Source: Labilibacter sediminis
GTDB taxonomy: Bacteria; Bacteroidota; Bacteroidia; Bacteroidales; Marinilabiliaceae
Reading direction: 5' to 3'
NCBI RefSeq assembly: GCF_005877885.1
Contig: NZ_VCHY01000002.1
Coordinates: forward strand, 186,001-250,000
Length of the DNA stretch: 64,000 bases
The notes under the pieces are model-generated. The model was not told the DNA's origin. It did no database searches and was given only the letters and a program-made list of their open reading frames with translations. This document shows positions 1-64,000 of the stretch, piece by piece. Positions within the stretch are counted from its first letter, which is position 1. Every line of letters starts with the position of its first letter. The position numbers were made by a program, and so were the translations under genes.

Positions 1-2
1 TC

Positions 3-2003
3 GATACCAATATTATATCCTTACGTCAGCTGGTGGAACTACTGTCATCTATCCATTACGTGCCTGATATTTCACTTCAAAACCTGGATAAGAAAACCGA
101 AACCAAAACGCAGAATAAAAAGCTTCTGTACAAAATAGGCGTGGCAGGATTTGTGTTCGGAAATGTAATGCTATACAGCCTTCCGGAATATTTTAATGGC
201 GAACCCATTGAAGGCTCATTCGGCAACTTTTTATACTACCTGATGTATGTACTTACTATTCCATTGGTATTTTATAGCGGCAGCGATTACCTTATTTCAG
301 CGTACAAAAACTTACGCAAGGGAATTGTTATCATCGATTTACCCATTGCCATTGGTATATTAGCTCTGTTTTTTGTTACCAGTTATGAAGTATTGCTGGG
401 TATTGGACCTGGCTATTCAGATAGCCTTTCAGGCTTTCTTTTCTTTCTACTTCTGGGCAGATGGTACCAAGGCAAAACCTATCAGGCGCTTGCCTTCGAC
501 CGCGATTACAAATCTTACTTTCCGGTAGCTGTTACACGCTTAAACGGACAAGAAGAAAGTATCCTGCTCGAAGAAGTACAAGAAGGCGATGCACTTCTCA
601 TCAGAAACAAAGAACTAATACCAGCCGATGCCGTTTTAGTGGAAGGTACCGCATTAATAGATTATAGTTTTGTGACCGGAGAATCTGCCCCCGTGCTAAA
701 AAAGAAGGACGATTTTTTATATGCCGGTGGAATACAAACTGGCGGAGCCATCACCATTAAGGTAAACAAAGAAGTAGCACAAAGTCACCTTACGCAGTTG
801 TGGAACCAAAGTGAAAAAGATGCACCTAACCCCAAATCACTTACCTCTTTAATCGATCGCATCAGTGGAAAATTTACACTAGCAGTAATCATTATTGCTT
901 TGGCAGGATTTGGAGCATGGCTATATCTTGATAGTTTTAAAACCGCTTTAATGGTGCTTACTTCTGTATTGATAGTAGCATGTCCTTGTGCACTGGCTCT
1001 TTCTATTCCATTTACCTTTGGGAGTACCATGCGCATTTTTGGCCAGCACGGCTTATATATTAAAAACGCCGAGGTTATTGAACGACTGACGCACATCAAC
1101 ACCATTGTTTTTGATAAAACCGGCACACTGACCAAGCCGGAGGAAAACAGTATTACATATCATGGCGAACAATTAACGAAGGACGAACTGAGTATGGTGG
1201 TATCACTGGCCCGACAATCAACTCATCCACTAAGCAACGCCATCAGTACTTTTTATGCAAACATAGCATTGCTCAAAACCTTTGGTTACACCGAAGTGGC
1301 AGGCCGGGGTATTTTTGCCACCATCAATAACATAGAAATTAAACTGGGCGCAATGGAGTATGTACATTCGGCATATACAGCCCAACAAAACCCGGAAACC
1401 TCATCAGTATATCTATCCATCAACGGCTACTACAAAGGATTTTTTAAAATTGGCAATCAATACCGCAATGGCATTAGCAAAGTACTTCAAAACCTAAAAA
1501 AACAATACGATCTCTTTCTCCTGTCCGGCGATAATGACGCAGAAAAAGAAAACCTTGGGCATTTCTTTAATGAAAACAGAATGCTCTTTAACCAGAAACC
1601 TCGCGATAAGATGAATTTTATTGCACAATTAAAAAAAGAAGGCAAGTCAGTATTGATGACAGGTGATGGCTTAAACGATTCCGGTGCCTTTATGAGTAGC
1701 GATGTAGCCTTGTCTTTAGCCGACGACATTTACCACTTTTCGCCTGCCGGCGATGCCATACTCGAAGCCGGTCGCTTTGCTCATTTTCATCAATACATCA
1801 GGTTTGCTAAAAAAAGTTTAACCATAGTTAAGCAAAGTTTTTTAATTTCGTTTTTTTATAATGCCATTGGTTTAGGATTTGCCATCACCGGCAACCTGTC
1901 GCCTGTTGTGGCTGCTATATTAATGCCGGTAAGCTCCATAACAGTGGTGGCCTTTACCACTTTTTCAACACGTATTAAAGGAAACAGAATACTAAAGAAA
2001 TAA
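3..2003 (+). CDS. Heavy-metal (probably copper) P1B-type ATPase, 5' end outside the window
   Basis: This is a membrane pump that couples ATP hydrolysis to heavy-metal translocation. All core P-type motifs are visible, numbered from the GTG at 33: TGES at 215-218, the metal-binding membrane motif CPC at 317-319, the phosphorylated aspartate in DKTGT at 361, the HP dipeptide near 398 and GDGLND at 544-549. The frame stays open upstream of 33 to the window edge, and the first residues look like the end of an N-terminal metal-binding domain. The gene is therefore almost certainly cut by the window, and the GTG is not its start. CPC plus HP fits Cu+/Ag+ pumps. The divergent N-terminus resembles the CcoI branch used in cytochrome oxidase assembly, but no cco genes are visible, so I give no symbol. 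The stop is 14 bases before pssA. Confidence 0.9.
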   Translation, partial: DTNIISLRQLVELLSSIHYVPDISLQNLDKKTETKTQNKKLLYKIGVAGFVFGNVMLYSLPEYFNGEPIEGSFGNFLYYLMYVLTIPLVFYSGSDYLISAYKNLRKGIVIIDLPIAIGILALFFVTSYEVLLGIGPGYSDSLSGFLFFLLLGRWYQGKTYQALAFDRDYKSYFPVAVTRLNGQEESILLEEVQEGDALLIRNKELIPADAVLVEGTALIDYSFVTGESAPVLKKKDDFLYAGGIQTGGAITIKVNKEVAQSHLTQLWNQSEKDAPNPKSLTSLIDRISGKFTLAVIIIALAGFGAWLYLDSFKTALMVLTSVLIVACPCALALSIPFTFGSTMRIFGQHGLYIKNAEVIERLTHINTIVFDKTGTLTKPEENSITYHGEQLTKDELSMVVSLARQSTHPLSNAISTFYANIALLKTFGYTEVAGRGIFATINNIEIKLGAMEYVHSAYTAQQNPETSSVYLSINGYYKGFFKIGNQYRNGISKVLQNLKKQYDLFLLSGDNDAEKENLGHFFNENRMLFNQKPRDKMNFIAQLKKEGKSVLMTGDGLNDSGAFMSSDVALSLADDIYHFSPAGDAILEAGRFAHFHQYIRFAKKSLTIVKQSFLISFFYNAIGLGFAITGNLSPVVAAILMPVSSITVVAFTTFSTRIKGNRILKK

Positions 2004-2017
2004 CAGAAGATAAAACA

Positions 2018-2752
2018 ATGAAAATAAAACAACATATCCCCAACTTTATTACCAGCTTAAATTTATTTTGCGGAGCTCTTAGTGTTTTCGCTGCCTTTCA
2101 CGGCTTTATATCAGAAGCTGCCCTCCTTATTTTTGCAGGTGCTCTTTTCGATTTCTCGGATGGTTTTGCAGCCCGTGCGCTTAAAGCCTATTCGCCCATG
2201 GGAAAGGAGTTGGACTCATTAGCCGACATGATAAGTTTTGGTTTTGCACCTATGGTGATACTACATATGATGCTAAAAAAAGTAATGCTTGGAAGCTATG
2301 AAGCCGATTTTTTTAAGGAAGAAACGCTTACGCAGATCATTTTAATTGCACCGTTTGTGGCTACTGTATTTTCAGGATTACGCCTGGCTAAATTTAATGT
2401 CGACACACGCCAGTCAGAAAGTTTTATCGGCTTAACGACCACTGCCACCGGATTATTTTTAGCATCACTTGGATTTGTTTTTGCCAGAGAAGGCGATAAC
2501 TGGTTATTTGAACTGCTTCAAAACCAATGGTTATTATTGGCTTTTGTTCCTGTATTCTGCTTTTTACTGATCTCTGAGATACCCATGTTCTCCCTAAAGT
2601 TTAAGAACTTTTCACTGATCAAAAATCTAGACAAATACGCCTTACTTGTGGGAGGATTGTGCTTTATAATTTGGTTAGGTGTTGGCGGCATTGCTGTTAC
2701 CATTGCTTTATATGTGGCTTTTTCATTGGCGAAATTGGTGATGAAAAATTAA
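2018..2752 (+). CDS. pssA: CDP-diacylglycerol--serine O-phosphatidyltransferase
   Basis: An inner-membrane enzyme that makes phosphatidylserine from CDP-diacylglycerol and serine, the first step to phosphatidylethanolamine. The CDP-alcohol phosphatidyltransferase signature (DGxxAR, eight residues, GxxxDxxxD) is seen around residues 47-69 as DGFAARALKAYSPMGKELD followed by SLAD. About seven hydrophobic segments run through the 244 residues, which is a usual length for the family. It follows the P-type ATPase by 14 bases and may share its transcript. No terminator is obvious immediately after it; a dispersed repeat follows. Confidence 0.93.
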   Translation: MKIKQHIPNFITSLNLFCGALSVFAAFHGFISEAALLIFAGALFDFSDGFAARALKAYSPMGKELDSLADMISFGFAPMVILHMMLKKVMLGSYEADFFKEETLTQIILIAPFVATVFSGLRLAKFNVDTRQSESFIGLTTTATGLFLASLGFVFAREGDNWLFELLQNQWLLLAFVPVFCFLLISEIPMFSLKFKNFSLIKNLDKYALLVGGLCFIIWLGVGGIAVTIALYVAFSLAKLVMKN

Positions 2753-2766
2753 ACTCTTTTTTTAAA

Positions 2767-2862
2767 CACTAAGGAACACGAAGGGTTTTCACTAAGGTAC
2801 ACTAAGAGCATTACAATTTGCTTGGTGGTACTTTGTGAATGCACTTTGTGTACTTTGTGGTT
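2767..2862. repeat. Dispersed intergenic repeat with CTTTGTG words (copy 1)
   Basis: The non-coding stretch after pssA carries the words CACTAAGG, AACACGAAGG and TACACTAAGA, followed by their near-complements TACTTTGTG, CACTTTGTG and TACTTTGTGG. The two halves face each other and could form a long imperfect hairpin. The same vocabulary recurs at 16358-16553. I infer a palindromic dispersed repeat; no ORF is associated with it. Confidence 0.6.
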
Positions 2863-2893
2863 TACATTACATATACACTAAGACTTAACTTCA

Positions 2894-2924
2894 TAAAAAA
2901 GCCCTGTGGCATTCCCCAGGGCTT
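2894..2924 (-). terminator. Rho-independent terminator of the cydAB operon
   Basis: Read on the minus strand there is an 8-bp perfect stem (AAGCCCTG/CAGGGCTT) with a 10-base loop, immediately followed by six Ts. It sits 55 bases downstream of the CydX-like small ORF, which supports that ORF being part of the cyd transcript. Confidence 0.8.
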
Positions 2925-2979
2925 CAAGTTGAAATTGACTAGATTAATGAATGTTGAAAAAACATTGCTTTTTATCGGA

Positions 2980-3123
2980 CTAAATATCAAAATAATCCTC
3001 TTTCTTAACAGCATTGGCTTGCACCTTTTCAAATTTTTTAAGCACAAACCTTACGGCCTGATAACTAATTACAATCAGCAATGGCCAACTTAAGTACCAT
3101 AGTATTTCGTGTAAGTATTTCAT
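2980..3123 (-). CDS. Small CydX-like membrane protein downstream of cydB
   Basis: An ATG-started 47-residue ORF lies between cydB and the operon terminator. The N-terminus contains ILWYLSWPLL and continues as a single hydrophobic segment (about residues 7-28). A Lys-rich cytoplasmic-looking tail (VLKKFEKVQ) follows, ending KKEDYFDI. Proteobacterial CydX, the third subunit of cytochrome bd oxidase, is a 30-40-residue single-span peptide that begins MWYFAW. The WYLSW motif, the single span, the charged tail and the position after cydB match that pattern. The identity with CydX is inferred; the ORF and its placement are directly seen. It is 115 bases from cydB, and the gap holds a heptameric repeat. 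Confidence 0.65.
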   Translation of the reverse strand: MKYLHEILWYLSWPLLIVISYQAVRFVLKKFEKVQANAVKKEDYFDI

Positions 3124-3130
3124 TTTATTT

Positions 3131-3158
3131 AGTATAAAGTATAAAGACACAAGTATAA
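3131..3158. repeat. Heptameric microrepeat AGTATAA (cyd locus)
   Basis: Four consecutive 7-base units, AGTATAA, AGTATAA, AGACACA and AGTATAA. A near-complementary stretch, TCTTTATACTTTTGTCT, lies at about 3211-3227, so the cydB-to-CydX-like gap can fold. The same 7-base period (AGTATCA/TGATACT) appears at 34328-34357 and 53158-53187. Confidence 0.6.
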
Positions 3159-3238
3159 AAACTAAAGATGCATGACTTGAAACAACCTAATAACTCCTTT
3201 CTTTTGTCTTTCATCTTTATACTTTTGTCTAAAATCAT

Positions 3239-4372
3239 TTAATAAATATGAATATCGTCTGACTCTATTTCTTCCTGATCTATCTTACGGTTGTTGATGG
3301 CTTTCCATACATACCAGATATAAGCTAGCACAAACGGTATCATTAACGAAACATAGCTCATTACCGTAAGGGTAAAATGACTTGAACTCGCATTTTCAAT
3401 GGTAAGCGAACTTTGCAAACTACTTGCCGAAGGATAAAATGATGTATTGTTATATCCTGCCAACAGAAACAACATAAGAACCGTGAGTATTGTTCCGGGA
3501 CCTGTAAACCAAATTCCTTTTGAGCTGGTTTTTAACAGACTCGATATTATACCAAACAACACCAAAGCAACTCCAGTCAGAAAACCCAGCGCAACAATTG
3601 GCATCTCCATAAGGTTATGAAAATATTTAAAGGCTTGTAAAGACACTTCTTTGGTTTCAGGATTTACCGCAAATCCATCGCGAAGTAATAACCAGATGGT
3701 AAACGTTAAAAACATAAACACAAAAACAACTCCGTTGTATAACAAGTGCTTTTTAGCTCTTTGTAATATTTCTTTATGATCTACCGAATTCATAAAATAT
3801 AAAATAGCCATAACTCTGGCCAAAAAGAATACAGTTAATCCTAAGGACAGGTTATGCAGATTCAAAGCCGCTTCTAATCCATGATAGGCATTATCCCACT
3901 TAGACTGGTTGTATTCATTCACCGAAAAGTTGGCTCCGGTAAAAAAGGTAGCCACGGCTGTTCCAATAAAAATAGTTCCTATAAATCCATTGATAAACAA
4001 GAAGCTTTCGTAGGTTTTGGCACCGTATACATTACTCGGACGATTACGAAACTCATATGCTATGGCCTGAACCACAAAAGCAAATAAAATAATCATCCAC
4101 ACCCAATATGCACCACCAAAACTGGTACTATAGAACAAGGGGAAAGAAGCAAAAAAAGCACCTCCAAAAGTAACCAGGGTAGTAAAGGTAAACTCCCACT
4201 TTCTTCCTAAAGCATTAATCAGAATTGTTTTTTCATCTTTGGTTTTGCCTAAGGTAGAAATCAGGGTTTGTCCACCCTGAACAAACATTAAAAACACCAA
4301 AAAGGCTCCAAGCAACGAAACCAGAAACCACCAGTATTGTTGCAAAGCTAAATGTGATAAATTTTCAAACAT
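3239..4372 (-). CDS. cydB: Cytochrome bd ubiquinol oxidase subunit II
   Basis: Integral membrane subunit II of the cytochrome bd quinol oxidase, which reduces O2 to water with high affinity. The 377-residue protein has roughly eight or nine hydrophobic spans. It starts MFENLSHLALQQYWWFLVSLLGAFLVFLMF, written here as positions 1-30, a typical CydB beginning in which the first helix carries the GGQTL turn near residue 34. Its start codon shares one base with the cydA stop, so the two are translationally coupled. The CydX-like ORF follows, and then the terminator at 2894-2924. Confidence 0.95.
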   Translation of the reverse strand: MFENLSHLALQQYWWFLVSLLGAFLVFLMFVQGGQTLISTLGKTKDEKTILINALGRKWEFTFTTLVTFGGAFFASFPLFYSTSFGGAYWVWMIILFAFVVQAIAYEFRNRPSNVYGAKTYESFLFINGFIGTIFIGTAVATFFTGANFSVNEYNQSKWDNAYHGLEAALNLHNLSLGLTVFFLARVMAILYFMNSVDHKEILQRAKKHLLYNGVVFVFMFLTFTIWLLLRDGFAVNPETKEVSLQAFKYFHNLMEMPIVALGFLTGVALVLFGIISSLLKTSSKGIWFTGPGTILTVLMLFLLAGYNNTSFYPSASSLQSSLTIENASSSHFTLTVMSYVSLMIPFVLAYIWYVWKAINNRKIDQEEIESDDIHIY

Positions 4373-5970
4373 TATTGTTTCCTCCCTTCTTTTTTAGGTC
4401 CAATTTTAATTTGTTTGGTTAAGATTTTAATCTCTGCAATTAATAAAGCAGTAAAGGTGAACGCAAATAAAAAAAATGTTAACATTACCGAGCTGGTATC
4501 TATTTGCGAAACAGCTTTGGACGTAGTCATTAAATCCTGAATTACCCATGGCTGTCTTCCCACTTCAGCCACTATCCATCCTGCTTCAGAAGCTATATAA
4601 ACCAAAGGAATGGTCCATACTGCCGTCCATAATACAATCCTATTATTCTCCAGCTTGTTTTTAAACAATAACCAAAGAATGGCCAGAAACAGCATAAAGA
4701 AATGCCCTCCCAGGATAACCATAATATGAAAAGCATAAAAGGTTAAAGAGATAGGCGGAATCATTGTAAAAGCATTTTTTTCGAGCTGTAAAGGATCCGG
4801 ATCGTAATAACTTCCGTACCCAAAATACTTAAAGTAGTTATCAATCCACTGAGGATCATCAAACTTAGCACGCAAAACAGCTTCATCAGCTGACTTTTCC
4901 TTCTTTGCCTTTTTATATGCCACTAAAGTTTGCTGCGCTTCATAACCTCTCACGATTTTTTCCTTGTAAGACATGATACCCCGCTCTTTGTTACCCAAAA
5001 TTAAATCCTTAATACCGGGCACAAAAGCATCCACCTTTAAAAAGGCCATGTACGAAAGCATGTTGGGAATTTCAATCTTCAAACGAAAATCTTCATGAGC
5101 TGTACTGTCCATTGGATCGTCTTGCGGATCGCCTATTAAACCGATGGCTACCAGGGGAGCATTTGTTTTACCCTCATATAAAGCCTCCATTGCCGCAAAC
5201 TTCATGGGTTGGGTATGAGCCATTTCTCGTGCCGAGCTATCGCCGGATGCTATTAGCATAACCGATGCTACAGCACCAAAAGTAGCAGCCACTACCATAC
5301 TTCTTTTGGCAAATAAAATTTCTCTTCTTTTAAGTATAAACCATGCACTAACACCTACCACAAACACCGAAGCCAAAACAAATCCTGAAGTACTGGTGTG
5401 TAAAAACTTAGTGACGGCACTTGGAGAAAGAAATACTTCCCAGAAGTTAACCATTTCATTTCTGGCAGTATCCGGATTAAATTTCATCCCTCTTGGATCC
5501 TGCATCCAGGCATTGGCTACCAATATCCATACCGCCGACAAATTAGCGCCAATAGCTGTAAGCCAAGTAGACATCAGATGAAACTTTTTACTCACCTTAC
5601 CCCAACCAAAAAACATCACTGCCACAAAGGTACTTTCCATGAAAAAAGCCATAATGCCTTCTATAGCCAAGGGGGCACCAAATATATCGCCCACAAACCA
5701 GGAGTAGTTACTCCAGTTTGTTCCAAACTCAAATTCAAGAATAATACCGGTAGCTACACCAATGGCAAAATTTATCCCAAAGAGCTTCATCCAAAATTTG
5801 GTAATTCGTTTCCATTCGGGATTTCCGGTTTTCACATAAATGGTTTCCATAAAGGCTATAATAAAGCCTAATCCAAGAGTAAGAGGAACAAATATCCAGT
5901 GGTACATTGCAGTTAATGCAAACTGTGCCCTGGACCAGTTCACTAATGAGAGGTCAACAGATTCAAACAT
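4372..5970 (-). CDS. cydA: Cytochrome bd ubiquinol oxidase subunit I
   Basis: The haem-carrying subunit I of cytochrome bd oxidase. Candidate haem ligands are visible: His24 (in AMYHWIFVPL), His191 (in KFLHTSTSG) and Met417 (in FHIMVILGG). They correspond to His19, His186 and Met393 of the E. coli enzyme. The quinone-loop region runs from about 250 to 400 and ends in the canonical GRQPW at 471-475. At 532 residues it is the long-Q-loop kind. A 12-base gap separates it from the DUF4492 gene upstream. The set supports microaerobic respiration or O2 scavenging. Confidence 0.97.
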   Translation of the reverse strand: MFESVDLSLVNWSRAQFALTAMYHWIFVPLTLGLGFIIAFMETIYVKTGNPEWKRITKFWMKLFGINFAIGVATGIILEFEFGTNWSNYSWFVGDIFGAPLAIEGIMAFFMESTFVAVMFFGWGKVSKKFHLMSTWLTAIGANLSAVWILVANAWMQDPRGMKFNPDTARNEMVNFWEVFLSPSAVTKFLHTSTSGFVLASVFVVGVSAWFILKRREILFAKRSMVVAATFGAVASVMLIASGDSSAREMAHTQPMKFAAMEALYEGKTNAPLVAIGLIGDPQDDPMDSTAHEDFRLKIEIPNMLSYMAFLKVDAFVPGIKDLILGNKERGIMSYKEKIVRGYEAQQTLVAYKKAKKEKSADEAVLRAKFDDPQWIDNYFKYFGYGSYYDPDPLQLEKNAFTMIPPISLTFYAFHIMVILGGHFFMLFLAILWLLFKNKLENNRIVLWTAVWTIPLVYIASEAGWIVAEVGRQPWVIQDLMTTSKAVSQIDTSSVMLTFFLFAFTFTALLIAEIKILTKQIKIGPKKEGRKQ

Positions 5971-5982
5971 TTAAATAATTAT

Positions 5983-6186
5983 TTAAGGTATTGTTATTTG
6001 TTCAATGACGTAATTGGCACGATCCTCATCATTAGAGAATTCTTTTTTAAGCTTATTCTGGAAAAAGAAAAGCTTAAAAATCACAAACATGATAAGTAAT
6101 TTTAGCAAGATGATAAACCAAACCGATCTGGCCCAATCGGGCAGGTTTGTAAATCCTTCCACATAAAACTCAACGATTCTTTTCAT
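5983..6186 (-). CDS. DUF4492 small membrane protein, cydA-associated
   Basis: A 67-residue protein starting MKRIVEFYVEGF with one strong hydrophobic span (about residues 21-42, WFIILLKLLIMFVIFKLFFF) and a charged C-terminus. It matches the DUF4492 family, which I know from genes immediately upstream of cydA in Bacteroidota and Campylobacterota; its function is unknown, possibly oxidase assembly or stability. I choose the ATG at 6186. The frame is open further upstream to 6237, but those 17 codons (MIKFSWEFHAAIENYKR) belong to a repeated DNA element that also precedes hisH in the same way, so they are unlikely to be native protein. Confidence 0.82.
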   Translation of the reverse strand: MKRIVEFYVEGFTNLPDWARSVWFIILLKLLIMFVIFKLFFFQNKLKKEFSNDEDRANYVIEQITIP

Positions 6187-6285
6187 GCGTTTATAATTTT
6201 CAATTGCTGCATGGAACTCCCAAGAAAATTTAATCATTCGCTTGTGTGTAAAATTGAATAATTAAATTTTACATAGTCGTTTCAT
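6184..6285 (-). repeat. 102-bp dispersed element, copy A, directly before the DUF4492 start codon
   Basis: Copy A matches copy C (55340-55441) at 96 of 102 positions, without gaps. Read on the minus strand it begins ATGAAACGAC, carries a stem (AAATTTAATTATTCA ... TGAATGATTAAATTT type) around a loop containing ACACACAAG, then TTGGGAGTTCCATGCAGCAA, and ends AAACGCATG, where the ATG is the start codon of the downstream gene. The match stops at that codon: beyond it the DUF4492 and hisH genes are unrelated. See the findings for the compensatory changes. Confidence 0.85.
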
Positions 6286-6387
6286 CTGTCTAAATTTATT
6301 TTTCAATTGTCAGATGGAACTCCCAAATAAATTTGATCATCCGCCTGTGTGTTAATTTTGATAATCAAATTTGCATGGTCGTTTCAT
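6286..6387 (-). repeat. 102-bp element, copy B, diverged tandem copy
   Basis: Directly upstream of copy A on the minus strand lies a second, more diverged copy. It keeps ATGAAACGACCATG, a 9-bp stem AAATTTGAT/ATCAAATTT, ACACACAGG in the loop, TTGGGAGTTCCAT and CAATTGAAAA. Its stem differs from copies A and C by a paired change (G-C in B where A and C have A-T). The in-frame peptide of copy B, MIKFIWEFHLTIEK, ends at a stop codon. Confidence 0.75.
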
Positions 6388-6535
6388 ATCAATCACGACT
6401 TAGTCACAAATAAACATCTAGAAATATGAATTGTTGTGCCTCTTAACAAAAATTAAAGATTTTTTTCCGTAATTATTTTAAACCACAAACTCTCCTTATA
6501 TACAGGCTTCCCTTACAAAACCAAACTGTCTAAAC
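6388..6535. other. Non-coding stretch between the cyd 5' region and amt
   Basis: About 150 AT-rich bases between the tandem element and the amt terminator. This is where the cyd promoter should lie. I see TTTG words on the minus strand but no convincingly spaced TAnnTTTG partner. Confidence 0.3.
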
Positions 6536-6569
6536 ACAAAAAAGCAGCCGGAAAAAATTCCGACTGCTT
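6536..6569 (-). terminator. Rho-independent terminator of amt
   Basis: On the minus strand an AAGCAGTCGGAA/TTCCGGCTGCTT stem of 12 positions (one G-T-type mismatch) has a 4-base loop and a following T-run. It lies 38 bases after the amt stop. Confidence 0.82.
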
Positions 6570-6606
6570 CACATCAAATATAAAAGCTATGGTTATGTGC
6601 TTATTA

Positions 6607-7800
6607 TTAGTTGTAAGAACTTTGTCCGTGCTCGTGGATATCAAGTCCTTCTCTTTCCTCTTGTTCAGAAACTCTAAGTCCCATTGTAGCTTTAAGAACT
6701 CGGAATAAGATTAATCCTAAACCAAAGGCCCATGCACCAATTGAAACAACTCCTAAAGCCTGACTTCCTAACAAGGCAAAACCACCACCGTAAAATAAAC
6801 CACCGTCTGTTGCGAATAAACCTACTAATAAAGTACCTATTGCACCACATACACCGTGTACAGAGATTGCACCTACAGGATCATCCACCTTAAGTTTCTT
6901 ATCGAAGAACTCAATAGAGAATACTACTACAAAACCTGCGATAATACCGATGATAGTAGCTCCGGCCGGAGTAACAATATCACAACCAGCAGTAATTCCT
7001 ACTAAACCGGCTAATCCACCATTCAGTGTCATTGAAAGATCAGGCTTACCATAACGGAACCAGGTTACAAACATAGTTACTATAGCTCCGGCAGCAGCCG
7101 CAAGGTTAGTGGTAATAAAGATGCTCGCTACAGCATTTGCGTTATCTCCACTTATAGCCAACTGAGAACCCGGGTTAAAACCAAACCAACCCATCCAAAG
7201 GATAAATACACCAAGTGCACCTAACACCATGTTGTGACCAGGGATTGCGTTTGCTGTTCCGTTATATTTTCCAATACGAGGTCCAATTGTCCAAGCTCCT
7301 GCAAGTGCTGCCCAACCACCAACAGAGTGAACTACTGTAGAACCTGCAAAGTCATGAAATGGCGTATCTAAAGTAGATAACCATCCACCACCCCAAACCC
7401 AGTGTCCTGAGATAGGATAAATAACTACTGTAATCACTACGGAGAAAATAAGGTAAGTACTAAACTTTGTGCGTTCAGCCATGGCTCCTGAAACAATAGT
7501 TGCAGCTGTTGCAGCAAAAACTGTTTGAAAAAACAGGTTATGATAGTCACCCGGTTCGTTATAAAAGAAGTCGAAAGCTCCGAAAAAGGCACCTTCACCT
7601 CCATACATGATACTATAACCTATAATCCAGAATGTTAATGAACCTAACGAGAAATCCATAAAGTTTTTCATGATAATATTACCAACGTTTTTAGCTCTGG
7701 TAAAACCTGCCTCAACCAAGGCAAACCCTGCCTGCATAAAAAACACCAGAATACCTGCCAGAAGTACCCATAATATATCTAAAGCGCTGTTTGCATCCAT
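6607..7800 (-). CDS. amt: Ammonium transporter Amt
   Basis: Inner-membrane ammonium channel/transporter of the Amt/MEP/Rh family. The twin pore histidines are seen in FAGSTVVHSVGG and in GAISVHGVCGAIG, and the family's conserved aspartate region is HDFAGSTVVH. The 397 residues are without a signal peptide and contain about eleven hydrophobic spans, as usual. glnK lies 47 bases upstream on the same strand. This is the classical amt-glnK pair, in which PII plugs the channel when nitrogen is plentiful. Order on the minus strand is porin, glnK, amt, terminator. Confidence 0.96.
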   Translation of the reverse strand: MDANSALDILWVLLAGILVFFMQAGFALVEAGFTRAKNVGNIIMKNFMDFSLGSLTFWIIGYSIMYGGEGAFFGAFDFFYNEPGDYHNLFFQTVFAATAATIVSGAMAERTKFSTYLIFSVVITVVIYPISGHWVWGGGWLSTLDTPFHDFAGSTVVHSVGGWAALAGAWTIGPRIGKYNGTANAIPGHNMVLGALGVFILWMGWFGFNPGSQLAISGDNANAVASIFITTNLAAAAGAIVTMFVTWFRYGKPDLSMTLNGGLAGLVGITAGCDIVTPAGATIIGIIAGFVVVFSIEFFDKKLKVDDPVGAISVHGVCGAIGTLLVGLFATDGGLFYGGGFALLGSQALGVVSIGAWAFGLGLILFRVLKATMGLRVSEQEEREGLDIHEHGQSSYN

Positions 7801-7847
7801 AATATTGTAATTTTAAATTTTTTAAATCAGATTAATTTCCAGATGAA

Positions 7848-8192
7848 TTACTTGGTATATAGGGTCTCAGGACCAGACTCCCCGGTACGAATCCTATAAG
7901 ATTCTTCCACTTCAGAAACAAAGATTCTTCCGTCACCTATTTCTCCTGTTCTGGCAGCTGACATTAGCGCTTGAACTGTTTTCTCTAAATTTTCATCACG
8001 AACAATAATGGAGATTAATCGACGCTCAATGATACTTGTATCGTACACAGTACCTCTATAAAGATGACCTTCTCTGGCAGTTCCCACACCTCTTACATCC
8101 CAGTAAGAAAAGAAAGTAATATCCTGCTCCTCAAGGGCTTTCTTTACACTTTCGTATCGTGTTAACCTGATAATTGCTTCAATTTTTTTCAT
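7848..8192 (-). CDS. glnK: PII nitrogen regulatory protein
   Basis: A trimeric signal protein that senses ATP/ADP and 2-oxoglutarate and binds Amt. The T-loop is GTAREGHLYRGTVYDTSI, with a Tyr at the position of the uridylylated Tyr51. The B-loop TGEIGDGRIFV and the C-terminal RIRTGE are typical. The 114 residues are normal. The T-loop is somewhat unlike the proteobacterial GRQKGHTELYRGAEY, as in other Bacteroidota. GlnK rather than GlnB is inferred only from linkage to amt. Confidence 0.93.
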   Translation of the reverse strand: MKKIEAIIRLTRYESVKKALEEQDITFFSYWDVRGVGTAREGHLYRGTVYDTSIIERRLISIIVRDENLEKTVQALMSAARTGEIGDGRIFVSEVEESYRIRTGESGPETLYTK

Positions 8193-8418
8193 GCTATAAT
8201 GTTTTTATAGTTGAATGAACTACTAATATTTTTAGAAAAAAGAAGATGAGATAATTGCTCTACCTATAGAAAACAGAGTTGAAAAATAAACCCATTCCTA
8301 TTTTTAATTAACGCATATTGGAGAGAACAATCGCTTGTAATTTAGGGTTGAGAGAAACGATATGGAGAATCAACAACCTCACCTTCTTCTTTTATTGTTG
8401 TAATTGTATTGCTATTTC
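8193..8418. other. glnK 5' region
   Basis: 226 non-coding bases between porin and glnK. It should hold the glnK-amt promoter and perhaps the porin terminator. I find no strong hairpin, no clear TAnnTTTG promoter and no sigma-54 word. Confidence 0.3.
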
Positions 8419-9450
8419 TTAGAAAGAATAAATAGCGGCTAATAAGAACTGCGTAGCAGATTTAGTAGGGTCACCATTTTCTTTAGAGAAGATTTCTTCT
8501 TTAGCAGAATCCATTCTTAATTCTCCCAAGAAAGTAAAAGGACCATAGTAATAATTTAAAGTAACAGTATTAGAGAATACACTTTCTGTATCAACCATCC
8601 ATGTTGCATCAACATCTTTTTCTTTAAAATACTCACCTCGGTATCCAACAGATACTTTGTCTGATAATGCAAGTTGTGGGTATAATGCAAATCCTGTATA
8701 ACCTGAATCACCATATTTATCAGCTACTGAGTAGTCAGCTACGTTTAAGCCTAAGTAAAATGCATCAGTAATTTGATACCCTGTAGTTAAGTCGATAATT
8801 GTACCAGACTCAGGACCAGTAACAAAGTTGATATAAGCATCCCAACCATCTACTGGAGAAAGAGATAACTGAGCTCCAAAATCAGAAATACCATCAACAT
8901 CCTGGTATACATTCCAGTCATTAAACATACCAACCATTAAACCAACTCCATCAGTAATAGACCAATCAACTTTGAATCCGGCATTTTGGAATGGACCAGC
9001 TGAGAACAAGTAAGAAGTAGAGTAGTTAAAGTTGGCTGCAGGAGAAATTACTTCATATCCAACAAAAGTACCCATATAACCCGCAGTTAAAGAGAATGCA
9101 TCACTTAACTCATACGACAAGTATAAGTTTTGAATGTTTACACTCTGATCTTCTGGACCTCCCGCTGCTTCAGCTCCTGGAATTGACTTGAAAGATCTTG
9201 GACCAAAAGAAAGCTCTCCAACGAAACTTGCTTTACCAAAAGATTGAGAAATACCTAAATCAATCATACCAATAGACACCGAATTGTGATCATCCGCAAA
9301 AGAAGTTGGGATTTGGCTCATTCCAGCAAAGTCATACTTAAAGTAAGTATCTACAGAACCTGTAATTTCCAGTTCTGATTTTTCTTGCGCTTTTACAGCT
9401 AAAGTTCCAAATGCGATTAGCATCGCAAATACAAAAAATACTTTTTTCAT
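8419..9450 (-). CDS. Outer-membrane beta-barrel porin linked to amt-glnK
   Basis: A 343-residue secreted protein. Residues 1-21 (MKKVFFVFAMLIAFGTLAVKA) are a signal peptide cut after AKA-like VKA. The mature part alternates aromatic and polar residues in repeated amphipathic strands (GLNVADYSV, VSVGYRGEYF, NTVTLNYYYG) and ends in a terminal Phe (AAIYSF), the usual signature of an outer-membrane barrel. It resembles the BBP2-type porins (PF07642) that sit beside amt in many Bacteroidota. I infer a role in passage of small nitrogen compounds. A promoter is visible at 9587-9618, giving a leader of about 130 bases. Confidence 0.8.
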   Translation of the reverse strand: MKKVFFVFAMLIAFGTLAVKAQEKSELEITGSVDTYFKYDFAGMSQIPTSFADDHNSVSIGMIDLGISQSFGKASFVGELSFGPRSFKSIPGAEAAGGPEDQSVNIQNLYLSYELSDAFSLTAGYMGTFVGYEVISPAANFNYSTSYLFSAGPFQNAGFKVDWSITDGVGLMVGMFNDWNVYQDVDGISDFGAQLSLSPVDGWDAYINFVTGPESGTIIDLTTGYQITDAFYLGLNVADYSVADKYGDSGYTGFALYPQLALSDKVSVGYRGEYFKEKDVDATWMVDTESVFSNTVTLNYYYGPFTFLGELRMDSAKEEIFSKENGDPTKSATQFLLAAIYSF

Positions 9451-9586
9451 CTTAATAGGTTTTAATATAGGTTACACATTCATATCTATAAGTGTCAAAA
9501 TTCACAAGGCTGTTTTTCCAGGGGTGACATTCTTAAAAAAGGAACTTTTTCCTCATAAGGGGCCTTGTTTTTATATGTTGACGTTA

Positions 9587-9618
9587 CAAAAGTGTAGTTT
9601 TTTTTATTTACCCCCAAA
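9587..9618 (-). promoter_or_regulatory. Bacteroidota-type promoter for the porin gene
   Basis: On the minus strand TTTG (9618-9615) is followed after 20 bases by CACTTTTG (9594-9587), one mismatch to TAnnTTTG. Spacing is normal for the phylum's primary sigma factor. Confidence 0.45.
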
Positions 9619-9624
9619 TTTTTT

Positions 9625-9668
9625 AGGGGTTATTTTAAAATAAAATGCTTTTTTAAGCATTAACCCCT
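9625..9668. repeat. Nested inverted repeat upstream of the porin promoter
   Basis: The outer arms AGGGGTTA (9625-9632) and TAACCCCT (9661-9668) are perfect. Inside lies a second hairpin, AATGCTT/AAGCATT, around TTTT. T-runs on the plus side follow. It could be a regulatory cruciform or operator. The rest of 9669-9855 is AT-rich with no gene that I can support. Confidence 0.5.
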
Positions 9669-9855
9669 ATTTTTTGACACACCATAGGATGTATTTTTTC
9701 ATTTTTAAGCAAAATCATCATCATTTTAGGGGGTATCTCCAAATATTTTTACTTTTTCATCTATTTTTCGTAGAAAAAATGACTTTTTATATAAAAGTTT
9801 GTCTAAAACCAATTCTTTTACACCCCCAAGAAGACATTACCTGTTTTTCTAAAAA

Positions 9856-9886
9856 CAAAAAAGCCGCAGCAAAAATTGCCACGGCT
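9856..9886 (-). terminator. Rho-independent terminator of the sulfur operon
   Basis: On the minus strand AGCCGTGGC/GCTGCGGCT (one mismatch) has a 7-base AT-rich loop and then TTTTTTG. It lies 28 bases past the dsrE2-like stop. Confidence 0.8.
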
Positions 9887-9913
9887 CATTCTCTAAAACT
9901 GATAAACGACTGC

Positions 9914-10414
9914 TTAGGTGAAAATAATTTGCGTATTATCTCCTCCGCACATACCATAAAAGTCACCTACCGTAAGAACTGCACTAACCTCGTCCCATAA
10001 GTCTTCTTTAGTCAGCTTAAACATATCCATAGCCAGCTTACACGCATAGATCTCTCCCCCTCCAGCGGTAATCATCTCTAAAAACTCATCCACAGGAGGA
10101 ATATCCAATGCCTCCATCTGGCTTTTCATCATAGCAGAAACACCTGCCTCCACTCCAGGGATAGCCCCTAACAAGGTAGGAAAAGGTAATCCTCCCGGCA
10201 TTCTCATAGCCGGATTTCCAACCGTAGACGTATGTAAACGATTCATTTGCTTTTTAGTAATGGCATCCAACCCAAAAAATGTAAAAAACACTTTTGCTTC
10301 TATTCCTTCCATTACAGCTCCATTTGCCATTACCAAAGTTGCATATACGTCTTCAATATTTCCCTTGGCACATATTATACATACCTTTTTTAATGCACTT
10401 TCTTCTTTACTCAT
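9914..10414 (-). CDS. DsrE2-like (DsrE/DsrF/DrsH family) sulfur-relay protein
   Basis: A 166-residue protein of the DsrE2-like group. The N-terminus KKVCIICAKGNIEDVYATLVMANGA is the nucleotide-fold-like first beta-alpha unit. The central GLDAITKKQMN, the Met/Pro/Gly-rich loop MPGGLPFPTLLG and the C-terminal GGEIYACKLAMDMF, with its conserved Cys, are family features. Such proteins pass sulfane sulfur (persulfide) to TusA/DsrC-like partners. It is the last gene of the operon behind sqr and tusE and may handle the polysulfide that SQR makes. Several hydrophobic stretches exist but no clear membrane anchor. Confidence 0.85.
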   Translation of the reverse strand: MSKEESALKKVCIICAKGNIEDVYATLVMANGAVMEGIEAKVFFTFFGLDAITKKQMNRLHTSTVGNPAMRMPGGLPFPTLLGAIPGVEAGVSAMMKSQMEALDIPPVDEFLEMITAGGGEIYACKLAMDMFKLTKEDLWDEVSAVLTVGDFYGMCGGDNTQIIFT

Positions 10415-10455
10415 AATGCTACATTATTTAAAGAGTCAATTATACCTATATATAA

Positions 10456-10767
10456 TTATACACAACTTGCAGGTTTAGGAATGCCCGCAATTTTAGATGA
10501 ATACTTCAATGGTCCACCCGGAAATAGTTTATATAAACCTTTTATATCTACAATTCCCGATTTACCAACCTTACGAATGGTCAGCACTTCTCCTTCAGTA
10601 TGCTTTTGCCTTAAGTATTCCAAAACCTCAAAGTGCTTATCTGTTAGTTCAATTCCTATTTCCTTTGCAATAGCATTAGCTACATCCTTATTCCATTGCG
10701 AGGCATCAGTTAAATATCCTTCATCATTAACATCTACCATAGTATTTCCTAATTCCATTTGTCCCAT
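10456..10767 (-). CDS. tusE: TusE/DsrC-family sulfur carrier
   Basis: A 103-residue DsrC/TusE-fold protein. The DEGYLTDASQWNKDVA opening and the C-terminal arm LFPGGPLKYSSKIAGIPKPASCV are diagnostic. The penultimate Cys102 is the sulfur-carrying CysA. Eleven positions before it, where dissimilatory DsrC has CysB, this protein has Ser, so it is of the TusE type with a single persulfide cysteine. Dissimilatory sulfite reductase genes are not present. Its context points to transfer of SQR-derived sulfur rather than classic tRNA thiolation, but that is inference. Confidence 0.88.
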   Translation of the reverse strand: MGQMELGNTMVDVNDEGYLTDASQWNKDVANAIAKEIGIELTDKHFEVLEYLRQKHTEGEVLTIRKVGKSGIVDIKGLYKLFPGGPLKYSSKIAGIPKPASCV

Positions 10768-10812
10768 AACATGTATATTTTAAAATTTAACAATACCAAC
10801 CAAAACCTAAAC

Positions 10813-11478
10813 TTATGAGGCTGAGGATAAATTCTTCATGAATTTTACCATAAAACCCATTGTCTTTTTCATTTCAGGTTTATTTAATTCCCTTATTAAC
10901 TTAAATACAGAATACTCCGGCACAGATTCCATCTCCATGCTATTATATACTTTCAATGCATTTTGAATTGACTGCATCATTTCGGGTTGTGTTAAATTCT
11001 TAACCGTAGTTAATATTGTAACAACATTCTCGGCAAGGTTTGCCACATCCTCATTACTGAAATGGGTAATTATATTATCTATGATTTTACCTCCTTCAGA
11101 AATAAACTCGAAGTACCCTTTCTGATCAAATTCGTGCAGCTTACTTGTTAAACCAATAATAGACTCATTTACTATCGGTTCCGCATCTTTCACAAAATCA
11201 ACGGTACTTTCAAATAGCGATAACATCACTGATATATTATCAATATTTTGAAGCAGCTTAATGCCCATTTGCTTTATCTGATCCATATCTAGCTCAACCT
11301 GCTGATTTTCTAACTCAACCACAGCAGTATCGTACATATCCTTACCTACAATCTGTAAATCAGCCAGCAAATCCTCAACTCGCTCCGTTTTTAAACGCTG
11401 TTGCGTAACAGACTCTAACACCAAATCCATTTTTTGGTGCAAGGCATTTATCTGTTCCTGTATATTTTGCTCGTTCAT
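10813..11478 (-). CDS. DUF1641 protein, predicted SQR partner
   Basis: A 221-residue, mostly helical, soluble protein. Residues 1-60 look like a coiled coil (INALHQKMDLVLESVTQQ and following). A later helical block, NLTQPEMMQSIQNALKVY then KPEMKKTMGFMVKFM, is the DUF1641 core. Members usually sit next to sulfide:quinone oxidoreductases or formate dehydrogenases. It lies 18 bases after sqr and 45 bases before tusE. Its function is unknown; I infer a membrane-docking or accessory subunit for SQR. Confidence 0.8.
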   Translation of the reverse strand: MNEQNIQEQINALHQKMDLVLESVTQQRLKTERVEDLLADLQIVGKDMYDTAVVELENQQVELDMDQIKQMGIKLLQNIDNISVMLSLFESTVDFVKDAEPIVNESIIGLTSKLHEFDQKGYFEFISEGGKIIDNIITHFSNEDVANLAENVVTILTTVKNLTQPEMMQSIQNALKVYNSMEMESVPEYSVFKLIRELNKPEMKKTMGFMVKFMKNLSSAS

Positions 11479-11496
11479 TGCTCTGAGGTTTTTAAA

Positions 11497-12735
11497 TTAA
11501 AATGTAACGCGTTTTTTACCCGCCATAGTCATATCAGCCTCCACCGGCAAAGCTTTACCCCTCAATAACATGTGCCAATAGATCCAACGAAACATTATTT
11601 TCCCATAATGATTGATCTTGGTATTTTTCAACAAACCAAACGGACCAATACCCGGTAAAGGAAAGGTTCCTGGCAAAGGTTCTGTTTCATAGTTAAAATC
11701 AATTAAGGCTCCCTTACCATAACCTGTTTCTATATAACAATTGGCATGGCCATCAAAAGATGCTATCAAAGGCCGTCCCTCTATGGCATTCATTAGATTA
11801 TCAAAAAGTATTTCGGAAGCAAAGTGAGCAACAGATCCTGCTTTTGAAGTTGGAATATTGGCTGCATCTCCTAAGACAAAAATATTTTCGTGATCGCGAT
11901 GCCTTAAGGTATGCTTATCTGTGAATACAAAATTTAAATCATCTCCCAAACCACTTCTCTCAACCATCTCATCACCCATATTTACAGGAACAATGGTTAA
12001 CGTATCAAAGAGCACCTCTCTCTCATCATATGAAACAAGGGCCTTTTTCTCATTATCTATTTTTTCAATATAGAAATCGGCCACAACATTAATGTTCTTC
12101 TCAACCAAAAGATCAGAAAGCATTTTTGTGGCAATAGGTTTCGTAAACACACCGGCCATAGGAGTAACAATGGTAATATCTACTTTATCTCTAATTCCTT
12201 TTTTAGTGAAGAACTCTTCGGCCAAAAACACAAACTCCAAGGGTGCCACAGGGCATTTATACGGAATTTCACTAATGGCCATCACCAGCTTACCACCCTG
12301 CCAGCTTTTAAAATGCTTTTGCAAGGCAAGCGCTCCTTCAATAGTATAAAAATCAAAAATATCCTTGTACCATAACTCTTCTTTTAAACCGGGGGTTTCT
12401 TCAGGCTTAGTTTGTGTTCCTGTTGCAATAATTAAAAAGTCATAATATAGAATCTTGCCTCCATCCAATAATACCTTTTTATTTTCCGGCTCTATCTTAT
12501 CAACGCCTGTATACATCACATTTACGCCTGCCGGGAAAAAGCTGCTCTTTGGCTTCTTGACATCCCTTTCATTATATATCCCAAATGGAATAAACAAAAA
12601 TCCCGGCTGATAATAATGTGTTTTGTGTTTGTCCACCACAGTAATATCCCACTCTTCTCTGCGTAACGCATTACGAAGTTTATTTGACATCATGGTGCCT
12701 GCGGTTCCTCCTCCTAGTATTACAATTTTTTTCAT
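11497..12735 (-). CDS. sqr: Sulfide:quinone oxidoreductase-like flavoprotein
   Basis: An FAD-dependent oxidoreductase of the SQR/FCSD family that oxidises sulfide at the membrane and passes electrons to quinone. The FAD dinucleotide-binding site is VILGGGTAGT (5-14), the ATG motif is IIATGTQ (103-109), and the second FAD contact is ENIFVLGDAAN (283-293). Only two cysteines occur, C161 in YKCPVAPLE and C333 in GHANCYIETG, which fit the redox-active pair on the two sides of the flavin. The C-terminal amphipathic stretch (about 370-400, IMFRWIYWHMLLRG) is the membrane anchor. First gene of the sqr-DUF1641-tusE-dsrE2 operon and divergent from a Crp/Fnr regulator. Confidence 0.88.
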   Translation of the reverse strand: MKKIVILGGGTAGTMMSNKLRNALRREEWDITVVDKHKTHYYQPGFLFIPFGIYNERDVKKPKSSFFPAGVNVMYTGVDKIEPENKKVLLDGGKILYYDFLIIATGTQTKPEETPGLKEELWYKDIFDFYTIEGALALQKHFKSWQGGKLVMAISEIPYKCPVAPLEFVFLAEEFFTKKGIRDKVDITIVTPMAGVFTKPIATKMLSDLLVEKNINVVADFYIEKIDNEKKALVSYDEREVLFDTLTIVPVNMGDEMVERSGLGDDLNFVFTDKHTLRHRDHENIFVLGDAANIPTSKAGSVAHFASEILFDNLMNAIEGRPLIASFDGHANCYIETGYGKGALIDFNYETEPLPGTFPLPGIGPFGLLKNTKINHYGKIMFRWIYWHMLLRGKALPVEADMTMAGKKRVTF

Positions 12736-12838
12736 ACCAATACGATTTTAAATCATCTTTATTCCCAAAGCCAATACATTTTATAATTGTGATATTTTTT
12801 CTACATTTAGTTTGAAGTTAGCAAGTATATACAGCTCT

Positions 12839-12885
12839 CTGATAATGAAACATGCTAATAATTATCAGTTTATGATATATATCAA
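12839..12885. promoter_or_regulatory. FNR-like box and inverted repeat between sqr and the Crp/Fnr gene
   Basis: ATGATATATATCAA at 12872-12885 matches the TTGATnnnnATCAA Crp/Fnr consensus at nine of ten fixed bases. Immediately beside it CTGATAAT (12839-12846) and ATTATCAG (12861-12868) form a perfect 8-bp inverted repeat. The sites are 33 bases from the regulator start and about 137 from the sqr start, so one regulator could control both directions. Confidence 0.55.
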
Positions 12886-12918
12886 CTTGCAAAATTCGTA
12901 AACACTAAACCGTATAAT

Positions 12919-13605
12919 ATGAATCAAGAATGTAGCTGCGAAAATTGCGAACTCAAAGAATTGTTTTTTCACAATATATCGAGCAATGAAATGATGAGCC
13001 TTTGCAACTCCAGAATTGAGCGTAATTACGAAAAAGGGGATTACATTAACGAACAAAATAAACCCATTGAAGATTTCACCTATTTAAAAAGCGGATTAGT
13101 TAAATTGTTTGTTACCAACAATACCGGCAAAGAACAAATACTTTACTTTGCCAAACCTTTCGATTTTGTAAGTCTTTTAAGCGTCTTTTCTCACAGCACA
13201 TATAGCTACTCTGTTATGTGCATTGAAGAATCTACCACCTGCAACATTCCTATTAAAGAAGTTAAAAGACTAATCAATGAAAATGGCAAGTTTGCCATGG
13301 GCATACTGGAAAAAATGAGCACGGTAAGTGACAATGTAATTAAAGAATCCTTAGAAATCAGGCGTAGAAATTTAAGAGGACGAGTGGCTTATGTACTTTT
13401 ACACTTTGCTGACAACATTTATAAAAACCCTTCTTTTGAACTCCCCATAAACAGAAAGGAAATTGCCGAATATATTGGCATGACTACCGAAAACGTTATA
13501 CGTGCATTAACCGAATTTAGAAAAGATGGTATCATAAAAATTTTTGGTAAGGTTATTGAAATAGTTCAGTACGATACACTGAAACAAATCTCGGAACATG
13601 GTTAA
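12919..13605 (+). CDS. Crp/Fnr-family transcriptional regulator
   Basis: A 228-residue regulator with a cyclic-nucleotide-binding-like beta-barrel (about 20-140), a dimer helix (about 118-150) and a winged helix. The recognition region is INRKEIAEYIGMTTENVIRALTEFRKDGII. The N-terminus carries Cys5, Cys7 and Cys10 (ECSCENC), with another Cys at 36, so a metal or Fe-S sensor as in FNR is possible but unproven. It is divergent from the sqr operon, with a palindromic box between them. I infer that it controls sulfide oxidation in response to oxygen, redox state or reactive sulfur. Confidence 0.9.
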   Translation: MNQECSCENCELKELFFHNISSNEMMSLCNSRIERNYEKGDYINEQNKPIEDFTYLKSGLVKLFVTNNTGKEQILYFAKPFDFVSLLSVFSHSTYSYSVMCIEESTTCNIPIKEVKRLINENGKFAMGILEKMSTVSDNVIKESLEIRRRNLRGRVAYVLLHFADNIYKNPSFELPINRKEIAEYIGMTTENVIRALTEFRKDGIIKIFGKVIEIVQYDTLKQISEHG

Positions 13606-13745
13606 TTTTAGCCAAAGTTGATATCCTTTGTAAAGGATTATTCAGCAATCCCTTCATTAGAAACACTAAGTATTCTATATAAATTTTTAATATCATGATA
13701 AAAGATGATTTTTATCAAAAAAACTTAATTAAACATATCCCAAAA

Positions 13746-14807
13746 ATGAAGAAGAAAATTTTTAGTGCCTTAATCCTTGCCCTATTTCCCATTTACGGTA
13801 TTTGGGCACAAGATGTAACAACAGTTGAAGCTACCGATAGTGACATTAGCGACAACCTTGATTTGGAGGCTGTAGCTTCTGTATTCGGAGAAGCGAAAGA
13901 TCTGGAAGATTTTGAAAAAAAATTAAATGATCCGGATACGCAAATTTCAAATCTTGATTTAAATGAAGATGGAGAGGTTGATTACCTCAGGGTAGTTGAA
14001 GCTTCTAAAGATGATACACATGTAGTAACCATTCAGGCGGTTATTGCAAAAGATCAATACCAGGACGTAGCCACCATTGACGTGGAGAAAGACAGCAATG
14101 GCGATACACAAGTTCAGGTAGTTGGTGATGTATATATGTATGGCCCTGATTATATCATTGAGCCGGTATATGTACACCCGCCGGTTATTTGGGTATGGTT
14201 TTGGGGTCCTTATTACCACCCTTGGCATTCACCATACTACTGGGGATATTATCCTCCATATTACCACCCTTGGCGTCCATACCCTCCACACAGATATAGA
14301 ACCAATGTGCATGTTCACATTAATGTAAACCATACGTATCGTCATACCACAGTCAGAAGAAGTAAAACATCTATTCATTTGCAGAATAAAAACAGTCGCA
14401 ATGACTATGGCATGAAACACCCTGATAAGTCTTTTGCTAAAAGGAACGAGGGTATTAAAAACAAACAGGAGTTGAATAAGCAAAAAACAAAACCTACAAA
14501 TACCAAACAGGTAAATTCAAAAGATAAAATTTCGACTGGCAAGAAAGTTCAGAGCGACTGGAAACCTCAGTCAGAAAGAGATGGTGGCAAGAGTAACGTG
14601 AAAAACAACAAGGTTTCTGTGCCAACACAAAAGCCAGGCAATAAAACAACTAAAACACCAAGTACAAAACCTACTCAGAAAACAAACAAAGTCAACAATA
14701 ATATTAACAAACCGAATACAACGCCCCAGGCAAAACCTAATGTACCAGTAAATAAGCCACAAGCTAAACCTCAAGCTGCACCTAAGGTTAATCCTAAAAA
14801 AAGATAA
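13746..14807 (+). CDS. Secreted His/Tyr/Pro-rich protein of unknown function
   Basis: A 353-residue protein if started at MKKKIFSALILALFPIYG, a good signal peptide ending at IWAQ-D. An in-frame ATG 51 bases upstream (13695) would put a charged tail before the signal peptide and is less likely. Residues about 35-130 form an acidic domain (LDLNEDGEVDYLRVVE, then IDVEKDSNGDTQ) with an EF-hand-like DLNEDGEVD loop. Next comes a Tyr/Pro/His/Trp-rich segment (YYHPWHSPYYWGYYPPYYHP). The last 130 residues are Lys/Asn/Thr/Pro low complexity. It is probably exported to the cell surface or periplasm; the function is unknown. Related proteins are common in Bacteroidota. Confidence 0.75.
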   Translation: MKKKIFSALILALFPIYGIWAQDVTTVEATDSDISDNLDLEAVASVFGEAKDLEDFEKKLNDPDTQISNLDLNEDGEVDYLRVVEASKDDTHVVTIQAVIAKDQYQDVATIDVEKDSNGDTQVQVVGDVYMYGPDYIIEPVYVHPPVIWVWFWGPYYHPWHSPYYWGYYPPYYHPWRPYPPHRYRTNVHVHINVNHTYRHTTVRRSKTSIHLQNKNSRNDYGMKHPDKSFAKRNEGIKNKQELNKQKTKPTNTKQVNSKDKISTGKKVQSDWKPQSERDGGKSNVKNNKVSVPTQKPGNKTTKTPSTKPTQKTNKVNNNINKPNTTPQAKPNVPVNKPQAKPQAAPKVNPKKR

Positions 14808-14827
14808 CAGACATAATTATTATATAT

Positions 14828-14864
14828 ACGGTTCAAAGACTTATCACTTTGAACCGTTTTTTTT
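14828..14864 (+). terminator. Rho-independent terminator
   Basis: A 10-bp perfect stem CGGTTCAAAG/CTTTGAACCG with an 8-base loop and eight Ts. It lies 22 bases after the His/Tyr/Pro-rich gene. Confidence 0.9.
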
Positions 14865-14946
14865 GCCTTTTTACTGCAGTGATTCCTGATAGATCACATT
14901 TTTTTAACTGCTGCAATTGTCTATCTTGCCTGAAATTTTTTAGGCT

Positions 14947-16341
14947 ATGTTCAACAAAGACACTTACATTAACCGTCGTACCCAATTAAAATCGAAACTT
15001 AACAAAGGTGTTGCCTTGATTTTAGGAAATGTAGACGCTGGCATGAATTGCAAAGACAACATTTACCATTTCAGACAAGACAGTACTTTCCTTTATTTCT
15101 GGGGCCTTGACTATCCGGGATTAGCCGGAATTATTGACTTTGAAAGCGGCGAGGAGATATTGTTTGGAGATGATTTTACCGTTGATGACATTATTTGGAT
15201 GGGACCTCAGGCCAAACTAAAAGAAAATGCTGAGAAGGCAGGTGTCGAAAAGACTTTCCCTTTATCAAAACTCAACGACTATATAACCAAAGCTATTTCT
15301 CAAAACAGAAAAATCCACTTCACTCCTCCATATAGAGGAGAAAATATGATGAGAATTGGCGACTTACTGGATATTCATTCGGCCAAAGTAAAAGAAAAAG
15401 CTTCTTTAGAGTTTATTCAAGCCTGTATTTCGCTTCGTTCGGTAAAGGAACCAGAGGAAATAAAGGAAATGGAAAGGCATATGGCCACTGCCTATAAGAT
15501 GCATACTATGGCCATGCAGATGGCTCACCCGGGAAAAACAGAACAAGAAATCACTGGTATAATTGAAGGAATTTCCATGTCGGGAGGCGGAATAGTTTCA
15601 TTTCCTGTAATTTGCTCGGTACATGGCGAAACGCTTCATAACCATTATCATGGCAATACATTACGCCAGGGAGATTTACTATTGGTTGATGCAGGTAGCG
15701 AATCGCCCCGTCATTATGCTACAGATAACACAAGAACAAGTCCTGTTGGGGGACAATTTACCAACAAGCAACGTGAAATTTATGAGATTGTATTAAACAC
15801 CATAAACACAACCATAAAAGCAACTAAACCAGGCATCACATACAAAGAGGTGCACTTGCTGGCTGCCAAAACAATAGCTGCAGGTTTAAAAGACCTTGGC
15901 CTAATGAAAGGCAACGTAGATGAAGCTGTAGTTGCAGGTGCACATGCTTTGTTTTTTCCTCATGGCTTAGGACATATGATTGGCTTAGATGTGCACGACA
16001 TGGAAGATTACAACGAAACTTTGGTAGGTTACGATGATGAAGTAAAAAGAAGTACACAATTTGGCTTGTCTGCATTACGCATGGGGCGAAGGCTTCAACC
16101 CAATTTTGTAGTCACAAACGAACCAGGCATTTATTTTATTCCAGCTTTAATAGATAAATGGAAGTCTGAAAATAAATTAAGCGATTTTATTTCCTACGAC
16201 AAGGTAGAGACATATAAGTCTTTTGGCGGCATACGTTTAGAAGATGATATTCTGATTACCGAAACCGGAGCACGTATATTAGGCGATCGTATTCCTATAG
16301 ACGTTAAGGAAGTTGAGAAAATGGTAAAATCAGGATATTAA
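14947..16341 (+). CDS. pepP: Xaa-Pro aminopeptidase (aminopeptidase P)
   Basis: A dimetal M24B peptidase that removes an N-terminal residue preceding proline. The five metal ligands are recognisable: Asp in LLVDAGSES, Asp in ATDNTRT, His in HGLGHMIGLDVHD, Glu in TNEPGIYF and Glu in GIRLEDDILI. An N-terminal creatinase-like domain (about 1-170) precedes the pita-bread catalytic domain. The 464 residues are the usual size, and no signal peptide is seen, so it is cytoplasmic. It stands alone, followed by a dispersed repeat. Confidence 0.94.
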   Translation: MFNKDTYINRRTQLKSKLNKGVALILGNVDAGMNCKDNIYHFRQDSTFLYFWGLDYPGLAGIIDFESGEEILFGDDFTVDDIIWMGPQAKLKENAEKAGVEKTFPLSKLNDYITKAISQNRKIHFTPPYRGENMMRIGDLLDIHSAKVKEKASLEFIQACISLRSVKEPEEIKEMERHMATAYKMHTMAMQMAHPGKTEQEITGIIEGISMSGGGIVSFPVICSVHGETLHNHYHGNTLRQGDLLLVDAGSESPRHYATDNTRTSPVGGQFTNKQREIYEIVLNTINTTIKATKPGITYKEVHLLAAKTIAAGLKDLGLMKGNVDEAVVAGAHALFFPHGLGHMIGLDVHDMEDYNETLVGYDDEVKRSTQFGLSALRMGRRLQPNFVVTNEPGIYFIPALIDKWKSENKLSDFISYDKVETYKSFGGIRLEDDILITETGARILGDRIPIDVKEVEKMVKSGY

Positions 16342-16357
16342 AACACTTACCTTAATA

Positions 16358-16553
16358 AACCACGAAGAACACAAAGTACATTCACAAAGTAGCACTAAGT
16401 AAGTTTTAATATTTTTTTAGAGCACCTTTGTGAAAAACCTTTGTGTTCCTTTGGGGTAAATATAAAACCATAAAGAGCACGAAGTACATACGCCAAGGTC
16501 ACCAGGCAATACTTTGCGTCCCTTTGTGAAAATCCTTGGTGGTCTTTGTGGTT
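16358..16553. repeat. Dispersed intergenic repeat with CTTTGTG words (copy 2, double unit)
   Basis: About 200 non-coding bases built from AACCACGAAGAACACAAAG, TACATTCACAAAG, then CCTTTGTGAAAAACCTTTG and TGTTCCTTTGGGG, then CATAAAGAGCACGAAG and finally CTTTGTGAAAATCCTTGGT and CTTTGTGGTT. The two arms are near-complementary, so the unit is a large imperfect palindrome, and it seems to occur twice here. It shares its words with 2767-2862. It lies between the convergent pepP and PBP1a genes. No ORF or recognisable RNA is seen. Confidence 0.65.
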
Positions 16554-16604
16554 ATATAGATAAACAACAAAGGAGATCCAACAAGGATTTACGAGTCTAT
16601 TTCT

Positions 16605-18977
16605 TTATTTTTTCTTTTTGAAAAGATCTTTCATCTTCTTGAGTAAACCTTCTCCTTTTTCCTTTTTCAGTTCTTTTTCCTTTTGCCTCTCCTCCAACTT
16701 CTTCAGTCTTAACGAATCGGTCCTAACCTTACCTATTCGAAATAAATCAAATATAGACCTGTTCGGATCTGTTTCGAAATAATCTGCACAATCCACCATT
16801 GACTTTAAATCCTTATTCAGATCAGCAAATTGAGGTCTTACAAGATGATTATATGCAGGATTCCTCTCTACTTTTTTCATAAACAAGCCATAAATAGGTA
16901 AAGCCATATGTGCTCCCTGACCAAGTACTGTAGTTCTAAAGTGTACTACCGGACTTTCTGCTCCCACCCAGGCTCCTGCTAATAAATTTGGCGTATAACC
17001 AATGAACCATCCATCGGCATTATCTTGCGTGGTCCCGGTTTTTCCGGCAATACTACTCTTTAAACCATAAACATTTTTTAAGTCCTTTCCTGTTCCGTTT
17101 TCAATAACACCCTGTAGCATATGATTCATTAAAGCTACTGTTTCCTGCTGTAGCACGACATCTATATTTTCCTCTGGTTCAAACTCATAAAGAACATTAC
17201 CTTTTCCATCTTCTATACGCAACAATCCAAATGATTTTTGCGGAACTCCCTCATTGGCAAAACAGGAATATACCGTCAACATCTCATTTAGTGATATTTC
17301 TCCCGCTCCAAGACTTAAGGAAGGAACTGCCGGAATATTAGATTCTACTCCCATCTCCTGGGCCAGACTCAACACTTTGTCTACACCGGTTTTAACCATG
17401 ATTTCAGCTGTAATTGTATTTACCGAATTCGCTAAACCTCCTTTCATGGAATAGTAGCCTAAATGATCCCCTCCAGAATTTGCCGGTGACCAATCATTGT
17501 ATTCCTCATATATCCTGCGCTCATTAGAAATATACTCGCAGGGCGACATTCCATCCTCAATGGCAGCAGCATAAACAATAGGCTTAAAGGTAGATCCCAC
17601 CTGTCTTCGTGAAGTAACATGATCGTACTGAAAATACTTATGATTTACCCCTCCAACCCAGGAAAGAATTTTTCCGGAATGAGGATCCATCACCATAAAA
17701 CCTGTATTCAATATTTTCAGGTAATGTTTTACGGAGTCTAAAGGAGACAAGTTCACTTCCTTTTCATGAGGATAGGCAAAAACACTCATTTTAGTCAGCT
17801 TTTTCATCTCAGCTATGATCTCACTCTCTGATTTGCCTGAGGCCTTAAGCTTTTTATATCTATCTGACGAATGCAGTGCTTTAGTAAAAACAGCAGGATG
17901 CTTTTTCCATGGATCTCTGTTATGCCAATGGTGCTTAAACTCTTTTTGTAAAGATGCCATATGCTGCATGACAGCTTCATCCGCATATTTTTGTAATACA
18001 GGATCTATGGTAGTATAAATCTTTAAACCATCTTTATAAAGATTATAATGATCTCCATATTTGTCAATTAAAATCTTTTCTACCTTTTTACGAATCACCT
18101 CTCTAAAATAAGGTGCTATACCAGTATTGTGGTCCATTCTTCTGTAACGTAATCCCAAACCAGCCTGCTTTAATTTGTCCGCTTCCTTAAAAGACAAAAA
18201 ACCATGCTCCAACATACGAGAAAGCACAACATTACGTCTTTTAATGGAACGCTTTGGATTTAAACGCGGATTGTACGCAGTATTTGCGGCCAGCATACCT
18301 ATTAAAACAGCAGCCTCATTAGGCTGTAGAGTAGCCGAATGCTTACTAAAGAAACGCAATGAAGCAGCCTCTATTCCATAAACATCTTCTCCAAAGGGAA
18401 CTGTATTTAAATACAAAGTAAGTATTTGCTCTTTTGAATAAACATCCTCTAATCTGCTGGCAATAAAAATTTCTCGCGACTTATTTACCAGCATCGAAAA
18501 AGGGCCATACTTCTTACGAGGATACAGGTTTTTAGCCAACTGTTGACTGATAGTACTTCCTCCGCCTTGTGCTTTATTTCGAAGTAAAATGGTTTTAAAA
18601 ATTACCCTTCCAATACTTACAACATCAAATCCTTCATGCTCAAAAAACCTCTGATCTTCGGTGGCAATCAATGCATTAATGGCATGCTCTGATATCACCT
18701 TATTTTCGATGCTCATTCTATTGCGATAATAGTATTTACCCATCAAAACGCCATTCTCGGTAAACACCTCCGAAGCCACATCATTATCAATGCGGGCCAA
18801 TTCATTTGTATCCGGTAATCGCCCGAAAAGCCCCAGATAAACAAACAATAAAAACAGAAAAACAAAACCTATTAAAAATACACCTCCTTTAATCAGAAGG
18901 AAAATTGACTTTTTTATGAAACCTGATTTCTTCTTAGGTGATGCCTTTCTTTTTGTCTTTACTTTTTTCTTTGCCAT
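16605..18977 (-). CDS. mrcA: Penicillin-binding protein 1A (bifunctional transglycosylase/transpeptidase)
   Basis: A class A PBP that polymerises and cross-links peptidoglycan in the periplasm. A Lys-rich cytoplasmic N-terminus is followed by one membrane span (about 23-50). The GT51 domain carries ATEDQRFFEHEGFD, with the catalytic Glu, and GGSTISQQLAKNLY. The transpeptidase domain has the SxxK serine in GSTFKPIVYA, SVNT as SxN and GKTGTT as KTG. The C-terminus is Lys-rich (LKKMKDLFKKKK). The length of 790 is normal. It is transcribed alone, with the HD gene upstream on the same strand 73 bases away. Confidence 0.94.
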   Translation of the reverse strand: MAKKKVKTKRKASPKKKSGFIKKSIFLLIKGGVFLIGFVFLFLLFVYLGLFGRLPDTNELARIDNDVASEVFTENGVLMGKYYYRNRMSIENKVISEHAINALIATEDQRFFEHEGFDVVSIGRVIFKTILLRNKAQGGGSTISQQLAKNLYPRKKYGPFSMLVNKSREIFIASRLEDVYSKEQILTLYLNTVPFGEDVYGIEAASLRFFSKHSATLQPNEAAVLIGMLAANTAYNPRLNPKRSIKRRNVVLSRMLEHGFLSFKEADKLKQAGLGLRYRRMDHNTGIAPYFREVIRKKVEKILIDKYGDHYNLYKDGLKIYTTIDPVLQKYADEAVMQHMASLQKEFKHHWHNRDPWKKHPAVFTKALHSSDRYKKLKASGKSESEIIAEMKKLTKMSVFAYPHEKEVNLSPLDSVKHYLKILNTGFMVMDPHSGKILSWVGGVNHKYFQYDHVTSRRQVGSTFKPIVYAAAIEDGMSPCEYISNERRIYEEYNDWSPANSGGDHLGYYSMKGGLANSVNTITAEIMVKTGVDKVLSLAQEMGVESNIPAVPSLSLGAGEISLNEMLTVYSCFANEGVPQKSFGLLRIEDGKGNVLYEFEPEENIDVVLQQETVALMNHMLQGVIENGTGKDLKNVYGLKSSIAGKTGTTQDNADGWFIGYTPNLLAGAWVGAESPVVHFRTTVLGQGAHMALPIYGLFMKKVERNPAYNHLVRPQFADLNKDLKSMVDCADYFETDPNRSIFDLFRIGKVRTDSLRLKKLEERQKEKELKKEKGEGLLKKMKDLFKKKK

Positions 18978-19050
18978 TAAGGAGTTATTAATTTGAAAAG
19001 AATATTTAAAATAAAATACCAGTATTTTTTAGCAGCTCTAAGATACAAGA

Positions 19051-19713
19051 TTATAATGAAAAGCCTTTTTCTCCAATTTCAGCATAAAACTGTTTCAGGA
19101 AATTAAGCATAAAATTGTGCCTTTCCTCAGCCATTGTTTTTCCTGTTGAAGTTTCCATTTTATCTTTTAAAAGCAATAATTTTTCGTAAAAATGATTCAC
19201 TGTTGGCGATTCACTTTTTCTATAGTCCTCAGTTGAAGCATAAGTCTTTGGAGGAATTGAGGCATTAAACAACTCTCTGTTTTTACTCCCGCCATAATGA
19301 AAAGTTCTGGCAATACCAATGGCCCCCATCGCATCTAAACGATCTGCATCGCGCACAATCATCTGTTCTTTACTTAAAACTTTAGACCCGTTAAACTCAC
19401 TCCCAAAGGATACTGAATTGATTAAATTAACCAATGTAGAAATCAACTCTTCCTCTACTTTTATCTCTTTTAGAAAACTTATCAAGTAGGCCTCTGCCTT
19501 TTGCTTATCAAACAATTTTTCATCTGTTACATCATGCAACCACACACCTGCTTCAATTAAAAAAGCATCCCCTTTCTCAATTTCATTAATCCTTCTGGCA
19601 TTTTCTAAAACCCTGTGAATATGAGTTAGGTCGTGCCCTGCATCTACAGCATTTAATTGATTCGATGCGTACTTTTTAATTTGATTAAGAAGAAAAGATT
19701 GATGACTTGTCAT
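19051..19713 (-). CDS. HD-domain phosphohydrolase (YedJ/YpgQ-like)
   Basis: A metal-dependent HD-superfamily hydrolase of 220 residues. The His-Asp ligands occur in AGHDLTHIHRV, in GVWLHDVTDEKLFD and in VRDADRLDAMGAIGIARTF, the last being characteristic of the YedJ/YpgQ group. A Bacillus member hydrolyses (d)NTPs to NMP and pyrophosphate, so a nucleotide-pool role is possible. The protein is cytoplasmic. Confidence 0.85.
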   Translation of the reverse strand: MTSHQSFLLNQIKKYASNQLNAVDAGHDLTHIHRVLENARRINEIEKGDAFLIEAGVWLHDVTDEKLFDKQKAEAYLISFLKEIKVEEELISTLVNLINSVSFGSEFNGSKVLSKEQMIVRDADRLDAMGAIGIARTFHYGGSKNRELFNASIPPKTYASTEDYRKSESPTVNHFYEKLLLLKDKMETSTGKTMAEERHNFMLNFLKQFYAEIGEKGFSL

Positions 19714-19718
19714 AGGTT

Positions 19719-19760
19719 AAAAATAAGAATCCCTGATAAGAACAACTTCTTTCAGGGATT
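19719..19760 (-). terminator. Rho-independent terminator of the C1B peptidase gene
   Basis: On the minus strand AATCCCTGA/TCAGGGATT is a 9-bp perfect stem with a 15-base loop, followed by CTTATTTTT. It lies 20 bases past the peptidase stop. Confidence 0.72.
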
Positions 19761-19779
19761 TCAATGAAAAACAATTTCT

Positions 19780-20892
19780 TTATTTAAACAGCTTCTTTTG
19801 CAGCTCTTTGTCGACACCATGTTTATGAAGCATAATTGCCACGGTATTCATCCGCACATAAGCCTCTGACATATAAAGATAACCACTGTATGGATTTTTT
19901 TTACTCCCCCAACTGTTCTTGGTTTTAAAATATACCGTTCCGTTCTTATCCTTTACCACACCGGTAATATGCATCAAATGATCATCGGTGGCTTTCCATG
20001 AATAAAAGGCCTCTTGACGATCACTTTGCGTTACCTCTTTTTCTGTTTGTTGAACAAATCCCAGCTCCTCATCTACAGGCAAAAGTGCAACCCCATTTTT
20101 ATGCGAAAAAAAACTGTCCGAAACATCTCCATCCCAAACAATAGAATACCCTTTAGCTAAAGCCTCTTTCATGGTATTTATCAATTCATCAATTGGCACA
20201 TTATAATATCTGTCATGCGACCAGTTATCCGGAACTTCCAAGTCGAACTGCTCATAAAAAGGATGATGCGTATATGAAGTTAACTCTACGTAATTCAATT
20301 TATCAATACCTAAACCTGCAGCAAACTTAGTTGGAGTATAAGTTCTTTTATTATACTTTAAATCACCGGGAACCTCACCTAAATAATTGGTCAATATTGA
20401 CTCAACATTTGTATACCAAACTGCAGAAGGCGAAGCATCGTCTCTATCAATATAATTATCCAGCATAACTTTAATGGTAGATTCCATTTCGTAATGGTTA
20501 TGCATCTTTGATGTATCCGGTCTTCCAAAATAATCAGTCTCTCTAACAAATCCATGCTCTGCAATCACATTCATTACATCATGAGCCTGACCTCCCTGGC
20601 TAAAGTTTCCCATTCCATGCAGTAAAACATAGCGCTGTGCTTTATTCTGATAAGCATACTTTACAATGTACATTTCCGACAAATCCATTTCCGGGCCACC
20701 CATTCGCATAATTTCAGATTCTACGAATGACATGGTACTATACGCCCAACAAGTTCCGGTTCTATCCTGACTTTTCACCGACGAAGTTTCCACCTCTGCT
20801 ACCGTTGTAAAACCAAAACTATCCTGTGCTTGTAATGCAGCACCCATAAAACAAATTCCGAACAAAAATGCTGCTTTCTTTCCTATCTTCAT
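19780..20892 (-). CDS. Exported C1B cysteine peptidase (bleomycin hydrolase/aminopeptidase C-like)
   Basis: A papain-fold peptidase. The catalytic Cys is in DRTGTCWAYSTMS, the His in DDHLMHITGVVKD and the Asn in FKTKNSWGSKKN. I place the start at the ATG at 20892 because it begins a proper signal peptide (MKIGKKAAFLFGICFMGAALQAQ). The longer frame adds 21 residues that overlap the carB terminator region. Classic bleomycin hydrolases are cytosolic homohexamers of about 450 residues; this one is about 370 and exported, so periplasmic or surface peptide trimming is inferred. Confidence 0.87.
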   Translation of the reverse strand: MKIGKKAAFLFGICFMGAALQAQDSFGFTTVAEVETSSVKSQDRTGTCWAYSTMSFVESEIMRMGGPEMDLSEMYIVKYAYQNKAQRYVLLHGMGNFSQGGQAHDVMNVIAEHGFVRETDYFGRPDTSKMHNHYEMESTIKVMLDNYIDRDDASPSAVWYTNVESILTNYLGEVPGDLKYNKRTYTPTKFAAGLGIDKLNYVELTSYTHHPFYEQFDLEVPDNWSHDRYYNVPIDELINTMKEALAKGYSIVWDGDVSDSFFSHKNGVALLPVDEELGFVQQTEKEVTQSDRQEAFYSWKATDDHLMHITGVVKDKNGTVYFKTKNSWGSKKNPYSGYLYMSEAYVRMNTVAIMLHKHGVDKELQKKLFK

Positions 20893-20942
20893 AAACCTAT
20901 TTTTTTCAAAAAAACATCGCAAAATAATAAAATCTAGCCATA

Positions 20943-20980
20943 AAAATAAAGCCATTGAGAAAATATCCCAATGGCTTTAA
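20943..20980 (-). terminator. Rho-independent terminator of carB
   Basis: On the minus strand AAGCCATTG/CAATGGCTT is a 9-bp perfect stem with an 11-base loop and a following TATTTTTA. It is 27 bases after the carB stop. Confidence 0.8.
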
Positions 20981-21003
20981 AATCCTTATATCTATTGATA
21001 TTA

Positions 21004-24000
21004 TTATTTGTACTCCTGCCAGCTTTTAATCGTAATATCCTCTTTACCCATTTTAGCAAATGCACGAATAAAGGCTCCTGCCAAACGAGCATTAGTAACC
21101 AAAGGAATATTAAAGTCAATAGCGCTACGTCTGATCTTATATCCATTATTCAACTCACTCTTAGTTAAATTTTTCGGGATATTAATAACAAGATCTATTT
21201 CTTTTTCGCGAATCATTTCTAAAGCATTTGGATGCTTATCTGCCTCACTTGGCCAATGAATCAATGTTGTATCAACACCATTTTCTGCGAAAAATTTCTG
21301 CGTTCCACCAGTTGCGAAAATATTGAATCCTTTTTCTTTTAAGATTTTAGCAGCACTTAACAACTCCATCTTAGAACGAAGTGGTCCGGAAGAAATTAAG
21401 ATATTCTTCTTAGGAATTTCGTAGCCTACAGATAGCATAGAAGTTAAGATCGCCTCATCAAAATTATCACCAATACAACCTACCTCACCGGTTGATGACA
21501 TATCTACTCCTAAAACAGGATCAGCTTTAGCCAAACGAGCAAATGAGAATTGAGAAGCTTTAATTCCGACACAATCTAAATCGAATAAGTTTTTATTTGG
21601 CTTTTCAACATCCATACCTAACATCACCTTAGTAGCAAGGTCAATAAGGTTTACTTTAAGGATTTTGGAAACAAAAGGGAAACTACGCGATGCTCTTAGG
21701 TTACACTCAATAACTTTAAGTTCATTGTTTTTACCTAAAATCTGCATGTTAAATGGCCCTGAAATATTCAATGCCTGCGCAATTTCACGAGCAATTTTCT
21801 TCACTCTGCGCATTGTCTCAATATAAAGCTTTTGCGGAGGGAATACAATTGTTGCATCTCCAGAGTGAACTCCGGCAAACTCTACGTGCTCAGAAATCGC
21901 ATAAGCGATTAGCTCACCATTTTTAGCCACAGCATCAACTTCAATCTCCTTAGCTTCCTCAATAAATTCAGAAACTACAACAGGATACTCTTTAGATACA
22001 TTTGCTGCCAAGGTTAAGAAGTGCTCTAACTCGTCTTTGTTACTTACCACGTTCATGGCTGCTCCGGAAAGCACATAACTTGGACGAACCAATACAGGAA
22101 AACCAACCTCATCTACAAAGCTAAAGATATCCCCTACAGAGGTTAACTCGCTCCAACGTGGCTGATCAATATTTAAGCTATCAAGCATTGCTGAAAACTT
22201 CTGACGGTTTTCTGCATTGTCTATAGATTTAGCCGTAGTTCCAAGGATAGGTACATTCTGTCCATCTAACTTCATAGCCAGGTTATTTGGAATCTGACCA
22301 CCCACAGAAACAATAACACCTTTAGGAACTTCAAGATCAATCACATCAAGCACACGCTCAAAAGAAAGCTCATCAAAGTACAAGCGATCACACATATCGT
22401 AATCGGTACTTACTGTTTCCGGATTATAATTGATCATTACAGAACGATACTTCTGATCGCGAATGGTATTTAATGCGTTAACACTACACCAATCGAACTC
22501 TACAGAAGAACCAATACGGTAAGCTCCACTACCAAGTACAATTACCGATTTATCATCAGCTTCGTAATCAATATCGTGCTCTGAACCACTATAAGTTAAA
22601 TACAAGTAGTTAATTTGAGCAGGAAATTCTCCTGCCATGGTATCAATTTGCTTAACTACAGGTAATATATTTCGTTTCTTACGCTCAGCTCTAACTTTTA
22701 AAAGGTCATCACCAATTACCTCACTTGTGCTCTTAAATACACAACGAGCTACCTGGAAGTCAGAGAATCCTGAACGCTTAGCATCTTTTAAAAGATCGCT
22801 AGATAAGTCTTCTAGTTTAGAGAATTTCTTCAACTCAGTTTCCAGGTCACTGATATTTTTAAGCTTCTCTAAGAACCAGTGATCAATACGGCTTAATTTG
22901 TGAATTTCTTCAACCGTCATTCCATTAGCAAAAGCCTCAGCAATAGCATATATACGTTGATCTGTCGGTTCTGCCAACTCTGTTTTTACATCTATTCCCT
23001 TTAACGGTTGGTTAGCCACAAAACCATGCATACCCTGGCCAATCATACGAAGACCTTTTTGTATAGACTCTTCGAAAGTACGACCAATAGACATGATCTC
23101 TCCAACCGATTTCATACTTGAACCGATTTGCTTGCTTACTCCGGTAAACTTATTTAAATCCCAACGAGGAATTTTACAAACCACGTAATCAAGTGCAGGC
23201 TCAAAGAAAGTAGATGTCGTTTTAGTTACAGAGTTTTTCAACTCATGTAATCCATAACCTAATCCTAATTTAGCAGCAACAAAAGCCAATGGGTAACCTG
23301 TTGCCTTAGATGCCAAGGCACTTGAACGAGATAAACGTGCATTTACCTCAATTACCCTGTAATCCTCTGAGAAAGGATCTAAAGCATACTGAACATTACA
23401 CTCTCCAACCACACCAATGTGACGGATAATTTTAATGGCAAGTTCACGCAACTTATGGTATTCCGAATTAGATAAAGTTTGAGAAGGCGCAACTACAATA
23501 CTCTCTCCTGTATGAATTCCAAGAGGATCGAAGTTCTCCATATTACATACTGTAATACAGTTATTGTATTTATCACGTACCACCTCATACTCAACCTCTT
23601 TCCAACCTTTTAAAGATTCTTCAACCAAAATTTGGTTTGAGTAAGAAAATGCATTTTCTGCACGAGCAACTAACTCCTCCTTATTATAACAGAATCCACT
23701 ACCCATACCTCCTAAAGTATAGGCTGCTCTAACTATTATAGGAAAACCAATCTCATCAGATGCTTTAACAGCCTCCTCTACCGAAGTTACGGCGATACTT
23801 ACAGGTGTTTTAACATCAATTTCTCTAAGCTTGTTGGCAAAAATCTCCCTGTCCTCTGTATTAATAATAGATTGAACAGGCGTACCAAGTACTTCAAGAT
23901 TATATTTTTCTAAAACGCCACTTAAATAAAGTTTAGTTCCACAGTTAAGTGCCGTTTGCCCACCAAAAGCAAGCAATATACCTTGTGGCTTTTCCTTTTT

Positions 24001-24228
24001 AATTACTTCCTCTACAAAATAAGGGGTTACCGGTAAAAAGTATATTTTATCGGCAATCTTATCTGAAGTTTGAACAGTAGCAATATTAGGATTTACCAAT
24101 ACTGTTTCGATTCCCTCTTCCTTCAACGCCTTTAGGGCCTGTGAACCCGAATAGTCAAACTCCCCGGCTTCTCCAATCTTAAGCGCGCCTGATCCAAGAA
24201 TAATTACTTTTTTGATCTCTTTGTTCAT
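21004..24228 (-). CDS. carB: Carbamoyl-phosphate synthase large chain
   Basis: Makes carbamoyl phosphate from bicarbonate, ATP and glutamine-derived ammonia for arginine and pyrimidines. The 1074 residues contain the two duplicated ATP-grasp halves: the first starts KKVIILGSGALKIGEAGEFDYSG, and the second has the parallel KSVIVLGSGAYRIGSSVEFDW motif near residue 560. An allosteric MGS-like domain (SGPLRSKMELLSAAKILKEKG and following, about 940-1074) comes last. It is separated from carA (40.5 kb) by the whole arg/pro block and is divergent from argR, with ARG-box-like words between. Confidence 0.97.
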   Translation of the reverse strand: MNKEIKKVIILGSGALKIGEAGEFDYSGSQALKALKEEGIETVLVNPNIATVQTSDKIADKIYFLPVTPYFVEEVIKKEKPQGILLAFGGQTALNCGTKLYLSGVLEKYNLEVLGTPVQSIINTEDREIFANKLREIDVKTPVSIAVTSVEEAVKASDEIGFPIIVRAAYTLGGMGSGFCYNKEELVARAENAFSYSNQILVEESLKGWKEVEYEVVRDKYNNCITVCNMENFDPLGIHTGESIVVAPSQTLSNSEYHKLRELAIKIIRHIGVVGECNVQYALDPFSEDYRVIEVNARLSRSSALASKATGYPLAFVAAKLGLGYGLHELKNSVTKTTSTFFEPALDYVVCKIPRWDLNKFTGVSKQIGSSMKSVGEIMSIGRTFEESIQKGLRMIGQGMHGFVANQPLKGIDVKTELAEPTDQRIYAIAEAFANGMTVEEIHKLSRIDHWFLEKLKNISDLETELKKFSKLEDLSSDLLKDAKRSGFSDFQVARCVFKSTSEVIGDDLLKVRAERKKRNILPVVKQIDTMAGEFPAQINYLYLTYSGSEHDIDYEADDKSVIVLGSGAYRIGSSVEFDWCSVNALNTIRDQKYRSVMINYNPETVSTDYDMCDRLYFDELSFERVLDVIDLEVPKGVIVSVGGQIPNNLAMKLDGQNVPILGTTAKSIDNAENRQKFSAMLDSLNIDQPRWSELTSVGDIFSFVDEVGFPVLVRPSYVLSGAAMNVVSNKDELEHFLTLAANVSKEYPVVVSEFIEEAKEIEVDAVAKNGELIAYAISEHVEFAGVHSGDATIVFPPQKLYIETMRRVKKIAREIAQALNISGPFNMQILGKNNELKVIECNLRASRSFPFVSKILKVNLIDLATKVMLGMDVEKPNKNLFDLDCVGIKASQFSFARLAKADPVLGVDMSSTGEVGCIGDNFDEAILTSMLSVGYEIPKKNILISSGPLRSKMELLSAAKILKEKGFNIFATGGTQKFFAENGVDTTLIHWPSEADKHPNALEMIREKEIDLVINIPKNLTKSELNNGYKIRRSAIDFNIPLVTNARLAGAFIRAFAKMGKEDITIKSWQEYK

Positions 24229-24434
24229 CTTTTTAAATTGGCTATTATGAAATTGATGTAAACGTATTCTTATACATTATTTTTACAAAAAAAATAGTTA
24301 GTAAATGTAATTTTCATTCATTTTACTTAGCTACTTTTCAACTTTCATCCATCTTAAACCCTGAGTCTAACGCTCCTAATTACTGATGGCTAGTCATTTT
24401 TACACATTTATGCAATGTATTTCGGCTGCAAAAA

Positions 24435-24510
24435 TACAAATATTTTGCAAAAACCTTTTGAATATTTTAAAAAAGTGAATATTTTTGCATCGCAACTGAA
24501 TAAATATACA
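24435..24510. promoter_or_regulatory. argR promoter with overlapping ARG-box-like operators
   Basis: A phylum-type promoter, TTTG (24457-24460), 19 bases, TATTTTTG (24480-24487), points at argR. TGAATATTTTTGCA (24476-24489) overlaps the -7 element. TGAATAAATATACA (24497-24510) fills the short leader up to two bases before the ATG. A third similar word, TGCAAAATATTTGTA, lies at 24449-24435 (minus). All resemble TGCATAAATATTCA seen before carA and the general ArgR box (TGAATnnnnATTCA). Autorepression and control of divergent carB are inferred. Confidence 0.6.
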
Positions 24511-24512
24511 CA

Positions 24513-24989
24513 ATGAAGATTAAGGCTCAACGACTGGCAGCGATTAAAAATATTATTAGTGCTCAAAAGGTTAGTAGCCAGGAGGAACTATTAATGCTTC
24601 TTGAAAAAGAAGGATTTTTAACGACACAAGCTACCTTATCGAGAGATCTTAAATTTTTAAAAGTTGCAAAGATACCACACACCGACATGGGGTATATTTA
24701 TGAACTACCTGTAGGAAACACTAAAACCACAGAAGAAGTTCATGAAGATTTTCCTATTGGAGGACTGGAATCAATTGATTTTACAGGTAATTTAGCTGTG
24801 ATAAAAACCAGACCTGGTTTTGCCAACGGCGTTGCTTCAATAATCGATAGTCATGATCCTTATGAAATTTTAGGAACTATAGCCGGAGACGACACAATCT
24901 TATTAATTAACAGAGAGGGCGTCTCAAAAAATCACATTATTGAGGTATTATCAATGTTTATACCTGGTTTAAAAAACAAAATGCTTTAA
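24513..24989 (+). CDS. argR: Arginine repressor ArgR
   Basis: A hexameric arginine-sensing repressor of 158 residues. The N-terminal winged helix contains SSQEELLMLLEKEGF and TTQATLSRDLKFLKVAK, the conserved SRDL recognition helix. The C-terminal arginine-binding/oligomerisation domain has TRPGFANGVASIID and GTIAGDDTILLI, where the two adjacent Asp bind arginine. It is first in the arginine block, and operators overlap its own promoter. Confidence 0.95.
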   Translation: MKIKAQRLAAIKNIISAQKVSSQEELLMLLEKEGFLTTQATLSRDLKFLKVAKIPHTDMGYIYELPVGNTKTTEEVHEDFPIGGLESIDFTGNLAVIKTRPGFANGVASIIDSHDPYEILGTIAGDDTILLINREGVSKNHIIEVLSMFIPGLKNKML

Positions 24990-25013
24990 TGCTTTTGGGG
25001 GAGTTGAAAATAA

Positions 25014-25694
25014 ATGGCACAAAATTTTATTATAGATGTAGCAACCGAACGTCATCTGGCTTATGTAGATGAAATTCTGAATACTATTGCTGATGCAGCA
25101 AAAGTACGAGGAACAGGTATAGCCAAAAGAAGCCCTGGCTACATCATTCAAAAAATAAACGAAGGCAAAGCAATTATTGCTCTTGCAGATAATGTATTTG
25201 CCGGCTTTTGCTACATCGAATCATGGGGACACAACCGTTTTGTGGCCAACTCAGGATTGATTGTAGTTGAGGCATTTAGAGGTAAAGGCTTAGCAAAAGC
25301 CATTAAATCTAAAGCATTTCAATTGTCGAGGGAAAAATTTCCCGACGCCAAGCTTTTTGGTTTAACAACCGGCTTGGCTGTTATGAAAATTAACTCCGAA
25401 TTAGGATATAATCCGGTTACATTTTCTGAACTAACGGACGACGAAATGTTTTGGAAAGGCTGCCAAAGCTGTGTAAATTATGATATACTGGTAAGAACCA
25501 AACGTCGTCATTGTTTATGCACTGGTATGCTTTTTGATCCGCAAAAGGACGCAAAGAAAAAAGAAGAAAAAAGCCTCAACGTTTATAGCCGCTGGCTAAG
25601 GTTTAAACAATCTGTTTTTTTAAAAGGAAACAAAAAAAAGAATAGTAACAGGTTTTCTTATTTAAAAAAACTACAAGCCAAATTAATATCGTAA
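25014..25694 (+). CDS. GNAT acyltransferase, candidate N-acylglutamate synthase
   Basis: A 226-residue GNAT-fold protein. The acyl-CoA pyrophosphate loop is FRGKGLAKAI (88-97), followed by GLTTGLAVMKINSELGY. It lies 24 bases after argR and 45 before argG, inside the arginine block, which otherwise has no ArgA or ArgJ. By position I infer that it makes the first committed intermediate, N-acetyl- or N-succinyl-glutamate. An unusual cysteine set, C150-x2-C153 and C167-x-C169, in the C-terminal third could bind metal. The last 50 residues are strongly basic. Confidence 0.78.
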   Translation: MAQNFIIDVATERHLAYVDEILNTIADAAKVRGTGIAKRSPGYIIQKINEGKAIIALADNVFAGFCYIESWGHNRFVANSGLIVVEAFRGKGLAKAIKSKAFQLSREKFPDAKLFGLTTGLAVMKINSELGYNPVTFSELTDDEMFWKGCQSCVNYDILVRTKRRHCLCTGMLFDPQKDAKKKEEKSLNVYSRWLRFKQSVFLKGNKKKNSNRFSYLKKLQAKLIS

Positions 25695-25739
25695 AAATTA
25701 GAAATGATTCTTGAATCATCTCAACAATAAAATAAAAAA

Positions 25740-26942
25740 ATGGAAAAAGTTGTATTAGCATTTAGTGGTGGTTTAGATACTTCATTTTGTGTGAAATATT
25801 TAAAACATGAAAAAGGATTAGATATTTATTCTGCAATTGCTAACACCGGTGGTTTCTCCGATGAAGAGCTACAAAACATTGAAGAAGGTGCTTATAAATT
25901 AGGCGTAAGCAAGCATAAAACCTTAGATGTAACAGATGTATATTACCGTAATTGTATTAGATATATGATTTATGGTAACATTTTAAAAAACAACACTTAT
26001 CCATTATCTGTAAGTTCTGAGCGTATTTTCCAGGCTTATGCTATTGTTGATTATGCACGTAAAATTGGTGCTAAATACATTGCTCATGGTAGTACCGGAG
26101 CAGGAAATGACCAAATACGTTTCGACCTGACTTTCCAGATTATTGCGCCTGAGATTGAAATCATCACGCCAATCAGAGACTTAACACTTTCGCGCGAAGC
26201 TGAGATTGATTACCTGAAAAAACACGGGGTTGAAAAAGATTGGAAAAAGATGGAGTATTCTATCAACAAAGGTCTTTGGGGAACAAGTATTGGCGGAAAA
26301 GAAACATTAACTACCAATGAGAACCTTCCTGAGGAGGCTTATCCGTCACAATTACAAAAAGAAGGCTCAGAAGAGTTAACAATTGAATTTGCTAAAGGTG
26401 AAATTTCGGCAGTTAACGGCGAAACTTTTGAAACTCCGATTGACGCAATTAGAAAAATTGAAGCTATTGGTGGTGCTTATGCCATTGGTCGAGACACACA
26501 TATAGGTGACACTATTATTGGCATTAAAGGACGAGTAGGTTTTGAAGCTGCCGCTCCAATGCTAATCATCAAAGCACATCACCTGTTAGAAAAACATACG
26601 CTTACTAAATGGCAAATGTACTGGAAAGAGCAATTAAGCAACTGGTACGGAATGCTTTTACATGAAGCTCAATACACTGAGCCGGTAATGCGCGACATAG
26701 AGAAATTTTTAGATAATTCTCAGGAAAACGTAAATGGAAAAGTAATTATCAAATTACACCCTTACCGTTTCGAACTTGTTGGAATTGAGTCTGACAATGA
26801 CCTGATGAATTCTGGATTTGGCGATTACGGTGAAGTAAACAAAGGATGGTCTGGTGACGATGTAAAAGGATTTACATCAATACTTGGCAACCAATTAAAA
26901 ATATTTAACAGCGTAAACAAAGGTCAGTTAGACATTAAATAA
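25740..26942 (+). CDS. argG: Argininosuccinate synthase
   Basis: Joins citrulline and aspartate with ATP to make argininosuccinate. The PP-loop ATP site AFSGGLDTSFCVKYL is at residues 8-22. YIAHGSTGAGNDQIRF, with the conserved citrulline/aspartate contacts, follows near 115-130, and SINKGLWGTSIGG near 175. The length of 400 is normal. It is cytoplasmic. Confidence 0.97.
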   Translation: MEKVVLAFSGGLDTSFCVKYLKHEKGLDIYSAIANTGGFSDEELQNIEEGAYKLGVSKHKTLDVTDVYYRNCIRYMIYGNILKNNTYPLSVSSERIFQAYAIVDYARKIGAKYIAHGSTGAGNDQIRFDLTFQIIAPEIEIITPIRDLTLSREAEIDYLKKHGVEKDWKKMEYSINKGLWGTSIGGKETLTTNENLPEEAYPSQLQKEGSEELTIEFAKGEISAVNGETFETPIDAIRKIEAIGGAYAIGRDTHIGDTIIGIKGRVGFEAAAPMLIIKAHHLLEKHTLTKWQMYWKEQLSNWYGMLLHEAQYTEPVMRDIEKFLDNSQENVNGKVIIKLHPYRFELVGIESDNDLMNSGFGDYGEVNKGWSGDDVKGFTSILGNQLKIFNSVNKGQLDIK

Positions 26943-27014
26943 ATTGTTTACCTAAGAATAGATAGCGAGGTGGATTAACTTCCTCCTCCCTTCTAACAAA
27001 CACAAAGCTAGAAA

Positions 27015-27980
27015 ATGATTAAAGTTGGAATAGTAGGTGGCGCAGGATATACTGCCGGAGAGTTATTAAGAATATTACTTAACCACCCTCAAGTTGACAT
27101 TACATGTATTCAGAGTACAAGTAACGCTGGAAATAAAATTTCTTCAGTGCACACCGATCTGTTAGGTGATACTGAATTGGTTTTTGATGCAGAGTTAAAC
27201 ACTGATATTGTAGATGCCATTTTCCTTTGTATGGGACATGGAAAATCAAAGGAATTCTTAACAGAAAACACTATTCTTGAGCATATCAAAATCATTGATC
27301 TTAGTCACGACTACAGGCTAGAGGCTGAAGGAAATGACTTTATCTATGGTTTACCGGAAATTAATCGTGAAGCAGTTAAAAAGGCCAACAAGATAGCCAA
27401 TCCGGGATGTTTTGCTACTGCCATTCAGCTTGCATTGGTTCCATTAGCGGATGCTCAAAAACTAAACGAAGTACATGTAAATGCCATCACCGGTTCAACC
27501 GGAGCAGGTCAAAAACCAACTTCTACTTCTCATTTTAGCTGGCGAAACAATAACGTATCTGTATACAAGGCATTCTCGCACCAGCACTTAGGTGAGATCA
27601 AACAATCACTAAAGCAACTTCAAAATGGTTTTAGTGAAGATGTGAACTTTTTACCTGTGAGAGGAAACTTTACCCGTGGCATTATGGCTACGGCATATAC
27701 CGAATGTGATTTAACGCAGGAAGAAGCTGTAAAACTTTACAAAGACTATTACAAAGATCATCCTTTTGTTACAATCTCGGATGTGAATCCAAATCTTAAA
27801 CAGGTTGTAAACACAAATAAAGGAATCATTTACGTTGAAAAGTGCGACAACAAATTACTTGTGATTAGCTTAATTGATAACCTAATTAAAGGAGCTTCAG
27901 GACAAGCTGTTCAGAACATGAATTTGATGTTTGGACTTGAAGAAAATACAGGACTTAAACTGAAATCAGTTGCGTTTTAA
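27015..27980 (+). CDS. argC: N-acyl-gamma-glutamyl-phosphate reductase
   Basis: An NADPH-dependent reductase that turns N-acyl-glutamyl phosphate into the semialdehyde. The nucleotide-binding GIVGGAGYTAGELLRIL starts at residue 5. The catalytic Cys is in IANPGCFATAIQLAL. Substrate-site His residues lie in SHFSWRNNNVSVYKAFSHQH. The 321 residues are a normal length. It follows argG by 72 bases. A hairpin (28043-28079) comes after it. Confidence 0.96.
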   Translation: MIKVGIVGGAGYTAGELLRILLNHPQVDITCIQSTSNAGNKISSVHTDLLGDTELVFDAELNTDIVDAIFLCMGHGKSKEFLTENTILEHIKIIDLSHDYRLEAEGNDFIYGLPEINREAVKKANKIANPGCFATAIQLALVPLADAQKLNEVHVNAITGSTGAGQKPTSTSHFSWRNNNVSVYKAFSHQHLGEIKQSLKQLQNGFSEDVNFLPVRGNFTRGIMATAYTECDLTQEEAVKLYKDYYKDHPFVTISDVNPNLKQVVNTNKGIIYVEKCDNKLLVISLIDNLIKGASGQAVQNMNLMFGLEENTGLKLKSVAF

Positions 27981-28042
27981 TCAGACAATCTGAAAAATAA
28001 AATACTTGATATACATTAAGTATTAAAACAATAGAATTACAG

Positions 28043-28079
28043 ATAATCCTGCAAAGCCTTTTGAGTTCTGCAGGATTAT
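28043..28079 (+). terminator. Hairpin after argC, possible partial terminator
   Basis: ATAATCCTGCA/TGCAGGATTAT is an 11-bp perfect stem with a 15-base loop, followed by only a weak T-tract (TTTCATTC). It may reduce readthrough into argD or stabilise the upstream mRNA. Confidence 0.5.
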
Positions 28080-28135
28080 TTCATTCATAAATAAACGAAA
28101 TCACATTGAAGAAGGAGTTCTCTCAATGAGTGTTT

Positions 28136-28158
28136 TTTTTATCTGTTACAGATAAAAA
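28136..28158. promoter_or_regulatory. Perfect 23-bp palindrome in the argD 5' region
   Basis: TTTTTATCTGT and ACAGATAAAAA flank one central T, so the two 11-base arms are perfectly symmetrical. With no room for a loop it looks more like a protein operator than a hairpin. It lies 72 bases before argD. Confidence 0.45.
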
Positions 28159-28230
28159 CAGTACAATGCTCCGCAAAGCAACAAAGCTCATTGCTGAGTA
28201 AATAAATAATAAAACAAAAAATATAATCAT

Positions 28231-29352
28231 ATGAAACTATTTGATGTTTATCCCCTTTTTGATATTGAACCGGTAAAAGCACAAGGAAGCTACATCTGGG
28301 ACAAAGAAGGAAACAAGTATTTAGATTTATACGGAGGTCATGCAGTTATTTCCATTGGACATACTCACCCAACCTATGTAAACCGAATAACTGATCAGCT
28401 TAATCAAATTGGTTTCTATTCTAATTCAGTACAAAACCAACTCCAAAAGGATTTAGCCCAAAAGTTAGGCGAAGTTTCCGGAATGGTTGATTATGATTTA
28501 TTTCTGTGCAACTCAGGTGCCGAAGCTGTAGAAAATGCTTTAAAGCTGGCTTCTTTTGCAACAGGCAAAAAAAAGGTTATCTCTTTTAAAAAGGGATTTC
28601 ATGGTCGTACATCTGCTGCTGTAGCCATAACAGATAATCCAAAAATTATTGCTCCTATTAACAGCAATCACGAATCTGTAATATTACCACTCAATGATCT
28701 GGATGCTGTTGAAAAAGAGCTTCAGAAAAAAGATACCTGTGCCGTTATCGTTGAAGGAATCCAGGGAATTGGCGGAATCATCGTTCCTGATCCTGAATTT
28801 CTTGAAAATCTGGAAACCCTATGTCACAAGTATGAGGCACTTTTAATTCTTGATGAAATACAATCAGGATACGGACGTTCAGGAAAGTTCTTTGCTTTCC
28901 AGCATAGTAATGTAAAACCAGACCTGGTTACTATGGCCAAAGGTATGGGTAATGGTTTTCCTATTGGTGGCGTTTTAATTTCCAACAAGTTTGAGCCTTG
29001 GTTTGGCATGCTGGGAACTACCTTTGGCGGAAATTACCTGGCTTGCGCTGCTGCTTTAGCCGTACTAGAAGTACTGGAAAAAGAAGATTTAGTTAAAAAT
29101 GCCCAAAAGGTAGGTGATCATATTATTAATAAAGCTAAAAAAACCTTAAAAGGTTGCGAAGTTAGGGGCCTTGGCCTTATGATTGGCCTGGAATTTGATA
29201 CCGAGATAGTCGCTTTAAGAAAAAAACTTCTCTTTGAAGACAAAATATTCACAGGAGTATCAGGTACAAAAACAATAAGAATTTTACCCCCTTTAAACCT
29301 CAATCTGGAAGAAGCTGATTTATTTTTAGATAAGTTGGCCGAATCAATTTAA
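28231..29352 (+). CDS. argD: N-acylornithine aminotransferase
   Basis: A class III PLP aminotransferase acting on N-acetyl- or N-succinyl-ornithine. NSGAEAVENALKLA binds the PLP phosphate. LILDEIQSGYGRSGKFFA holds the PLP-N1 aspartate. The Schiff-base lysine is in VTMAKGMGNGFPIGG. The 373 residues are a little short for the family but complete. The 250-base gap from argC contains a hairpin and a palindrome, so a separate promoter is possible. Confidence 0.95.
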   Translation: MKLFDVYPLFDIEPVKAQGSYIWDKEGNKYLDLYGGHAVISIGHTHPTYVNRITDQLNQIGFYSNSVQNQLQKDLAQKLGEVSGMVDYDLFLCNSGAEAVENALKLASFATGKKKVISFKKGFHGRTSAAVAITDNPKIIAPINSNHESVILPLNDLDAVEKELQKKDTCAVIVEGIQGIGGIIVPDPEFLENLETLCHKYEALLILDEIQSGYGRSGKFFAFQHSNVKPDLVTMAKGMGNGFPIGGVLISNKFEPWFGMLGTTFGGNYLACAAALAVLEVLEKEDLVKNAQKVGDHIINKAKKTLKGCEVRGLGLMIGLEFDTEIVALRKKLLFEDKIFTGVSGTKTIRILPPLNLNLEEADLFLDKLAESI

Positions 29353-29403
29353 AGCAGCTATGTACCTGACTTGCTCTTTTAAATTTATTAATAAGCGCAA
29401 GCT

Positions 29404-29991
29404 ATGGTTACACTATTCTGGAACGAGGAATGGAAAGAAATAAACTTTGAAGAAGGTGCCTTAAGAAAAAGGTATGCTATTTCAAATTACGGCAGAGTTA
29501 TTAGTTATACGGAAACGATTAAGGATGGTATCTTAATTAAAGGAGGTAACCTAAGAGGTTACGGTACTTTACCAGTACGACCATTCGGAAAATCAAAAAC
29601 GTTTTACATCCATAAACTAGTGGCTAAGTATTTTATTGAAAATGATAGAAATGATGCTACTTTTGTTATTCACTTAGACTATAACAAAAGCAACAATTAT
29701 ATCGACAATTTAAAATGGAGTACCAAGGAGGAAGTTTTTGAACATCAGCAAAACAATCCCTTTGTACTAAGTGCCAGAGAAAAACAAAAAGGTCGAAAAA
29801 CTGTGCAAGGGCACAAATTAACCACTACGGAGGTTATTCGACTTAAAAAGAAAATATTTGACCCTAACAGGAAATCTCGTTTAAAGATTATCGCCAAACA
29901 ATTTGGAATTAGCGAGATGCAACTATATCGCATTAAATCAGGCGAAAACTGGGGGCATGTAAAAATTGAAATTGATGGTATAGAGTATTAA
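29404..29991 (+). CDS. NUMOD4/HNH-like protein inside the arg/pro operon
   Basis: A 195-residue protein. The N-terminus (WNEEWKEINFEEGALRKRYAISNYGRVISY, residues 6-35) is a NUMOD4 module found in homing endonucleases. IHKLVAKYFI, then VIHLDYNKSNNYIDNLKWST, is an HNH-nuclease-like block. A C-terminal helix-turn-helix (LKIIAKQFGISEMQLYRIKSG) follows. The usual VNHxD is VIHLD here: the His is kept but the preceding Asn is Ile, so cleavage activity is uncertain. It sits between argD and proC, 51 bases and about 67 bases away, on the same strand. It could be a free-standing endonuclease or a domesticated regulator. No flanking repeats mark recent insertion. Confidence 0.75.
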   Translation: MVTLFWNEEWKEINFEEGALRKRYAISNYGRVISYTETIKDGILIKGGNLRGYGTLPVRPFGKSKTFYIHKLVAKYFIENDRNDATFVIHLDYNKSNNYIDNLKWSTKEEVFEHQQNNPFVLSAREKQKGRKTVQGHKLTTTEVIRLKKKIFDPNRKSRLKIIAKQFGISEMQLYRIKSGENWGHVKIEIDGIEY

Positions 29992-30058
29992 ACCGATGAA
30001 TATCAATAACTCTGTTGATTATTCAGGTTTAATACCGAATATCAAACAGAGTTATATT

Positions 30059-30859
30059 ATGAAGAATAAAAAAATTGCTATTATCGGTGGAGGTAACCTT
30101 GGTCAGGCCATTGCAAACGGCCTTATTAATTCTGAAATTATTCCGGCTGCCAACCTTACCGTTACACGACGCAGAACAAACCTACTGGCAAGCTTAAAAG
30201 AATTAGGCGTTAATACCATTTCGGACAATAAAGAGGCCGTTAAGGAAGCCGACATTATATTTTTAGGCGTTAAACCTTATCAAATTCAACAAATCATTGA
30301 AGAAATCAGCCCTGAGGTAAATGATAATGCCATCATTATTTCTCTGGCCACAGGTATTGACTCTCTTGAAATTGAAAAACATTTTGGCAAAGAGCTGGCC
30401 ATATTCAGAGCTATGCCAAACACTGCCATTGCCATAGGTCAGTCTATGACCTGTATCTCGTCGCATAACGCCACTGAAGAGCAAGACAAGATAGTATTAG
30501 CTTTATTTGAACAAGTAGGTCAGGCACTAATCATACCTGAAGAATTAATGGCTTCTGCTACAGTATTAGCTGCTTGCGGAATTGCCTTTGCATTACGTTT
30601 TGTTCGTGCAGCCACGCAGGGTGGAATAGAAATCGGATTTGGTGCAGAACTTGCTTTAAAAATCGCATCTCAAACAGTAAAAGGAGCTGCCGATCTATTA
30701 ATTAACGCAGGTACTCATCCCGAACACGAAATAGATAAAGTAACTACTCCGCGTGGAGTAACCATTTCCGGTCTTAACGAAATGGAGCACCAGGGATTTA
30801 GCTCTTCTTTAATTAAAGGGCTCTTAACCTCATTTAACAAAATCGAAAACGGCAAATAA
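30059..30859 (+). CDS. proC: Pyrroline-5-carboxylate reductase
   Basis: Last step of proline synthesis: reduces P5C with NAD(P)H. The start at 30059 gives MKNKKIAIIGGGNLGQAIANGL, with the Rossmann GGGNLG; an earlier in-frame ATG at 29996 would add 21 non-conserved residues. The C-terminal signature VTTPRGVTISGLNEME is present. The length is 266. Its stop is 8 bases from the proB GTG. Confidence 0.94.
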   Translation: MKNKKIAIIGGGNLGQAIANGLINSEIIPAANLTVTRRRTNLLASLKELGVNTISDNKEAVKEADIIFLGVKPYQIQQIIEEISPEVNDNAIIISLATGIDSLEIEKHFGKELAIFRAMPNTAIAIGQSMTCISSHNATEEQDKIVLALFEQVGQALIIPEELMASATVLAACGIAFALRFVRAATQGGIEIGFGAELALKIASQTVKGAADLLINAGTHPEHEIDKVTTPRGVTISGLNEMEHQGFSSSLIKGLLTSFNKIENGK

Positions 30860-30867
30860 ATCTATCT

Positions 30868-31950
30868 GTGTTTAAATCTATTACCATAAAAATTGGCTCT
30901 AATGTCCTCACCGATGAAGAGGGAATGCTTCATGTGGAACGAGTATCGCATTTAGTAGACCAAATTGCACAATTACATAAGAATAACAAGAAAATTATTC
31001 TAATTTCTTCTGGCGCTGTTGCTGCCGGAAGAGCCATGGTAAAGGTGAGTAAAAAAACAGATATGGTTTCATCACGACAACTTCTATCATCCGTTGGACA
31101 GGTGAAACTTTTAAATACGTATTCATCTCTGTTTGAAAATCACAATATTCAGTGTGCCCAGGTTTTAGTAACTAAGCAAGATTTCAGATCGCGTGAGCAC
31201 TACTTAAACATGAAAAACTGTTTAACGACCTTACTCGATAATGGTATTGTTCCAATTATCAACGAAAATGATGCTGTTTCGGTAACTGCACTCATGTTTA
31301 CAGATAATGATGAACTTGCGGGATTACTGGCCTCCATGATGAGCAGTGAAGCTTTGTTTATTTTAAGCAATGTAAACGGTATTTATAATGGAGATCCCAA
31401 AAATCCGGATTCTGAAGTTATTCGTACTATAAACAGCCGCAGCACTAATCTGTCGGAATATATCTCAACTACAAAATCTGATTTCGGCAGAGGAGGAATG
31501 CTCACCAAGTGTAGAATTGCTCAAAAAACAGCTGCCAACGGAATATCGGTTCACATTGCCAATGGAACACACAAAAACATATTGGTTGATTTAAATAAAA
31601 GCCATCAAAAGGTAGAGCATACACAATTTATACCCGGAGAAAAACATCCTGCTATAAAAAAATGGATGGCCTATTCGGAAAGCTTTACCAACGCAGAAGT
31701 TCATATCAACCAGGGTGCTTATGATGCACTTAACTCCAATAAGGCAACCAGTTTGCTTTTGGCCGGTGTGATTAAAATTATTGGTGAATTTAAAAAAGGC
31801 GATCTCCTGAAAATAATTTCAGAAGATGGCGAAACTGTTGGCATTGGCAAAGCCAAATACGACCGCCTAAAAGCGGAAGAACACATGAGCGACGAAAAAT
31901 ACCAACCGCTCATTCATTACGATTATCTTTATTTATTTTCAGACATTTAA
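30868..31950 (+). CDS. proB: Glutamate 5-kinase
   Basis: Phosphorylates glutamate to start proline synthesis. It starts at GTG. The amino-acid kinase fold shows KIGSNVLTDEEG, ILISSGAVAAGRAMV and PIINENDAV. SDFGRGGMLTKCRIA is the proline-inhibited enzyme's conserved GTGGM-like loop. The C-terminus (about 270-360) resembles a PUA domain. The length of 360 fits the two-domain form. Confidence 0.94.
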   Translation: MFKSITIKIGSNVLTDEEGMLHVERVSHLVDQIAQLHKNNKKIILISSGAVAAGRAMVKVSKKTDMVSSRQLLSSVGQVKLLNTYSSLFENHNIQCAQVLVTKQDFRSREHYLNMKNCLTTLLDNGIVPIINENDAVSVTALMFTDNDELAGLLASMMSSEALFILSNVNGIYNGDPKNPDSEVIRTINSRSTNLSEYISTTKSDFGRGGMLTKCRIAQKTAANGISVHIANGTHKNILVDLNKSHQKVEHTQFIPGEKHPAIKKWMAYSESFTNAEVHINQGAYDALNSNKATSLLLAGVIKIIGEFKKGDLLKIISEDGETVGIGKAKYDRLKAEEHMSDEKYQPLIHYDYLYLFSDI

Positions 31951-31978
31951 GCAAATAAAATCCAAAATCTAATATATC

Positions 31979-33229
31979 ATGCAGTGTTTACCTCAATTCG
32001 AAAAAGTAAAAGAAGCAGCTCGTGGATTAGCCAGAATTAAAAAGGCTGACATCATTAATTTGCTCAACAAATTAGCTGATGAAGCAGAAAAAAATATCCC
32101 TGAGCTTTTAATCGCCAACCAAAAAGACCTGGATCGAATGGATGAAAACGATCCCAAATTCGATCGTCTTAAACTGACCAAAGAGCGTATTGAAGGTATT
32201 GCAGCTGATATTAGAAACGTGGCTAAACTGCCTTATCCTGTAAGCGAAATATTGGAAGAAAAAGCTTTAGACAATGGTATGTCTCTTCAAAAGGTACGTG
32301 TACCTTTAGGTGTTATCGGTGTTATTTACGAGGCACGTCCTAATGTAACTTTTGATGTTTTTTCTCTTTGCATGCAATCCGGAAACGCCTGTGTGCTTAA
32401 AGGAGGAAGCGATGCGCAGTATTCAAACAAAGCCATTGCAGGTTTAATCCAGCAAGTGTTAAAAGATGAAGGTTTTAATCCTGATGTTTTACAGTTTTTA
32501 CCACCTGACCGATCTGCAGCAACAGAATTAATGAATGCCATAGGTTATGTAGATATTTTAATTCCTCGAGGATCTCAGAATCTTATTAACTCGGTGCGTG
32601 AAAACGCGAATATTCCGGTAATTGAAACAGGTGCAGGAATTGTACATACTTATGTAGATGCTTCTGCTGATGTAAAAAAAGCGACTGATGTTGTAGTAAA
32701 TGCCAAAACCAGAAGGGTTAGTGTTTGTAATGCTTTGGACTGTCTTGTTCTACATGAAAGCCAGTTAAAAAATCTTCCTCATATTGTTGAAGGAATGAAG
32801 CCTTTTAATGTGGAAATTTTTGCTGATGACAAAGCTTTTGCTGAATTAGATGGAAACTACAGTGCCGAGCTACTTCAAAAAGCTAACAATGAATCTTTCG
32901 GAACTGAATTTCTTTCTCATAAAATGTCCATAAAAACTGTAGCCAGCATAGATGAAGCCTTGGATCATATTTATGAATATAGCTCTAAGCACAGTGAAGC
33001 CATCATTGCAGAAGATCCTGAAGCCATCCAAAGATTTTTTAACGAAGTGGATGCTGCAGCTGTTTATTCAAATGCATCCACAGCATTTACCGATGGAGCC
33101 CAGTTTGGACTTGGAGCAGAAATTGGCATTAGTACGCAAAAACTGCATGCCCGCGGACCTATGGCCCTTCGTGAATTAACCAGCTACAAATGGTTAATTA
33201 AAGGAAATGGAAATACCAGGCCTGCTTAA
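31979..33229 (+). CDS. proA: Glutamate-5-semialdehyde dehydrogenase (gamma-glutamyl phosphate reductase)
   Basis: Reduces glutamyl-5-phosphate to the semialdehyde, which cyclises to P5C. It shows the aldehyde-dehydrogenase-like [17 protein letters not shown] and CVLKGGSDA, and the catalytic Cys in [13 protein letters not shown]. The C-terminal [17 protein letters not shown] and [10 protein letters not shown]-like end ([10 protein letters not shown]) is diagnostic. The 416 residues are normal. It follows proB by 28 bases. Confidence 0.96.
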
Positions 33230-33301
33230 GTTATTTAATACAATTATCCTGACTAAGCATTTACATGCAAGTCGTTTGTGTTTACACTCAATACAATTGA
33301 A

Positions 33302-34249
33302 ATGAAAAGATATTTAAAAGTAGACGATATAGGTGATTTAAAACAAGCGCTTAAAGATGCATTTGAAGTTAAAAACAATCCATATGCATTTAGCGAGCTT
33401 GGAAAAAACAAAACCATAATTCTGGTATTTTTCAACTCGAGTTTGCGTACCCGTTTAAGTACACAAAAAGCAGCCATGAACATGGGCATGAATGTAATGG
33501 TACTCGATATCAATAAAGACGGCTGGAAACTGGAATCGGAAATGGGCGTAGTGATGGATAGCGATAAGCCAGAGCATATTAAAGAAGCTGTTCCCGTAAT
33601 TGGGCAATACTGCGATTTAATAGGAGTTCGCTCATTTGCCACATTCGAAAGCAAAGAAGATGATTACAATGAAAAAATAATCAACCAGTTTATCGAATAT
33701 TCGGGCGTACCTGTTATTAGTTTAGAATCAGCTACCCGTCACCCTCTTCAAGCTTTTGCCGATCTGATTACCATTGAAGAGCATAAACAAAAAGAGCGTC
33801 CGAAAGTTGTATTAACCTGGGCTCCACACCCAAGAGCGTTACCTCAGGCTGTGGCCAACTCTTTTGCCGAATGGATGAAAAAAGCTGATGTTGAATTTGT
33901 TATTACTCATCCCGAAGGATATGATTTAGCTCCTGAATTTACAGAAGGTGTTACCGTTGAAAATGATCAGCGTAAAGCTTTTGAAAATGCAGATTTTATT
34001 TACGCCAAAAACTGGTCATCATATAACGATTACGGACAGGTAGTTTGTAAAGATATGGACTGGACTGTGAATGAAGAAAAAATGGCTTTAACAAATAATG
34101 CCAAGTTTATGCATTGTTTACCTGTACGTAGAAACATGGTTGTAAGCGATGGTGTTATTGAAAGCGAAAATTCACTTGTTGTGCAGGAAGCTGCCAACCG
34201 CGTTGTTTCGGCACAAACAGTTATAAAAAGAATGCTTGAGTCTCTATAA
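33302..34249 (+). CDS. argF': N-succinylornithine carbamoyltransferase (ArgF')
   Basis: A transcarbamylase acting on an N-acylated ornithine. The carbamoyl-phosphate loop is NSSLRTRLSTQKA, and the domain-2 motifs ATRHPLQAFAD and MHCLPVRRN are present. Numbered from the ATG at 33302, residue 90 is Pro (MDSDKPEH). Bacteroides fragilis succinylornithine transcarbamylase has Pro90 where the Xanthomonas acetylornithine enzyme has Glu92, so a succinylated substrate is predicted. The GTWAPHPR-like loop is TWAPHPRALPQAV. An earlier in-frame start at 33278 adds eight non-conserved residues. Confidence 0.92.
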   Translation: MKRYLKVDDIGDLKQALKDAFEVKNNPYAFSELGKNKTIILVFFNSSLRTRLSTQKAAMNMGMNVMVLDINKDGWKLESEMGVVMDSDKPEHIKEAVPVIGQYCDLIGVRSFATFESKEDDYNEKIINQFIEYSGVPVISLESATRHPLQAFADLITIEEHKQKERPKVVLTWAPHPRALPQAVANSFAEWMKKADVEFVITHPEGYDLAPEFTEGVTVENDQRKAFENADFIYAKNWSSYNDYGQVVCKDMDWTVNEEKMALTNNAKFMHCLPVRRNMVVSDGVIESENSLVVQEAANRVVSAQTVIKRMLESL

Positions 34250-34327
34250 AGAATACAGACATATAGCATCTTAATTGAAATATTTATTTTTATCAGGCAT
34301 CCATTTAAATTAAAGCTACTATTCAGT

Positions 34328-34357
34328 CTTGATACCTGATACCTGATACTTGATACT
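34328..34357. repeat. Heptameric microrepeat TGATACY (argF'-argB gap)
   Basis: CTTGATACCTGATACCTGAT continues into ACTTGATACT: four units of 7 bases. It lies six bases before argB. It is the complement of the repeat at 53158-53187 and related to 3131-3158. Confidence 0.65.
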
Positions 34358-34363
34358 AAAAAC

Positions 34364-35143
34364 ATGCAAGAAATTACCATAGTAAAAGTAGGCGGAAAGG
34401 TTGTTGAAACACCAGAGTCATTACAAGAATTATTGAATGATTTTGTGGCTTTACCGGGCTTAAAAATTTTAGTTCACGGAGGAGGAAGGTCTGCCACTAA
34501 GATAGCAGCCCAGCTTGGTGTTGAAACCAAAATGGTAGAAGGCAGGAGAATTACCGATCTGGAGACGCTTAAAGTGGTAACAATGGTTTATGCCGGTTTG
34601 GTAAACAAAAACATTGTCGCTTCACTGCAAGCCAAGGGCGCTAACGCTGTTGGATTAACCGGTGCCGATTTAAACCTTATTAAAGCAGTTAAACGTCCGG
34701 TTAAAGATATTGACTATGGATATGTAGGAGATGTTGAGTCTGTACAAGTAAATGAATTGATGGATTTAATCAATAAATCTGTTGTTCCTGTTGTTGCCCC
34801 ACTTACACATGACGGACAAGGAAACATGCTAAATACCAATGCAGACACTATGGCTTCAGCTTTAGCAAGTGCTCTTGCCAAACATTATGATGTAAATTTA
34901 GTGTACTGCTTTGAGAAAAAAGGCGTATTGAGTAACCCTGATGATGATGATGCGGTGATCGAAACCTTAACACATAGTTTATTTAAAGAACATCAGAAAA
35001 CAGGTGTAATTATAGAAGGGATGATTCCTAAATTAGACAATGGTTTTAATGCATTGGAAAACGGGGTTAAAAAAGTAAACATCACCAACACACAGGGATT
35101 AAAAGACGGTTTAAACTCCGGAACATTATTAAAAACTGAATAA
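34364..35143 (+). CDS. argB: N-acylglutamate kinase
   Basis: Phosphorylates N-acetyl- or N-succinyl-glutamate. The amino-acid kinase core is IVKVGGKVVETPE and ILVHGGGRSATKIA, followed by VEGRRITDLETLKVV and the C-terminal GVIIEGMIPKLDNGFNAL. At 259 residues it is the short kind without the N-terminal regulatory helix, so arginine feedback through that helix is not expected. It overlaps nothing and ends two bases before argE. Confidence 0.95.
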   Translation: MQEITIVKVGGKVVETPESLQELLNDFVALPGLKILVHGGGRSATKIAAQLGVETKMVEGRRITDLETLKVVTMVYAGLVNKNIVASLQAKGANAVGLTGADLNLIKAVKRPVKDIDYGYVGDVESVQVNELMDLINKSVVPVVAPLTHDGQGNMLNTNADTMASALASALAKHYDVNLVYCFEKKGVLSNPDDDDAVIETLTHSLFKEHQKTGVIIEGMIPKLDNGFNALENGVKKVNITNTQGLKDGLNSGTLLKTE

Positions 35144-35145
35144 GA

Positions 35146-36210
35146 ATGAACATTAAAGCCTATAGCGAAGAAGCCATTGCGCTTTTAAAAAAACTGATTT
35201 CAATTGAATCATTAAGCCGCAAAGAAGATTCGGCTGCTGATTTAATGGAATCGCATCTAAAGCAAAAAGGTCTTGATGTAAACAGGAAAGGAAATAATGT
35301 TTGGGTTTGGGCAGCTAAAAAAGACAATACCAAACCCACAATACTATTAAACTCTCATATAGACACAGTTAAACCATCTTCAAAATGGACATACCCTCCT
35401 TTTGAACCAACGGTGGAAGAAGACTGTCTGTATGGTCTTGGTAGTAATGATGCCGGAGGACCTTTGGTATCACTTTTAGCTACATTTTTACTTTTGTCAG
35501 AAAAAGAACAAGCCTACAACCTTGTTTTTGCAGCTACTGCGGAAGAAGAAATATCAGGTGCTAACGGAGTGACCTCTATACTGGGTGAGATAGGCCCTAT
35601 TGACCTTGGTATTGTTGGAGAACCTACACTTATGCAAATGGCTGTAGCCGAAAAAGGCTTATTGGTTTTAGACTGCGAAAGTAAAGGTAAAGCCGGCCAT
35701 GCTGCTCGTGAAGAAGGTATTAATGCCATCTATAAAGCTTTGCAAGATATTGAGTGGTTTAAAACCTATCAGTTCCCTGAAGTTTCGGATCTCTTTGGGC
35801 CGGTAAAAATGAGCGTCACACAAATTGAAGCCGGATCGCAGCACAATGTAGTTCCTGATTCCTGTCGCTTTGTGGTAGATGTTCGTCTTAACGAAAAATA
35901 TTCCAACAAACAGGCTGCTGAAATTATTCAGCAGAAAGTTAGTTGTCATGTTGAACCACGAAGTTTAAGATTAAACAGTTCTTATATTCCGTTAGATCAC
36001 CCTGTTGTAAAAAAAGGATTGAACTTAGGTAGGACTTATTACGGTTCGCCAACTACATCTGATCAGGCATTAATGAATTTTACAACCTTAAAAATAGGTC
36101 CCGGAGATTCAGCCAGATCGCATACTAGTAACGAATTTATTAAGTTGAGCGAGATACACGAAGGCATAAGTATATATTTTGAATTGTTGAATGGATTAAT
36201 TCTTGATTAA
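35146..36210 (+). CDS. argE: N-acylornithine/N-acylcitrulline deacylase (M20 family)
   Basis: A zinc M20 hydrolase that removes the acyl group. The metal and catalytic residues are in LLNSHIDTVKPS, GLGSNDAGGPLVSLL and TAEEEISGANG. A lid domain of about 100 residues follows (KGKAGHAAREEGINA). In pathways with ArgF' the substrate is the N-acylcitrulline, so this enzyme would release citrulline for argG. That specificity is inferred from the neighbouring argF'. Confidence 0.92.
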   Translation: MNIKAYSEEAIALLKKLISIESLSRKEDSAADLMESHLKQKGLDVNRKGNNVWVWAAKKDNTKPTILLNSHIDTVKPSSKWTYPPFEPTVEEDCLYGLGSNDAGGPLVSLLATFLLLSEKEQAYNLVFAATAEEEISGANGVTSILGEIGPIDLGIVGEPTLMQMAVAEKGLLVLDCESKGKAGHAAREEGINAIYKALQDIEWFKTYQFPEVSDLFGPVKMSVTQIEAGSQHNVVPDSCRFVVDVRLNEKYSNKQAAEIIQQKVSCHVEPRSLRLNSSYIPLDHPVVKKGLNLGRTYYGSPTTSDQALMNFTTLKIGPGDSARSHTSNEFIKLSEIHEGISIYFELLNGLILD

Positions 36211-36258
36211 TCTGTTCGTTACATAATAGTGACATATATCATAAAATAAGGTGGTTAA

Positions 36259-36290
36259 TTTGAATTTGTAAGTTTTTAAAATTATATTTG
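36259..36290 (+). promoter_or_regulatory. Bacteroidota-type promoter upstream of argH
   Basis: TTTG (36259-36262), 20 bases, TATATTTG (36283-36290) is an exact TTTG/TAnnTTTG match at standard spacing. It implies that argH (with gltA) can start independently of the upstream operon, with a leader of about 130 bases. Confidence 0.6.
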
Positions 36291-36367
36291 CGACAATTAT
36301 AAGAATTTTAGAGAGCGCAATTAACAAATCGTAATCATCTCCATATTTTATTAGAACAAAGAAATCA

Positions 36368-36424
36368 ATGAAAAACGATAGTTTGCATTTCGCAATAACT
36401 ATGTTCTTCAGTGAAAAAGAATAA
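36368..36424 (+). CDS. Short upstream ORF in the argH leader
   Basis: An ATG-started 18-codon frame (MKNDSLHFAITMFFSEKE) ends two bases before the argH ATG. It contains no arginine codon run, so a ribosome-stalling attenuator is not supported. Translational coupling is possible. It may be chance. Confidence 0.3.
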   Translation: MKNDSLHFAITMFFSEKE

Positions 36425-36426
36425 GA

Positions 36427-37761
36427 ATGAAACTCTGGGATAAAGGAATTAAAGTAAACGATAAAATAGAGGACTTCACAGTGGGTAAAGATCGTGAGAT
36501 GGATCTTTATTTAGCTCCTTTTGATGTGCTTGGAACGATGGCTCATATCACCATGCTTGAAAGTGTGGGACTTCTTGAAAAAGATGAGCTTGAAAAATTA
36601 CTTAAAGAGCTTAAAAACATCTATTCTTCAGCCTTAAAAGGTGAATTTATTATTGAAGATGGTGTTGAAGATGTTCACTCTCAGGTTGAGTTAATGCTAA
36701 CACAACGTTTGGGCGACATCGGAAAAAAAGTTCATAGTGGAAGATCGAGAAACGACCAGGTTTTACTTGACCTTAAGCTGTTTATCAGACATAAGGTTGA
36801 AGAAGTAGTAATTGCCGTAAATGACTTTTTTGAAGCTTTACAATCGCAAAGCGAAAACTATAAAGACAACTTAATACCGGGATATACCCACCTTCAGGTA
36901 GCTATGCCTTCATCGTTTGGCTTATGGTTTGGTGCATACGCAGAGAGTTTAACCGACGACATGCAAATGCTTAAGGCTGCCTGGAAAATCACAAACCAAA
37001 ACCCATTAGGTGCAGCCGCCGGGTATGGTAGTAGTTTCCCATTAAATCGTCAGTTGACAACTGATTTATTAGGATTTGATAACATGAACTTCAATGTAGT
37101 TTATGCACAAATGGGAAGAGGGAAAACTGAAAAGAATGTAGCCATGGCTTTAAGCTCTGTAGCTTATACAGTAGGTAAATTTGCCATGGATGCCTGTTTA
37201 TATATGAGTCAGAATTTTGGGTTTCTAACTTTACCGGGAGAATTAACTACCGGTTCAAGTATTATGCCTCACAAAAAAAATCCTGATGTATTTGAGTTGA
37301 TCAGAGCAAAGTGTAACAAAATACAAGCTCTGCCTGAAACAATTGGAATGATCACAACAAATCTTCCTTCGGGATACTTTAGAGATCTTCAACTCATTAA
37401 AGAAAACTTTTTACCTGCTTTTGATGAGCTGATAAGCTGTTTGGAATTAGCTACATTTGCAGTAAAAAACATTACAATAAAAGAAGATATCCTTAACAAT
37501 GAGCTTTACAAATACGCCTTTAGTGTAGAGGAAGTAAATAAACTAGTGTTGCAAGGTGTTCCATTTAGAGATGCATACAAACAAGTGGGAAGCGCCATTG
37601 AAGAAGGAAATTTCGAACCAAAACTAACTGTTAACCACACGCACGAAGGAACCATTGGTAACCTTTGTAACGATAAGGTTAAAGAAAAAATGGTCGACCT
37701 CATTGATTCATTTAATTTTAAAGGAGTAAATGAGGCATTAAAAACATTAAGCAAAAAATAA
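36427..37761 (+). CDS. argH: Argininosuccinate lyase
   Basis: Cleaves argininosuccinate to arginine and fumarate. The fumarase/aspartase superfamily signature GSSIMPHKKNPDVFE is near residues 277-291. SGRSRNDQVLLDLKLF and PGYTHLQVAMPSSF are the other conserved blocks. The 444 residues are typical. The gene is separated from argE by 216 bases with its own promoter and is followed 17 bases later by gltA. Confidence 0.96.
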   Translation: MKLWDKGIKVNDKIEDFTVGKDREMDLYLAPFDVLGTMAHITMLESVGLLEKDELEKLLKELKNIYSSALKGEFIIEDGVEDVHSQVELMLTQRLGDIGKKVHSGRSRNDQVLLDLKLFIRHKVEEVVIAVNDFFEALQSQSENYKDNLIPGYTHLQVAMPSSFGLWFGAYAESLTDDMQMLKAAWKITNQNPLGAAAGYGSSFPLNRQLTTDLLGFDNMNFNVVYAQMGRGKTEKNVAMALSSVAYTVGKFAMDACLYMSQNFGFLTLPGELTTGSSIMPHKKNPDVFELIRAKCNKIQALPETIGMITTNLPSGYFRDLQLIKENFLPAFDELISCLELATFAVKNITIKEDILNNELYKYAFSVEEVNKLVLQGVPFRDAYKQVGSAIEEGNFEPKLTVNHTHEGTIGNLCNDKVKEKMVDLIDSFNFKGVNEALKTLSKK

Positions 37762-37778
37762 AAATAAGGGACAGAAAT

Positions 37779-39119
37779 ATGGTATTATTGGAGAACTTGG
37801 CTAAACTAGCTGTACAATCATGTGAAATCGACAAGCAACTTTTTAATGACTATGGCGTTAAAAGAGGATTGCGTAATGACGATTTTTCGGGTGTATTGGT
37901 TGGTTTAACCCATATTGGCAATGTGGTTGGATACGATAACAAAGATGGAAAATTACTTCCTCGTGAGGGAGAATTATACTATCGAGGCATCGAATTAAAA
38001 GACCTTGCCAAAGGATTCCTTTCTACCGGTCGCCATGGATTTGAAGAAACTGCCTATTTATTATTAACAGGTCAGTTACCAAACGAAACAGAACTAAAAG
38101 ATTTCACTGAATATTTAGGAGAGCAATACGAATTACCTTCATTCTTTTCAAAAAATATGATTCTTTCTTTGAGAGGTCGTGATGTAATGAATATGCTTGC
38201 CCGATCAGTACTAGGCTTATACGCTGCTGATGAAGATGCAGAAGATTTTAGCCATGTAAACCTGATGAAACAAGCCATTAGCTTAATTGCTAAGTTTCCG
38301 GTGATTGTGGCTTATTCGTATTACGGAATGCGTCACTCTTTTCAGCGTAAATCATTAATTATTCGCCACCCGCAAAAACATTTAAGCTTAGCCGAAAATT
38401 TCCTTTACATGCTTAAAGGAAATGACTACACTAAACTTGAAGCAGATCTGCTTGACCTATCATTGGTGATTCACGCAGAACATGGTGGTGGTAACAATTC
38501 ATCATTTACAACCAGAGTAGTAAGCTCGGCACAAACCGACACTTATTCTGCAATAGCAGCTGCTCTTGGATCTCTTAAAGGTGGTTTACATGGTGGAGCT
38601 AACCTTAAGGTAATCGACATGATGGATAACATCAAAGAAAACGTTAAGGACTGGACTGATAAGAAAGAAGTTTCTGAGTATTTATTAAAACTCCTTAAAA
38701 AAGAAGCTTTTGACCGTACTGGTAAAATTTACGGTATTGGTCATGCCATTTACACTCTCTCCGACCCTAGAGCTGTTCTGTTAAAAGAAAAAGCACGTGA
38801 GTTGGCAGAAGAGAAAGGCAGAATGGATGAATTTAAATTATACGAAATAATCGAAGAATTAGCCCCTGAAGTATTTTACCAGTTTAAAGGAGCAAATGCC
38901 AAGGTTATTTGTGCTAATGTTGACTTTTATTCAGGATTTGTATACCAATGTATAAAAATCCCTAAAGAAATATATACTCCAATATTTGCAGTAGCCCGAA
39001 TTGCAGGATGGGCTGCGCATCGTATAGAGGAGGTTACATTCTCAAGTCGTCGTATTATCCGACCGGCTTATAAGTGTGTAATTGATCGATCTACTTATCT
39101 TCCATTAGGATCTAGATAA
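37779..39119 (+). CDS. gltA: Citrate synthase
   Basis: Condenses acetyl-CoA and oxaloacetate. Catalytic residues are recognisable: His in VIHAEHGGGNNSSF, His in GIGHAIYTLSDPR and Asp in ICANVDFYSGFVYQ. The 446 residues have a longer N-terminus than the E. coli enzyme (about 80 residues before GELYYRGIEL), as in many Bacteroidota. Placement behind argH may link fumarate, 2-oxoglutarate and glutamate supply, but this is speculation. A bidirectional terminator follows. Confidence 0.93.
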   Translation: MVLLENLAKLAVQSCEIDKQLFNDYGVKRGLRNDDFSGVLVGLTHIGNVVGYDNKDGKLLPREGELYYRGIELKDLAKGFLSTGRHGFEETAYLLLTGQLPNETELKDFTEYLGEQYELPSFFSKNMILSLRGRDVMNMLARSVLGLYAADEDAEDFSHVNLMKQAISLIAKFPVIVAYSYYGMRHSFQRKSLIIRHPQKHLSLAENFLYMLKGNDYTKLEADLLDLSLVIHAEHGGGNNSSFTTRVVSSAQTDTYSAIAAALGSLKGGLHGGANLKVIDMMDNIKENVKDWTDKKEVSEYLLKLLKKEAFDRTGKIYGIGHAIYTLSDPRAVLLKEKARELAEEKGRMDEFKLYEIIEELAPEVFYQFKGANAKVICANVDFYSGFVYQCIKIPKEIYTPIFAVARIAGWAAHRIEEVTFSSRRIIRPAYKCVIDRSTYLPLGSR

Positions 39120-39142
39120 GTGTTTTTGTTGATTGGGTAATG

Positions 39143-39184
39143 AAAAGGCTGTCTTTGGGGGAAACATAAGACAGCCTTTTTTAT
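39143..39184. terminator. Bidirectional terminator between gltA and the PagL-like gene
   Basis: AAAAGGCTGTCTT and AAGACAGCCTTTT form a 13-bp perfect stem, with T-runs on the plus side and A-runs mirrored for the minus side. It serves two convergent genes. Confidence 0.85.
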
Positions 39185-40293
39185 TAAAACACATACCCTA
39201 TCTGAACGGAAAGATGATCGGCTACTCTTCCATGGGCCTTCAAGTTAAATCCCGTAGTTAAATGCTCTCCTAGCAAATACCTCAAATAATACTGTTGAAA
39301 GAGGTTATTACCTGCATAAACACCTTTTAAAAGGTAAATTCCCAACTGTTGCCCAAACCTCACTTTCCCAAAAATAAATTCATTGCCTACCAAAGGAGCC
39401 ACACTCCATTGATCAATCGAACTTTTTGCATCATTAGATTGCTGATACTCCACTAATCCGGCAAGTGTAAAGGAATTAATTCTACCTCCTCTAAAAGATC
39501 TGTTATAACAAACTTGTATTACCTGCTTGCTTGTACTTGAAACCGTATCACTTTTAGCTGAATAACCAAGTAACAACTCCTGCCTTTTCTTTTTTTCAAA
39601 CGGATCTAAATTATCCAGAGATTGTATTTCATACCGATTGGCTGTATATTCAACACCTAAGCCCGCCACAGGATAATTAATTCCAAGATTTGGCTGCTTT
39701 AATCCTCCATTTGAAATATGCCGAAAGGAAAAGGATGCCTTTATTCGCCATTGTTCATTTAATATATAATAAGAGGATATAGAACCTGCCAAAGGAAAAG
39801 CCAGGTGAGTACTATTGGTTTTATTTTGGGGATTTGTTTCTGGATGATATTTTTCACTAACAAATGCTATACCCATTCCTATTTTACCAGAAAACCACCA
39901 CCTTGATCTCACCCAAAGCAGAGGCTCAAAATAAGCCACTCCATGTACAGAATATCCTAAATCGTCATGACCAAAATCTACATAATTTAAACCGACACCC
40001 CATTTTGAATAAAAACCCAATGCATTTAACACCTGCTCATTCATTAAAAGCTGACTCACTTCAAACTCTAAACATATAGGGTTCACACCTTTATAAGGCG
40101 ACAACTTATCTGTATGCACCTGAAAGAATCCATAATAAGAAGATAAACTATAAAAAAGCGGTTTATCAGTTATGTTATTTTGTGATTGAATATTCAAAAA
40201 AAGTATAAACAGTAGTATAAAGGCACTACGTAAACGTAAGCTCCACCTTTCAGAAACCAAACTAATCTGTTTACAAAATCTGCTCATAAACAA
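39184..40293 (-). CDS. PagL-like acyloxyacyl hydrolase (lipid A deacylase family), outer membrane
   Basis: A 369-residue protein with an N-terminal hydrophobic export segment (AFILLFILFLNIQSQ; the actual start may be an internal Met or alternative codon). The body is barrel-like. The motif FRHISNGGLKQPNLGIN near residue 200 matches the HxSN catalytic motif of PagL (catalytic His and Ser), which removes the 3-O acyl chain of lipid A. It is longer than PagL (about 150 residues), so extra strands follow. The family assignment is from the motif; the activity is inferred. The protein ends with a terminal Phe (IGYVF), as outer-membrane proteins do. Confidence 0.75.
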   Translation of the reverse strand: MFMSRFCKQISLVSERWSLRLRSAFILLFILFLNIQSQNNITDKPLFYSLSSYYGFFQVHTDKLSPYKGVNPICLEFEVSQLLMNEQVLNALGFYSKWGVGLNYVDFGHDDLGYSVHGVAYFEPLLWVRSRWWFSGKIGMGIAFVSEKYHPETNPQNKTNSTHLAFPLAGSISSYYILNEQWRIKASFSFRHISNGGLKQPNLGINYPVAGLGVEYTANRYEIQSLDNLDPFEKKKRQELLLGYSAKSDTVSSTSKQVIQVCYNRSFRGGRINSFTLAGLVEYQQSNDAKSSIDQWSVAPLVGNEFIFGKVRFGQQLGIYLLKGVYAGNNLFQQYYLRYLLGEHLTTGFNLKAHGRVADHLSVQIGYVF

Positions 40294-40390
40294 CTAATAT
40301 TCAAATCAAAAATCAGACACTTAAATAAAGATAAATAACTTTACAACCAATCTCCAGCCCCAATACACAACTTTTTACGCAAACACAAAA

Positions 40391-40434
40391 TGCATAAATA
40401 TTCATTTCATATATTTAACATTAATATTTATGCA
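40391..40434. promoter_or_regulatory. Paired ARG-box-like operators upstream of carA
   Basis: TGCATAAATATTCA (40391-40404) and, inverted, TTAATATTTATGCA (40421-40434) face each other 16 bases apart. They resemble ArgR half-site pairs and the words at argR. A probable -7 element TAACTTTG lies at 40474-40481 with a weak TTAG 20 bases upstream, so the operators would be 40-90 bases upstream of the transcription start. Confidence 0.6.
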
Positions 40435-40552
40435 TTTGCACCTGTTTTATTAGCGGGAAAAGTATTTATTTACTAACTTTGCCCCCCGAATTAAAAACTG
40501 GAATTTATTAAAATATAGATTCCACATTATTAAATTGGATTATCTTGATGTT

Positions 40553-41638
40553 ATGCCTGAAGTAAAAGGAATTAAGTTGGTGCTCGAAGATGGAACTGTC
40601 TTTGAAGGAAAATCGTTTGGATATCATAAATCAATTGCCGGAGAAGTTGTATTTAATACCGCAATGACAGGTTATCCTGAAAGTTTAACTGACCCTTCAT
40701 ATAAAGGTCAGATTTTGGTTTCTACCTACCCATTAATTGGTAACTATGGTGTACCTAAAGACGACAAGGACGAGCATGATGTTCCATTGTTCTACGAGTC
40801 AGATAAAATTCACATATCAGGACTAATCATTTCGGACTACTCGTTTGAATATAGTCACTGGAATGCTAAGAACTCATTACGTGAATGGTTAATTCAAAAT
40901 GAGGTTCCAGGAATTTTTGATATTGACACTCGTGCTCTTACAAAAATACTTCGCGAAAAAGGCTCTATGCTTGGTAAAATATTAATCGATGACAATGACA
41001 TCGAGCAATACGACCCAAACACTGACAACCTTGTAGCTCAAGTAAGTACTAAAGAAAGAAAAGTATATGGTAACGGTAAAAACAAAGTTGTTTTAGTTGA
41101 TACCGGAGCTAAGTATAATATTTTACGTTGCCTTCTAAAAAGAGACACAACTGTAATTCAGGTACCTTGGGATTACGATTTCACACAAGAAGATTATGAT
41201 GGTATTATGCTATCTAACGGACCAGGAAACCCTGAGATGTGTGAAGTAACCATTGCCAATATCAAAAAAGCTATTGAAATTGGTAAGCCAATTTTCGGCA
41301 TCTGCCTTGGAAACCAATTATTAGGAATGGCATCAGGAGGTAGCACTTACAAGCTTAAGTATGGACACCGCGCCCATAATCACCCGGTGATTAAAGTTGG
41401 TACAAACAATTGTCACATTACATCTCAAAACCATGGTTATGCGTTAGATAACGATTCTTTAACCAATGATTGGGAACCATTATTTGTTCATATTAATGAC
41501 AATAGTAACGAGGGAATTAGACACAAGTCTAAACCTTTCTTTTCAACTCAGTTTCACCCAGAGGCATCTAGTGGCCCAACTGATACTGAGTTCTTGTTTG
41601 ATGACTTTATCGAGTTAATCGAAAAAAATAAAAACTAA
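40553..41638 (+). CDS. carA: Carbamoyl-phosphate synthase small chain
   Basis: The glutaminase subunit that feeds ammonia to CarB. The start at ATG 40553 (MPEVKGIKLVLEDGTVFEG) is preferred over a TTG 18 bases earlier. The N-terminal CPSase domain has GEVVFNTAMTGYPESLTDPSY. The class I amidotransferase triad is Cys in IFGICLGNQLLG, with His and Glu in STQFHPEASSGP. The length of 361 is normal. It is preceded by ARG-box-like operators, as expected for arginine-regulated carbamoyl phosphate. Confidence 0.96.
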   Translation: MPEVKGIKLVLEDGTVFEGKSFGYHKSIAGEVVFNTAMTGYPESLTDPSYKGQILVSTYPLIGNYGVPKDDKDEHDVPLFYESDKIHISGLIISDYSFEYSHWNAKNSLREWLIQNEVPGIFDIDTRALTKILREKGSMLGKILIDDNDIEQYDPNTDNLVAQVSTKERKVYGNGKNKVVLVDTGAKYNILRCLLKRDTTVIQVPWDYDFTQEDYDGIMLSNGPGNPEMCEVTIANIKKAIEIGKPIFGICLGNQLLGMASGGSTYKLKYGHRAHNHPVIKVGTNNCHITSQNHGYALDNDSLTNDWEPLFVHINDNSNEGIRHKSKPFFSTQFHPEASSGPTDTEFLFDDFIELIEKNKN

Positions 41639-41645
41639 AAAACTA

Positions 41646-41678
41646 AACCCTGAAATGATATCGTTTCAGGGTTTTTTT
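41646..41678 (+). terminator. Rho-independent terminator of carA
   Basis: AACCCTGAAA/TTTCAGGGTT is a 10-bp perfect stem with an 8-base loop and a T-run. It is 7 bases after the carA stop. Confidence 0.92.
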
Positions 41679-41754
41679 ATACCCTTTATATTACCACATT
41701 GGTTTCTGTTTTTTGTAACTTTATTATATGTAATAAGTCTTAAAAACCATACCA

Positions 41755-42171
41755 ATGAAACAGTTTATTATACTCTCGTTAGTAATACTTGCATGTATTG
41801 CATGCAACACAACTAAAAATGTAAGCACCGACAACAAAGCTTCGGTTCAGGTTTCCGAATCAGCTGAAGATAGTACCCAATACGAATTAATCATTTTCGA
41901 TAACAGATTTGATACTTACCTCATCACTCAACCCTCAAAAGAATTTTACTCAAACCAATATTACCAATCGTGGAATATCAGATATGTAACAGAATGGAAT
42001 ATCAGACATAATAATCCATTAAGGTATGGGGACTTCTATGAAACGCACATCGATTATCAAAACACCATTGACTATGGGATTGATTTAAATTACCGCCTGT
42101 ACTATTACTTTCTTTTTATTGAAAAAGAATATGGCATTACATTAATTAAAAGAGCAAAAACAGCAAACTAA
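41755..42171 (+). CDS. DUF6146 family lipoprotein
   Basis: A 138-residue protein with a signal peptide and lipobox-like Cys (VILACIACNTT; either Cys14 or Cys17 could be lipidated). The mature part has the family block YELIIFDNRFDTYLITQPSKEFYSNQYY and ends in IDYGIDLNYRLYYYFLFIEKEYGI. I recognise this as DUF6146, known from Bacteroidota only. Function unknown; probably periplasmic and membrane-anchored. Confidence 0.75.
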   Translation: MKQFIILSLVILACIACNTTKNVSTDNKASVQVSESAEDSTQYELIIFDNRFDTYLITQPSKEFYSNQYYQSWNIRYVTEWNIRHNNPLRYGDFYETHIDYQNTIDYGIDLNYRLYYYFLFIEKEYGITLIKRAKTAN

Positions 42172-42208
42172 TTCTTTATTCTTGTCATAATGCACAAGAA
42201 TAAGGAAT
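42171..42208. terminator. Hairpin after the DUF6146 gene
   Basis: ATTCTTTATTCTTG and CAAGAATAAGGAAT pair with one G-T position across a 10-base loop. No strong T-run follows, so it may be a weak terminator or an mRNA 3' end stabiliser. A TAATTTTG element at 42361-42368 is a possible -7 for the next operon. Confidence 0.5.
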
Positions 42209-42395
42209 TAAAATCTAAAGTTTGACGAACTACACCTTACATTACAACATAATTTGTAATTTGCTTTAGCCATAAAACAAAGTGCATGTACCTACCTCAA
42301 TATTAAGATGCTCGTAAATTTTATTTATGGGTTTAAATTTTTTATGCTCCAAACAAATCTTAATTTTGAGAAAAAATTAATACATACAACCCCCA

Positions 42396-43322
42396 ATGAA
42401 CTTACTTGAAGCAACAGGCGTGGTTAAAAAGTATGCAAACCACCTGGCCTTAAATAACGTGGATATTCACGTTCCTGAAAATGAAATATTTGGTTTACTT
42501 GGTCCTAACGGAGCCGGAAAAACAACATTCATCCGTATTATTAACCATATTACAATGGCCGATCAGGGCGAAATCCTTTTTAACGGCAAACCTTTAACCT
42601 CAAAGGACATATATAGAATAGGATACCTGCCTGAGGAACGTGGTTTATATAAAAAAATGAAAGTTGGCGAACAAGCTCTTTATCTGGCCCAGTTAAAGGG
42701 GTTGTCAAAAAAAGATGCTTACAATAAACTGAAATATTGGTTTGAGAAATTTGAGATAGGTGCCTGGTGGGACAAAAAAGTTGAAGAGCTATCCAAAGGA
42801 ATGCAGCAAAAAGTTCAGTTTATCGTTACCGTTCTTCATGAACCTAAACTTTTAATCTTTGATGAGCCTTTTAGCGGCTTTGACCCCATTAATGCAAACC
42901 TCCTGAAAAAAGAAATTCTTGAGCTTAAAGAAAATGGTGCAACCATAATATTCTCAACTCATAATATGAGCTCTGTAGAGGAACTTTGTGATAACATTTG
43001 TCTCATCAACAAATCAAAAACTATTTTAAAGGGGCATGTTAATGAGGTAAAACAAGCGTTTAAAAGCAATCAGGTTATGATTAATTTTATTGGTGATGAA
43101 GAACTGTTTAAGCAACAACTTAATGGTAATTACCACTTGCAATCTATTGATGAAAAACAAGGAAGCTTTTTGGCCAAAGTACAAATGAAAAAAGAATCGG
43201 AGACAAACCAATTGATCTCTTCTCTTCTTCCTGATTTTAAAATCCTTGGTTTCAATGAAATTCTCCCAAGTATGGATGAAGTGTTTATAAAAGCAGTTCA
43301 ACAATCAAATGCCAACCAATAA
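42396..43322 (+). CDS. ABC exporter ATP-binding protein (NatA-like)
   Basis: A 308-residue ABC ATPase. Walker A GPNGAGKTTFIR (35-46), the signature LSKGMQQKV, Walker B LLIFDEPFSGFDP and the switch His in IFSTHNM are complete. The extra C-terminal domain of about 90 residues (from about 210) is typical of the NatA/YhaQ-like ABC-2 exporters. It pairs with the permease 13 bases downstream. The substrate is unknown; NatAB of Bacillus extrudes sodium. Confidence 0.9.
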   Translation: MNLLEATGVVKKYANHLALNNVDIHVPENEIFGLLGPNGAGKTTFIRIINHITMADQGEILFNGKPLTSKDIYRIGYLPEERGLYKKMKVGEQALYLAQLKGLSKKDAYNKLKYWFEKFEIGAWWDKKVEELSKGMQQKVQFIVTVLHEPKLLIFDEPFSGFDPINANLLKKEILELKENGATIIFSTHNMSSVEELCDNICLINKSKTILKGHVNEVKQAFKSNQVMINFIGDEELFKQQLNGNYHLQSIDEKQGSFLAKVQMKKESETNQLISSLLPDFKILGFNEILPSMDEVFIKAVQQSNANQ

Positions 43323-43335
43323 TCACAACTAAGCT

Positions 43336-44679
43336 ATGAATAAAGTATTCCTTATTATACAACGAGAATATCTTACACGAGTAAAAAAGAAAAGCTTTAT
43401 TATTATGACTCTTTTGAGTCCGGTAATATTTGCTGCCATGATGGTTGTACCTGCCTGGTTATCATCCCAGAAAGACACCAACGAAAAAAACATCGCCATA
43501 GAAGACAACTCGGGCTTATATCACTCCGCTTTTAAAAGCTCTCAATATATTAAATACCAATACCTCAAGCCTGAATCTGCCAGCAATAAAAAAGAAATCA
43601 TCAACAATAAGATTGATGCTTTACTGGTAATAAACAGTAATCTTCTGCATAATCCTGACGATATACATTTATACTCTGACGGACAGGTAACCCTGGATGT
43701 TATCAATCACATTAAGCAAAATATTAACAGTCATTTAAGAACAGAAAAACTATCGAGTTACAACATCGAAGGTTTAGATGAAAAAATAAAAGAAATCAAC
43801 AAAGTAAAAGTAAAGATAAACACCATTAGGCTCGATGATGATGGCACCGAAAAACAAAGCAGTGCAGAATTTGCCCTGGCCATTGGTATGATTTCGGCAC
43901 TATTAATTTACTTTATCATGATTATTTATGGTACTCAGGTAATGCGAGGTGTCATAGAAGAAAAAACAAACAGAATTGTTGAAGTCATTATTTCATCGGT
44001 AAAACCGTTTCAATTAATGATAGGCAAAATAGTTGGAATAGGTTTAGTAGCCTTAACGCAATTTTTTTTATGGATTGTACTTACTGCAGGAGTAGTATTT
44101 TTTGTACAGCTATCGTTCTCTGGAGGTACATCGGATAAAGTGGAGATAACACAAACTGTCGATACCCCCCAGGAAGTTGGCACCCAATCTGCGGATCAAG
44201 CACATGAAGTACAGAAAACCATTAACAAAATATTAGGCATTTTAAAAGATGCAAACATGCCGCTAATCCTGGGTTTATTTATATTTTACTTTATCGGAGG
44301 GTATTTAATTTATTCAGCACTTTTTGCAGCTATAGGGTCAGCCATCGACAACGAAACAGAAACACAACAGTTTGTTATGCCGGTATTACTGCCACTAATA
44401 CTTTCTATTTATGTTGCTATGGCAGCATTTCGTAGTCCGCATGGAGATATTTCATTTTGGTTTTCTATGTTTCCGCTAACATCACCCGTTGTAATGATGT
44501 CGAGAATACCTTTTGATGTTCCTCTTTGGGAACTTTTATTATCAATGACTATCTTAACCGCCTCATTTATTTTCTTTACATGGTTTGCCGGCAGGGTTTA
44601 CAGAACAGGCATCTTGATGTACGGAAAGAAAGTGAGCTATAAAGAAATTTGGAAATGGTTTATCCAGGCGGGTAAATAA
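43336..44679 (+). CDS. ABC-2 type exporter permease (NatB-like)
   Basis: A 447-residue membrane subunit: one N-terminal span (about 20-42), a large external domain (about 43-175) and five further spans from 178 on. The motifs GVIEEKTNRIVEVIISSVKPFQLMIGKI and the ASPHGDISFW-like turn (FRSPHGDISFW) are those of NatB/YhaP-type permeases. An inserted Gln/Thr-rich loop (VEITQTVDTPQEVGTQSADQ) lies between spans. It forms a pair with the ATPase. Confidence 0.88.
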   Translation: MNKVFLIIQREYLTRVKKKSFIIMTLLSPVIFAAMMVVPAWLSSQKDTNEKNIAIEDNSGLYHSAFKSSQYIKYQYLKPESASNKKEIINNKIDALLVINSNLLHNPDDIHLYSDGQVTLDVINHIKQNINSHLRTEKLSSYNIEGLDEKIKEINKVKVKINTIRLDDDGTEKQSSAEFALAIGMISALLIYFIMIIYGTQVMRGVIEEKTNRIVEVIISSVKPFQLMIGKIVGIGLVALTQFFLWIVLTAGVVFFVQLSFSGGTSDKVEITQTVDTPQEVGTQSADQAHEVQKTINKILGILKDANMPLILGLFIFYFIGGYLIYSALFAAIGSAIDNETETQQFVMPVLLPLILSIYVAMAAFRSPHGDISFWFSMFPLTSPVVMMSRIPFDVPLWELLLSMTILTASFIFFTWFAGRVYRTGILMYGKKVSYKEIWKWFIQAGK

Positions 44680-44696
44680 ATTAACGTTACACACAT

Positions 44697-45629
44697 ATGC
44701 AAATTGCGATTATTGATCTGGGCACCAACACATTTAATTTATTGGTTGCAGAGGTTTCAAAAGATAACAATTACACAATTTTATTGGAAACTAAATATCC
44801 GGCTAAGCTGGGTAAAGGTGGTATCAATAACAAAACAATTACTCCGGAGGCTTTTGAGAGAGGCTTAAAAGCAATAGAAACACATCTTGATACCATTAAA
44901 AATTTTAATATTGAAGCTATACATTGCTTTGCAACTTCAGCCATAAGGTCAGCCACAAACGGACAGGATTTTGCCAATGCAGTGCAACAAAAATACAATC
45001 TGCACATTAATGTAATTGAAGGCGATAAAGAAGCCGAATTAATTTATGATGGTGTTAAGCAGGTTATCCCTATTGGTTCTGAGAAAGTGCTGATCATGGA
45101 TATTGGTGGTGGAAGTACCGAATTTATTATTGCCAATAAAGATGGTGTTGTTTGGAAAGAGAGTTTTAACGTTGGTGCAGCACGAATGCTTGATTTGGTT
45201 AAGCCTTCTGAACCTATAAAAGATTCAGAAATTGAGCAATTGGAAACATACGTGACAAATGAATTAAACACCCTGTTTAAAGAAATGGCCAAACATGATA
45301 TAGTTACTTTAGTGGGATCATCGGGATCGTTCGATACAATTGCTGCAATGATTGCTGCCGAAGAACATCCTCATTTAGATATGGGCAAGCTAACTAGCTA
45401 CCCTATTGCCCTAGACTTGTTTTATAGTTTGCACAACAAATACCTAAATAGTACTATTGAACAACGAATGAAAATGAAAAGAATGGACCCTCATCGTGTA
45501 GAGATGATTGTTCTAGCCTCTATTTTCATTAAATTTACCATTGAAAAGTTTAATTTGACTCACCTTTATCAATGTAATTATGCATTAAAAGAAGGGGCAA
45601 TACATCAGATATTAAATAACAAAATGTAA
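44697..45629 (+). CDS. ppx: Exopolyphosphatase/guanosine pentaphosphatase (Ppx/GppA)
   Basis: An actin-fold phosphatase of 310 residues. The phosphate-1 loop AIIDLGTNTFNLLV is at the N-terminus, FATSAIRSATNG follows, and MDIGGGSTEFI is the phosphate-2 loop. It lacks the C-terminal HD-like domain of E. coli Ppx, giving the short form. Substrate may be polyphosphate or pppGpp. It ends 8 bases before the response regulator. Confidence 0.88.
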   Translation: MQIAIIDLGTNTFNLLVAEVSKDNNYTILLETKYPAKLGKGGINNKTITPEAFERGLKAIETHLDTIKNFNIEAIHCFATSAIRSATNGQDFANAVQQKYNLHINVIEGDKEAELIYDGVKQVIPIGSEKVLIMDIGGGSTEFIIANKDGVVWKESFNVGAARMLDLVKPSEPIKDSEIEQLETYVTNELNTLFKEMAKHDIVTLVGSSGSFDTIAAMIAAEEHPHLDMGKLTSYPIALDLFYSLHNKYLNSTIEQRMKMKRMDPHRVEMIVLASIFIKFTIEKFNLTHLYQCNYALKEGAIHQILNNKM

Positions 45630-45637
45630 GACTATTT

Positions 45638-46801
45638 ATGGCAAAGATATTAGTAATTGACGACCAGAGAAGTATCCGTAATACACTTAAGGATATATTA
45701 GAGTACGAAAGCCATGAAGTAGTTTTAGCTGAACATGGTGAAGAGGGTGTTGAAATATTTGAGAAAGGAAAATTCGATATGGTTTTATGTGATATTAAAA
45801 TGCCAAACATGGATGGTATGGAGGTATTAGATATCATCATCAAAAAAAACCCGGATATTCCGGTTGTTATGATTTCCGGCCATGGAAATATTGACACTGC
45901 TGTTGAAGCCATAAAAAAAGGAGCCTACGACTTTATTGAAAAACCTTTAGATTTAAACCGCTTACTGGTAACCATCAGAAATGCCAATGAACGCAAAGAC
46001 CTTGTAGTGGAAACTAAAGTGTTAAAAAGGAAAGTAAGTAAAACTTACGATATGATCGGCGAATCTGAGCCTATTCAGAGGGTGAAAGATATGATTGAAA
46101 AGGTAGCACCTACCGATGCCCGTGTACTCATTACGGGAGGCAACGGCACGGGTAAAGAACTTGTAGCCCGCTGGTTGCATGAAAAAAGTAACCGTGTATC
46201 ACAACCTTTTATCGAAGTTAACTGTGCAGCTATTCCTTCCGAACTAATTGAAAGTGAACTATTCGGGCACGAGAAAGGGGCTTTTACCTCGGCCATTAAA
46301 CAACGTAAAGGAAAATTTGAACAAGCCAATGGAGGAACCATCTTTTTAGATGAAATTGGTGATATGAGTCTTAAAGCACAAGCAAAGGTTCTTAGAGCAT
46401 TACAAGAAAACGTGATTAGTCGTGTAGGTAGTGATAAAGACATAAAAGTAGATGTAAGAGTTCTTGCCGCCACAAACAAAAACCTTAAAGAAGAGATTAA
46501 AGAAAATAACTTCCGAGAAGATTTATACCATCGTCTGAGTGTTATTTTAATTCATGTTCCTGCATTAAACGATAGAAAAGAAGATATTCCATTACTGGCA
46601 TCACATTTTAATACATTAATATGTGGAGAACTGGGCATCCCGGAGAAAAAACTGGAAGACTCGGCCATTAAAGAGTTACAAAATCTTAACTGGACGGGAA
46701 ACATCAGAGAATTTAGAAATGTGATTGAACGCTTAATTATTTTAAGCTCAGATGCCATTACTGCTGCTGATGTTAAAATGTATGCTGTTCATCAAGGATA
46801 A
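45638..46801 (+). CDS. Sigma-54-type response regulator lacking a DNA-binding domain
   Basis: A 387-residue NtrC-like protein: REC domain with phosphoacceptor Asp52 (VLCDIKMPNMDG), then an AAA+ domain with Walker A GGNGTGKE (167-174), Walker B GGTIFLDEIGDM and the arginine-finger region. The sigma-54-contacting loop is GAFTSA (214-219), not GAFTGA. The protein stops right after the AAA+ domain (TAADVKMYAVHQG), with no Fis-type helix-turn-helix. Activators like this may work from solution. No kinase is adjacent; the PAS kinase at 50.3 kb is the nearest. Confidence 0.9.
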   Translation: MAKILVIDDQRSIRNTLKDILEYESHEVVLAEHGEEGVEIFEKGKFDMVLCDIKMPNMDGMEVLDIIIKKNPDIPVVMISGHGNIDTAVEAIKKGAYDFIEKPLDLNRLLVTIRNANERKDLVVETKVLKRKVSKTYDMIGESEPIQRVKDMIEKVAPTDARVLITGGNGTGKELVARWLHEKSNRVSQPFIEVNCAAIPSELIESELFGHEKGAFTSAIKQRKGKFEQANGGTIFLDEIGDMSLKAQAKVLRALQENVISRVGSDKDIKVDVRVLAATNKNLKEEIKENNFREDLYHRLSVILIHVPALNDRKEDIPLLASHFNTLICGELGIPEKKLEDSAIKELQNLNWTGNIREFRNVIERLIILSSDAITAADVKMYAVHQG

Positions 46802-46812
46802 TATACTGTTGT

Positions 46813-48261
46813 ATGCGTAAGGAAAGCGATTTTATTGGATCCTGTGATATCCCCAAAGAAGCACTATACGGAATTCATTCGGTTAGAGCAACACAAAACT
46901 TCCCTCACTCCTCGCCCTTTTCCATTGAGTGGTATAAGAGCATAGGAATGGTGAAGCAGGCCTGCTACGAAACCTATTTAAAATATAAAAAGGCTGTTCA
47001 ACAGAAATACCCGGACTCTCATCTTAGTTTTATCGACAATGAGATAATTGACGCTTTGGTAGACTCAGCCATTGAAGTAAGTCGCGGTGAGCATTATAAT
47101 CACTTTATTGTTCCGGCTATACAAGGAGGAGCAGGTACAAGCATTAACCTCAATCTAAATGAAATCATTGCCAATAGTGCTCTTCTAAAAATAAATAAAT
47201 TACCGGGAGATTATAACAGCATTGATCCCTTTGAACATGCAAATATCTTTCAGTCAACTAATGATGTAATTCCCACAGCACTTAAAGTAGCTGTGATTAC
47301 TTTATTTAAAGAGTTAGATGATTTAATTAATGAAGTATTGCTGGCTCTTGAAAAGGTTGAAGGTCAAACTCGCAATTGCTTACGTCAGGCCTATACTCAA
47401 ATGCAATCTGCCGTTCCTTCGTCATACGATAAATTATTTAGCACTTATAATAATGCTTTATCTCGCGATTGGTGGAGAGTAAGCAAGTGCTTTGAACGAA
47501 TTAAAGAAGTTAATCTGGGTGGTGGCGCCATTGGAACAGGAATCTCAATACCGGGATTTTTTATAATGGAAGTGGTGAACCAACTTCAAAAACTAACAGG
47601 ATTACCAATCTCCCGTTCTGAAAACTTATCAGATAACACCGCTAATTTAGATAGCTACGTTGAAGTACATGCTACACTTAAGGCGCATGCAGTAAACCTG
47701 GAGAAAATGGTTTCTGATCTCAGGCTGATGAGTTCTGATTTGTTCAACAATAGAGAACTCACAATACCTAAAAAACAAGTTGGAAGTTCAATAATGCCGG
47801 GGAAAGTTAATCCTGTTATACCTGAATTTGTTATTTCTGCCACACATAAAATATATGCCAACGATCAAATAATTAGCAGCCTCTGTTCGCAAGGATGTTT
47901 AGACTTAAATGCTTACCTGCCAAGTATTGGAGATGCTTTGATTGACAGCATCAAACTACTGATAGCCTGCAACAAAACCATTAAGGATAATTTATTAGCA
48001 GGTATCACTTTTAAGAAAATTGACGATATTGCGACCGTTTTTAAAAATCCGTCTATAACCACTGCCTTATCTCCCTATATTGGTTACCATAAAGCAAGTG
48101 AATTAGCGCAATTGATGAATAAAAACAAATGTACCATTCAGAAAGCCAATAAGGAACTAAATTTAGTTGATGAATCCTTTCTGGATAAGCTTTTAAAGCC
48201 GGAACAACTTCTTAAATTAGGTTATCGACTGGGAGATGTTATCGACAATAATTTATCCTGA
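46813..48261 (+). CDS. aspA: Aspartate ammonia-lyase
   Basis: Deaminates aspartate to fumarate and ammonia. The superfamily signature GSSIMPGKVNPVIPEFV is near residue 320. The other blocks are HANIFQSTNDVIPTALK and the opening RKESDFIGSCDIPKEALYGI. The length of 482 is normal. The next genes are an unknown ORF and convergent hydF. In several Bacteroidota an aspartase gene accompanies the [FeFe]-hydrogenase maturation genes, so a role in supplying ammonia for H-cluster assembly is possible (inference). Confidence 0.88.
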   Translation: MRKESDFIGSCDIPKEALYGIHSVRATQNFPHSSPFSIEWYKSIGMVKQACYETYLKYKKAVQQKYPDSHLSFIDNEIIDALVDSAIEVSRGEHYNHFIVPAIQGGAGTSINLNLNEIIANSALLKINKLPGDYNSIDPFEHANIFQSTNDVIPTALKVAVITLFKELDDLINEVLLALEKVEGQTRNCLRQAYTQMQSAVPSSYDKLFSTYNNALSRDWWRVSKCFERIKEVNLGGGAIGTGISIPGFFIMEVVNQLQKLTGLPISRSENLSDNTANLDSYVEVHATLKAHAVNLEKMVSDLRLMSSDLFNNRELTIPKKQVGSSIMPGKVNPVIPEFVISATHKIYANDQIISSLCSQGCLDLNAYLPSIGDALIDSIKLLIACNKTIKDNLLAGITFKKIDDIATVFKNPSITTALSPYIGYHKASELAQLMNKNKCTIQKANKELNLVDESFLDKLLKPEQLLKLGYRLGDVIDNNLS

Positions 48262-48320
48262 TTGTTATGAAATCAAAACAACTTTGCTATTTTTAAGCAA
48301 TATTCTAGTGATAACTATCA

Positions 48321-48866
48321 ATGAATAAGCAGGTACAATTCGTTTATCAGATTAAAAAAGCTGGTGTAGCCCATGGAAAACTGGTTATACACGATAGTAC
48401 TGTACCTTTTGAAGTGACTAACGTTAGTAATCCTTTATACGATCTGTTAAAAGGATTGGTGGGCCTGATATATGAGCCTTCGCACCTTTGGGATGAAGAA
48501 AACATTTGCTGGATAGACTGGTATTGTGATCAGAAGGCACTTAAATGGATACTTCGCACTCCGGATGGAAAAAACATCAACATTAAAATTTTACAGTTAG
48601 AAGATATCTTTGACGAATCTACGGCTAAAGTCGTTCTCGAAAGCACTTGCAAATTCACAGAATTTTATCAGGCTATTATATTTGAACTAGACCACTTTAT
48701 AAAGGAAATTGGACTTCTGAACTATGAACAACTTTGGCAAAAAGATGAATTTCCTTTGACCTACTTTTTAATCTTAAAGAAGCACCTGATAGAACATGGA
48801 AGATGGGATGCCTCCGATACAGAAGGCACCAATTTATTTGATGAGATAAACCTGTTACAGGCATAA
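48321..48866 (+). CDS. Protein of unknown function between aspA and hydF
   Basis: A 181-residue soluble protein without signal peptide or membrane span; I do not recognise it. It is rich in Trp and acidic residues (LWDEENICWIDWYCDQKALKW) and has an alpha/beta pattern. The N-terminal half looks like beta strands (VQFVYQIKKAGVAHGKLVIH), and the C-terminal half is helical (FYQAIIFELDHFIKEIG). It begins 59 bases after aspA and ends 3 bases before the hydF stop on the other strand. Confidence 0.6.
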   Translation: MNKQVQFVYQIKKAGVAHGKLVIHDSTVPFEVTNVSNPLYDLLKGLVGLIYEPSHLWDEENICWIDWYCDQKALKWILRTPDGKNINIKILQLEDIFDESTAKVVLESTCKFTEFYQAIIFELDHFIKEIGLLNYEQLWQKDEFPLTYFLILKKHLIEHGRWDASDTEGTNLFDEINLLQA

Positions 48867-48869
48867 AAA

Positions 48870-50087
48870 TTACAGATAATCCATCGAATTATCTTCCAAC
48901 TGAACAAAAGGAGCTACCGCCCTTTGATAAATGCCCAAAACATAAGCAATGGTCATTCCATAATTAGTAACCGGAATATTGGCATCTATTGCCGGCTTCA
49001 ATCTGTTTACCAATTGCTTTCGAGAAATCACACATCCACCGCATTGCACCACTAACGAATAACTTTCAATAGGGTGAGGTAAATTATCAAACCCTGAAAC
49101 AACATCGTACTCATGTTGCTTTCCCGTATAGTTCGAAATCCACCTTGGAATTTTAGAACGTCCTATATCATTGCAAGATACATGATGCGTACACGACTCT
49201 AAAAGAAGAATCCGATCTCCATCCTTTAAATTGGATATCTGTGGTGTACCTTGTAAGTAGCTCGTAAAATCACCCTTAAAACGGGCCAGCATAATGCTAA
49301 AACTCGTTAAAGGAATATCTTTAGGTATGGATGCATCCGCTTTTAAAAACACCTGACTATCTGTAATAACCAAGGCAGGCTTTATTTTAGTTTTCATTAA
49401 AAAAGCATCCACTTCACGCTCCTTTAATACAATACAAACTGCATCATTATCTATTACATCTCTAATAGCCTGAACCTGAGGCAATATCAAACGTCCTTCC
49501 GGAGCCTCAATATCAATAGGAGTAATGAGCAATACAATATCTCCATGTTTAACCACATCGCCTAACAAGGATGGATTGGTATAAGCAGATTCCGGAATTG
49601 ACTTTTTAATGGCTTTAATAACAGGCGTGATATCCTCATTTCTATTGAAAACCAAATAATCTGAACATCCTTTTTCAATAGACTTTTCTCTCATTACGTT
49701 AGTTGGTGCTGCAAGGTCACTCTTACTATATACAACAACAAAAGGCACATCATACTTTTTAAAACGCTGAATAATGTCTATTTCCTGTTGGTTGAAGGTA
49801 TTATTGCTGATCAACAAAATGGCTAAATCAATAAGCTTAATGGATTTTTCGGTCTTTTCAATACGCTTTTTCCCTAGGTCACCAACATCATCAAAACCTG
49901 CGGTATCAATCAAAATCACCGGACCAAATCCTGTAATTTCAAAAGATTTTTTAACCGGATCGGTAGTTGTTCCGGCCACGTCAGACACAATGGCAATTTC
50001 CTGATTGGCAAGCAAGTTTATTAGCGTGCTTTTTCCATAATTTCTACGTCCAAATATTCCTATATGTGGTTGCCTGTCTTTAGCCAT
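48870..50087 (-). CDS. hydF: [FeFe]-hydrogenase H-cluster maturation GTPase HydF
   Basis: The scaffold that carries the 2Fe precursor to HydA. The GTPase domain has the P-loop GRRNYGKST (13-21), the switch DTAGFDDVGD and SKSD. The Fe-S domain has C299 and H301 (ESCTHHVSC) and C349-GG-C352. Most HydF proteins have His before the CGGC, whereas here it is Gln348. IGRSKIPRWISNYTG is typical. HydE, HydG and hydrogenase are not in the window. The gene stands convergent to the aspA/unknown pair. Confidence 0.93.
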   Translation of the reverse strand: MAKDRQPHIGIFGRRNYGKSTLINLLANQEIAIVSDVAGTTTDPVKKSFEITGFGPVILIDTAGFDDVGDLGKKRIEKTEKSIKLIDLAILLISNNTFNQQEIDIIQRFKKYDVPFVVVYSKSDLAAPTNVMREKSIEKGCSDYLVFNRNEDITPVIKAIKKSIPESAYTNPSLLGDVVKHGDIVLLITPIDIEAPEGRLILPQVQAIRDVIDNDAVCIVLKEREVDAFLMKTKIKPALVITDSQVFLKADASIPKDIPLTSFSIMLARFKGDFTSYLQGTPQISNLKDGDRILLLESCTHHVSCNDIGRSKIPRWISNYTGKQHEYDVVSGFDNLPHPIESYSLVVQCGGCVISRKQLVNRLKPAIDANIPVTNYGMTIAYVLGIYQRAVAPFVQLEDNSMDYL

Positions 50088-50287
50088 TTTTGTTTACAAA
50101 GAAACAAAAATCTTTTCAATCACACCTCCATTAAGTATGGCCTACATTAAACTAAGGTTAATTTAGCACCTAAATACTCTTTAAAAGGAATCAATTACAT
50201 AAAACATCCCCAACACATTGCACAAATTAATTTAATTCACGTACTTGTATCTCTAAACTTCATTTCAGTTGATGTAATAAAGAGAGT

Positions 50288-52525
50288 ATGATTGAATCAG
50301 ATGAACTACTGTTGGCGCTAAATCAGCTTGAGAATATTGTAGTTGTTTCGGATAATTTTGGAAAAATTAGATATGTCAACAAGGCATTTGTTGATAAATA
50401 TGGCTACACCCGAGAAGAGGTCATTGGAAAAAATCCCAATATATTAAAAACCAACTACCACGATAAAAGCTTCTATCGTGAAATGTGGAGAACCATATTG
50501 AATGGTGAAACCTGGGAAGGTATTTTCCGCAACAAAACAAAATCAGGTAGATTAATTTGGGAAACCGCTAAAATATCTCCCATTCAAAAAAATGGTGACA
50601 TTAGAGGATTCATTGCTGTTAAAGAGGACATTACATATAAAAAAGAACTGGAAGAACAGTTTCATAAAGAGAAATTCTTACTTGATGAATTATTTGACAA
50701 TGCTCCTGTAGGTATTATTTTATTTAAACCTATATATACACCTAAAAACACTATTGAAGATTTAATCATTGTAAAAGCAAATCCCATTGCTGGTGCAGTT
50801 TTTAATAAACTTGGCATTGTAGGATTACGATTAAAAAACATACTTCCGGACTTCCCGGAAATCAATAAAAAATCAGCTGAAATGCTCAGCTTTAAACAAA
50901 CTTTTGAGCATCACTTTTTAAGCATTGGTAAACATCTAAACATGAGAACATTTCCTTTAGGCAGTGAACGTTTCTGCATGTTTGTACATGATATTACCGA
51001 ATATAAAAATAGCATATCTGCACTTGAAGAAAGCGAACACAGATACCTGACACTTGTGGAAGATTCTCCGGCTCTGATCAGAAGATTTAACAAGCAGGGA
51101 ATCATTAGTTATGTAAATGGTGCATACGCTGGTAGCTTTAATAAAACACCAGAACAACTTATTGGCACAAACCTTTTTAATACGATAAACAAGGAGAAAC
51201 GACAAGACTTTATCAATAACCTAAATTCCTTAAGCAGCAGTAATCCTTTTATTGAATACGAACAAGAAAATTCGTTATCCAATGGAAACTTAAGATGGTA
51301 TAAATGGGTAGATCGTGCCTTACTGGATTCAACCGGTAATATTATTGAATACCAATCGGTTGGAATGGACTTTACTCAAGTTAAAAGTGCTGAATCACTT
51401 CTTGAACAGCAAAAAAACCGCTTAGATACCATTTTTGAAAATTCAATAATGGGGATAGGTGTAATTAACAATATGGGTAAGGTAGTTTTGGCTAACAAGA
51501 GATTAAAAGAGTTACTAGAATACAGTGACTCTGAAGACATCATTGGAATTAACTTTTACGACCATATTTTAGAGTCAAACATAAAAGACGCCAAAAAGAA
51601 CTTCGTCAACCTCTTTTCTGGCAAACAATCCAGTATTAATGTGCAACGTAAGTATGTTAAGCGTGATGGAACAGAGTTTTGGGCAGATTTATTTGGCAGT
51701 CCAATATCCATTAAAGATGGAAAAATAGAAGAAGCCGTTGCTTTAATTATAGATATAACCAGAAAACATGAGATAGAAGAAGAACTTAAATTAAGTGAAC
51801 AAAAACTCAAAAAACTGAACAACACCAAAGACAAACTTTTCTCTGTAATTGCGCATGACATTAGAAATCCTTTTAATGCTATACTTGGATTCTCAACGCT
51901 ATTAGAAAAAAATATAGACAGCTTCTCGGCAGCGGAAATCAAAGAATTTGCTCAGAAAATTGTTGAATCGAGCGAGCAGACATATAAACTTTTAGAAGAT
52001 TTACTAACATGGGCTAAATCTCAACTGGGACAGCTAAAAGTAAATCCACAAACATTTTCTATCAGATCAGCAGTTACTGAATGTATGGAGAATGTATCCA
52101 GCTTGGCCAATAGTAAAAATATTGATCTGAGAAACATGGTTCCGGAAGAATATGAATTCACACTGGACCTAGAAATGTTTAAGCTTGTGATTCGAAACTT
52201 GTTACACAATGGTATAAAATTCTCTCACCCCAACAGCAAAGTAAAGTGCGGCATCATAGAAAGCCCTTCAACTGATACATTTACTGTCTTTGTTAAAGAT
52301 TATGGCATTGGCATTCGTCCTGAAAAACAAAAAATTCTCTTCGATTTGGATCAATTTCTGACTACTGTAGGTACATCCAGTGAAAAAGGCACCGGGCTGG
52401 GCTTATCGCTATCCAAAGAAATGATAGAACTAAATAAAGGAACCATTGAAGTTATCAGCAAAGAAAATGAAGGATCGGAATTTAGATTGACATTACCAAG
52501 AACAAGAAAAGCATCAAATCATTGA
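50288..52525 (+). CDS. PAS-domain sensor histidine kinase
   Basis: A 745-residue cytoplasmic-looking kinase with no membrane span. PAS domains are at about 5-115 (NFGKIRYVNKAFVDKYGYTREEVIG), a degenerate one at about 130-235, about 245-370 and about 375-500 (NNMGKVVLANKRLKELLEYSDSEDIIG). The HisKA phospho-His lies in FSVIAHDIRNPFNAILGF. The HATPase domain has the N box NLLHNGIKFSHP, G1 DYGIGI and G2 GTGLGLSLSK. No receiver domain is present, and no partner regulator is adjacent. The ligand is unknown; PAS sensing of redox or small molecules is usual. Confidence 0.9.
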   Translation: MIESDELLLALNQLENIVVVSDNFGKIRYVNKAFVDKYGYTREEVIGKNPNILKTNYHDKSFYREMWRTILNGETWEGIFRNKTKSGRLIWETAKISPIQKNGDIRGFIAVKEDITYKKELEEQFHKEKFLLDELFDNAPVGIILFKPIYTPKNTIEDLIIVKANPIAGAVFNKLGIVGLRLKNILPDFPEINKKSAEMLSFKQTFEHHFLSIGKHLNMRTFPLGSERFCMFVHDITEYKNSISALEESEHRYLTLVEDSPALIRRFNKQGIISYVNGAYAGSFNKTPEQLIGTNLFNTINKEKRQDFINNLNSLSSSNPFIEYEQENSLSNGNLRWYKWVDRALLDSTGNIIEYQSVGMDFTQVKSAESLLEQQKNRLDTIFENSIMGIGVINNMGKVVLANKRLKELLEYSDSEDIIGINFYDHILESNIKDAKKNFVNLFSGKQSSINVQRKYVKRDGTEFWADLFGSPISIKDGKIEEAVALIIDITRKHEIEEELKLSEQKLKKLNNTKDKLFSVIAHDIRNPFNAILGFSTLLEKNIDSFSAAEIKEFAQKIVESSEQTYKLLEDLLTWAKSQLGQLKVNPQTFSIRSAVTECMENVSSLANSKNIDLRNMVPEEYEFTLDLEMFKLVIRNLLHNGIKFSHPNSKVKCGIIESPSTDTFTVFVKDYGIGIRPEKQKILFDLDQFLTTVGTSSEKGTGLGLSLSKEMIELNKGTIEVISKENEGSEFRLTLPRTRKASNH

Positions 52526-52553
52526 TGCTTTTCTTTAAGTATATTTTTAAACC

Positions 52554-53153
52554 TTAAGAGTGTCTTGTCTTTAACTCTTTAGCCAGGTCTTCTATTCTAT
52601 ATCCCTTATGTGTTAACAATACAATTAAGTGATACAATAAATCAGCCCCTTCGTAAAGGAAATTTTCATCATCATTGGCCATTGCACCAATCACCGTCTC
52701 AATTGCTTCCTCACCTACCTTTTGCGTAATTTTACGCGTTCCTTTTTCAAACAAAGAAGTAGTATAAGAACCTTCCGGCATTTCTTCTTTACGCTTATCA
52801 ATAAAATCCTGAAGGTGACTTAAAAAAGAAATATCAGCTTCATTTTTCTCATTAAAACAAGTATCAGCACCTGTATGACAAGTAGGGCCAACCGGATTGG
52901 CTTTAATCAATAAAGTATCTTTATCACAATCAATGGCTATGGATACTACATTTAAAAAATTACCAGACTCTTCTCCTTTAGTCCATAATCTGTTTTTGGT
53001 ACGACTAAAAAAAGTTACCTTACCTTCAGCCTCTGTTTTTTCAAATGCTTCCTTATTCATAAAGCCAAGCATCAATACTTTACTGGTACTTGCATCCTGA
53101 ATGATTGCAGGAACAAGGCCATTTCCTAATTTGTCAAAATCTATTTTCATCAT
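52554..53153 (-). CDS. hisIE: Bifunctional phosphoribosyl-AMP cyclohydrolase/phosphoribosyl-ATP pyrophosphatase
   Basis: Catalyses steps 2 and 3 of histidine synthesis in one 199-residue protein. The HisI domain (about 1-110) has VTFFSRTKNRLWTKGEESGN and the zinc site CDKDTLL and CHTGADTCF. The HisE domain (about 115-199) has KITQKVGEEAIETVIGA and DLLYHLIVLL. It is the last gene of the minus-strand his cluster and is separated from hisF by 93 bases that hold a microrepeat and a weak hairpin. Confidence 0.95.
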   Translation of the reverse strand: MMKIDFDKLGNGLVPAIIQDASTSKVLMLGFMNKEAFEKTEAEGKVTFFSRTKNRLWTKGEESGNFLNVVSIAIDCDKDTLLIKANPVGPTCHTGADTCFNEKNEADISFLSHLQDFIDKRKEEMPEGSYTTSLFEKGTRKITQKVGEEAIETVIGAMANDDENFLYEGADLLYHLIVLLTHKGYRIEDLAKELKTRHS

Positions 53154-53157
53154 CTAA

Positions 53158-53211
53158 TAGTATCAAGTATAAGTATCAAGTATCAAGATGAAATAAGCCG
53201 CTGCGCTTATT
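53158..53211. repeat. Heptameric microrepeat AGTATCA plus small hairpin (hisF-hisIE gap)
   Basis: AGTATCA units with a 7-base period run from 53158 to 53187 (AGTATCAAGTATAAGTATCA and so on). Right after come AATAAGC (53192-53198) and GCTTATT (53205-53211), a 7-bp stem. The repeat word is shared with 34328-34357 and, loosely, 3131-3158. Confidence 0.6.
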
Positions 53212-53246
53212 AAATTAACCTTGACAAATTCTACTCTCTAATTAAA

Positions 53247-54005
53247 TTATATTCTTACGTTAATTCCCTCTTTGTTCAAATAACTTTTTAAATCCGGAAT
53301 ACCAATTTCTTTGTAATGGAAAATACTTGCTGCCAAACCAGCATCTGCCTGTCCGTACGTAAACACATCTTTAAAATGCTCCATATTTCCTGCTCCTCCA
53401 CTGGCAATAATCGGAATCGATAAATCAGTTGACAATTTAGCCAAAGCTTCGTTAGCAAAACCTTGCTTTACGCCATCATGATCCATTGAGGTAAAAAGAA
53501 TTTCTCCTGCTCCACGTTCTTCAGCTTCTTTGGCCCATGAAAAAAGACGCTTCTCTGTTGGTATTCTACCACCATTTACCGTTACAATCCACTCGTCTCC
53601 TTCAAAATGTTTGGCATCGATGGCCACTACAACGAATTGGCTGCCAAAATTTTTAGCCATATCGTTAATGAGCTGTGGATTTCTTACTGCCGATGAATTA
53701 ATGCTAATTTTATCGGCTCCGGCATTTAATAATGCTTCAGCATCCTTTAACTCACTAATACCCCCTCCTACTGTGAACGGAATATTGATATGCTGCGCAA
53801 TTCTTTGCACCAGTTCCACGAAAGTTTTTCTTCCCTCGTGACTAGCCGTAATGTCCAGAAATACAAGCTCATCAGCACCTTGCTCCGCATATAGGGCTCC
53901 CAACTCTACAGGATCACCAACCTCTTTTATTCCAACAAACTTAATTCCTTTTACGGTCATCCCGTTTTTAATATCCAAACAAGGGATAATTCTTTTCGCT
54001 AGCAT
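53247..54005 (-). CDS. hisF: Imidazole glycerol phosphate synthase subunit HisF
   Basis: The cyclase (TIM barrel) half of IGP synthase. It starts [15 protein letters not shown] with the catalytic Asp11. [12 protein letters not shown] and [12 protein letters not shown] are the phosphate-binding loops, and [15 protein letters not shown] holds the second catalytic Asp. The length of 252 is normal. It follows hisA by 10 bases. Confidence 0.97.
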
Positions 54006-54015
54006 TGTTTTATGT

Positions 54016-54741
54016 TTATGCGTATTTCTCTAATTGCTTTAAATCAATCTTTCCTTCGTAAATGGCTTTACCTGTAATTACAGCAGGCACCTTGGCTTCA
54101 ATAAGTTTATCGATATCTTTTAAACCACTTACTCCGCCACTTGCCACTAAATATAAATCAGGAAACTGAGCCAATATTTTTTGATACAGATCAGTAGCAG
54201 GCCCCTGTAACATTCCATCTTTACTAATATCAGTACAAATTACTTTTGAGATCCCCCTTTGGGTATAATCTTCTACAAAAGGCATTAAACCAAGATCTGA
54301 TGTTTCTGTCCAACCCGAAACAGCAATCATTTCATCTTTTACATCAGCTCCTAAAATAATTTTGTCGGCACCGTATTTTTCAATCCAACTGGTAAAAATC
54401 TCTTTATTTTTTACAGCAATACTTCCTCCGGTAATCATCTCAGCACCACTCTCAAACGCAATTTTTAAATCCTCATTTGATTTTAATCCACCTCCAAAGT
54501 CAATGATTAAATTGGTTTTAGTTGCAATGGTTTCAAGCACTTTATAATTAATAATATTTCCGGCCTTGGCGCCATCTAAATCAACCAAATGAAGTCTTTT
54601 GATCCCATGATCTTCAAACATTCGGGCCACCTCCAAAGGATTTTCGTTATATACTTTCTTTTGGTTATAATCACCTTGACTTAACCTTACACATTTTCCG
54701 TCAATAATATCAATCGCCGGAATTATATCTATCAATGCCAT
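54016..54741 (-). CDS. hisA: ProFAR isomerase HisA
   Basis: Isomerises ProFAR to PRFAR; a TIM barrel of 241 residues. Catalytic Asp8 is in [20 protein letters not shown], the other Asp in [14 protein letters not shown], and the phosphate loops are IDFGGGLKS and [12 protein letters not shown]. Its start is one base after the hisH stop, so translation is likely coupled. Confidence 0.97.
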
Positions 54742-54742
54742 C

Positions 54743-55342
54743 TTACAGTTTTATAAAGTTTTCCAGAATTCTTGAACCTACATCACCACTTTTTTCAGGA
54801 TGAAACTGAGTAGCGTAAAAGTTATCTTTATGCAGAGCAGAACTATACGGTAAAATATAATTTGTAGTAGCTGCAGTATGCTCTCCCAAAGCCACATAAT
54901 AACTATGTACAAAATACACATATTCCTTTTCGAGGGAAGCATCAAACAATGCACTATTCACATTCACCAATGCATTCCATCCCATGTGTGGCACTTTTAT
55001 ATTTTCTGAATTTGGCGAAGGAAGCTCAAACTTTTTTACTTTCTCATCAAATATGCCCAGGCACTTGACATCTCCTTCTTCTGAGTGGCTACACATTAAT
55101 TGCATTCCCAGACAAATACCTAACACAGGTTGCTTTAGACCTAAAATAAGTTCATCCAACTTATTCTCTTTAAGATATTTCATGGTTGAACTGGCTTCTC
55201 CAACTCCCGGAAAAATAACCTTATCTGCACTTCTTATCTCCTCAGGATCTGCAGTGATCACATGCTCAACACCCAAACGATCCAAGGCAAAACTTACGGA
55301 ACGAATGTTTCCGGCATTGTATTTTATAATGGCAATTTTCAT
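54743..55342 (-). CDS. hisH: Imidazole glycerol phosphate synthase subunit HisH
   Basis: The glutaminase half of IGP synthase. The catalytic Cys is in [13 protein letters not shown], and the His/Glu pair is in [12 protein letters not shown]. The start at ATG 55342 ([15 protein letters not shown]) is the normal family beginning. The frame is open for 17 more codons (MIKFSWEFHAAIENFKR) because the repeat element copy C runs straight into the gene. The same extension precedes the unrelated DUF4492 gene, so it is not native. The length is 199. Confidence 0.95.
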
Positions 55343-55441
55343 GCGTTTAAAATTTTCAATTGCTGCATGGAACTCCCAAGAAAATTTAATCATTCACTTG
55401 TGTGTAAACATGAATAATTAAATTTTACACGGTCGTTTCAT
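55340..55441 (-). repeat. 102-bp dispersed element, copy C, directly before the hisH start codon
   Basis: Differs from copy A (6184-6285) at only six of 102 positions, with no gaps. On the minus strand it runs from ATGAAACGACC through a stem-loop to AAACGCATG, the hisH start. It fills the whole intergenic space between the TlpA-like gene and hisH except 18 bases. Confidence 0.85.
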
Positions 55442-55459
55442 TTATATTTTTCTTCTATT

Positions 55460-55984
55460 CTATTCCTCTAATAAAGTTGCAATCTTTGCTTTCATTGCAT
55501 CAAATTCTTCCCTGTTAAATAACCGGGTCAGATAAATAATTTTACCTGTTTTATCTATGATTACATTTCGTGTAATACCGGCTTCTTTTTTAGCGTATAA
55601 TCCGAAAATATCGGCTCCGGGATCCAATGCCAATGGATAAGAGATTCCTGTTTGTTGCGAAAACTTTTGAAGCGTTTCCAAAGGCTCATCCCTATCAATT
55701 CCCACTACCACAAGACCTTTATCTTTATGCAGCTGCCATATCTCCGACTCAATAAATGGCATCTCTTTTCGACATACGCCACACCAACTTGCCGTAAACT
55801 GAAGCATAACTACCTTACCTTTTTGATCAGATAACTTAAACACTTCTCCATTATCAAGCTTAGCTGTAAAATCAGGAGCTTCATCACCCACCTTTACTAT
55901 ATAACCCCGGCTATCCTCTTTTTTTGAAACGCAAGCTGCAAGCATAAAGACGCTCAAAAAAATTACAGTTAATCTTGTCAACAT
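55460..55984 (-). CDS. TlpA-like thioredoxin-fold lipoprotein
   Basis: A 174-residue envelope thiol-disulfide protein. The signal peptide ends in lipobox MLAAC (Cys18). The AhpC/TSA-type domain starts at GDEAPDFTAKLDNGE. The active site is FTASWCGVCRKEMP (CGVC). It probably reduces periplasmic disulfides or helps c-type cytochrome maturation. It sits between purU and hisH on the same strand; a link to histidine synthesis is not expected. Confidence 0.88.
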   Translation of the reverse strand: MLTRLTVIFLSVFMLAACVSKKEDSRGYIVKVGDEAPDFTAKLDNGEVFKLSDQKGKVVMLQFTASWCGVCRKEMPFIESEIWQLHKDKGLVVVGIDRDEPLETLQKFSQQTGISYPLALDPGADIFGLYAKKEAGITRNVIIDKTGKIIYLTRLFNREEFDAMKAKIATLLEE

Positions 55985-55992
55985 ATCTTGAA

Positions 55993-56859
55993 TTAGTTAA
56001 AAATGATAGTTCTGTTTTTGTACACCAATGTTTTTCTGGTAATATGGGCTTGTACGGCTCTTGCCAACACAATCTTCTCCACATCTTTACCTTTCTGAAT
56101 CAACGTTTTAACAGAATCATGATGAGAAATACGGTTAATATCCTGCTCTATAATTGGACCCGCATCTAAATCTGAAGTAACATAATGACTTGTTGCTCCA
56201 ATAATCTTTACCCCTCTTTTATGTGCTGCATGATAAGGCTTAGCTCCTGCAAAAGCAGGTAAAAAGGAGTGGTGTATATTAATCACCTTCTCCGGAAATT
56301 CCTTAATAAAATCCTTTGAAAGCACCTGCATATACCTGGCCAACACCACAAAATCCACCTTATGCTTTCTGAGAATCTCTATTTCCTTCTTTTCTTGCTC
56401 TGCCTTTGTTTCCGGAGTAATCGGAATATAAACAAATTCAATCCCAAACTGCTTTGCCACCGGCTCTAAAGTTTTATGATTACTAATAATCACCGGTACT
56501 TCAACATTGTACTCACCCGACTGATACCTGGCCAGCAAATCGTATAAGCAATGTGAAGCTTTTGACACAAAAATGGCCATACGAGGTATCTCCTCAGAAA
56601 AATTCAGAGTCCATTTCATTTGATATGGCTCACCTAAAAACTTACCAAAAGTAGGTGCTATCTCCTCTTTAGGAAGGTTAAATTTTGATAATTCCCATTC
56701 CACTCTCATGGAAAAAAGATTATCATCATGGTCTACATGCTGATCTACAGCTAAAATATTTCCATGATGAAGGTTTATGAAATCAGTAACCCTGGCTACT
56801 ATTCCACTTTGGTCGGGACAGTGTATTTTTAATATTGCGGTATTTCCGTTATTTTCCAT
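55993..56859 (-). CDS. purU: Formyltetrahydrofolate deformylase
   Basis: Hydrolyses 10-formyl-THF to THF and formate. The N-terminal ACT domain (about 7-85, LKIHCPDQSGIVARVTDFI) senses glycine/methionine in E. coli. The formyltransferase domain has the catalytic Asn-His-Asp region in NIHHSFLPAFAGAKPYHAA and GATSHYVTSDLDAGPIIEQD. The 288 residues are normal. It ends 9 bases before the TlpA-like start. Confidence 0.95.
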   Translation of the reverse strand: MENNGNTAILKIHCPDQSGIVARVTDFINLHHGNILAVDQHVDHDDNLFSMRVEWELSKFNLPKEEIAPTFGKFLGEPYQMKWTLNFSEEIPRMAIFVSKASHCLYDLLARYQSGEYNVEVPVIISNHKTLEPVAKQFGIEFVYIPITPETKAEQEKKEIEILRKHKVDFVVLARYMQVLSKDFIKEFPEKVINIHHSFLPAFAGAKPYHAAHKRGVKIIGATSHYVTSDLDAGPIIEQDINRISHHDSVKTLIQKGKDVEKIVLARAVQAHITRKTLVYKNRTIIFN

Positions 56860-56991
56860 TTATGCTATTGTTGATATAAGCAATACTTTAATGTCTAATG
56901 CATTATTTATAAGCTATTTATTTTTGAGCCTGTAAAAATAGCCATTAAATATAAGTTGAGAAACAAAAGGATGATAAATGTCAGGTGTAAT

Positions 56992-57762
56992 TTATCCCTT
57001 TACCTCCTGAATAAAGGATTTAACCTCACCCTTTATATCCTTTGCGTTACCAAGTAACTTTACAAAGGCACTACCAATGATAGCACCGTCTGCATACTTA
57101 CATGTTTGCTTAAAGGACTCATTATCACTAATTCCAAAACCTATTAACGCAGGATTACTCAAGTTTAATTTATTTACACGATCGAAATAAGCTAACTGCT
57201 GATCCGAAAGTCCCTTTTTAGCTCCAGTTACCGCAGCCGAAGAAACCATATAAATAAATCCATTTGTATTTTCATCAATTAACTTAATTCTGGAATCGGG
57301 AGTTTGTGGTGTAATTAAAAAGATATTACTCACACCATACTTCTCAAATGTCTCTTTGTACTCATCCAGGTACTCCTGAAAAGGAAGGTCTGGCAAAATA
57401 ACACCATCAACACCTACCTCGTTACACTTCTTTGCAAAAGCCTCAATGCCATATCTATAAACAGTATTGATATATCCCATTAAAATAATCGGCATCTTCA
57501 CTTTATTCCTAACGTCAGCCAATTGCTCAAAAAGAACTTTAAGACTCATCCCATTTTTTAAAGCTGTTTCTCCACTCTTTTGAATGGTAGGACCATCAGC
57601 CAATGGATCAGAAAAAGGAATACCGAGTTCTACTAAATCAGCACCTGCTGATTCAAGAGTTTCCAGGATAGGCACAGTATCATCTAATTTTGGATATCCT
57701 GCAGTATAATAAATGGATAAAATATCTTTTTTATCCTGAAATAATTGTTTTATGCGGTTCAT
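56992..57762 (-). CDS. trpA: Tryptophan synthase alpha chain
   Basis: Releases indole from indole-glycerol phosphate. The TIM barrel has the catalytic Glu in DLVELGIPFSDPLADGPTIQ and the catalytic Asp in DGVILPDLPFQEY. The 256 residues are typical. Last gene of trpEGDCFBA; it follows trpB by 21 bases. Confidence 0.97.
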   Translation of the reverse strand: MNRIKQLFQDKKDILSIYYTAGYPKLDDTVPILETLESAGADLVELGIPFSDPLADGPTIQKSGETALKNGMSLKVLFEQLADVRNKVKMPIILMGYINTVYRYGIEAFAKKCNEVGVDGVILPDLPFQEYLDEYKETFEKYGVSNIFLITPQTPDSRIKLIDENTNGFIYMVSSAAVTGAKKGLSDQQLAYFDRVNKLNLSNPALIGFGISDNESFKQTCKYADGAIIGSAFVKLLGNAKDIKGEVKSFIQEVKG

Positions 57763-57783
57763 ACCTTAATCGTATTAAGTATT

Positions 57784-58971
57784 TTACAATTTAAACCTAT
57801 CCATATAGGTACTCATATCTTTATCTCCTCTACCTGAAAGCGTAATCACAACACTCTCTTCTTTTTTAAACGCCATCTTTTTTAGCGCCACAAAAGCATG
57901 CGCCGATTCCATAGCCGGGATAATGCCCTCTAATCGAGTGATCTCGATGGCACAATCCAGTGCTTCCTGATCAGTGGCATCTATAAAAATAGCCCTATTG
58001 GTATCCTTTAAATGAGCATGCTGAGGACCAATGCCCGGGTAATCAAGTCCGGCTGAGATAGAGTAAGGTTCTATAATCTGGCCATCATCATCCTGCATTA
58101 AAAATGTTTTACTTCCATGGATGATACCCACACCTCCTAAGGCAATGGTTGCTGCTGTTTCTCCTGAATCTACACCTAAACCTGAGGCCTCTACTGCCAC
58201 CAGCTTCACCTGCTCATCATCTAAAAAATGGTAGAAACTACCTGATGCGTTACTACCGCCCCCAACACAGGCTACAACATAATCAGGGAATTCGCTTCCG
58301 GTTTTTTCCTTCAGCTGCTCTTTAATTTCCTGACTGATAATACTCTGAAAACGCGCTACCATATCAGGATAAGGATCAGGCCCTACCACAGAACCTATGA
58401 TATAAAAAGTATCTTCAGGGTTACAAATCCAATCTCTTAAAGCCTCATTAGTTGCATCTTTAAGGGTTTGATTTCCTGATTGTGCTGCCACTACTTCTGC
58501 CCCTAACATTTTCATACGGGCCACATTGGGTGCCTGACGTTCAATATCTAAAGCTCCCATATATACTACACACTTAAGTCCCATTAAAGCACAAGCTGTA
58601 GCCGTAGCAACACCATGCTGACCTGCACCTGTTTCGGCAATAATACGCTCTTTACCCATTTCTTTAGCCAACAATATCTGTCCCAGCGTATTGTTAATTT
58701 TATGTGCTCCGGTATGGTTTAGATCTTCACGTTTTAGATAAACATTTGTTCCATACTTTTCTGACAATCTTTTGGCATAATAAAGTGGAGAAGGGCGACC
58801 CACATAATCTTTCAATAGCTGAACATACTCCTTCTGAAACTTTTCACTATTGATGATATCCAAATACACCTTTTTCAGATTATCGATGTTAGGTTGTAAC
58901 ATTTCCGGGATATAGGCTCCTCCAAAGCGACCATACATCCCTTTTTTATCCACATTATATTTTGAGCTCAT
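57784..58971 (-). CDS. trpB: Tryptophan synthase beta chain
   Basis: PLP enzyme that joins indole and serine. The Schiff-base Lys is in LNHTGAHKINNTLGQ. The phosphate loop is CVGGGSNASGSFY, and the catalytic Glu is in AETGAGQHGVATAT. The length is 395. Its ATG overlaps the trpF stop by four bases. This is the TrpB1 form that pairs with TrpA. Confidence 0.97.
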   Translation of the reverse strand: MSSKYNVDKKGMYGRFGGAYIPEMLQPNIDNLKKVYLDIINSEKFQKEYVQLLKDYVGRPSPLYYAKRLSEKYGTNVYLKREDLNHTGAHKINNTLGQILLAKEMGKERIIAETGAGQHGVATATACALMGLKCVVYMGALDIERQAPNVARMKMLGAEVVAAQSGNQTLKDATNEALRDWICNPEDTFYIIGSVVGPDPYPDMVARFQSIISQEIKEQLKEKTGSEFPDYVVACVGGGSNASGSFYHFLDDEQVKLVAVEASGLGVDSGETAATIALGGVGIIHGSKTFLMQDDDGQIIEPYSISAGLDYPGIGPQHAHLKDTNRAIFIDATDQEALDCAIEITRLEGIIPAMESAHAFVALKKMAFKKEESVVITLSGRGDKDMSTYMDRFKL

Positions 58972-59612
58972 TGCTTATAATTTTTAATTTTCTGAATAAA
59001 ACCGGCTACCATATCAACATCCTTTAAAGCAGGTTCAATTTCAAATCGACTATTGATATCCACTGCATATATATTCAGGTGTTGCAATTTCAATATATCT
59101 TCAACATCATTTTGAGTGATGCCTCCGCTTAAGAAAATTGGTTTATTGTTATCGTAATTGTTTAATATTTTCCAATCAAATTTATGACCACTGCCTCCAA
59201 AATGTTTTGTTTTGGTGTCGAACAAATAATAATCACATACCTCAGTATAAGGTTTGAGGGTAAAAAATTCAAAATCCTCATCAACCTGAAAGGCTTTTAT
59301 CACCTCAACACCCATCTGCTTTACCATTAAACAAAGCTCTACCGATTCGCTGCCGTGCAACTGCACTGCATTTAACTCATACTTTGTTACTGCTTTGGAA
59401 ATTTCCTGCTCTGAAGCATTCACAAAAACACCGGTTTTTTTAACAGTATCTGACAAATGATGAATATTTTCTGCTGAATAATCTGTCCCGATATAACGAG
59501 GAGATTTAGCGTAAAATATGAATCCCATATAATCAAGGCCTAAAGATGCAATGGCATCAATATTAGCCCTGTCGCGCATTCCGCAAACCTTTATTTTTGG
59601 CGTTTTGATCAT
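58968..59612 (-). CDS. trpF: Phosphoribosylanthranilate isomerase
   Basis: Third-from-last step in tryptophan synthesis: an Amadori rearrangement. The start at ATG 59612 (MIKTPKIKVCGMRD) has the catalytic Cys in KVCGMRD; an in-frame ATG at 59642 would overlap trpC. FLSGGITQNDVEDI and YAVDINSRFEI hold the phosphate and acid residues. It is 215 residues and begins 4 bases after the trpC stop. Confidence 0.94.
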   Translation of the reverse strand: MIKTPKIKVCGMRDRANIDAIASLGLDYMGFIFYAKSPRYIGTDYSAENIHHLSDTVKKTGVFVNASEQEISKAVTKYELNAVQLHGSESVELCLMVKQMGVEVIKAFQVDEDFEFFTLKPYTEVCDYYLFDTKTKHFGGSGHKFDWKILNNYDNNKPIFLSGGITQNDVEDILKLQHLNIYAVDINSRFEIEPALKDVDMVAGFIQKIKNYKQ

Positions 59613-59616
59613 GATA

Positions 59617-60399
59617 CTATTTAATGGCATTGGCAAAATCAATACAAGCTTGTCCCGGATTGTTGGTTCTCATAAAGTTTTCGCCAATTAAAAATCCCTG
59701 GAATCCATGCTCCCTAAGCAAAGCAATATCTTCAGGTGTATAAATTCCACTTTCTGAAATTTTAACCACATCCTTTGGCATTTCTTTAGCCAAAGAAATA
59801 CTCTGCTCCAAACTCACTTCAAAGGTCTTTAGGTTTCTATTGTTCACCCCCACTACATCAACTAAAGGATTTACAATTTCCAGCTCTTCTTTACTATGGA
59901 CTTCCATTAAAATATCCAGTCCTAAATCTTTTGCCAGTTTCGACAAATCTTCAGCTTCCTGATAAGATAAGATAGCCGCAATTAATAAAATAGCGCTACC
60001 TCCAATAGCTTTAGCCTCATACACCTGGTATGGAGAAATCATAAAATCCTTGCGTAAAATTGGCACCGTTGTCACTTTACGGGCAGCAATTAAATCACTC
60101 TTGTTACCCCCAAAAAACTCAGAATCAGTCAATACAGAAATACCACTTACCCCGGCCTTTTCATACAAAGGAACTACATCTTCAACCGTTGACATGCTGT
60201 TAATAATTCCTTTTGAAGGCGATTTTCTTTTGTACTCAGAAATGATACCATTATGTTGTCCATCTTTTAAATATGCCTTTAAAGATGGTACTTCACGCTT
60301 AAAAAAATCGTAAGTTTTTAATTTATCTATAGGAGTAAATTCCTGTTGCTGTTCAACTTCAATTTTCTTTTGCGCAACAATTTTATCTAATATATTCAT
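59617..60399 (-). CDS. trpC: Indole-3-glycerol phosphate synthase
   Basis: A TIM barrel of 260 residues that closes the indole ring. ISEYKRKSPSKG (with the catalytic Glu and Lys), PILRKDFMISPYQVYEA, VGVNNRNLKTFEV and SESGIYTPEDI are all present. It is separate from trpF here, unlike the enterobacterial fusion. Confidence 0.97.
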   Translation of the reverse strand: MNILDKIVAQKKIEVEQQQEFTPIDKLKTYDFFKREVPSLKAYLKDGQHNGIISEYKRKSPSKGIINSMSTVEDVVPLYEKAGVSGISVLTDSEFFGGNKSDLIAARKVTTVPILRKDFMISPYQVYEAKAIGGSAILLIAAILSYQEAEDLSKLAKDLGLDILMEVHSKEELEIVNPLVDVVGVNNRNLKTFEVSLEQSISLAKEMPKDVVKISESGIYTPEDIALLREHGFQGFLIGENFMRTNNPGQACIDFANAIK

Positions 60400-60464
60400 T
60401 TTAATAAGTATCTAATTTAAGCAACATCGTAAGGCAGACAACATACATCATCTTTCTTAAAAAT

Positions 60465-61460
60465 TTATTGTACTTCGATTAAAGTTTTTAACACCTGTTT
60501 AGCCTTGCCTCCCAATAAAGAATCTTTGGCAACAGCAATACATTCTTCAATGCTTTTTGAATGATCAATACACTGAATAGCCATACCGGCATTTGCAATG
60601 ATGGCCGAATTCTGTGCCTCAGTTCCTTCTACATTTAAAATATCCTGAAAAATCTTAGCTGCCTCAGGCACAGTGTCTCCTCCAAAAATATCCTCTTGCT
60701 GAATACGTGGTAAACCAATCTGCTCCGGAGAAATAATCTGCTCCCCCTCGTTTGTTACAGCCTTAAAGTCACTGGTTAACGATATCTCATCATAACCATC
60801 TAAACTGTGAATAATCACATAGTTTTTATCCGTATTTTGATATAGATATTGATACAAACGTGTTAACTCTAAATTATATACACCCAGTAACTGGTTTTTG
60901 GGGAATGATGGATTTACCAAAGGCCCCAACATATTAAAAAATGTTTTTAACCCCAGTTCTTTTCTATAAGGAGCTACCGCTTTCATCGCTGGATGAAAAA
61001 GTGGGGCATGCAAAAAACAAATTCCGGCCTTATCCACCTGGGTTTTTAAAGCACTATCGTCATTAGTAAACTTATAACCCATATACTCCATTACATTGGA
61101 TGATCCACATGATGATGAAACCCCATAGTTACCATGTTTGGTAACTTTATATCCGGCACCAGCCACTACAAATGAAGAAAGCGTAGATATGTTAAAGGTA
61201 TTTTTTCCATCACCGCCGGTACCAACAATGTCAATAGCATTAAATTCTGATAAATCTATTTTACGACACAGTTCCAATAGAGCATCTCTAAAACCTGAAA
61301 GCTCCTCCACACTAATTGGACGCATCATAAACACCGACAAAAATGCCACTATATGTGAACCATTGTATTTTTCGCCAGCAATATCAATAAGAATTTCTTT
61401 TGCTTCAGCCCTGGACAGCTTTTTATATTCAAACAGCTTTTTAAGCGTATCTTTTATCAT
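60465..61460 (-). CDS. trpD: Anthranilate phosphoribosyltransferase
   Basis: Transfers phosphoribose to anthranilate. The glycine-rich DIVGTGGDGKNTFNIST binds PRPP, and the KHGNYGVSSSCGSSNVME loop is typical. The 331 residues are standard, with no fused amidotransferase. It lies 36 bases after trpG. Confidence 0.97.
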   Translation of the reverse strand: MIKDTLKKLFEYKKLSRAEAKEILIDIAGEKYNGSHIVAFLSVFMMRPISVEELSGFRDALLELCRKIDLSEFNAIDIVGTGGDGKNTFNISTLSSFVVAGAGYKVTKHGNYGVSSSCGSSNVMEYMGYKFTNDDSALKTQVDKAGICFLHAPLFHPAMKAVAPYRKELGLKTFFNMLGPLVNPSFPKNQLLGVYNLELTRLYQYLYQNTDKNYVIIHSLDGYDEISLTSDFKAVTNEGEQIISPEQIGLPRIQQEDIFGGDTVPEAAKIFQDILNVEGTEAQNSAIIANAGMAIQCIDHSKSIEECIAVAKDSLLGGKAKQVLKTLIEVQ

Positions 61461-61496
61461 GATAGTAAACCTCTTGAGTTTATATAATTTCAGTAA

Positions 61497-62069
61497 TTAA
61501 TCCTTTAACCAATTTTCCATCATCTTTTTACCATGCTCGGTCAATATAGACTCCGGGTGAAACTGAACTCCTCTTACATCAAACTCATTATGATGAATTC
61601 CCATAATCTTTCCTTCTTCATCGCGAGAGGTAATTGTAAAACATGAAGGCAGATCATTTTCATTAACCACCCAGGAATGATATCTTCCTACATTTATTTT
61701 TTCAGGCATATCATTAAAAAGTTTCTCGGTATCAGTCGTTATTTCAATAGGAGTTGCCACACCATGATACACCTTGGAAAGATTTGAAATTGAACCTCCA
61801 AAAGCTTCGGCAATAGCCTGATGACCCAAACAAACACCCATAATACTTTTGGTAGCCGCATATTTTTGAATCACCTGTATAAGAATTCCCGCATCGCAAG
61901 GAATTCCGGGCCCTGGAGAAAGTAATATTTTATCGTATTTTTCTATGTCTTCCAAAGGAATCTGGTCATTACGAACTACATCTACCTTATAACCTACAAT
62001 TTCTTCAATGTAATGAACCAAATTATATGTGAATGAATCGTAATTATCAAAAACTAATATTTTTTTCAT
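61497..62069 (-). CDS. trpG: Anthranilate synthase glutaminase component
   Basis: Glutamine amidotransferase of 190 residues. The catalytic Cys is in MGVCLGHQAIAEAFGG, the His and Glu are in GVQFHPESILTEHG. It is stand-alone and follows trpE by 21 bases. The same protein may also serve folate synthesis as PabA, as in many bacteria. Confidence 0.95.
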   Translation of the reverse strand: MKKILVFDNYDSFTYNLVHYIEEIVGYKVDVVRNDQIPLEDIEKYDKILLSPGPGIPCDAGILIQVIQKYAATKSIMGVCLGHQAIAEAFGGSISNLSKVYHGVATPIEITTDTEKLFNDMPEKINVGRYHSWVVNENDLPSCFTITSRDEEGKIMGIHHNEFDVRGVQFHPESILTEHGKKMMENWLKD

Positions 62070-62090
62070 CGTTAATGCTTTGTCAATTAA

Positions 62091-63506
62091 TTAAAACTCA
62101 GTAGCTAGTTCAACGGCTCTTTTCAATGCTCCTAACTTATTATTCACCTCTGCCAACTCACTCTCAGGCACTGATTCTGAAACCACTCCGGCGCCAGCCT
62201 GATAATACAAAGTGTTATTTTTACACAGGAACGAACGAATCATAATGGCCTGATTAAACGAACCATCAAATCCTAACATACCGATACAACCACCGTAATA
62301 ACCCCTGTTTTGGTTTTCGTATTTATCAATGAGCTCCATAGCCTTAAACTTAGGCGCTCCGGAAAGTGTTCCGGCAGGGAAAGTATCTGCCATAACCCTG
62401 CAGGTATTTGAGTTTTCCTGAAGTTTACCACTTACATCCGATACTAAGTGTAATACATGAGAATAATATTGCACCTCCTTATAGGTATTTACTCCTACGT
62501 TTTCGCAATTACGGCTAAGGTCATTACGGGCCAAATCAACCAACATCACATGCTCTGCATTTTCTTTAGGATCGTTACTAAGCTGCTCAGCCAATTCACG
62601 ATCTTTATTATCATCTCCAGTACGCTTAAATGTACCTGCAATAGGATTTATGGTTGCTTCACCTTCCTCTATAATCAACTGTGCTTCAGGCGAAGAACCT
62701 AATATTTTATAACTACCATAATCAAAATAAAACAAATAAGGAGAAGGATTTACATTACGAAGTGCACGGTAAACATTAAACTCATCTCCGGTATAATTAC
62801 GCTTGAACTGACGAGCTAACACCATTTGAAAAACATCCCCTTTAAAGCAATGCTCTTTCCCTTTCTTTACCATTTCAATATACTCCTCATCTGTCACATT
62901 CGACACCTCTTGTCCAGTGGGTTGAAAGCTAAAATTCGGAACCGTTCTGTTGTGAAGTAAATCTAAAATCTCATCTAACTGACTCTCTTGTCCGTCCGGT
63001 AAATTTTCTATTAAATGAAGCTGGTTAGAAAAGTGATTAAAGGCAAGTATATATTTGTAGTAGTTATACCTCATTTCCGGAATCTCATATTCTTCCTTAA
63101 CCTCATTTTTAAATTTAATAGATTCAAAATGCTGCACTGCATCGTATGAGGAATAACCAAATAAACCGTTTATTTTTAACTCGCTTTCAGAAGAGTCTAC
63201 CTTAAAAAGTTTTAAAAAGGCATCTAATTGAGAAGGCACATCAACATCTTCCGGTGTCTGCCCCTGCTGCAAGCTACCATCGGGAAATGAGGCATCCACT
63301 TTTCCTTGTGTAACTTTAAATTCAGCTATCGGTTGAAAACAAATAAATGATTGAGAATTGTTGTTCCCATGATAATCTGAACTTTCGAGTAAAATAGTAT
63401 TCGGATATAAATCGCGTAACTTTAAGTAAATACTAACCGGCGTAATAATATCAGCGATATTAGCAGAAACTCTTTTAGTTAAACTATTGATATTTATAGA
63501 CTTCAT
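62091..63506 (-). CDS. trpE: Anthranilate synthase component I
   Basis: Makes anthranilate from chorismate. The tryptophan feedback motif LLESSD (38-43) is present, so allosteric inhibition is expected. The chorismate-binding core has ILGSSPEAQLIIEEGEATINP, IAGTFKRTG and FPAGTLSGAPKFKAMELID. The length of 471 is normal. First structural gene of the operon, downstream of the attenuator. Confidence 0.97.
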   Translation of the reverse strand: MKSININSLTKRVSANIADIITPVSIYLKLRDLYPNTILLESSDYHGNNNSQSFICFQPIAEFKVTQGKVDASFPDGSLQQGQTPEDVDVPSQLDAFLKLFKVDSSESELKINGLFGYSSYDAVQHFESIKFKNEVKEEYEIPEMRYNYYKYILAFNHFSNQLHLIENLPDGQESQLDEILDLLHNRTVPNFSFQPTGQEVSNVTDEEYIEMVKKGKEHCFKGDVFQMVLARQFKRNYTGDEFNVYRALRNVNPSPYLFYFDYGSYKILGSSPEAQLIIEEGEATINPIAGTFKRTGDDNKDRELAEQLSNDPKENAEHVMLVDLARNDLSRNCENVGVNTYKEVQYYSHVLHLVSDVSGKLQENSNTCRVMADTFPAGTLSGAPKFKAMELIDKYENQNRGYYGGCIGMLGFDGSFNQAIMIRSFLCKNNTLYYQAGAGVVSESVPESELAEVNNKLGALKRAVELATEF

Positions 63507-63547
63507 CGTCGAATTGTATATTAGTATATTTTATTAAATAATGATAT

Positions 63548-63583
63548 AAAAAAAATGGCTTACCGAGGTTTCGGCAAGCCATT
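63548..63583 (-). terminator. trp attenuator terminator hairpin
   Basis: On the minus strand ATGGCTTGCCGA and TCGGTAAGCCAT (one mismatch) form a stem with a 4-base loop, followed by eight Ts. It is 42 bases before trpE. Its left arm CCGAAACCTC can instead pair with GAGAGGTTCG upstream (63609-63618), giving an antiterminator. Confidence 0.85.
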
Positions 63584-63618
63584 CATATATTTTATAAAAG
63601 CGCAGCGTCGAACCTCTC

Positions 63619-63672
63619 TTAATTAAGAAAAAGCCAATGCCACCACCATGTATTTTTAACTATTTTTGTCAT
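63619..63672 (-). CDS. trpL: trp operon leader peptide
   Basis: A 17-codon ORF, MTKIVKNTWWWHWLFLN, with four tryptophan codons (three consecutive). It lies between a promoter and a terminator/antiterminator pair. Ribosome stalling at the Trp codons when charged tRNA-Trp is scarce would expose the antiterminator. The frame, the stop and the position are read directly; the mechanism is inferred from the well-known enterobacterial trp and related leaders. Confidence 0.88.
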   Translation of the reverse strand: MTKIVKNTWWWHWLFLN

Positions 63673-63697
63673 TTTGCTTATAATCTATTAGCGAATG

Positions 63698-63728
63698 CAA
63701 AGTTTAGGATATTTTTTGAAATATCAAA
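63698..63728 (-). promoter_or_regulatory. trp operon promoter
   Basis: On the minus strand TTTG (63728-63725), 19 bases, AAACTTTG (63705-63698) differs by one base from TTTG/TAnnTTTG. The start of transcription would lie about 20 bases before the leader peptide ATG. Confidence 0.6.
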
Positions 63729-63766
63729 ATTTTAATATACTAATAATTGACAGTCTTTTAAACAAA

Positions 63767-63958
63767 CTAAGCAGAAACACATTGAAGGGCTTCTCCCAGG
63801 ATATGTGCATAATATATGCCAAACTCTTTTTTTACCCACAGATAAAGTTCCTCTACCTCCTGAATACTTAACCAGGATAATGATTTTAAGATTTCTTTTC
63901 GGAAAAGATAAGGGTTATCTGCAACTCCTAAAAGTACTTTTTTTTGATGCTCCAGCAT
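63767..63958 (-). CDS. Small protein of unknown function
   Basis: A 63-residue helical, probably cytoplasmic protein if started at ATG 63958 (MLEHQKKVLLGVADNPYLF). A GTG at 63994 adds 12 residues and is possible. Sequence features are KEILKSLSWLSIQEVEELYL then WVKKEFG. I do not recognise a family. It lies directly upstream of the trp promoter on the same strand. Confidence 0.55.
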   Translation of the reverse strand: MLEHQKKVLLGVADNPYLFRKEILKSLSWLSIQEVEELYLWVKKEFGIYYAHILGEALQCVSA

Positions 63959-64000
63959 GATAATTCTTTGGTTTTTAAGGTTTAAGTTTATCACAACAAA

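Follow-up and report, generated by a model that had tools for sequence, protein, structure and literature searches.

A short repeat of Labilibacter sediminis and related Bacteroidota that probably inserts at ATGAA and supplies the start codon of the gene behind it

The window analysed here, i.e. the whole 64-kb stretch of Labilibacter sediminis DNA, carries two tandem units of a short repeat ahead of the first gene of the cyd operon and a lone unit ahead of hisH. The features of interest are listed below; P2 is the second of two hairpins that make up a unit.

6286..6387, minus strand: unit B, the member of the tandem pair farther from the gene; left end ATGAAACGA at 6387-6379; P2 of the CTG/CAG type
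6187..6285, minus strand: unit A, the inner unit, adjoining the gene; left end ATGAAACGA at 6285-6277; P2 of the GCA/CGC type
6182..6186, minus strand: right-end ATGAA of unit A, made up of the DUF4492 start codon plus AA; the 67-aa frame opens with MKRIVEFYVEGF
5983..6186, minus strand: gene for a DUF4492-type small protein, first in the cyd operon, downstream of unit A
55343..55441, minus strand: unit C, a lone copy ahead of hisH; left end ATGAAACGA at 55441-55433
55338..55342, minus strand: right-end ATGAA of unit C, which is the hisH start codon plus AA
54743..55342, minus strand: hisH, 199 aa counted from the ATG of the element

We take the frame at 5983..6186 to be DUF4492, following a preliminary description of this DNA. 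By eye, most of 20 related loci have a homologous frame directly ahead of cydA. The nearest named CydA matches, among which records of the home genome may be missing, come from Saccharicrinis, Plebeiobacterium and Carboxylicivirga, which places the genome in the Marinilabiliaceae or close to that family. The preliminary description had noticed a 102-base match between A and C, and direct comparison of 6184-6285 with 55340-55441, both on the minus strand, gives the same 96 identical positions out of 102; a repeat finder extends the match to 129 nt at 87%. Its second, tandem copy ahead of the first cyd gene is also there. This copy, B (6286-6387), belongs to the same family as A but to another subtype; aligned without gaps, the two agree at only 47/102 positions, owing to a divergent right half and to small indels that put the sequences out of step. 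The A/C match had been said to finish precisely at the start codon of the gene behind it. This is not so: the shared block continues through ATGAAAA, i.e. through the start codon and the bases next to it. We read the unit as ATGAA-ACGA...NNN-ATGAA, with an ATG-to-ATG spacing of 99 nt in A and 102 nt in B. The mechanical hisH frame begins at 55393, inside unit C, and has 17 additional element-encoded residues (window 55343-55393). Since this frame begins 17 codons upstream within the element, gene callers may over-extend proteins behind units, and the repeat can mislead annotation in this way.

The 102-base match turned out to be one unit of a high-copy element, so the dispersed repeat first described is real and larger than noted. 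In the home genome (6.36 Mb, 372 contigs) the search pattern GAGTTCCATN{20,45}ATGAA has 45+63 matches, 108 altogether, and the reversed pattern used as a control has 0+1. With blastn, 40 scored matches were obtained from 153 candidates in the same genome. At least one pattern match is present in 50 of 61 genomes (home genome and relatives); many of these have only one or two, which is of the same order as the reversed control. A clear excess is seen in G000 (108), G004 (128), G008 (67), G020 (167), G025 (138), G029 (112), G035 (382) and others. When a stricter pattern was applied to a phylum-wide draw, 4 of 296 genomes had a match. Besides the home genome these are G200, a member of another class with 9 copies, G081 with a single copy, and G315, whose match (L328) was read as chance and dropped. 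The repeat is thus abundant in one family and scattered outside it. In the home genome, identical units were seen at separate places in three pairs, and at least five identical 72-mers occur among the matches listed for G025; such identities suggest recent movement. Two scans of viral contigs gave 18 stretches that look chance-like by eye and one stretch with a genuine unit. Contig L294 (4.6 kb, classed as viral) carries one intact unit near 515-582, ending at ATGAAAAAGC.

Units have the left end ATGAAACGA, with some decayed exceptions, and the right end NNNATGAA. They are typically 95-108 bp long, the shortest being 57 bp and the longest about 165 bp. Between the ends there are two abutting hairpins with covarying pairs, P1 (AAC-GA-NNN...NNN-GA-GTT) and P2 (CATNNN...NNNATG). 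P2 includes the right-end ATG, so that the start codon of the gene behind a unit can be part of a stem. For alignment A1, 154 units were reduced to 108 by a diversity filter; 60 were listed, and 48 passed and were aligned. The conserved blocks in the 48 units are ATGAAACGA, GAGTTCCAT and ATGAA, which are conserved partly by construction because they are also the search anchors. The outer P1 and P2 pairs are invariant partly by construction too, the units having been picked by these same three blocks. Among features that are not anchors we find a semi-conserved CACAnAAGnnnATGATTA-like stretch in P1, outside the named stems, and an AAA-rich P2 loop.

Covariation in the 48-unit alignment was compared with shuffled controls. 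The covariation score is 0.280 (shuffled 0.079 +/- 0.011), and 92.7% of the cells for the named pairs hold a standard pair (shuffled 80.6 +/- 0.9); 0 of 500 shuffles were as high in either case. Structures slid along the alignment score at most 0.055. Two of the five measures were no better than the shuffles, namely pairs changed on both sides (4 vs 4.2) and further pair types (15 vs 13.6). Among 162 distinct units, three variable, non-anchor P2 pairs are Watson-Crick in 85.6% compared with 49.8 +/- 1.7% with shuffled partners, and three inner P1 pairs in 77.2% compared with 55.6 +/- 1.5%. RNAalifold on the alignment recovered P2 only, with 5 pairs; P1 was tested by naming its pairs. Counted on the sense strand, P2 has 37 A-C mismatches vs 8 G-T, with 31 of the 37 at one position, and the three inner P1 pairs have 23 A-C vs 19 G-T; these counts favour neither strand clearly as the one that acts.

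A few units depart from this plan. The P1 loop of L003, L037 and L058 holds a nested insertion around ATGAAATACGAAGTATTCAT that looks like a further palindromic repeat of smaller size. A different small P1-loop insertion, GATCG.CG.AGTCAATGA-like, is found in L020, L038 and L377 (before ridA), and it follows from these cases that the P1 loop tolerates cargo. Some units (L025) look mosaic, with halves that belong to two different subtypes, as if halves had recombined with each other or units had done so inside an array.

Targeted insertion had been raised in the preliminary description as one explanation of the position of the repeat, and the comparison of relatives agrees with it. Empty sites carry one ATGAA and filled sites two, as seen at hisH, at ridA and in two Marinilabilia genomes. 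At hisH the home genome reads flank-ATGAAA-CGACCG...GC-ATGAAA-ATTGCC. No unit is recognisable in the 200 bases inspected upstream of hisH in 7 of 8 same-genus relatives, and the gene starts with ATGAAA in six of these and with GTGAAA in G004. G008 has a unit of another, older-looking subtype, in which the left ATGAAAC has decayed to ATAAAAC and the right ATG is kept. In the Marinilabilia salmonicolor pair, L111 has one ATGAAA and L112 two tandem units; the sequences to the left and right of the site correspond at 81-84% identity, and the two flanking matches overlap by 6 bp at ATGAAA. ridA has a unit in the home genome and, in G005, a unit of another subtype at the same codon, so that at ridA, as at hisH (home genome and G008), one start codon is occupied by different subtypes in different species. 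Six relatives start ridA with ATGAAA and the motif search recognised no unit there; one of them, G004, has an apparent decayed remnant. G001 starts ridA with ATGTCG and is without a unit. cysQ is preceded by two units in the home genome and by none at its start in eight relatives. A one-mismatch motif 174 bases upstream of cysQ in G007 was taken as chance. The left end begins with ATGAA in at least 101 of 111 home-genome units, with up to two mismatches to ATGAAACGA allowed. The right-end ATGAA is not an independent test, because the search required ATGAA there. The base following it is A in 89% of right ends vs 51% of background starts in the home genome. We infer that tandem arrays arise by re-insertion at the ATGAA that each unit brings.

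Regarding the position of the units relative to genes, the home-genome sample consists of 111 units with a right end, 13 within arrays and 98 terminal; 27 rows without an ATGAA right end, read as chance, were dropped before counting. In 75 of the terminal copies the right-end ATG opens a frame of at least 50 codons, and the other 23 have no frame of 50 codons behind them. Many of the 75 downstream frames begin with what looks like a signal-peptide, lipoprotein or enzyme N-terminus, and several of the downstream genes (L006, L008, L022, L028, L051, L054) we take to be sulfatase-like (PNVVIIMADDMGY). The background was drawn from 324 kb of home sequence only (13 arbitrary stretches and the window) with simple ORF rules. 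In it, 1104 of 1379 non-element ATGAA sites (about 80%) lie in coding sequence, and the 275 non-coding sites divide into 113 start-like and 162 intergenic ones. The difference between 75/98 and 113/275 corresponds to a Fisher odds ratio of 4.7 (p = 1e-9); the background rule also demands fewer than 25 open codons upstream, and by that rule the element count is 72/98. Few copies lie inside genes, since only 3 of the 75 start-codon copies have at least 25 open in-frame codons upstream and only 5 of the other 23 have a frame of at least 90 codons running up from the left. As most ATGAA sites are coding and few elements are in genes, insertions within genes must be lost.

The frequency of start-codon copies differs between genomes. 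It is 8/9 in G004 and, in the distant relatives, 6/9 in G200 and 7/9 in G042 (9 of 11 distinct places examined), and the one matched copy of G081 lies exactly at the start codon of a frame recognised as lpxD. In G025 and G035, where copy number is very high, only 4 of 15 terminal copies adjoin a start codon; among the misses, three lead into a further unit and two are on near-duplicate contigs. G015 has 2/5 (5 of 6 places examined). One row in L345, read as chance, was dropped before the counts for G200, G042 and G015 were made. The values of G025/G035 and G015 mean that the preference is not universal. Several lineages show it strongly, whereas it is weak in the two genomes in which the element has exploded. 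According to the preliminary description, a leader interpretation fails if most copies lie away from start codons and in random orientation: in the home genome most copies are not away from start codons, but among the sampled copies of G025 and G035 most are.

Taken together, our results suggest that the unit is a non-autonomous mobile element which inserts 3' of ATGAA and re-creates the start codon that it enters; we give this reading a probability of about three in four. An element of about 57-165 bp would insert 3' of ATGAA and bring its own ATGAA at the right end. Due to this right-end ATGAA, a gene starting with ATGAA would keep an intact start codon and its reading frame, and the element would replace the old 5' leader of the gene. 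Copies landing within genes would break them and get lost, those at start codons would be tolerated, and the latter could be entered again to give tandem arrays. A putative enzyme working in trans, either a recombinase or one of HUH type, would recognise and move the folded single strand, with the two hairpins and the ATGAA beside them as its substrate. The excess at start codons may mean that such sites are easier to reach or that copies survive better at them. For most small bacterial repeats, tolerance is explained by their landing between genes. The unit described here often hits the most sensitive point of a gene, and apparent housekeeping genes are affected (hisH, ridA and frames recognised as purQ, leuB, murI and lpxD); it would be tolerated there because its own end is a start codon.

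A further-reaching form of this reading is that the units represent a new gene-sparing class, in which a folded strand is put at ATGAA by a trans-acting enzyme that prefers start sites or can only reach these, the leader is swapped, and the element has crossed between classes of Bacteroidota. We put this forward tentatively and consider it unlikely in its full extent. If it is true, each jump gives a gene a new, potentially regulated initiation region with the start codon in a hairpin of the element.

The main rival is a passive repeat, MITE- or REP-like, for which ATGAA is only a target and which is purged from genes, without preference for start codons and without function. We put its chances below even, and it explains G025 and G035 better than the home genome. 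It is favoured by ATGAA being the target at the empty sites seen, by the high turnover from species to species, and by G025/G035, where most copies have no gene behind them. The 4.7-fold excess in odds over non-coding ATGAA in the home genome speaks against it, and so do the high start-codon rates in G200 and G042 (although the background comes from the home genome only) and the position of the single copy in G081.

Another explanation is that the repeat is a mobile cis-regulatory RNA leader: P2 would hold the AUG, and a signal or a protein would open P2, bringing the genes under shared translational control. The mean predicted folding energy of 135 units as RNA is -19.7 kcal/mol vs -11.8 for mononucleotide-shuffled controls. 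In 100 of these folds P1 coexists with CAT paired to the right ATG and in 16 this ATG is paired without P1, so the right-end ATG is bound by CAT in 116/135; in 12 folds CAT pairs with the left ATG and 7 have neither pairing. With DNA parameters the same four classes have 57, 46, 1 and 31 members. P1 and P2 therefore usually coexist in the prediction despite competing for GTTCCAT. A switch is conceivable, since CAT on the left ATG would free the start codon. The covarying variable pairs of the P2 stem and the CACAnAAGnnnATGATTA-like stretch of P1 would also suit such a leader, and on these predictions a regulatory function of the element is possible. Several observations make a leader improbable as the explanation of the repeat. 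Predicted folding is almost as favourable for the bottom strand (-18.4) as for the top one. The usual mismatch in the extended pairing of ATGAAAC with GTTCCAT is A-C in the sense strand and G-T in the antisense strand, which suits an antisense structure at least equally. The sets of genes behind the units are not conserved, 7 of 8 same-genus relatives having no recognisable element in the 200 bases before hisH, and 23/98 terminal copies are without a 50-codon frame behind. The rapid turnover between species speaks against a conserved leader function. Rfam gave no match in the window at the gathering cut-off; a search of 6 loci at E <= 1 gave one mir-3618 match only, far below its cut-off.

Finally, an intervening sequence that removes itself, such as a mini-intron or an excised element, and leaves flank-ATGAA-gene in the RNA is hardly credible: deleting one unit would indeed give the empty-site form, but a spliced element could sit anywhere in genes, where about 80% of background ATGAA sites are found, and instead 72/98 elements open a frame that has a stop codon close upstream, a long frame enters the unit in only 5 of the 23 frameless copies, and the start codon is already supplied by the element.

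The preferred reading, a mobile element at ATGAA, brings the unit close to several known systems. IS200/IS605 elements generally have a fixed short target at the left end and subterminal hairpins (compare PMC6006769). As in the MITEs and PATEs derived from them and moved by Y1 HUH transposases, the unit has a fixed left target, an equivalent word at the right end, no internal gene and subterminal hairpins. It has a fixed word at both ends, a single copy of this word in the empty site, and subterminal hairpins in the predicted single strand. Unlike IS200/IS605, it targets ATGAA at start codons, its two hairpins abut and share GTTCCAT, no inspected Y1 gene is bracketed by unit ends and the presence of Y1 does not track copy number. 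The unit is similar to REP/REPIN sequences (TnpA-REP, RAYT) in being short, high-copy, palindromic and arrayed, with species-specific subtypes. The GT[AG]G hairpin-foot word of REP/RAYT is absent from the 48-unit alignment, and in 9 loci viewed by eye the unit was not seen flanking RAYT-type genes, which other palindromes adjoin. REPs are placed largely between genes in PMC6006769. As the architecture resembles that of IS200/IS605-derived and REP elements but defining features of both were looked for and not found, we assign the unit to neither family.

Correia, ERIC/RU and other bacterial MITEs are non-autonomous, about 100 bp long and intergenic. Unlike Correia and ERIC/RU, the unit has no terminal inverted repeats, has a fixed target word and ends in a start codon. 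Instead of the terminal inverted repeats of classical MITEs, ATGAAACGA.. and ..NNNATGAA share a direct repeat, and the site-to-site variation in target duplication of classical (DDE) MITEs is not seen, the left ATGAA being present in at least 101/111 units. The TAACTGA heptamer repeats of Beggiatoaceae and some Bacteroidetes (PMC4679880) likewise stand a few bases upstream of many unrelated start codons, with a patchy distribution and no functional pattern of genes; the abstract of that paper describes heptamer direct repeats and mentions neither a hairpin unit nor a target word nor empty sites. An insertion that spares the host gene is what the unit shares with IStrons and group I/II introns. 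Unlike in these, no ribozyme was found in the unit with Rfam, and its scarcity in coding sequence argues against splicing. We recognised no description of an ATGAA- or start-codon-targeted repeat in this group in our searches of the open-licence literature. We file the unit as a small non-autonomous element, an apparently undescribed variant outside the IS200/IS605 and REP families. Its filled and empty start sites form a natural set, which allows a direct test of what Bacteroidota genes need in their 5' leaders.

The unit also prompts a search for a new mobilising enzyme. Y1_Tnp (PF01797) was searched in the home genome and in 8 and 29 further genomes (family genomes G021 and G036 left out), with E <= 1e-15 as our own choice of cut-off for presence. 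Y1 does not track copy number: it is present in 9 of 14 family genomes with at least 20 copies vs 15 of 21 with fewer. It is absent from G014 (21 copies, 98% complete), and G025 has a single weak match, flanked by other palindromes. None of 36 scanned Y1 loci is bracketed by unit ends. Three of them (L189, L190, L202) have units, all on one side of the Y1 match, and in L189 and L190 the Y1 gene is flanked by other palindromes. Reverse transcriptase RVT_1 (PF00078) did not track element number in 23 genomes and is absent from G025, G013, G009 and G200. An autonomous copy was not found among 121 right-end matches in the examined loci, of which 7 have no left end within 260 bp. One of these lone right ends belongs to a unit cut by the locus edge, and six are chance-like. 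A Y1 subclass of Bacteroidetes and Cyanobacteria (1.2) is generally without typical terminal structures according to PMC6006769. The Y1 protein of L091 has the YIxNQKEHH-like motif of this subclass, so that at least one such protein occurs here. Due to this motif a subclass 1.2 Y1 is still a candidate in some genomes, though no general answer. A Y1-like (NHVHVI) domain was noticed inside a large open frame in L199 (1-3279, G020:C335) and L200 (808-3276, G035:C198), and in long frames also in G029 and G012. The large frame around the domain is one that we take to resemble a type IIG/Eco57I-like DNA methyltransferase.
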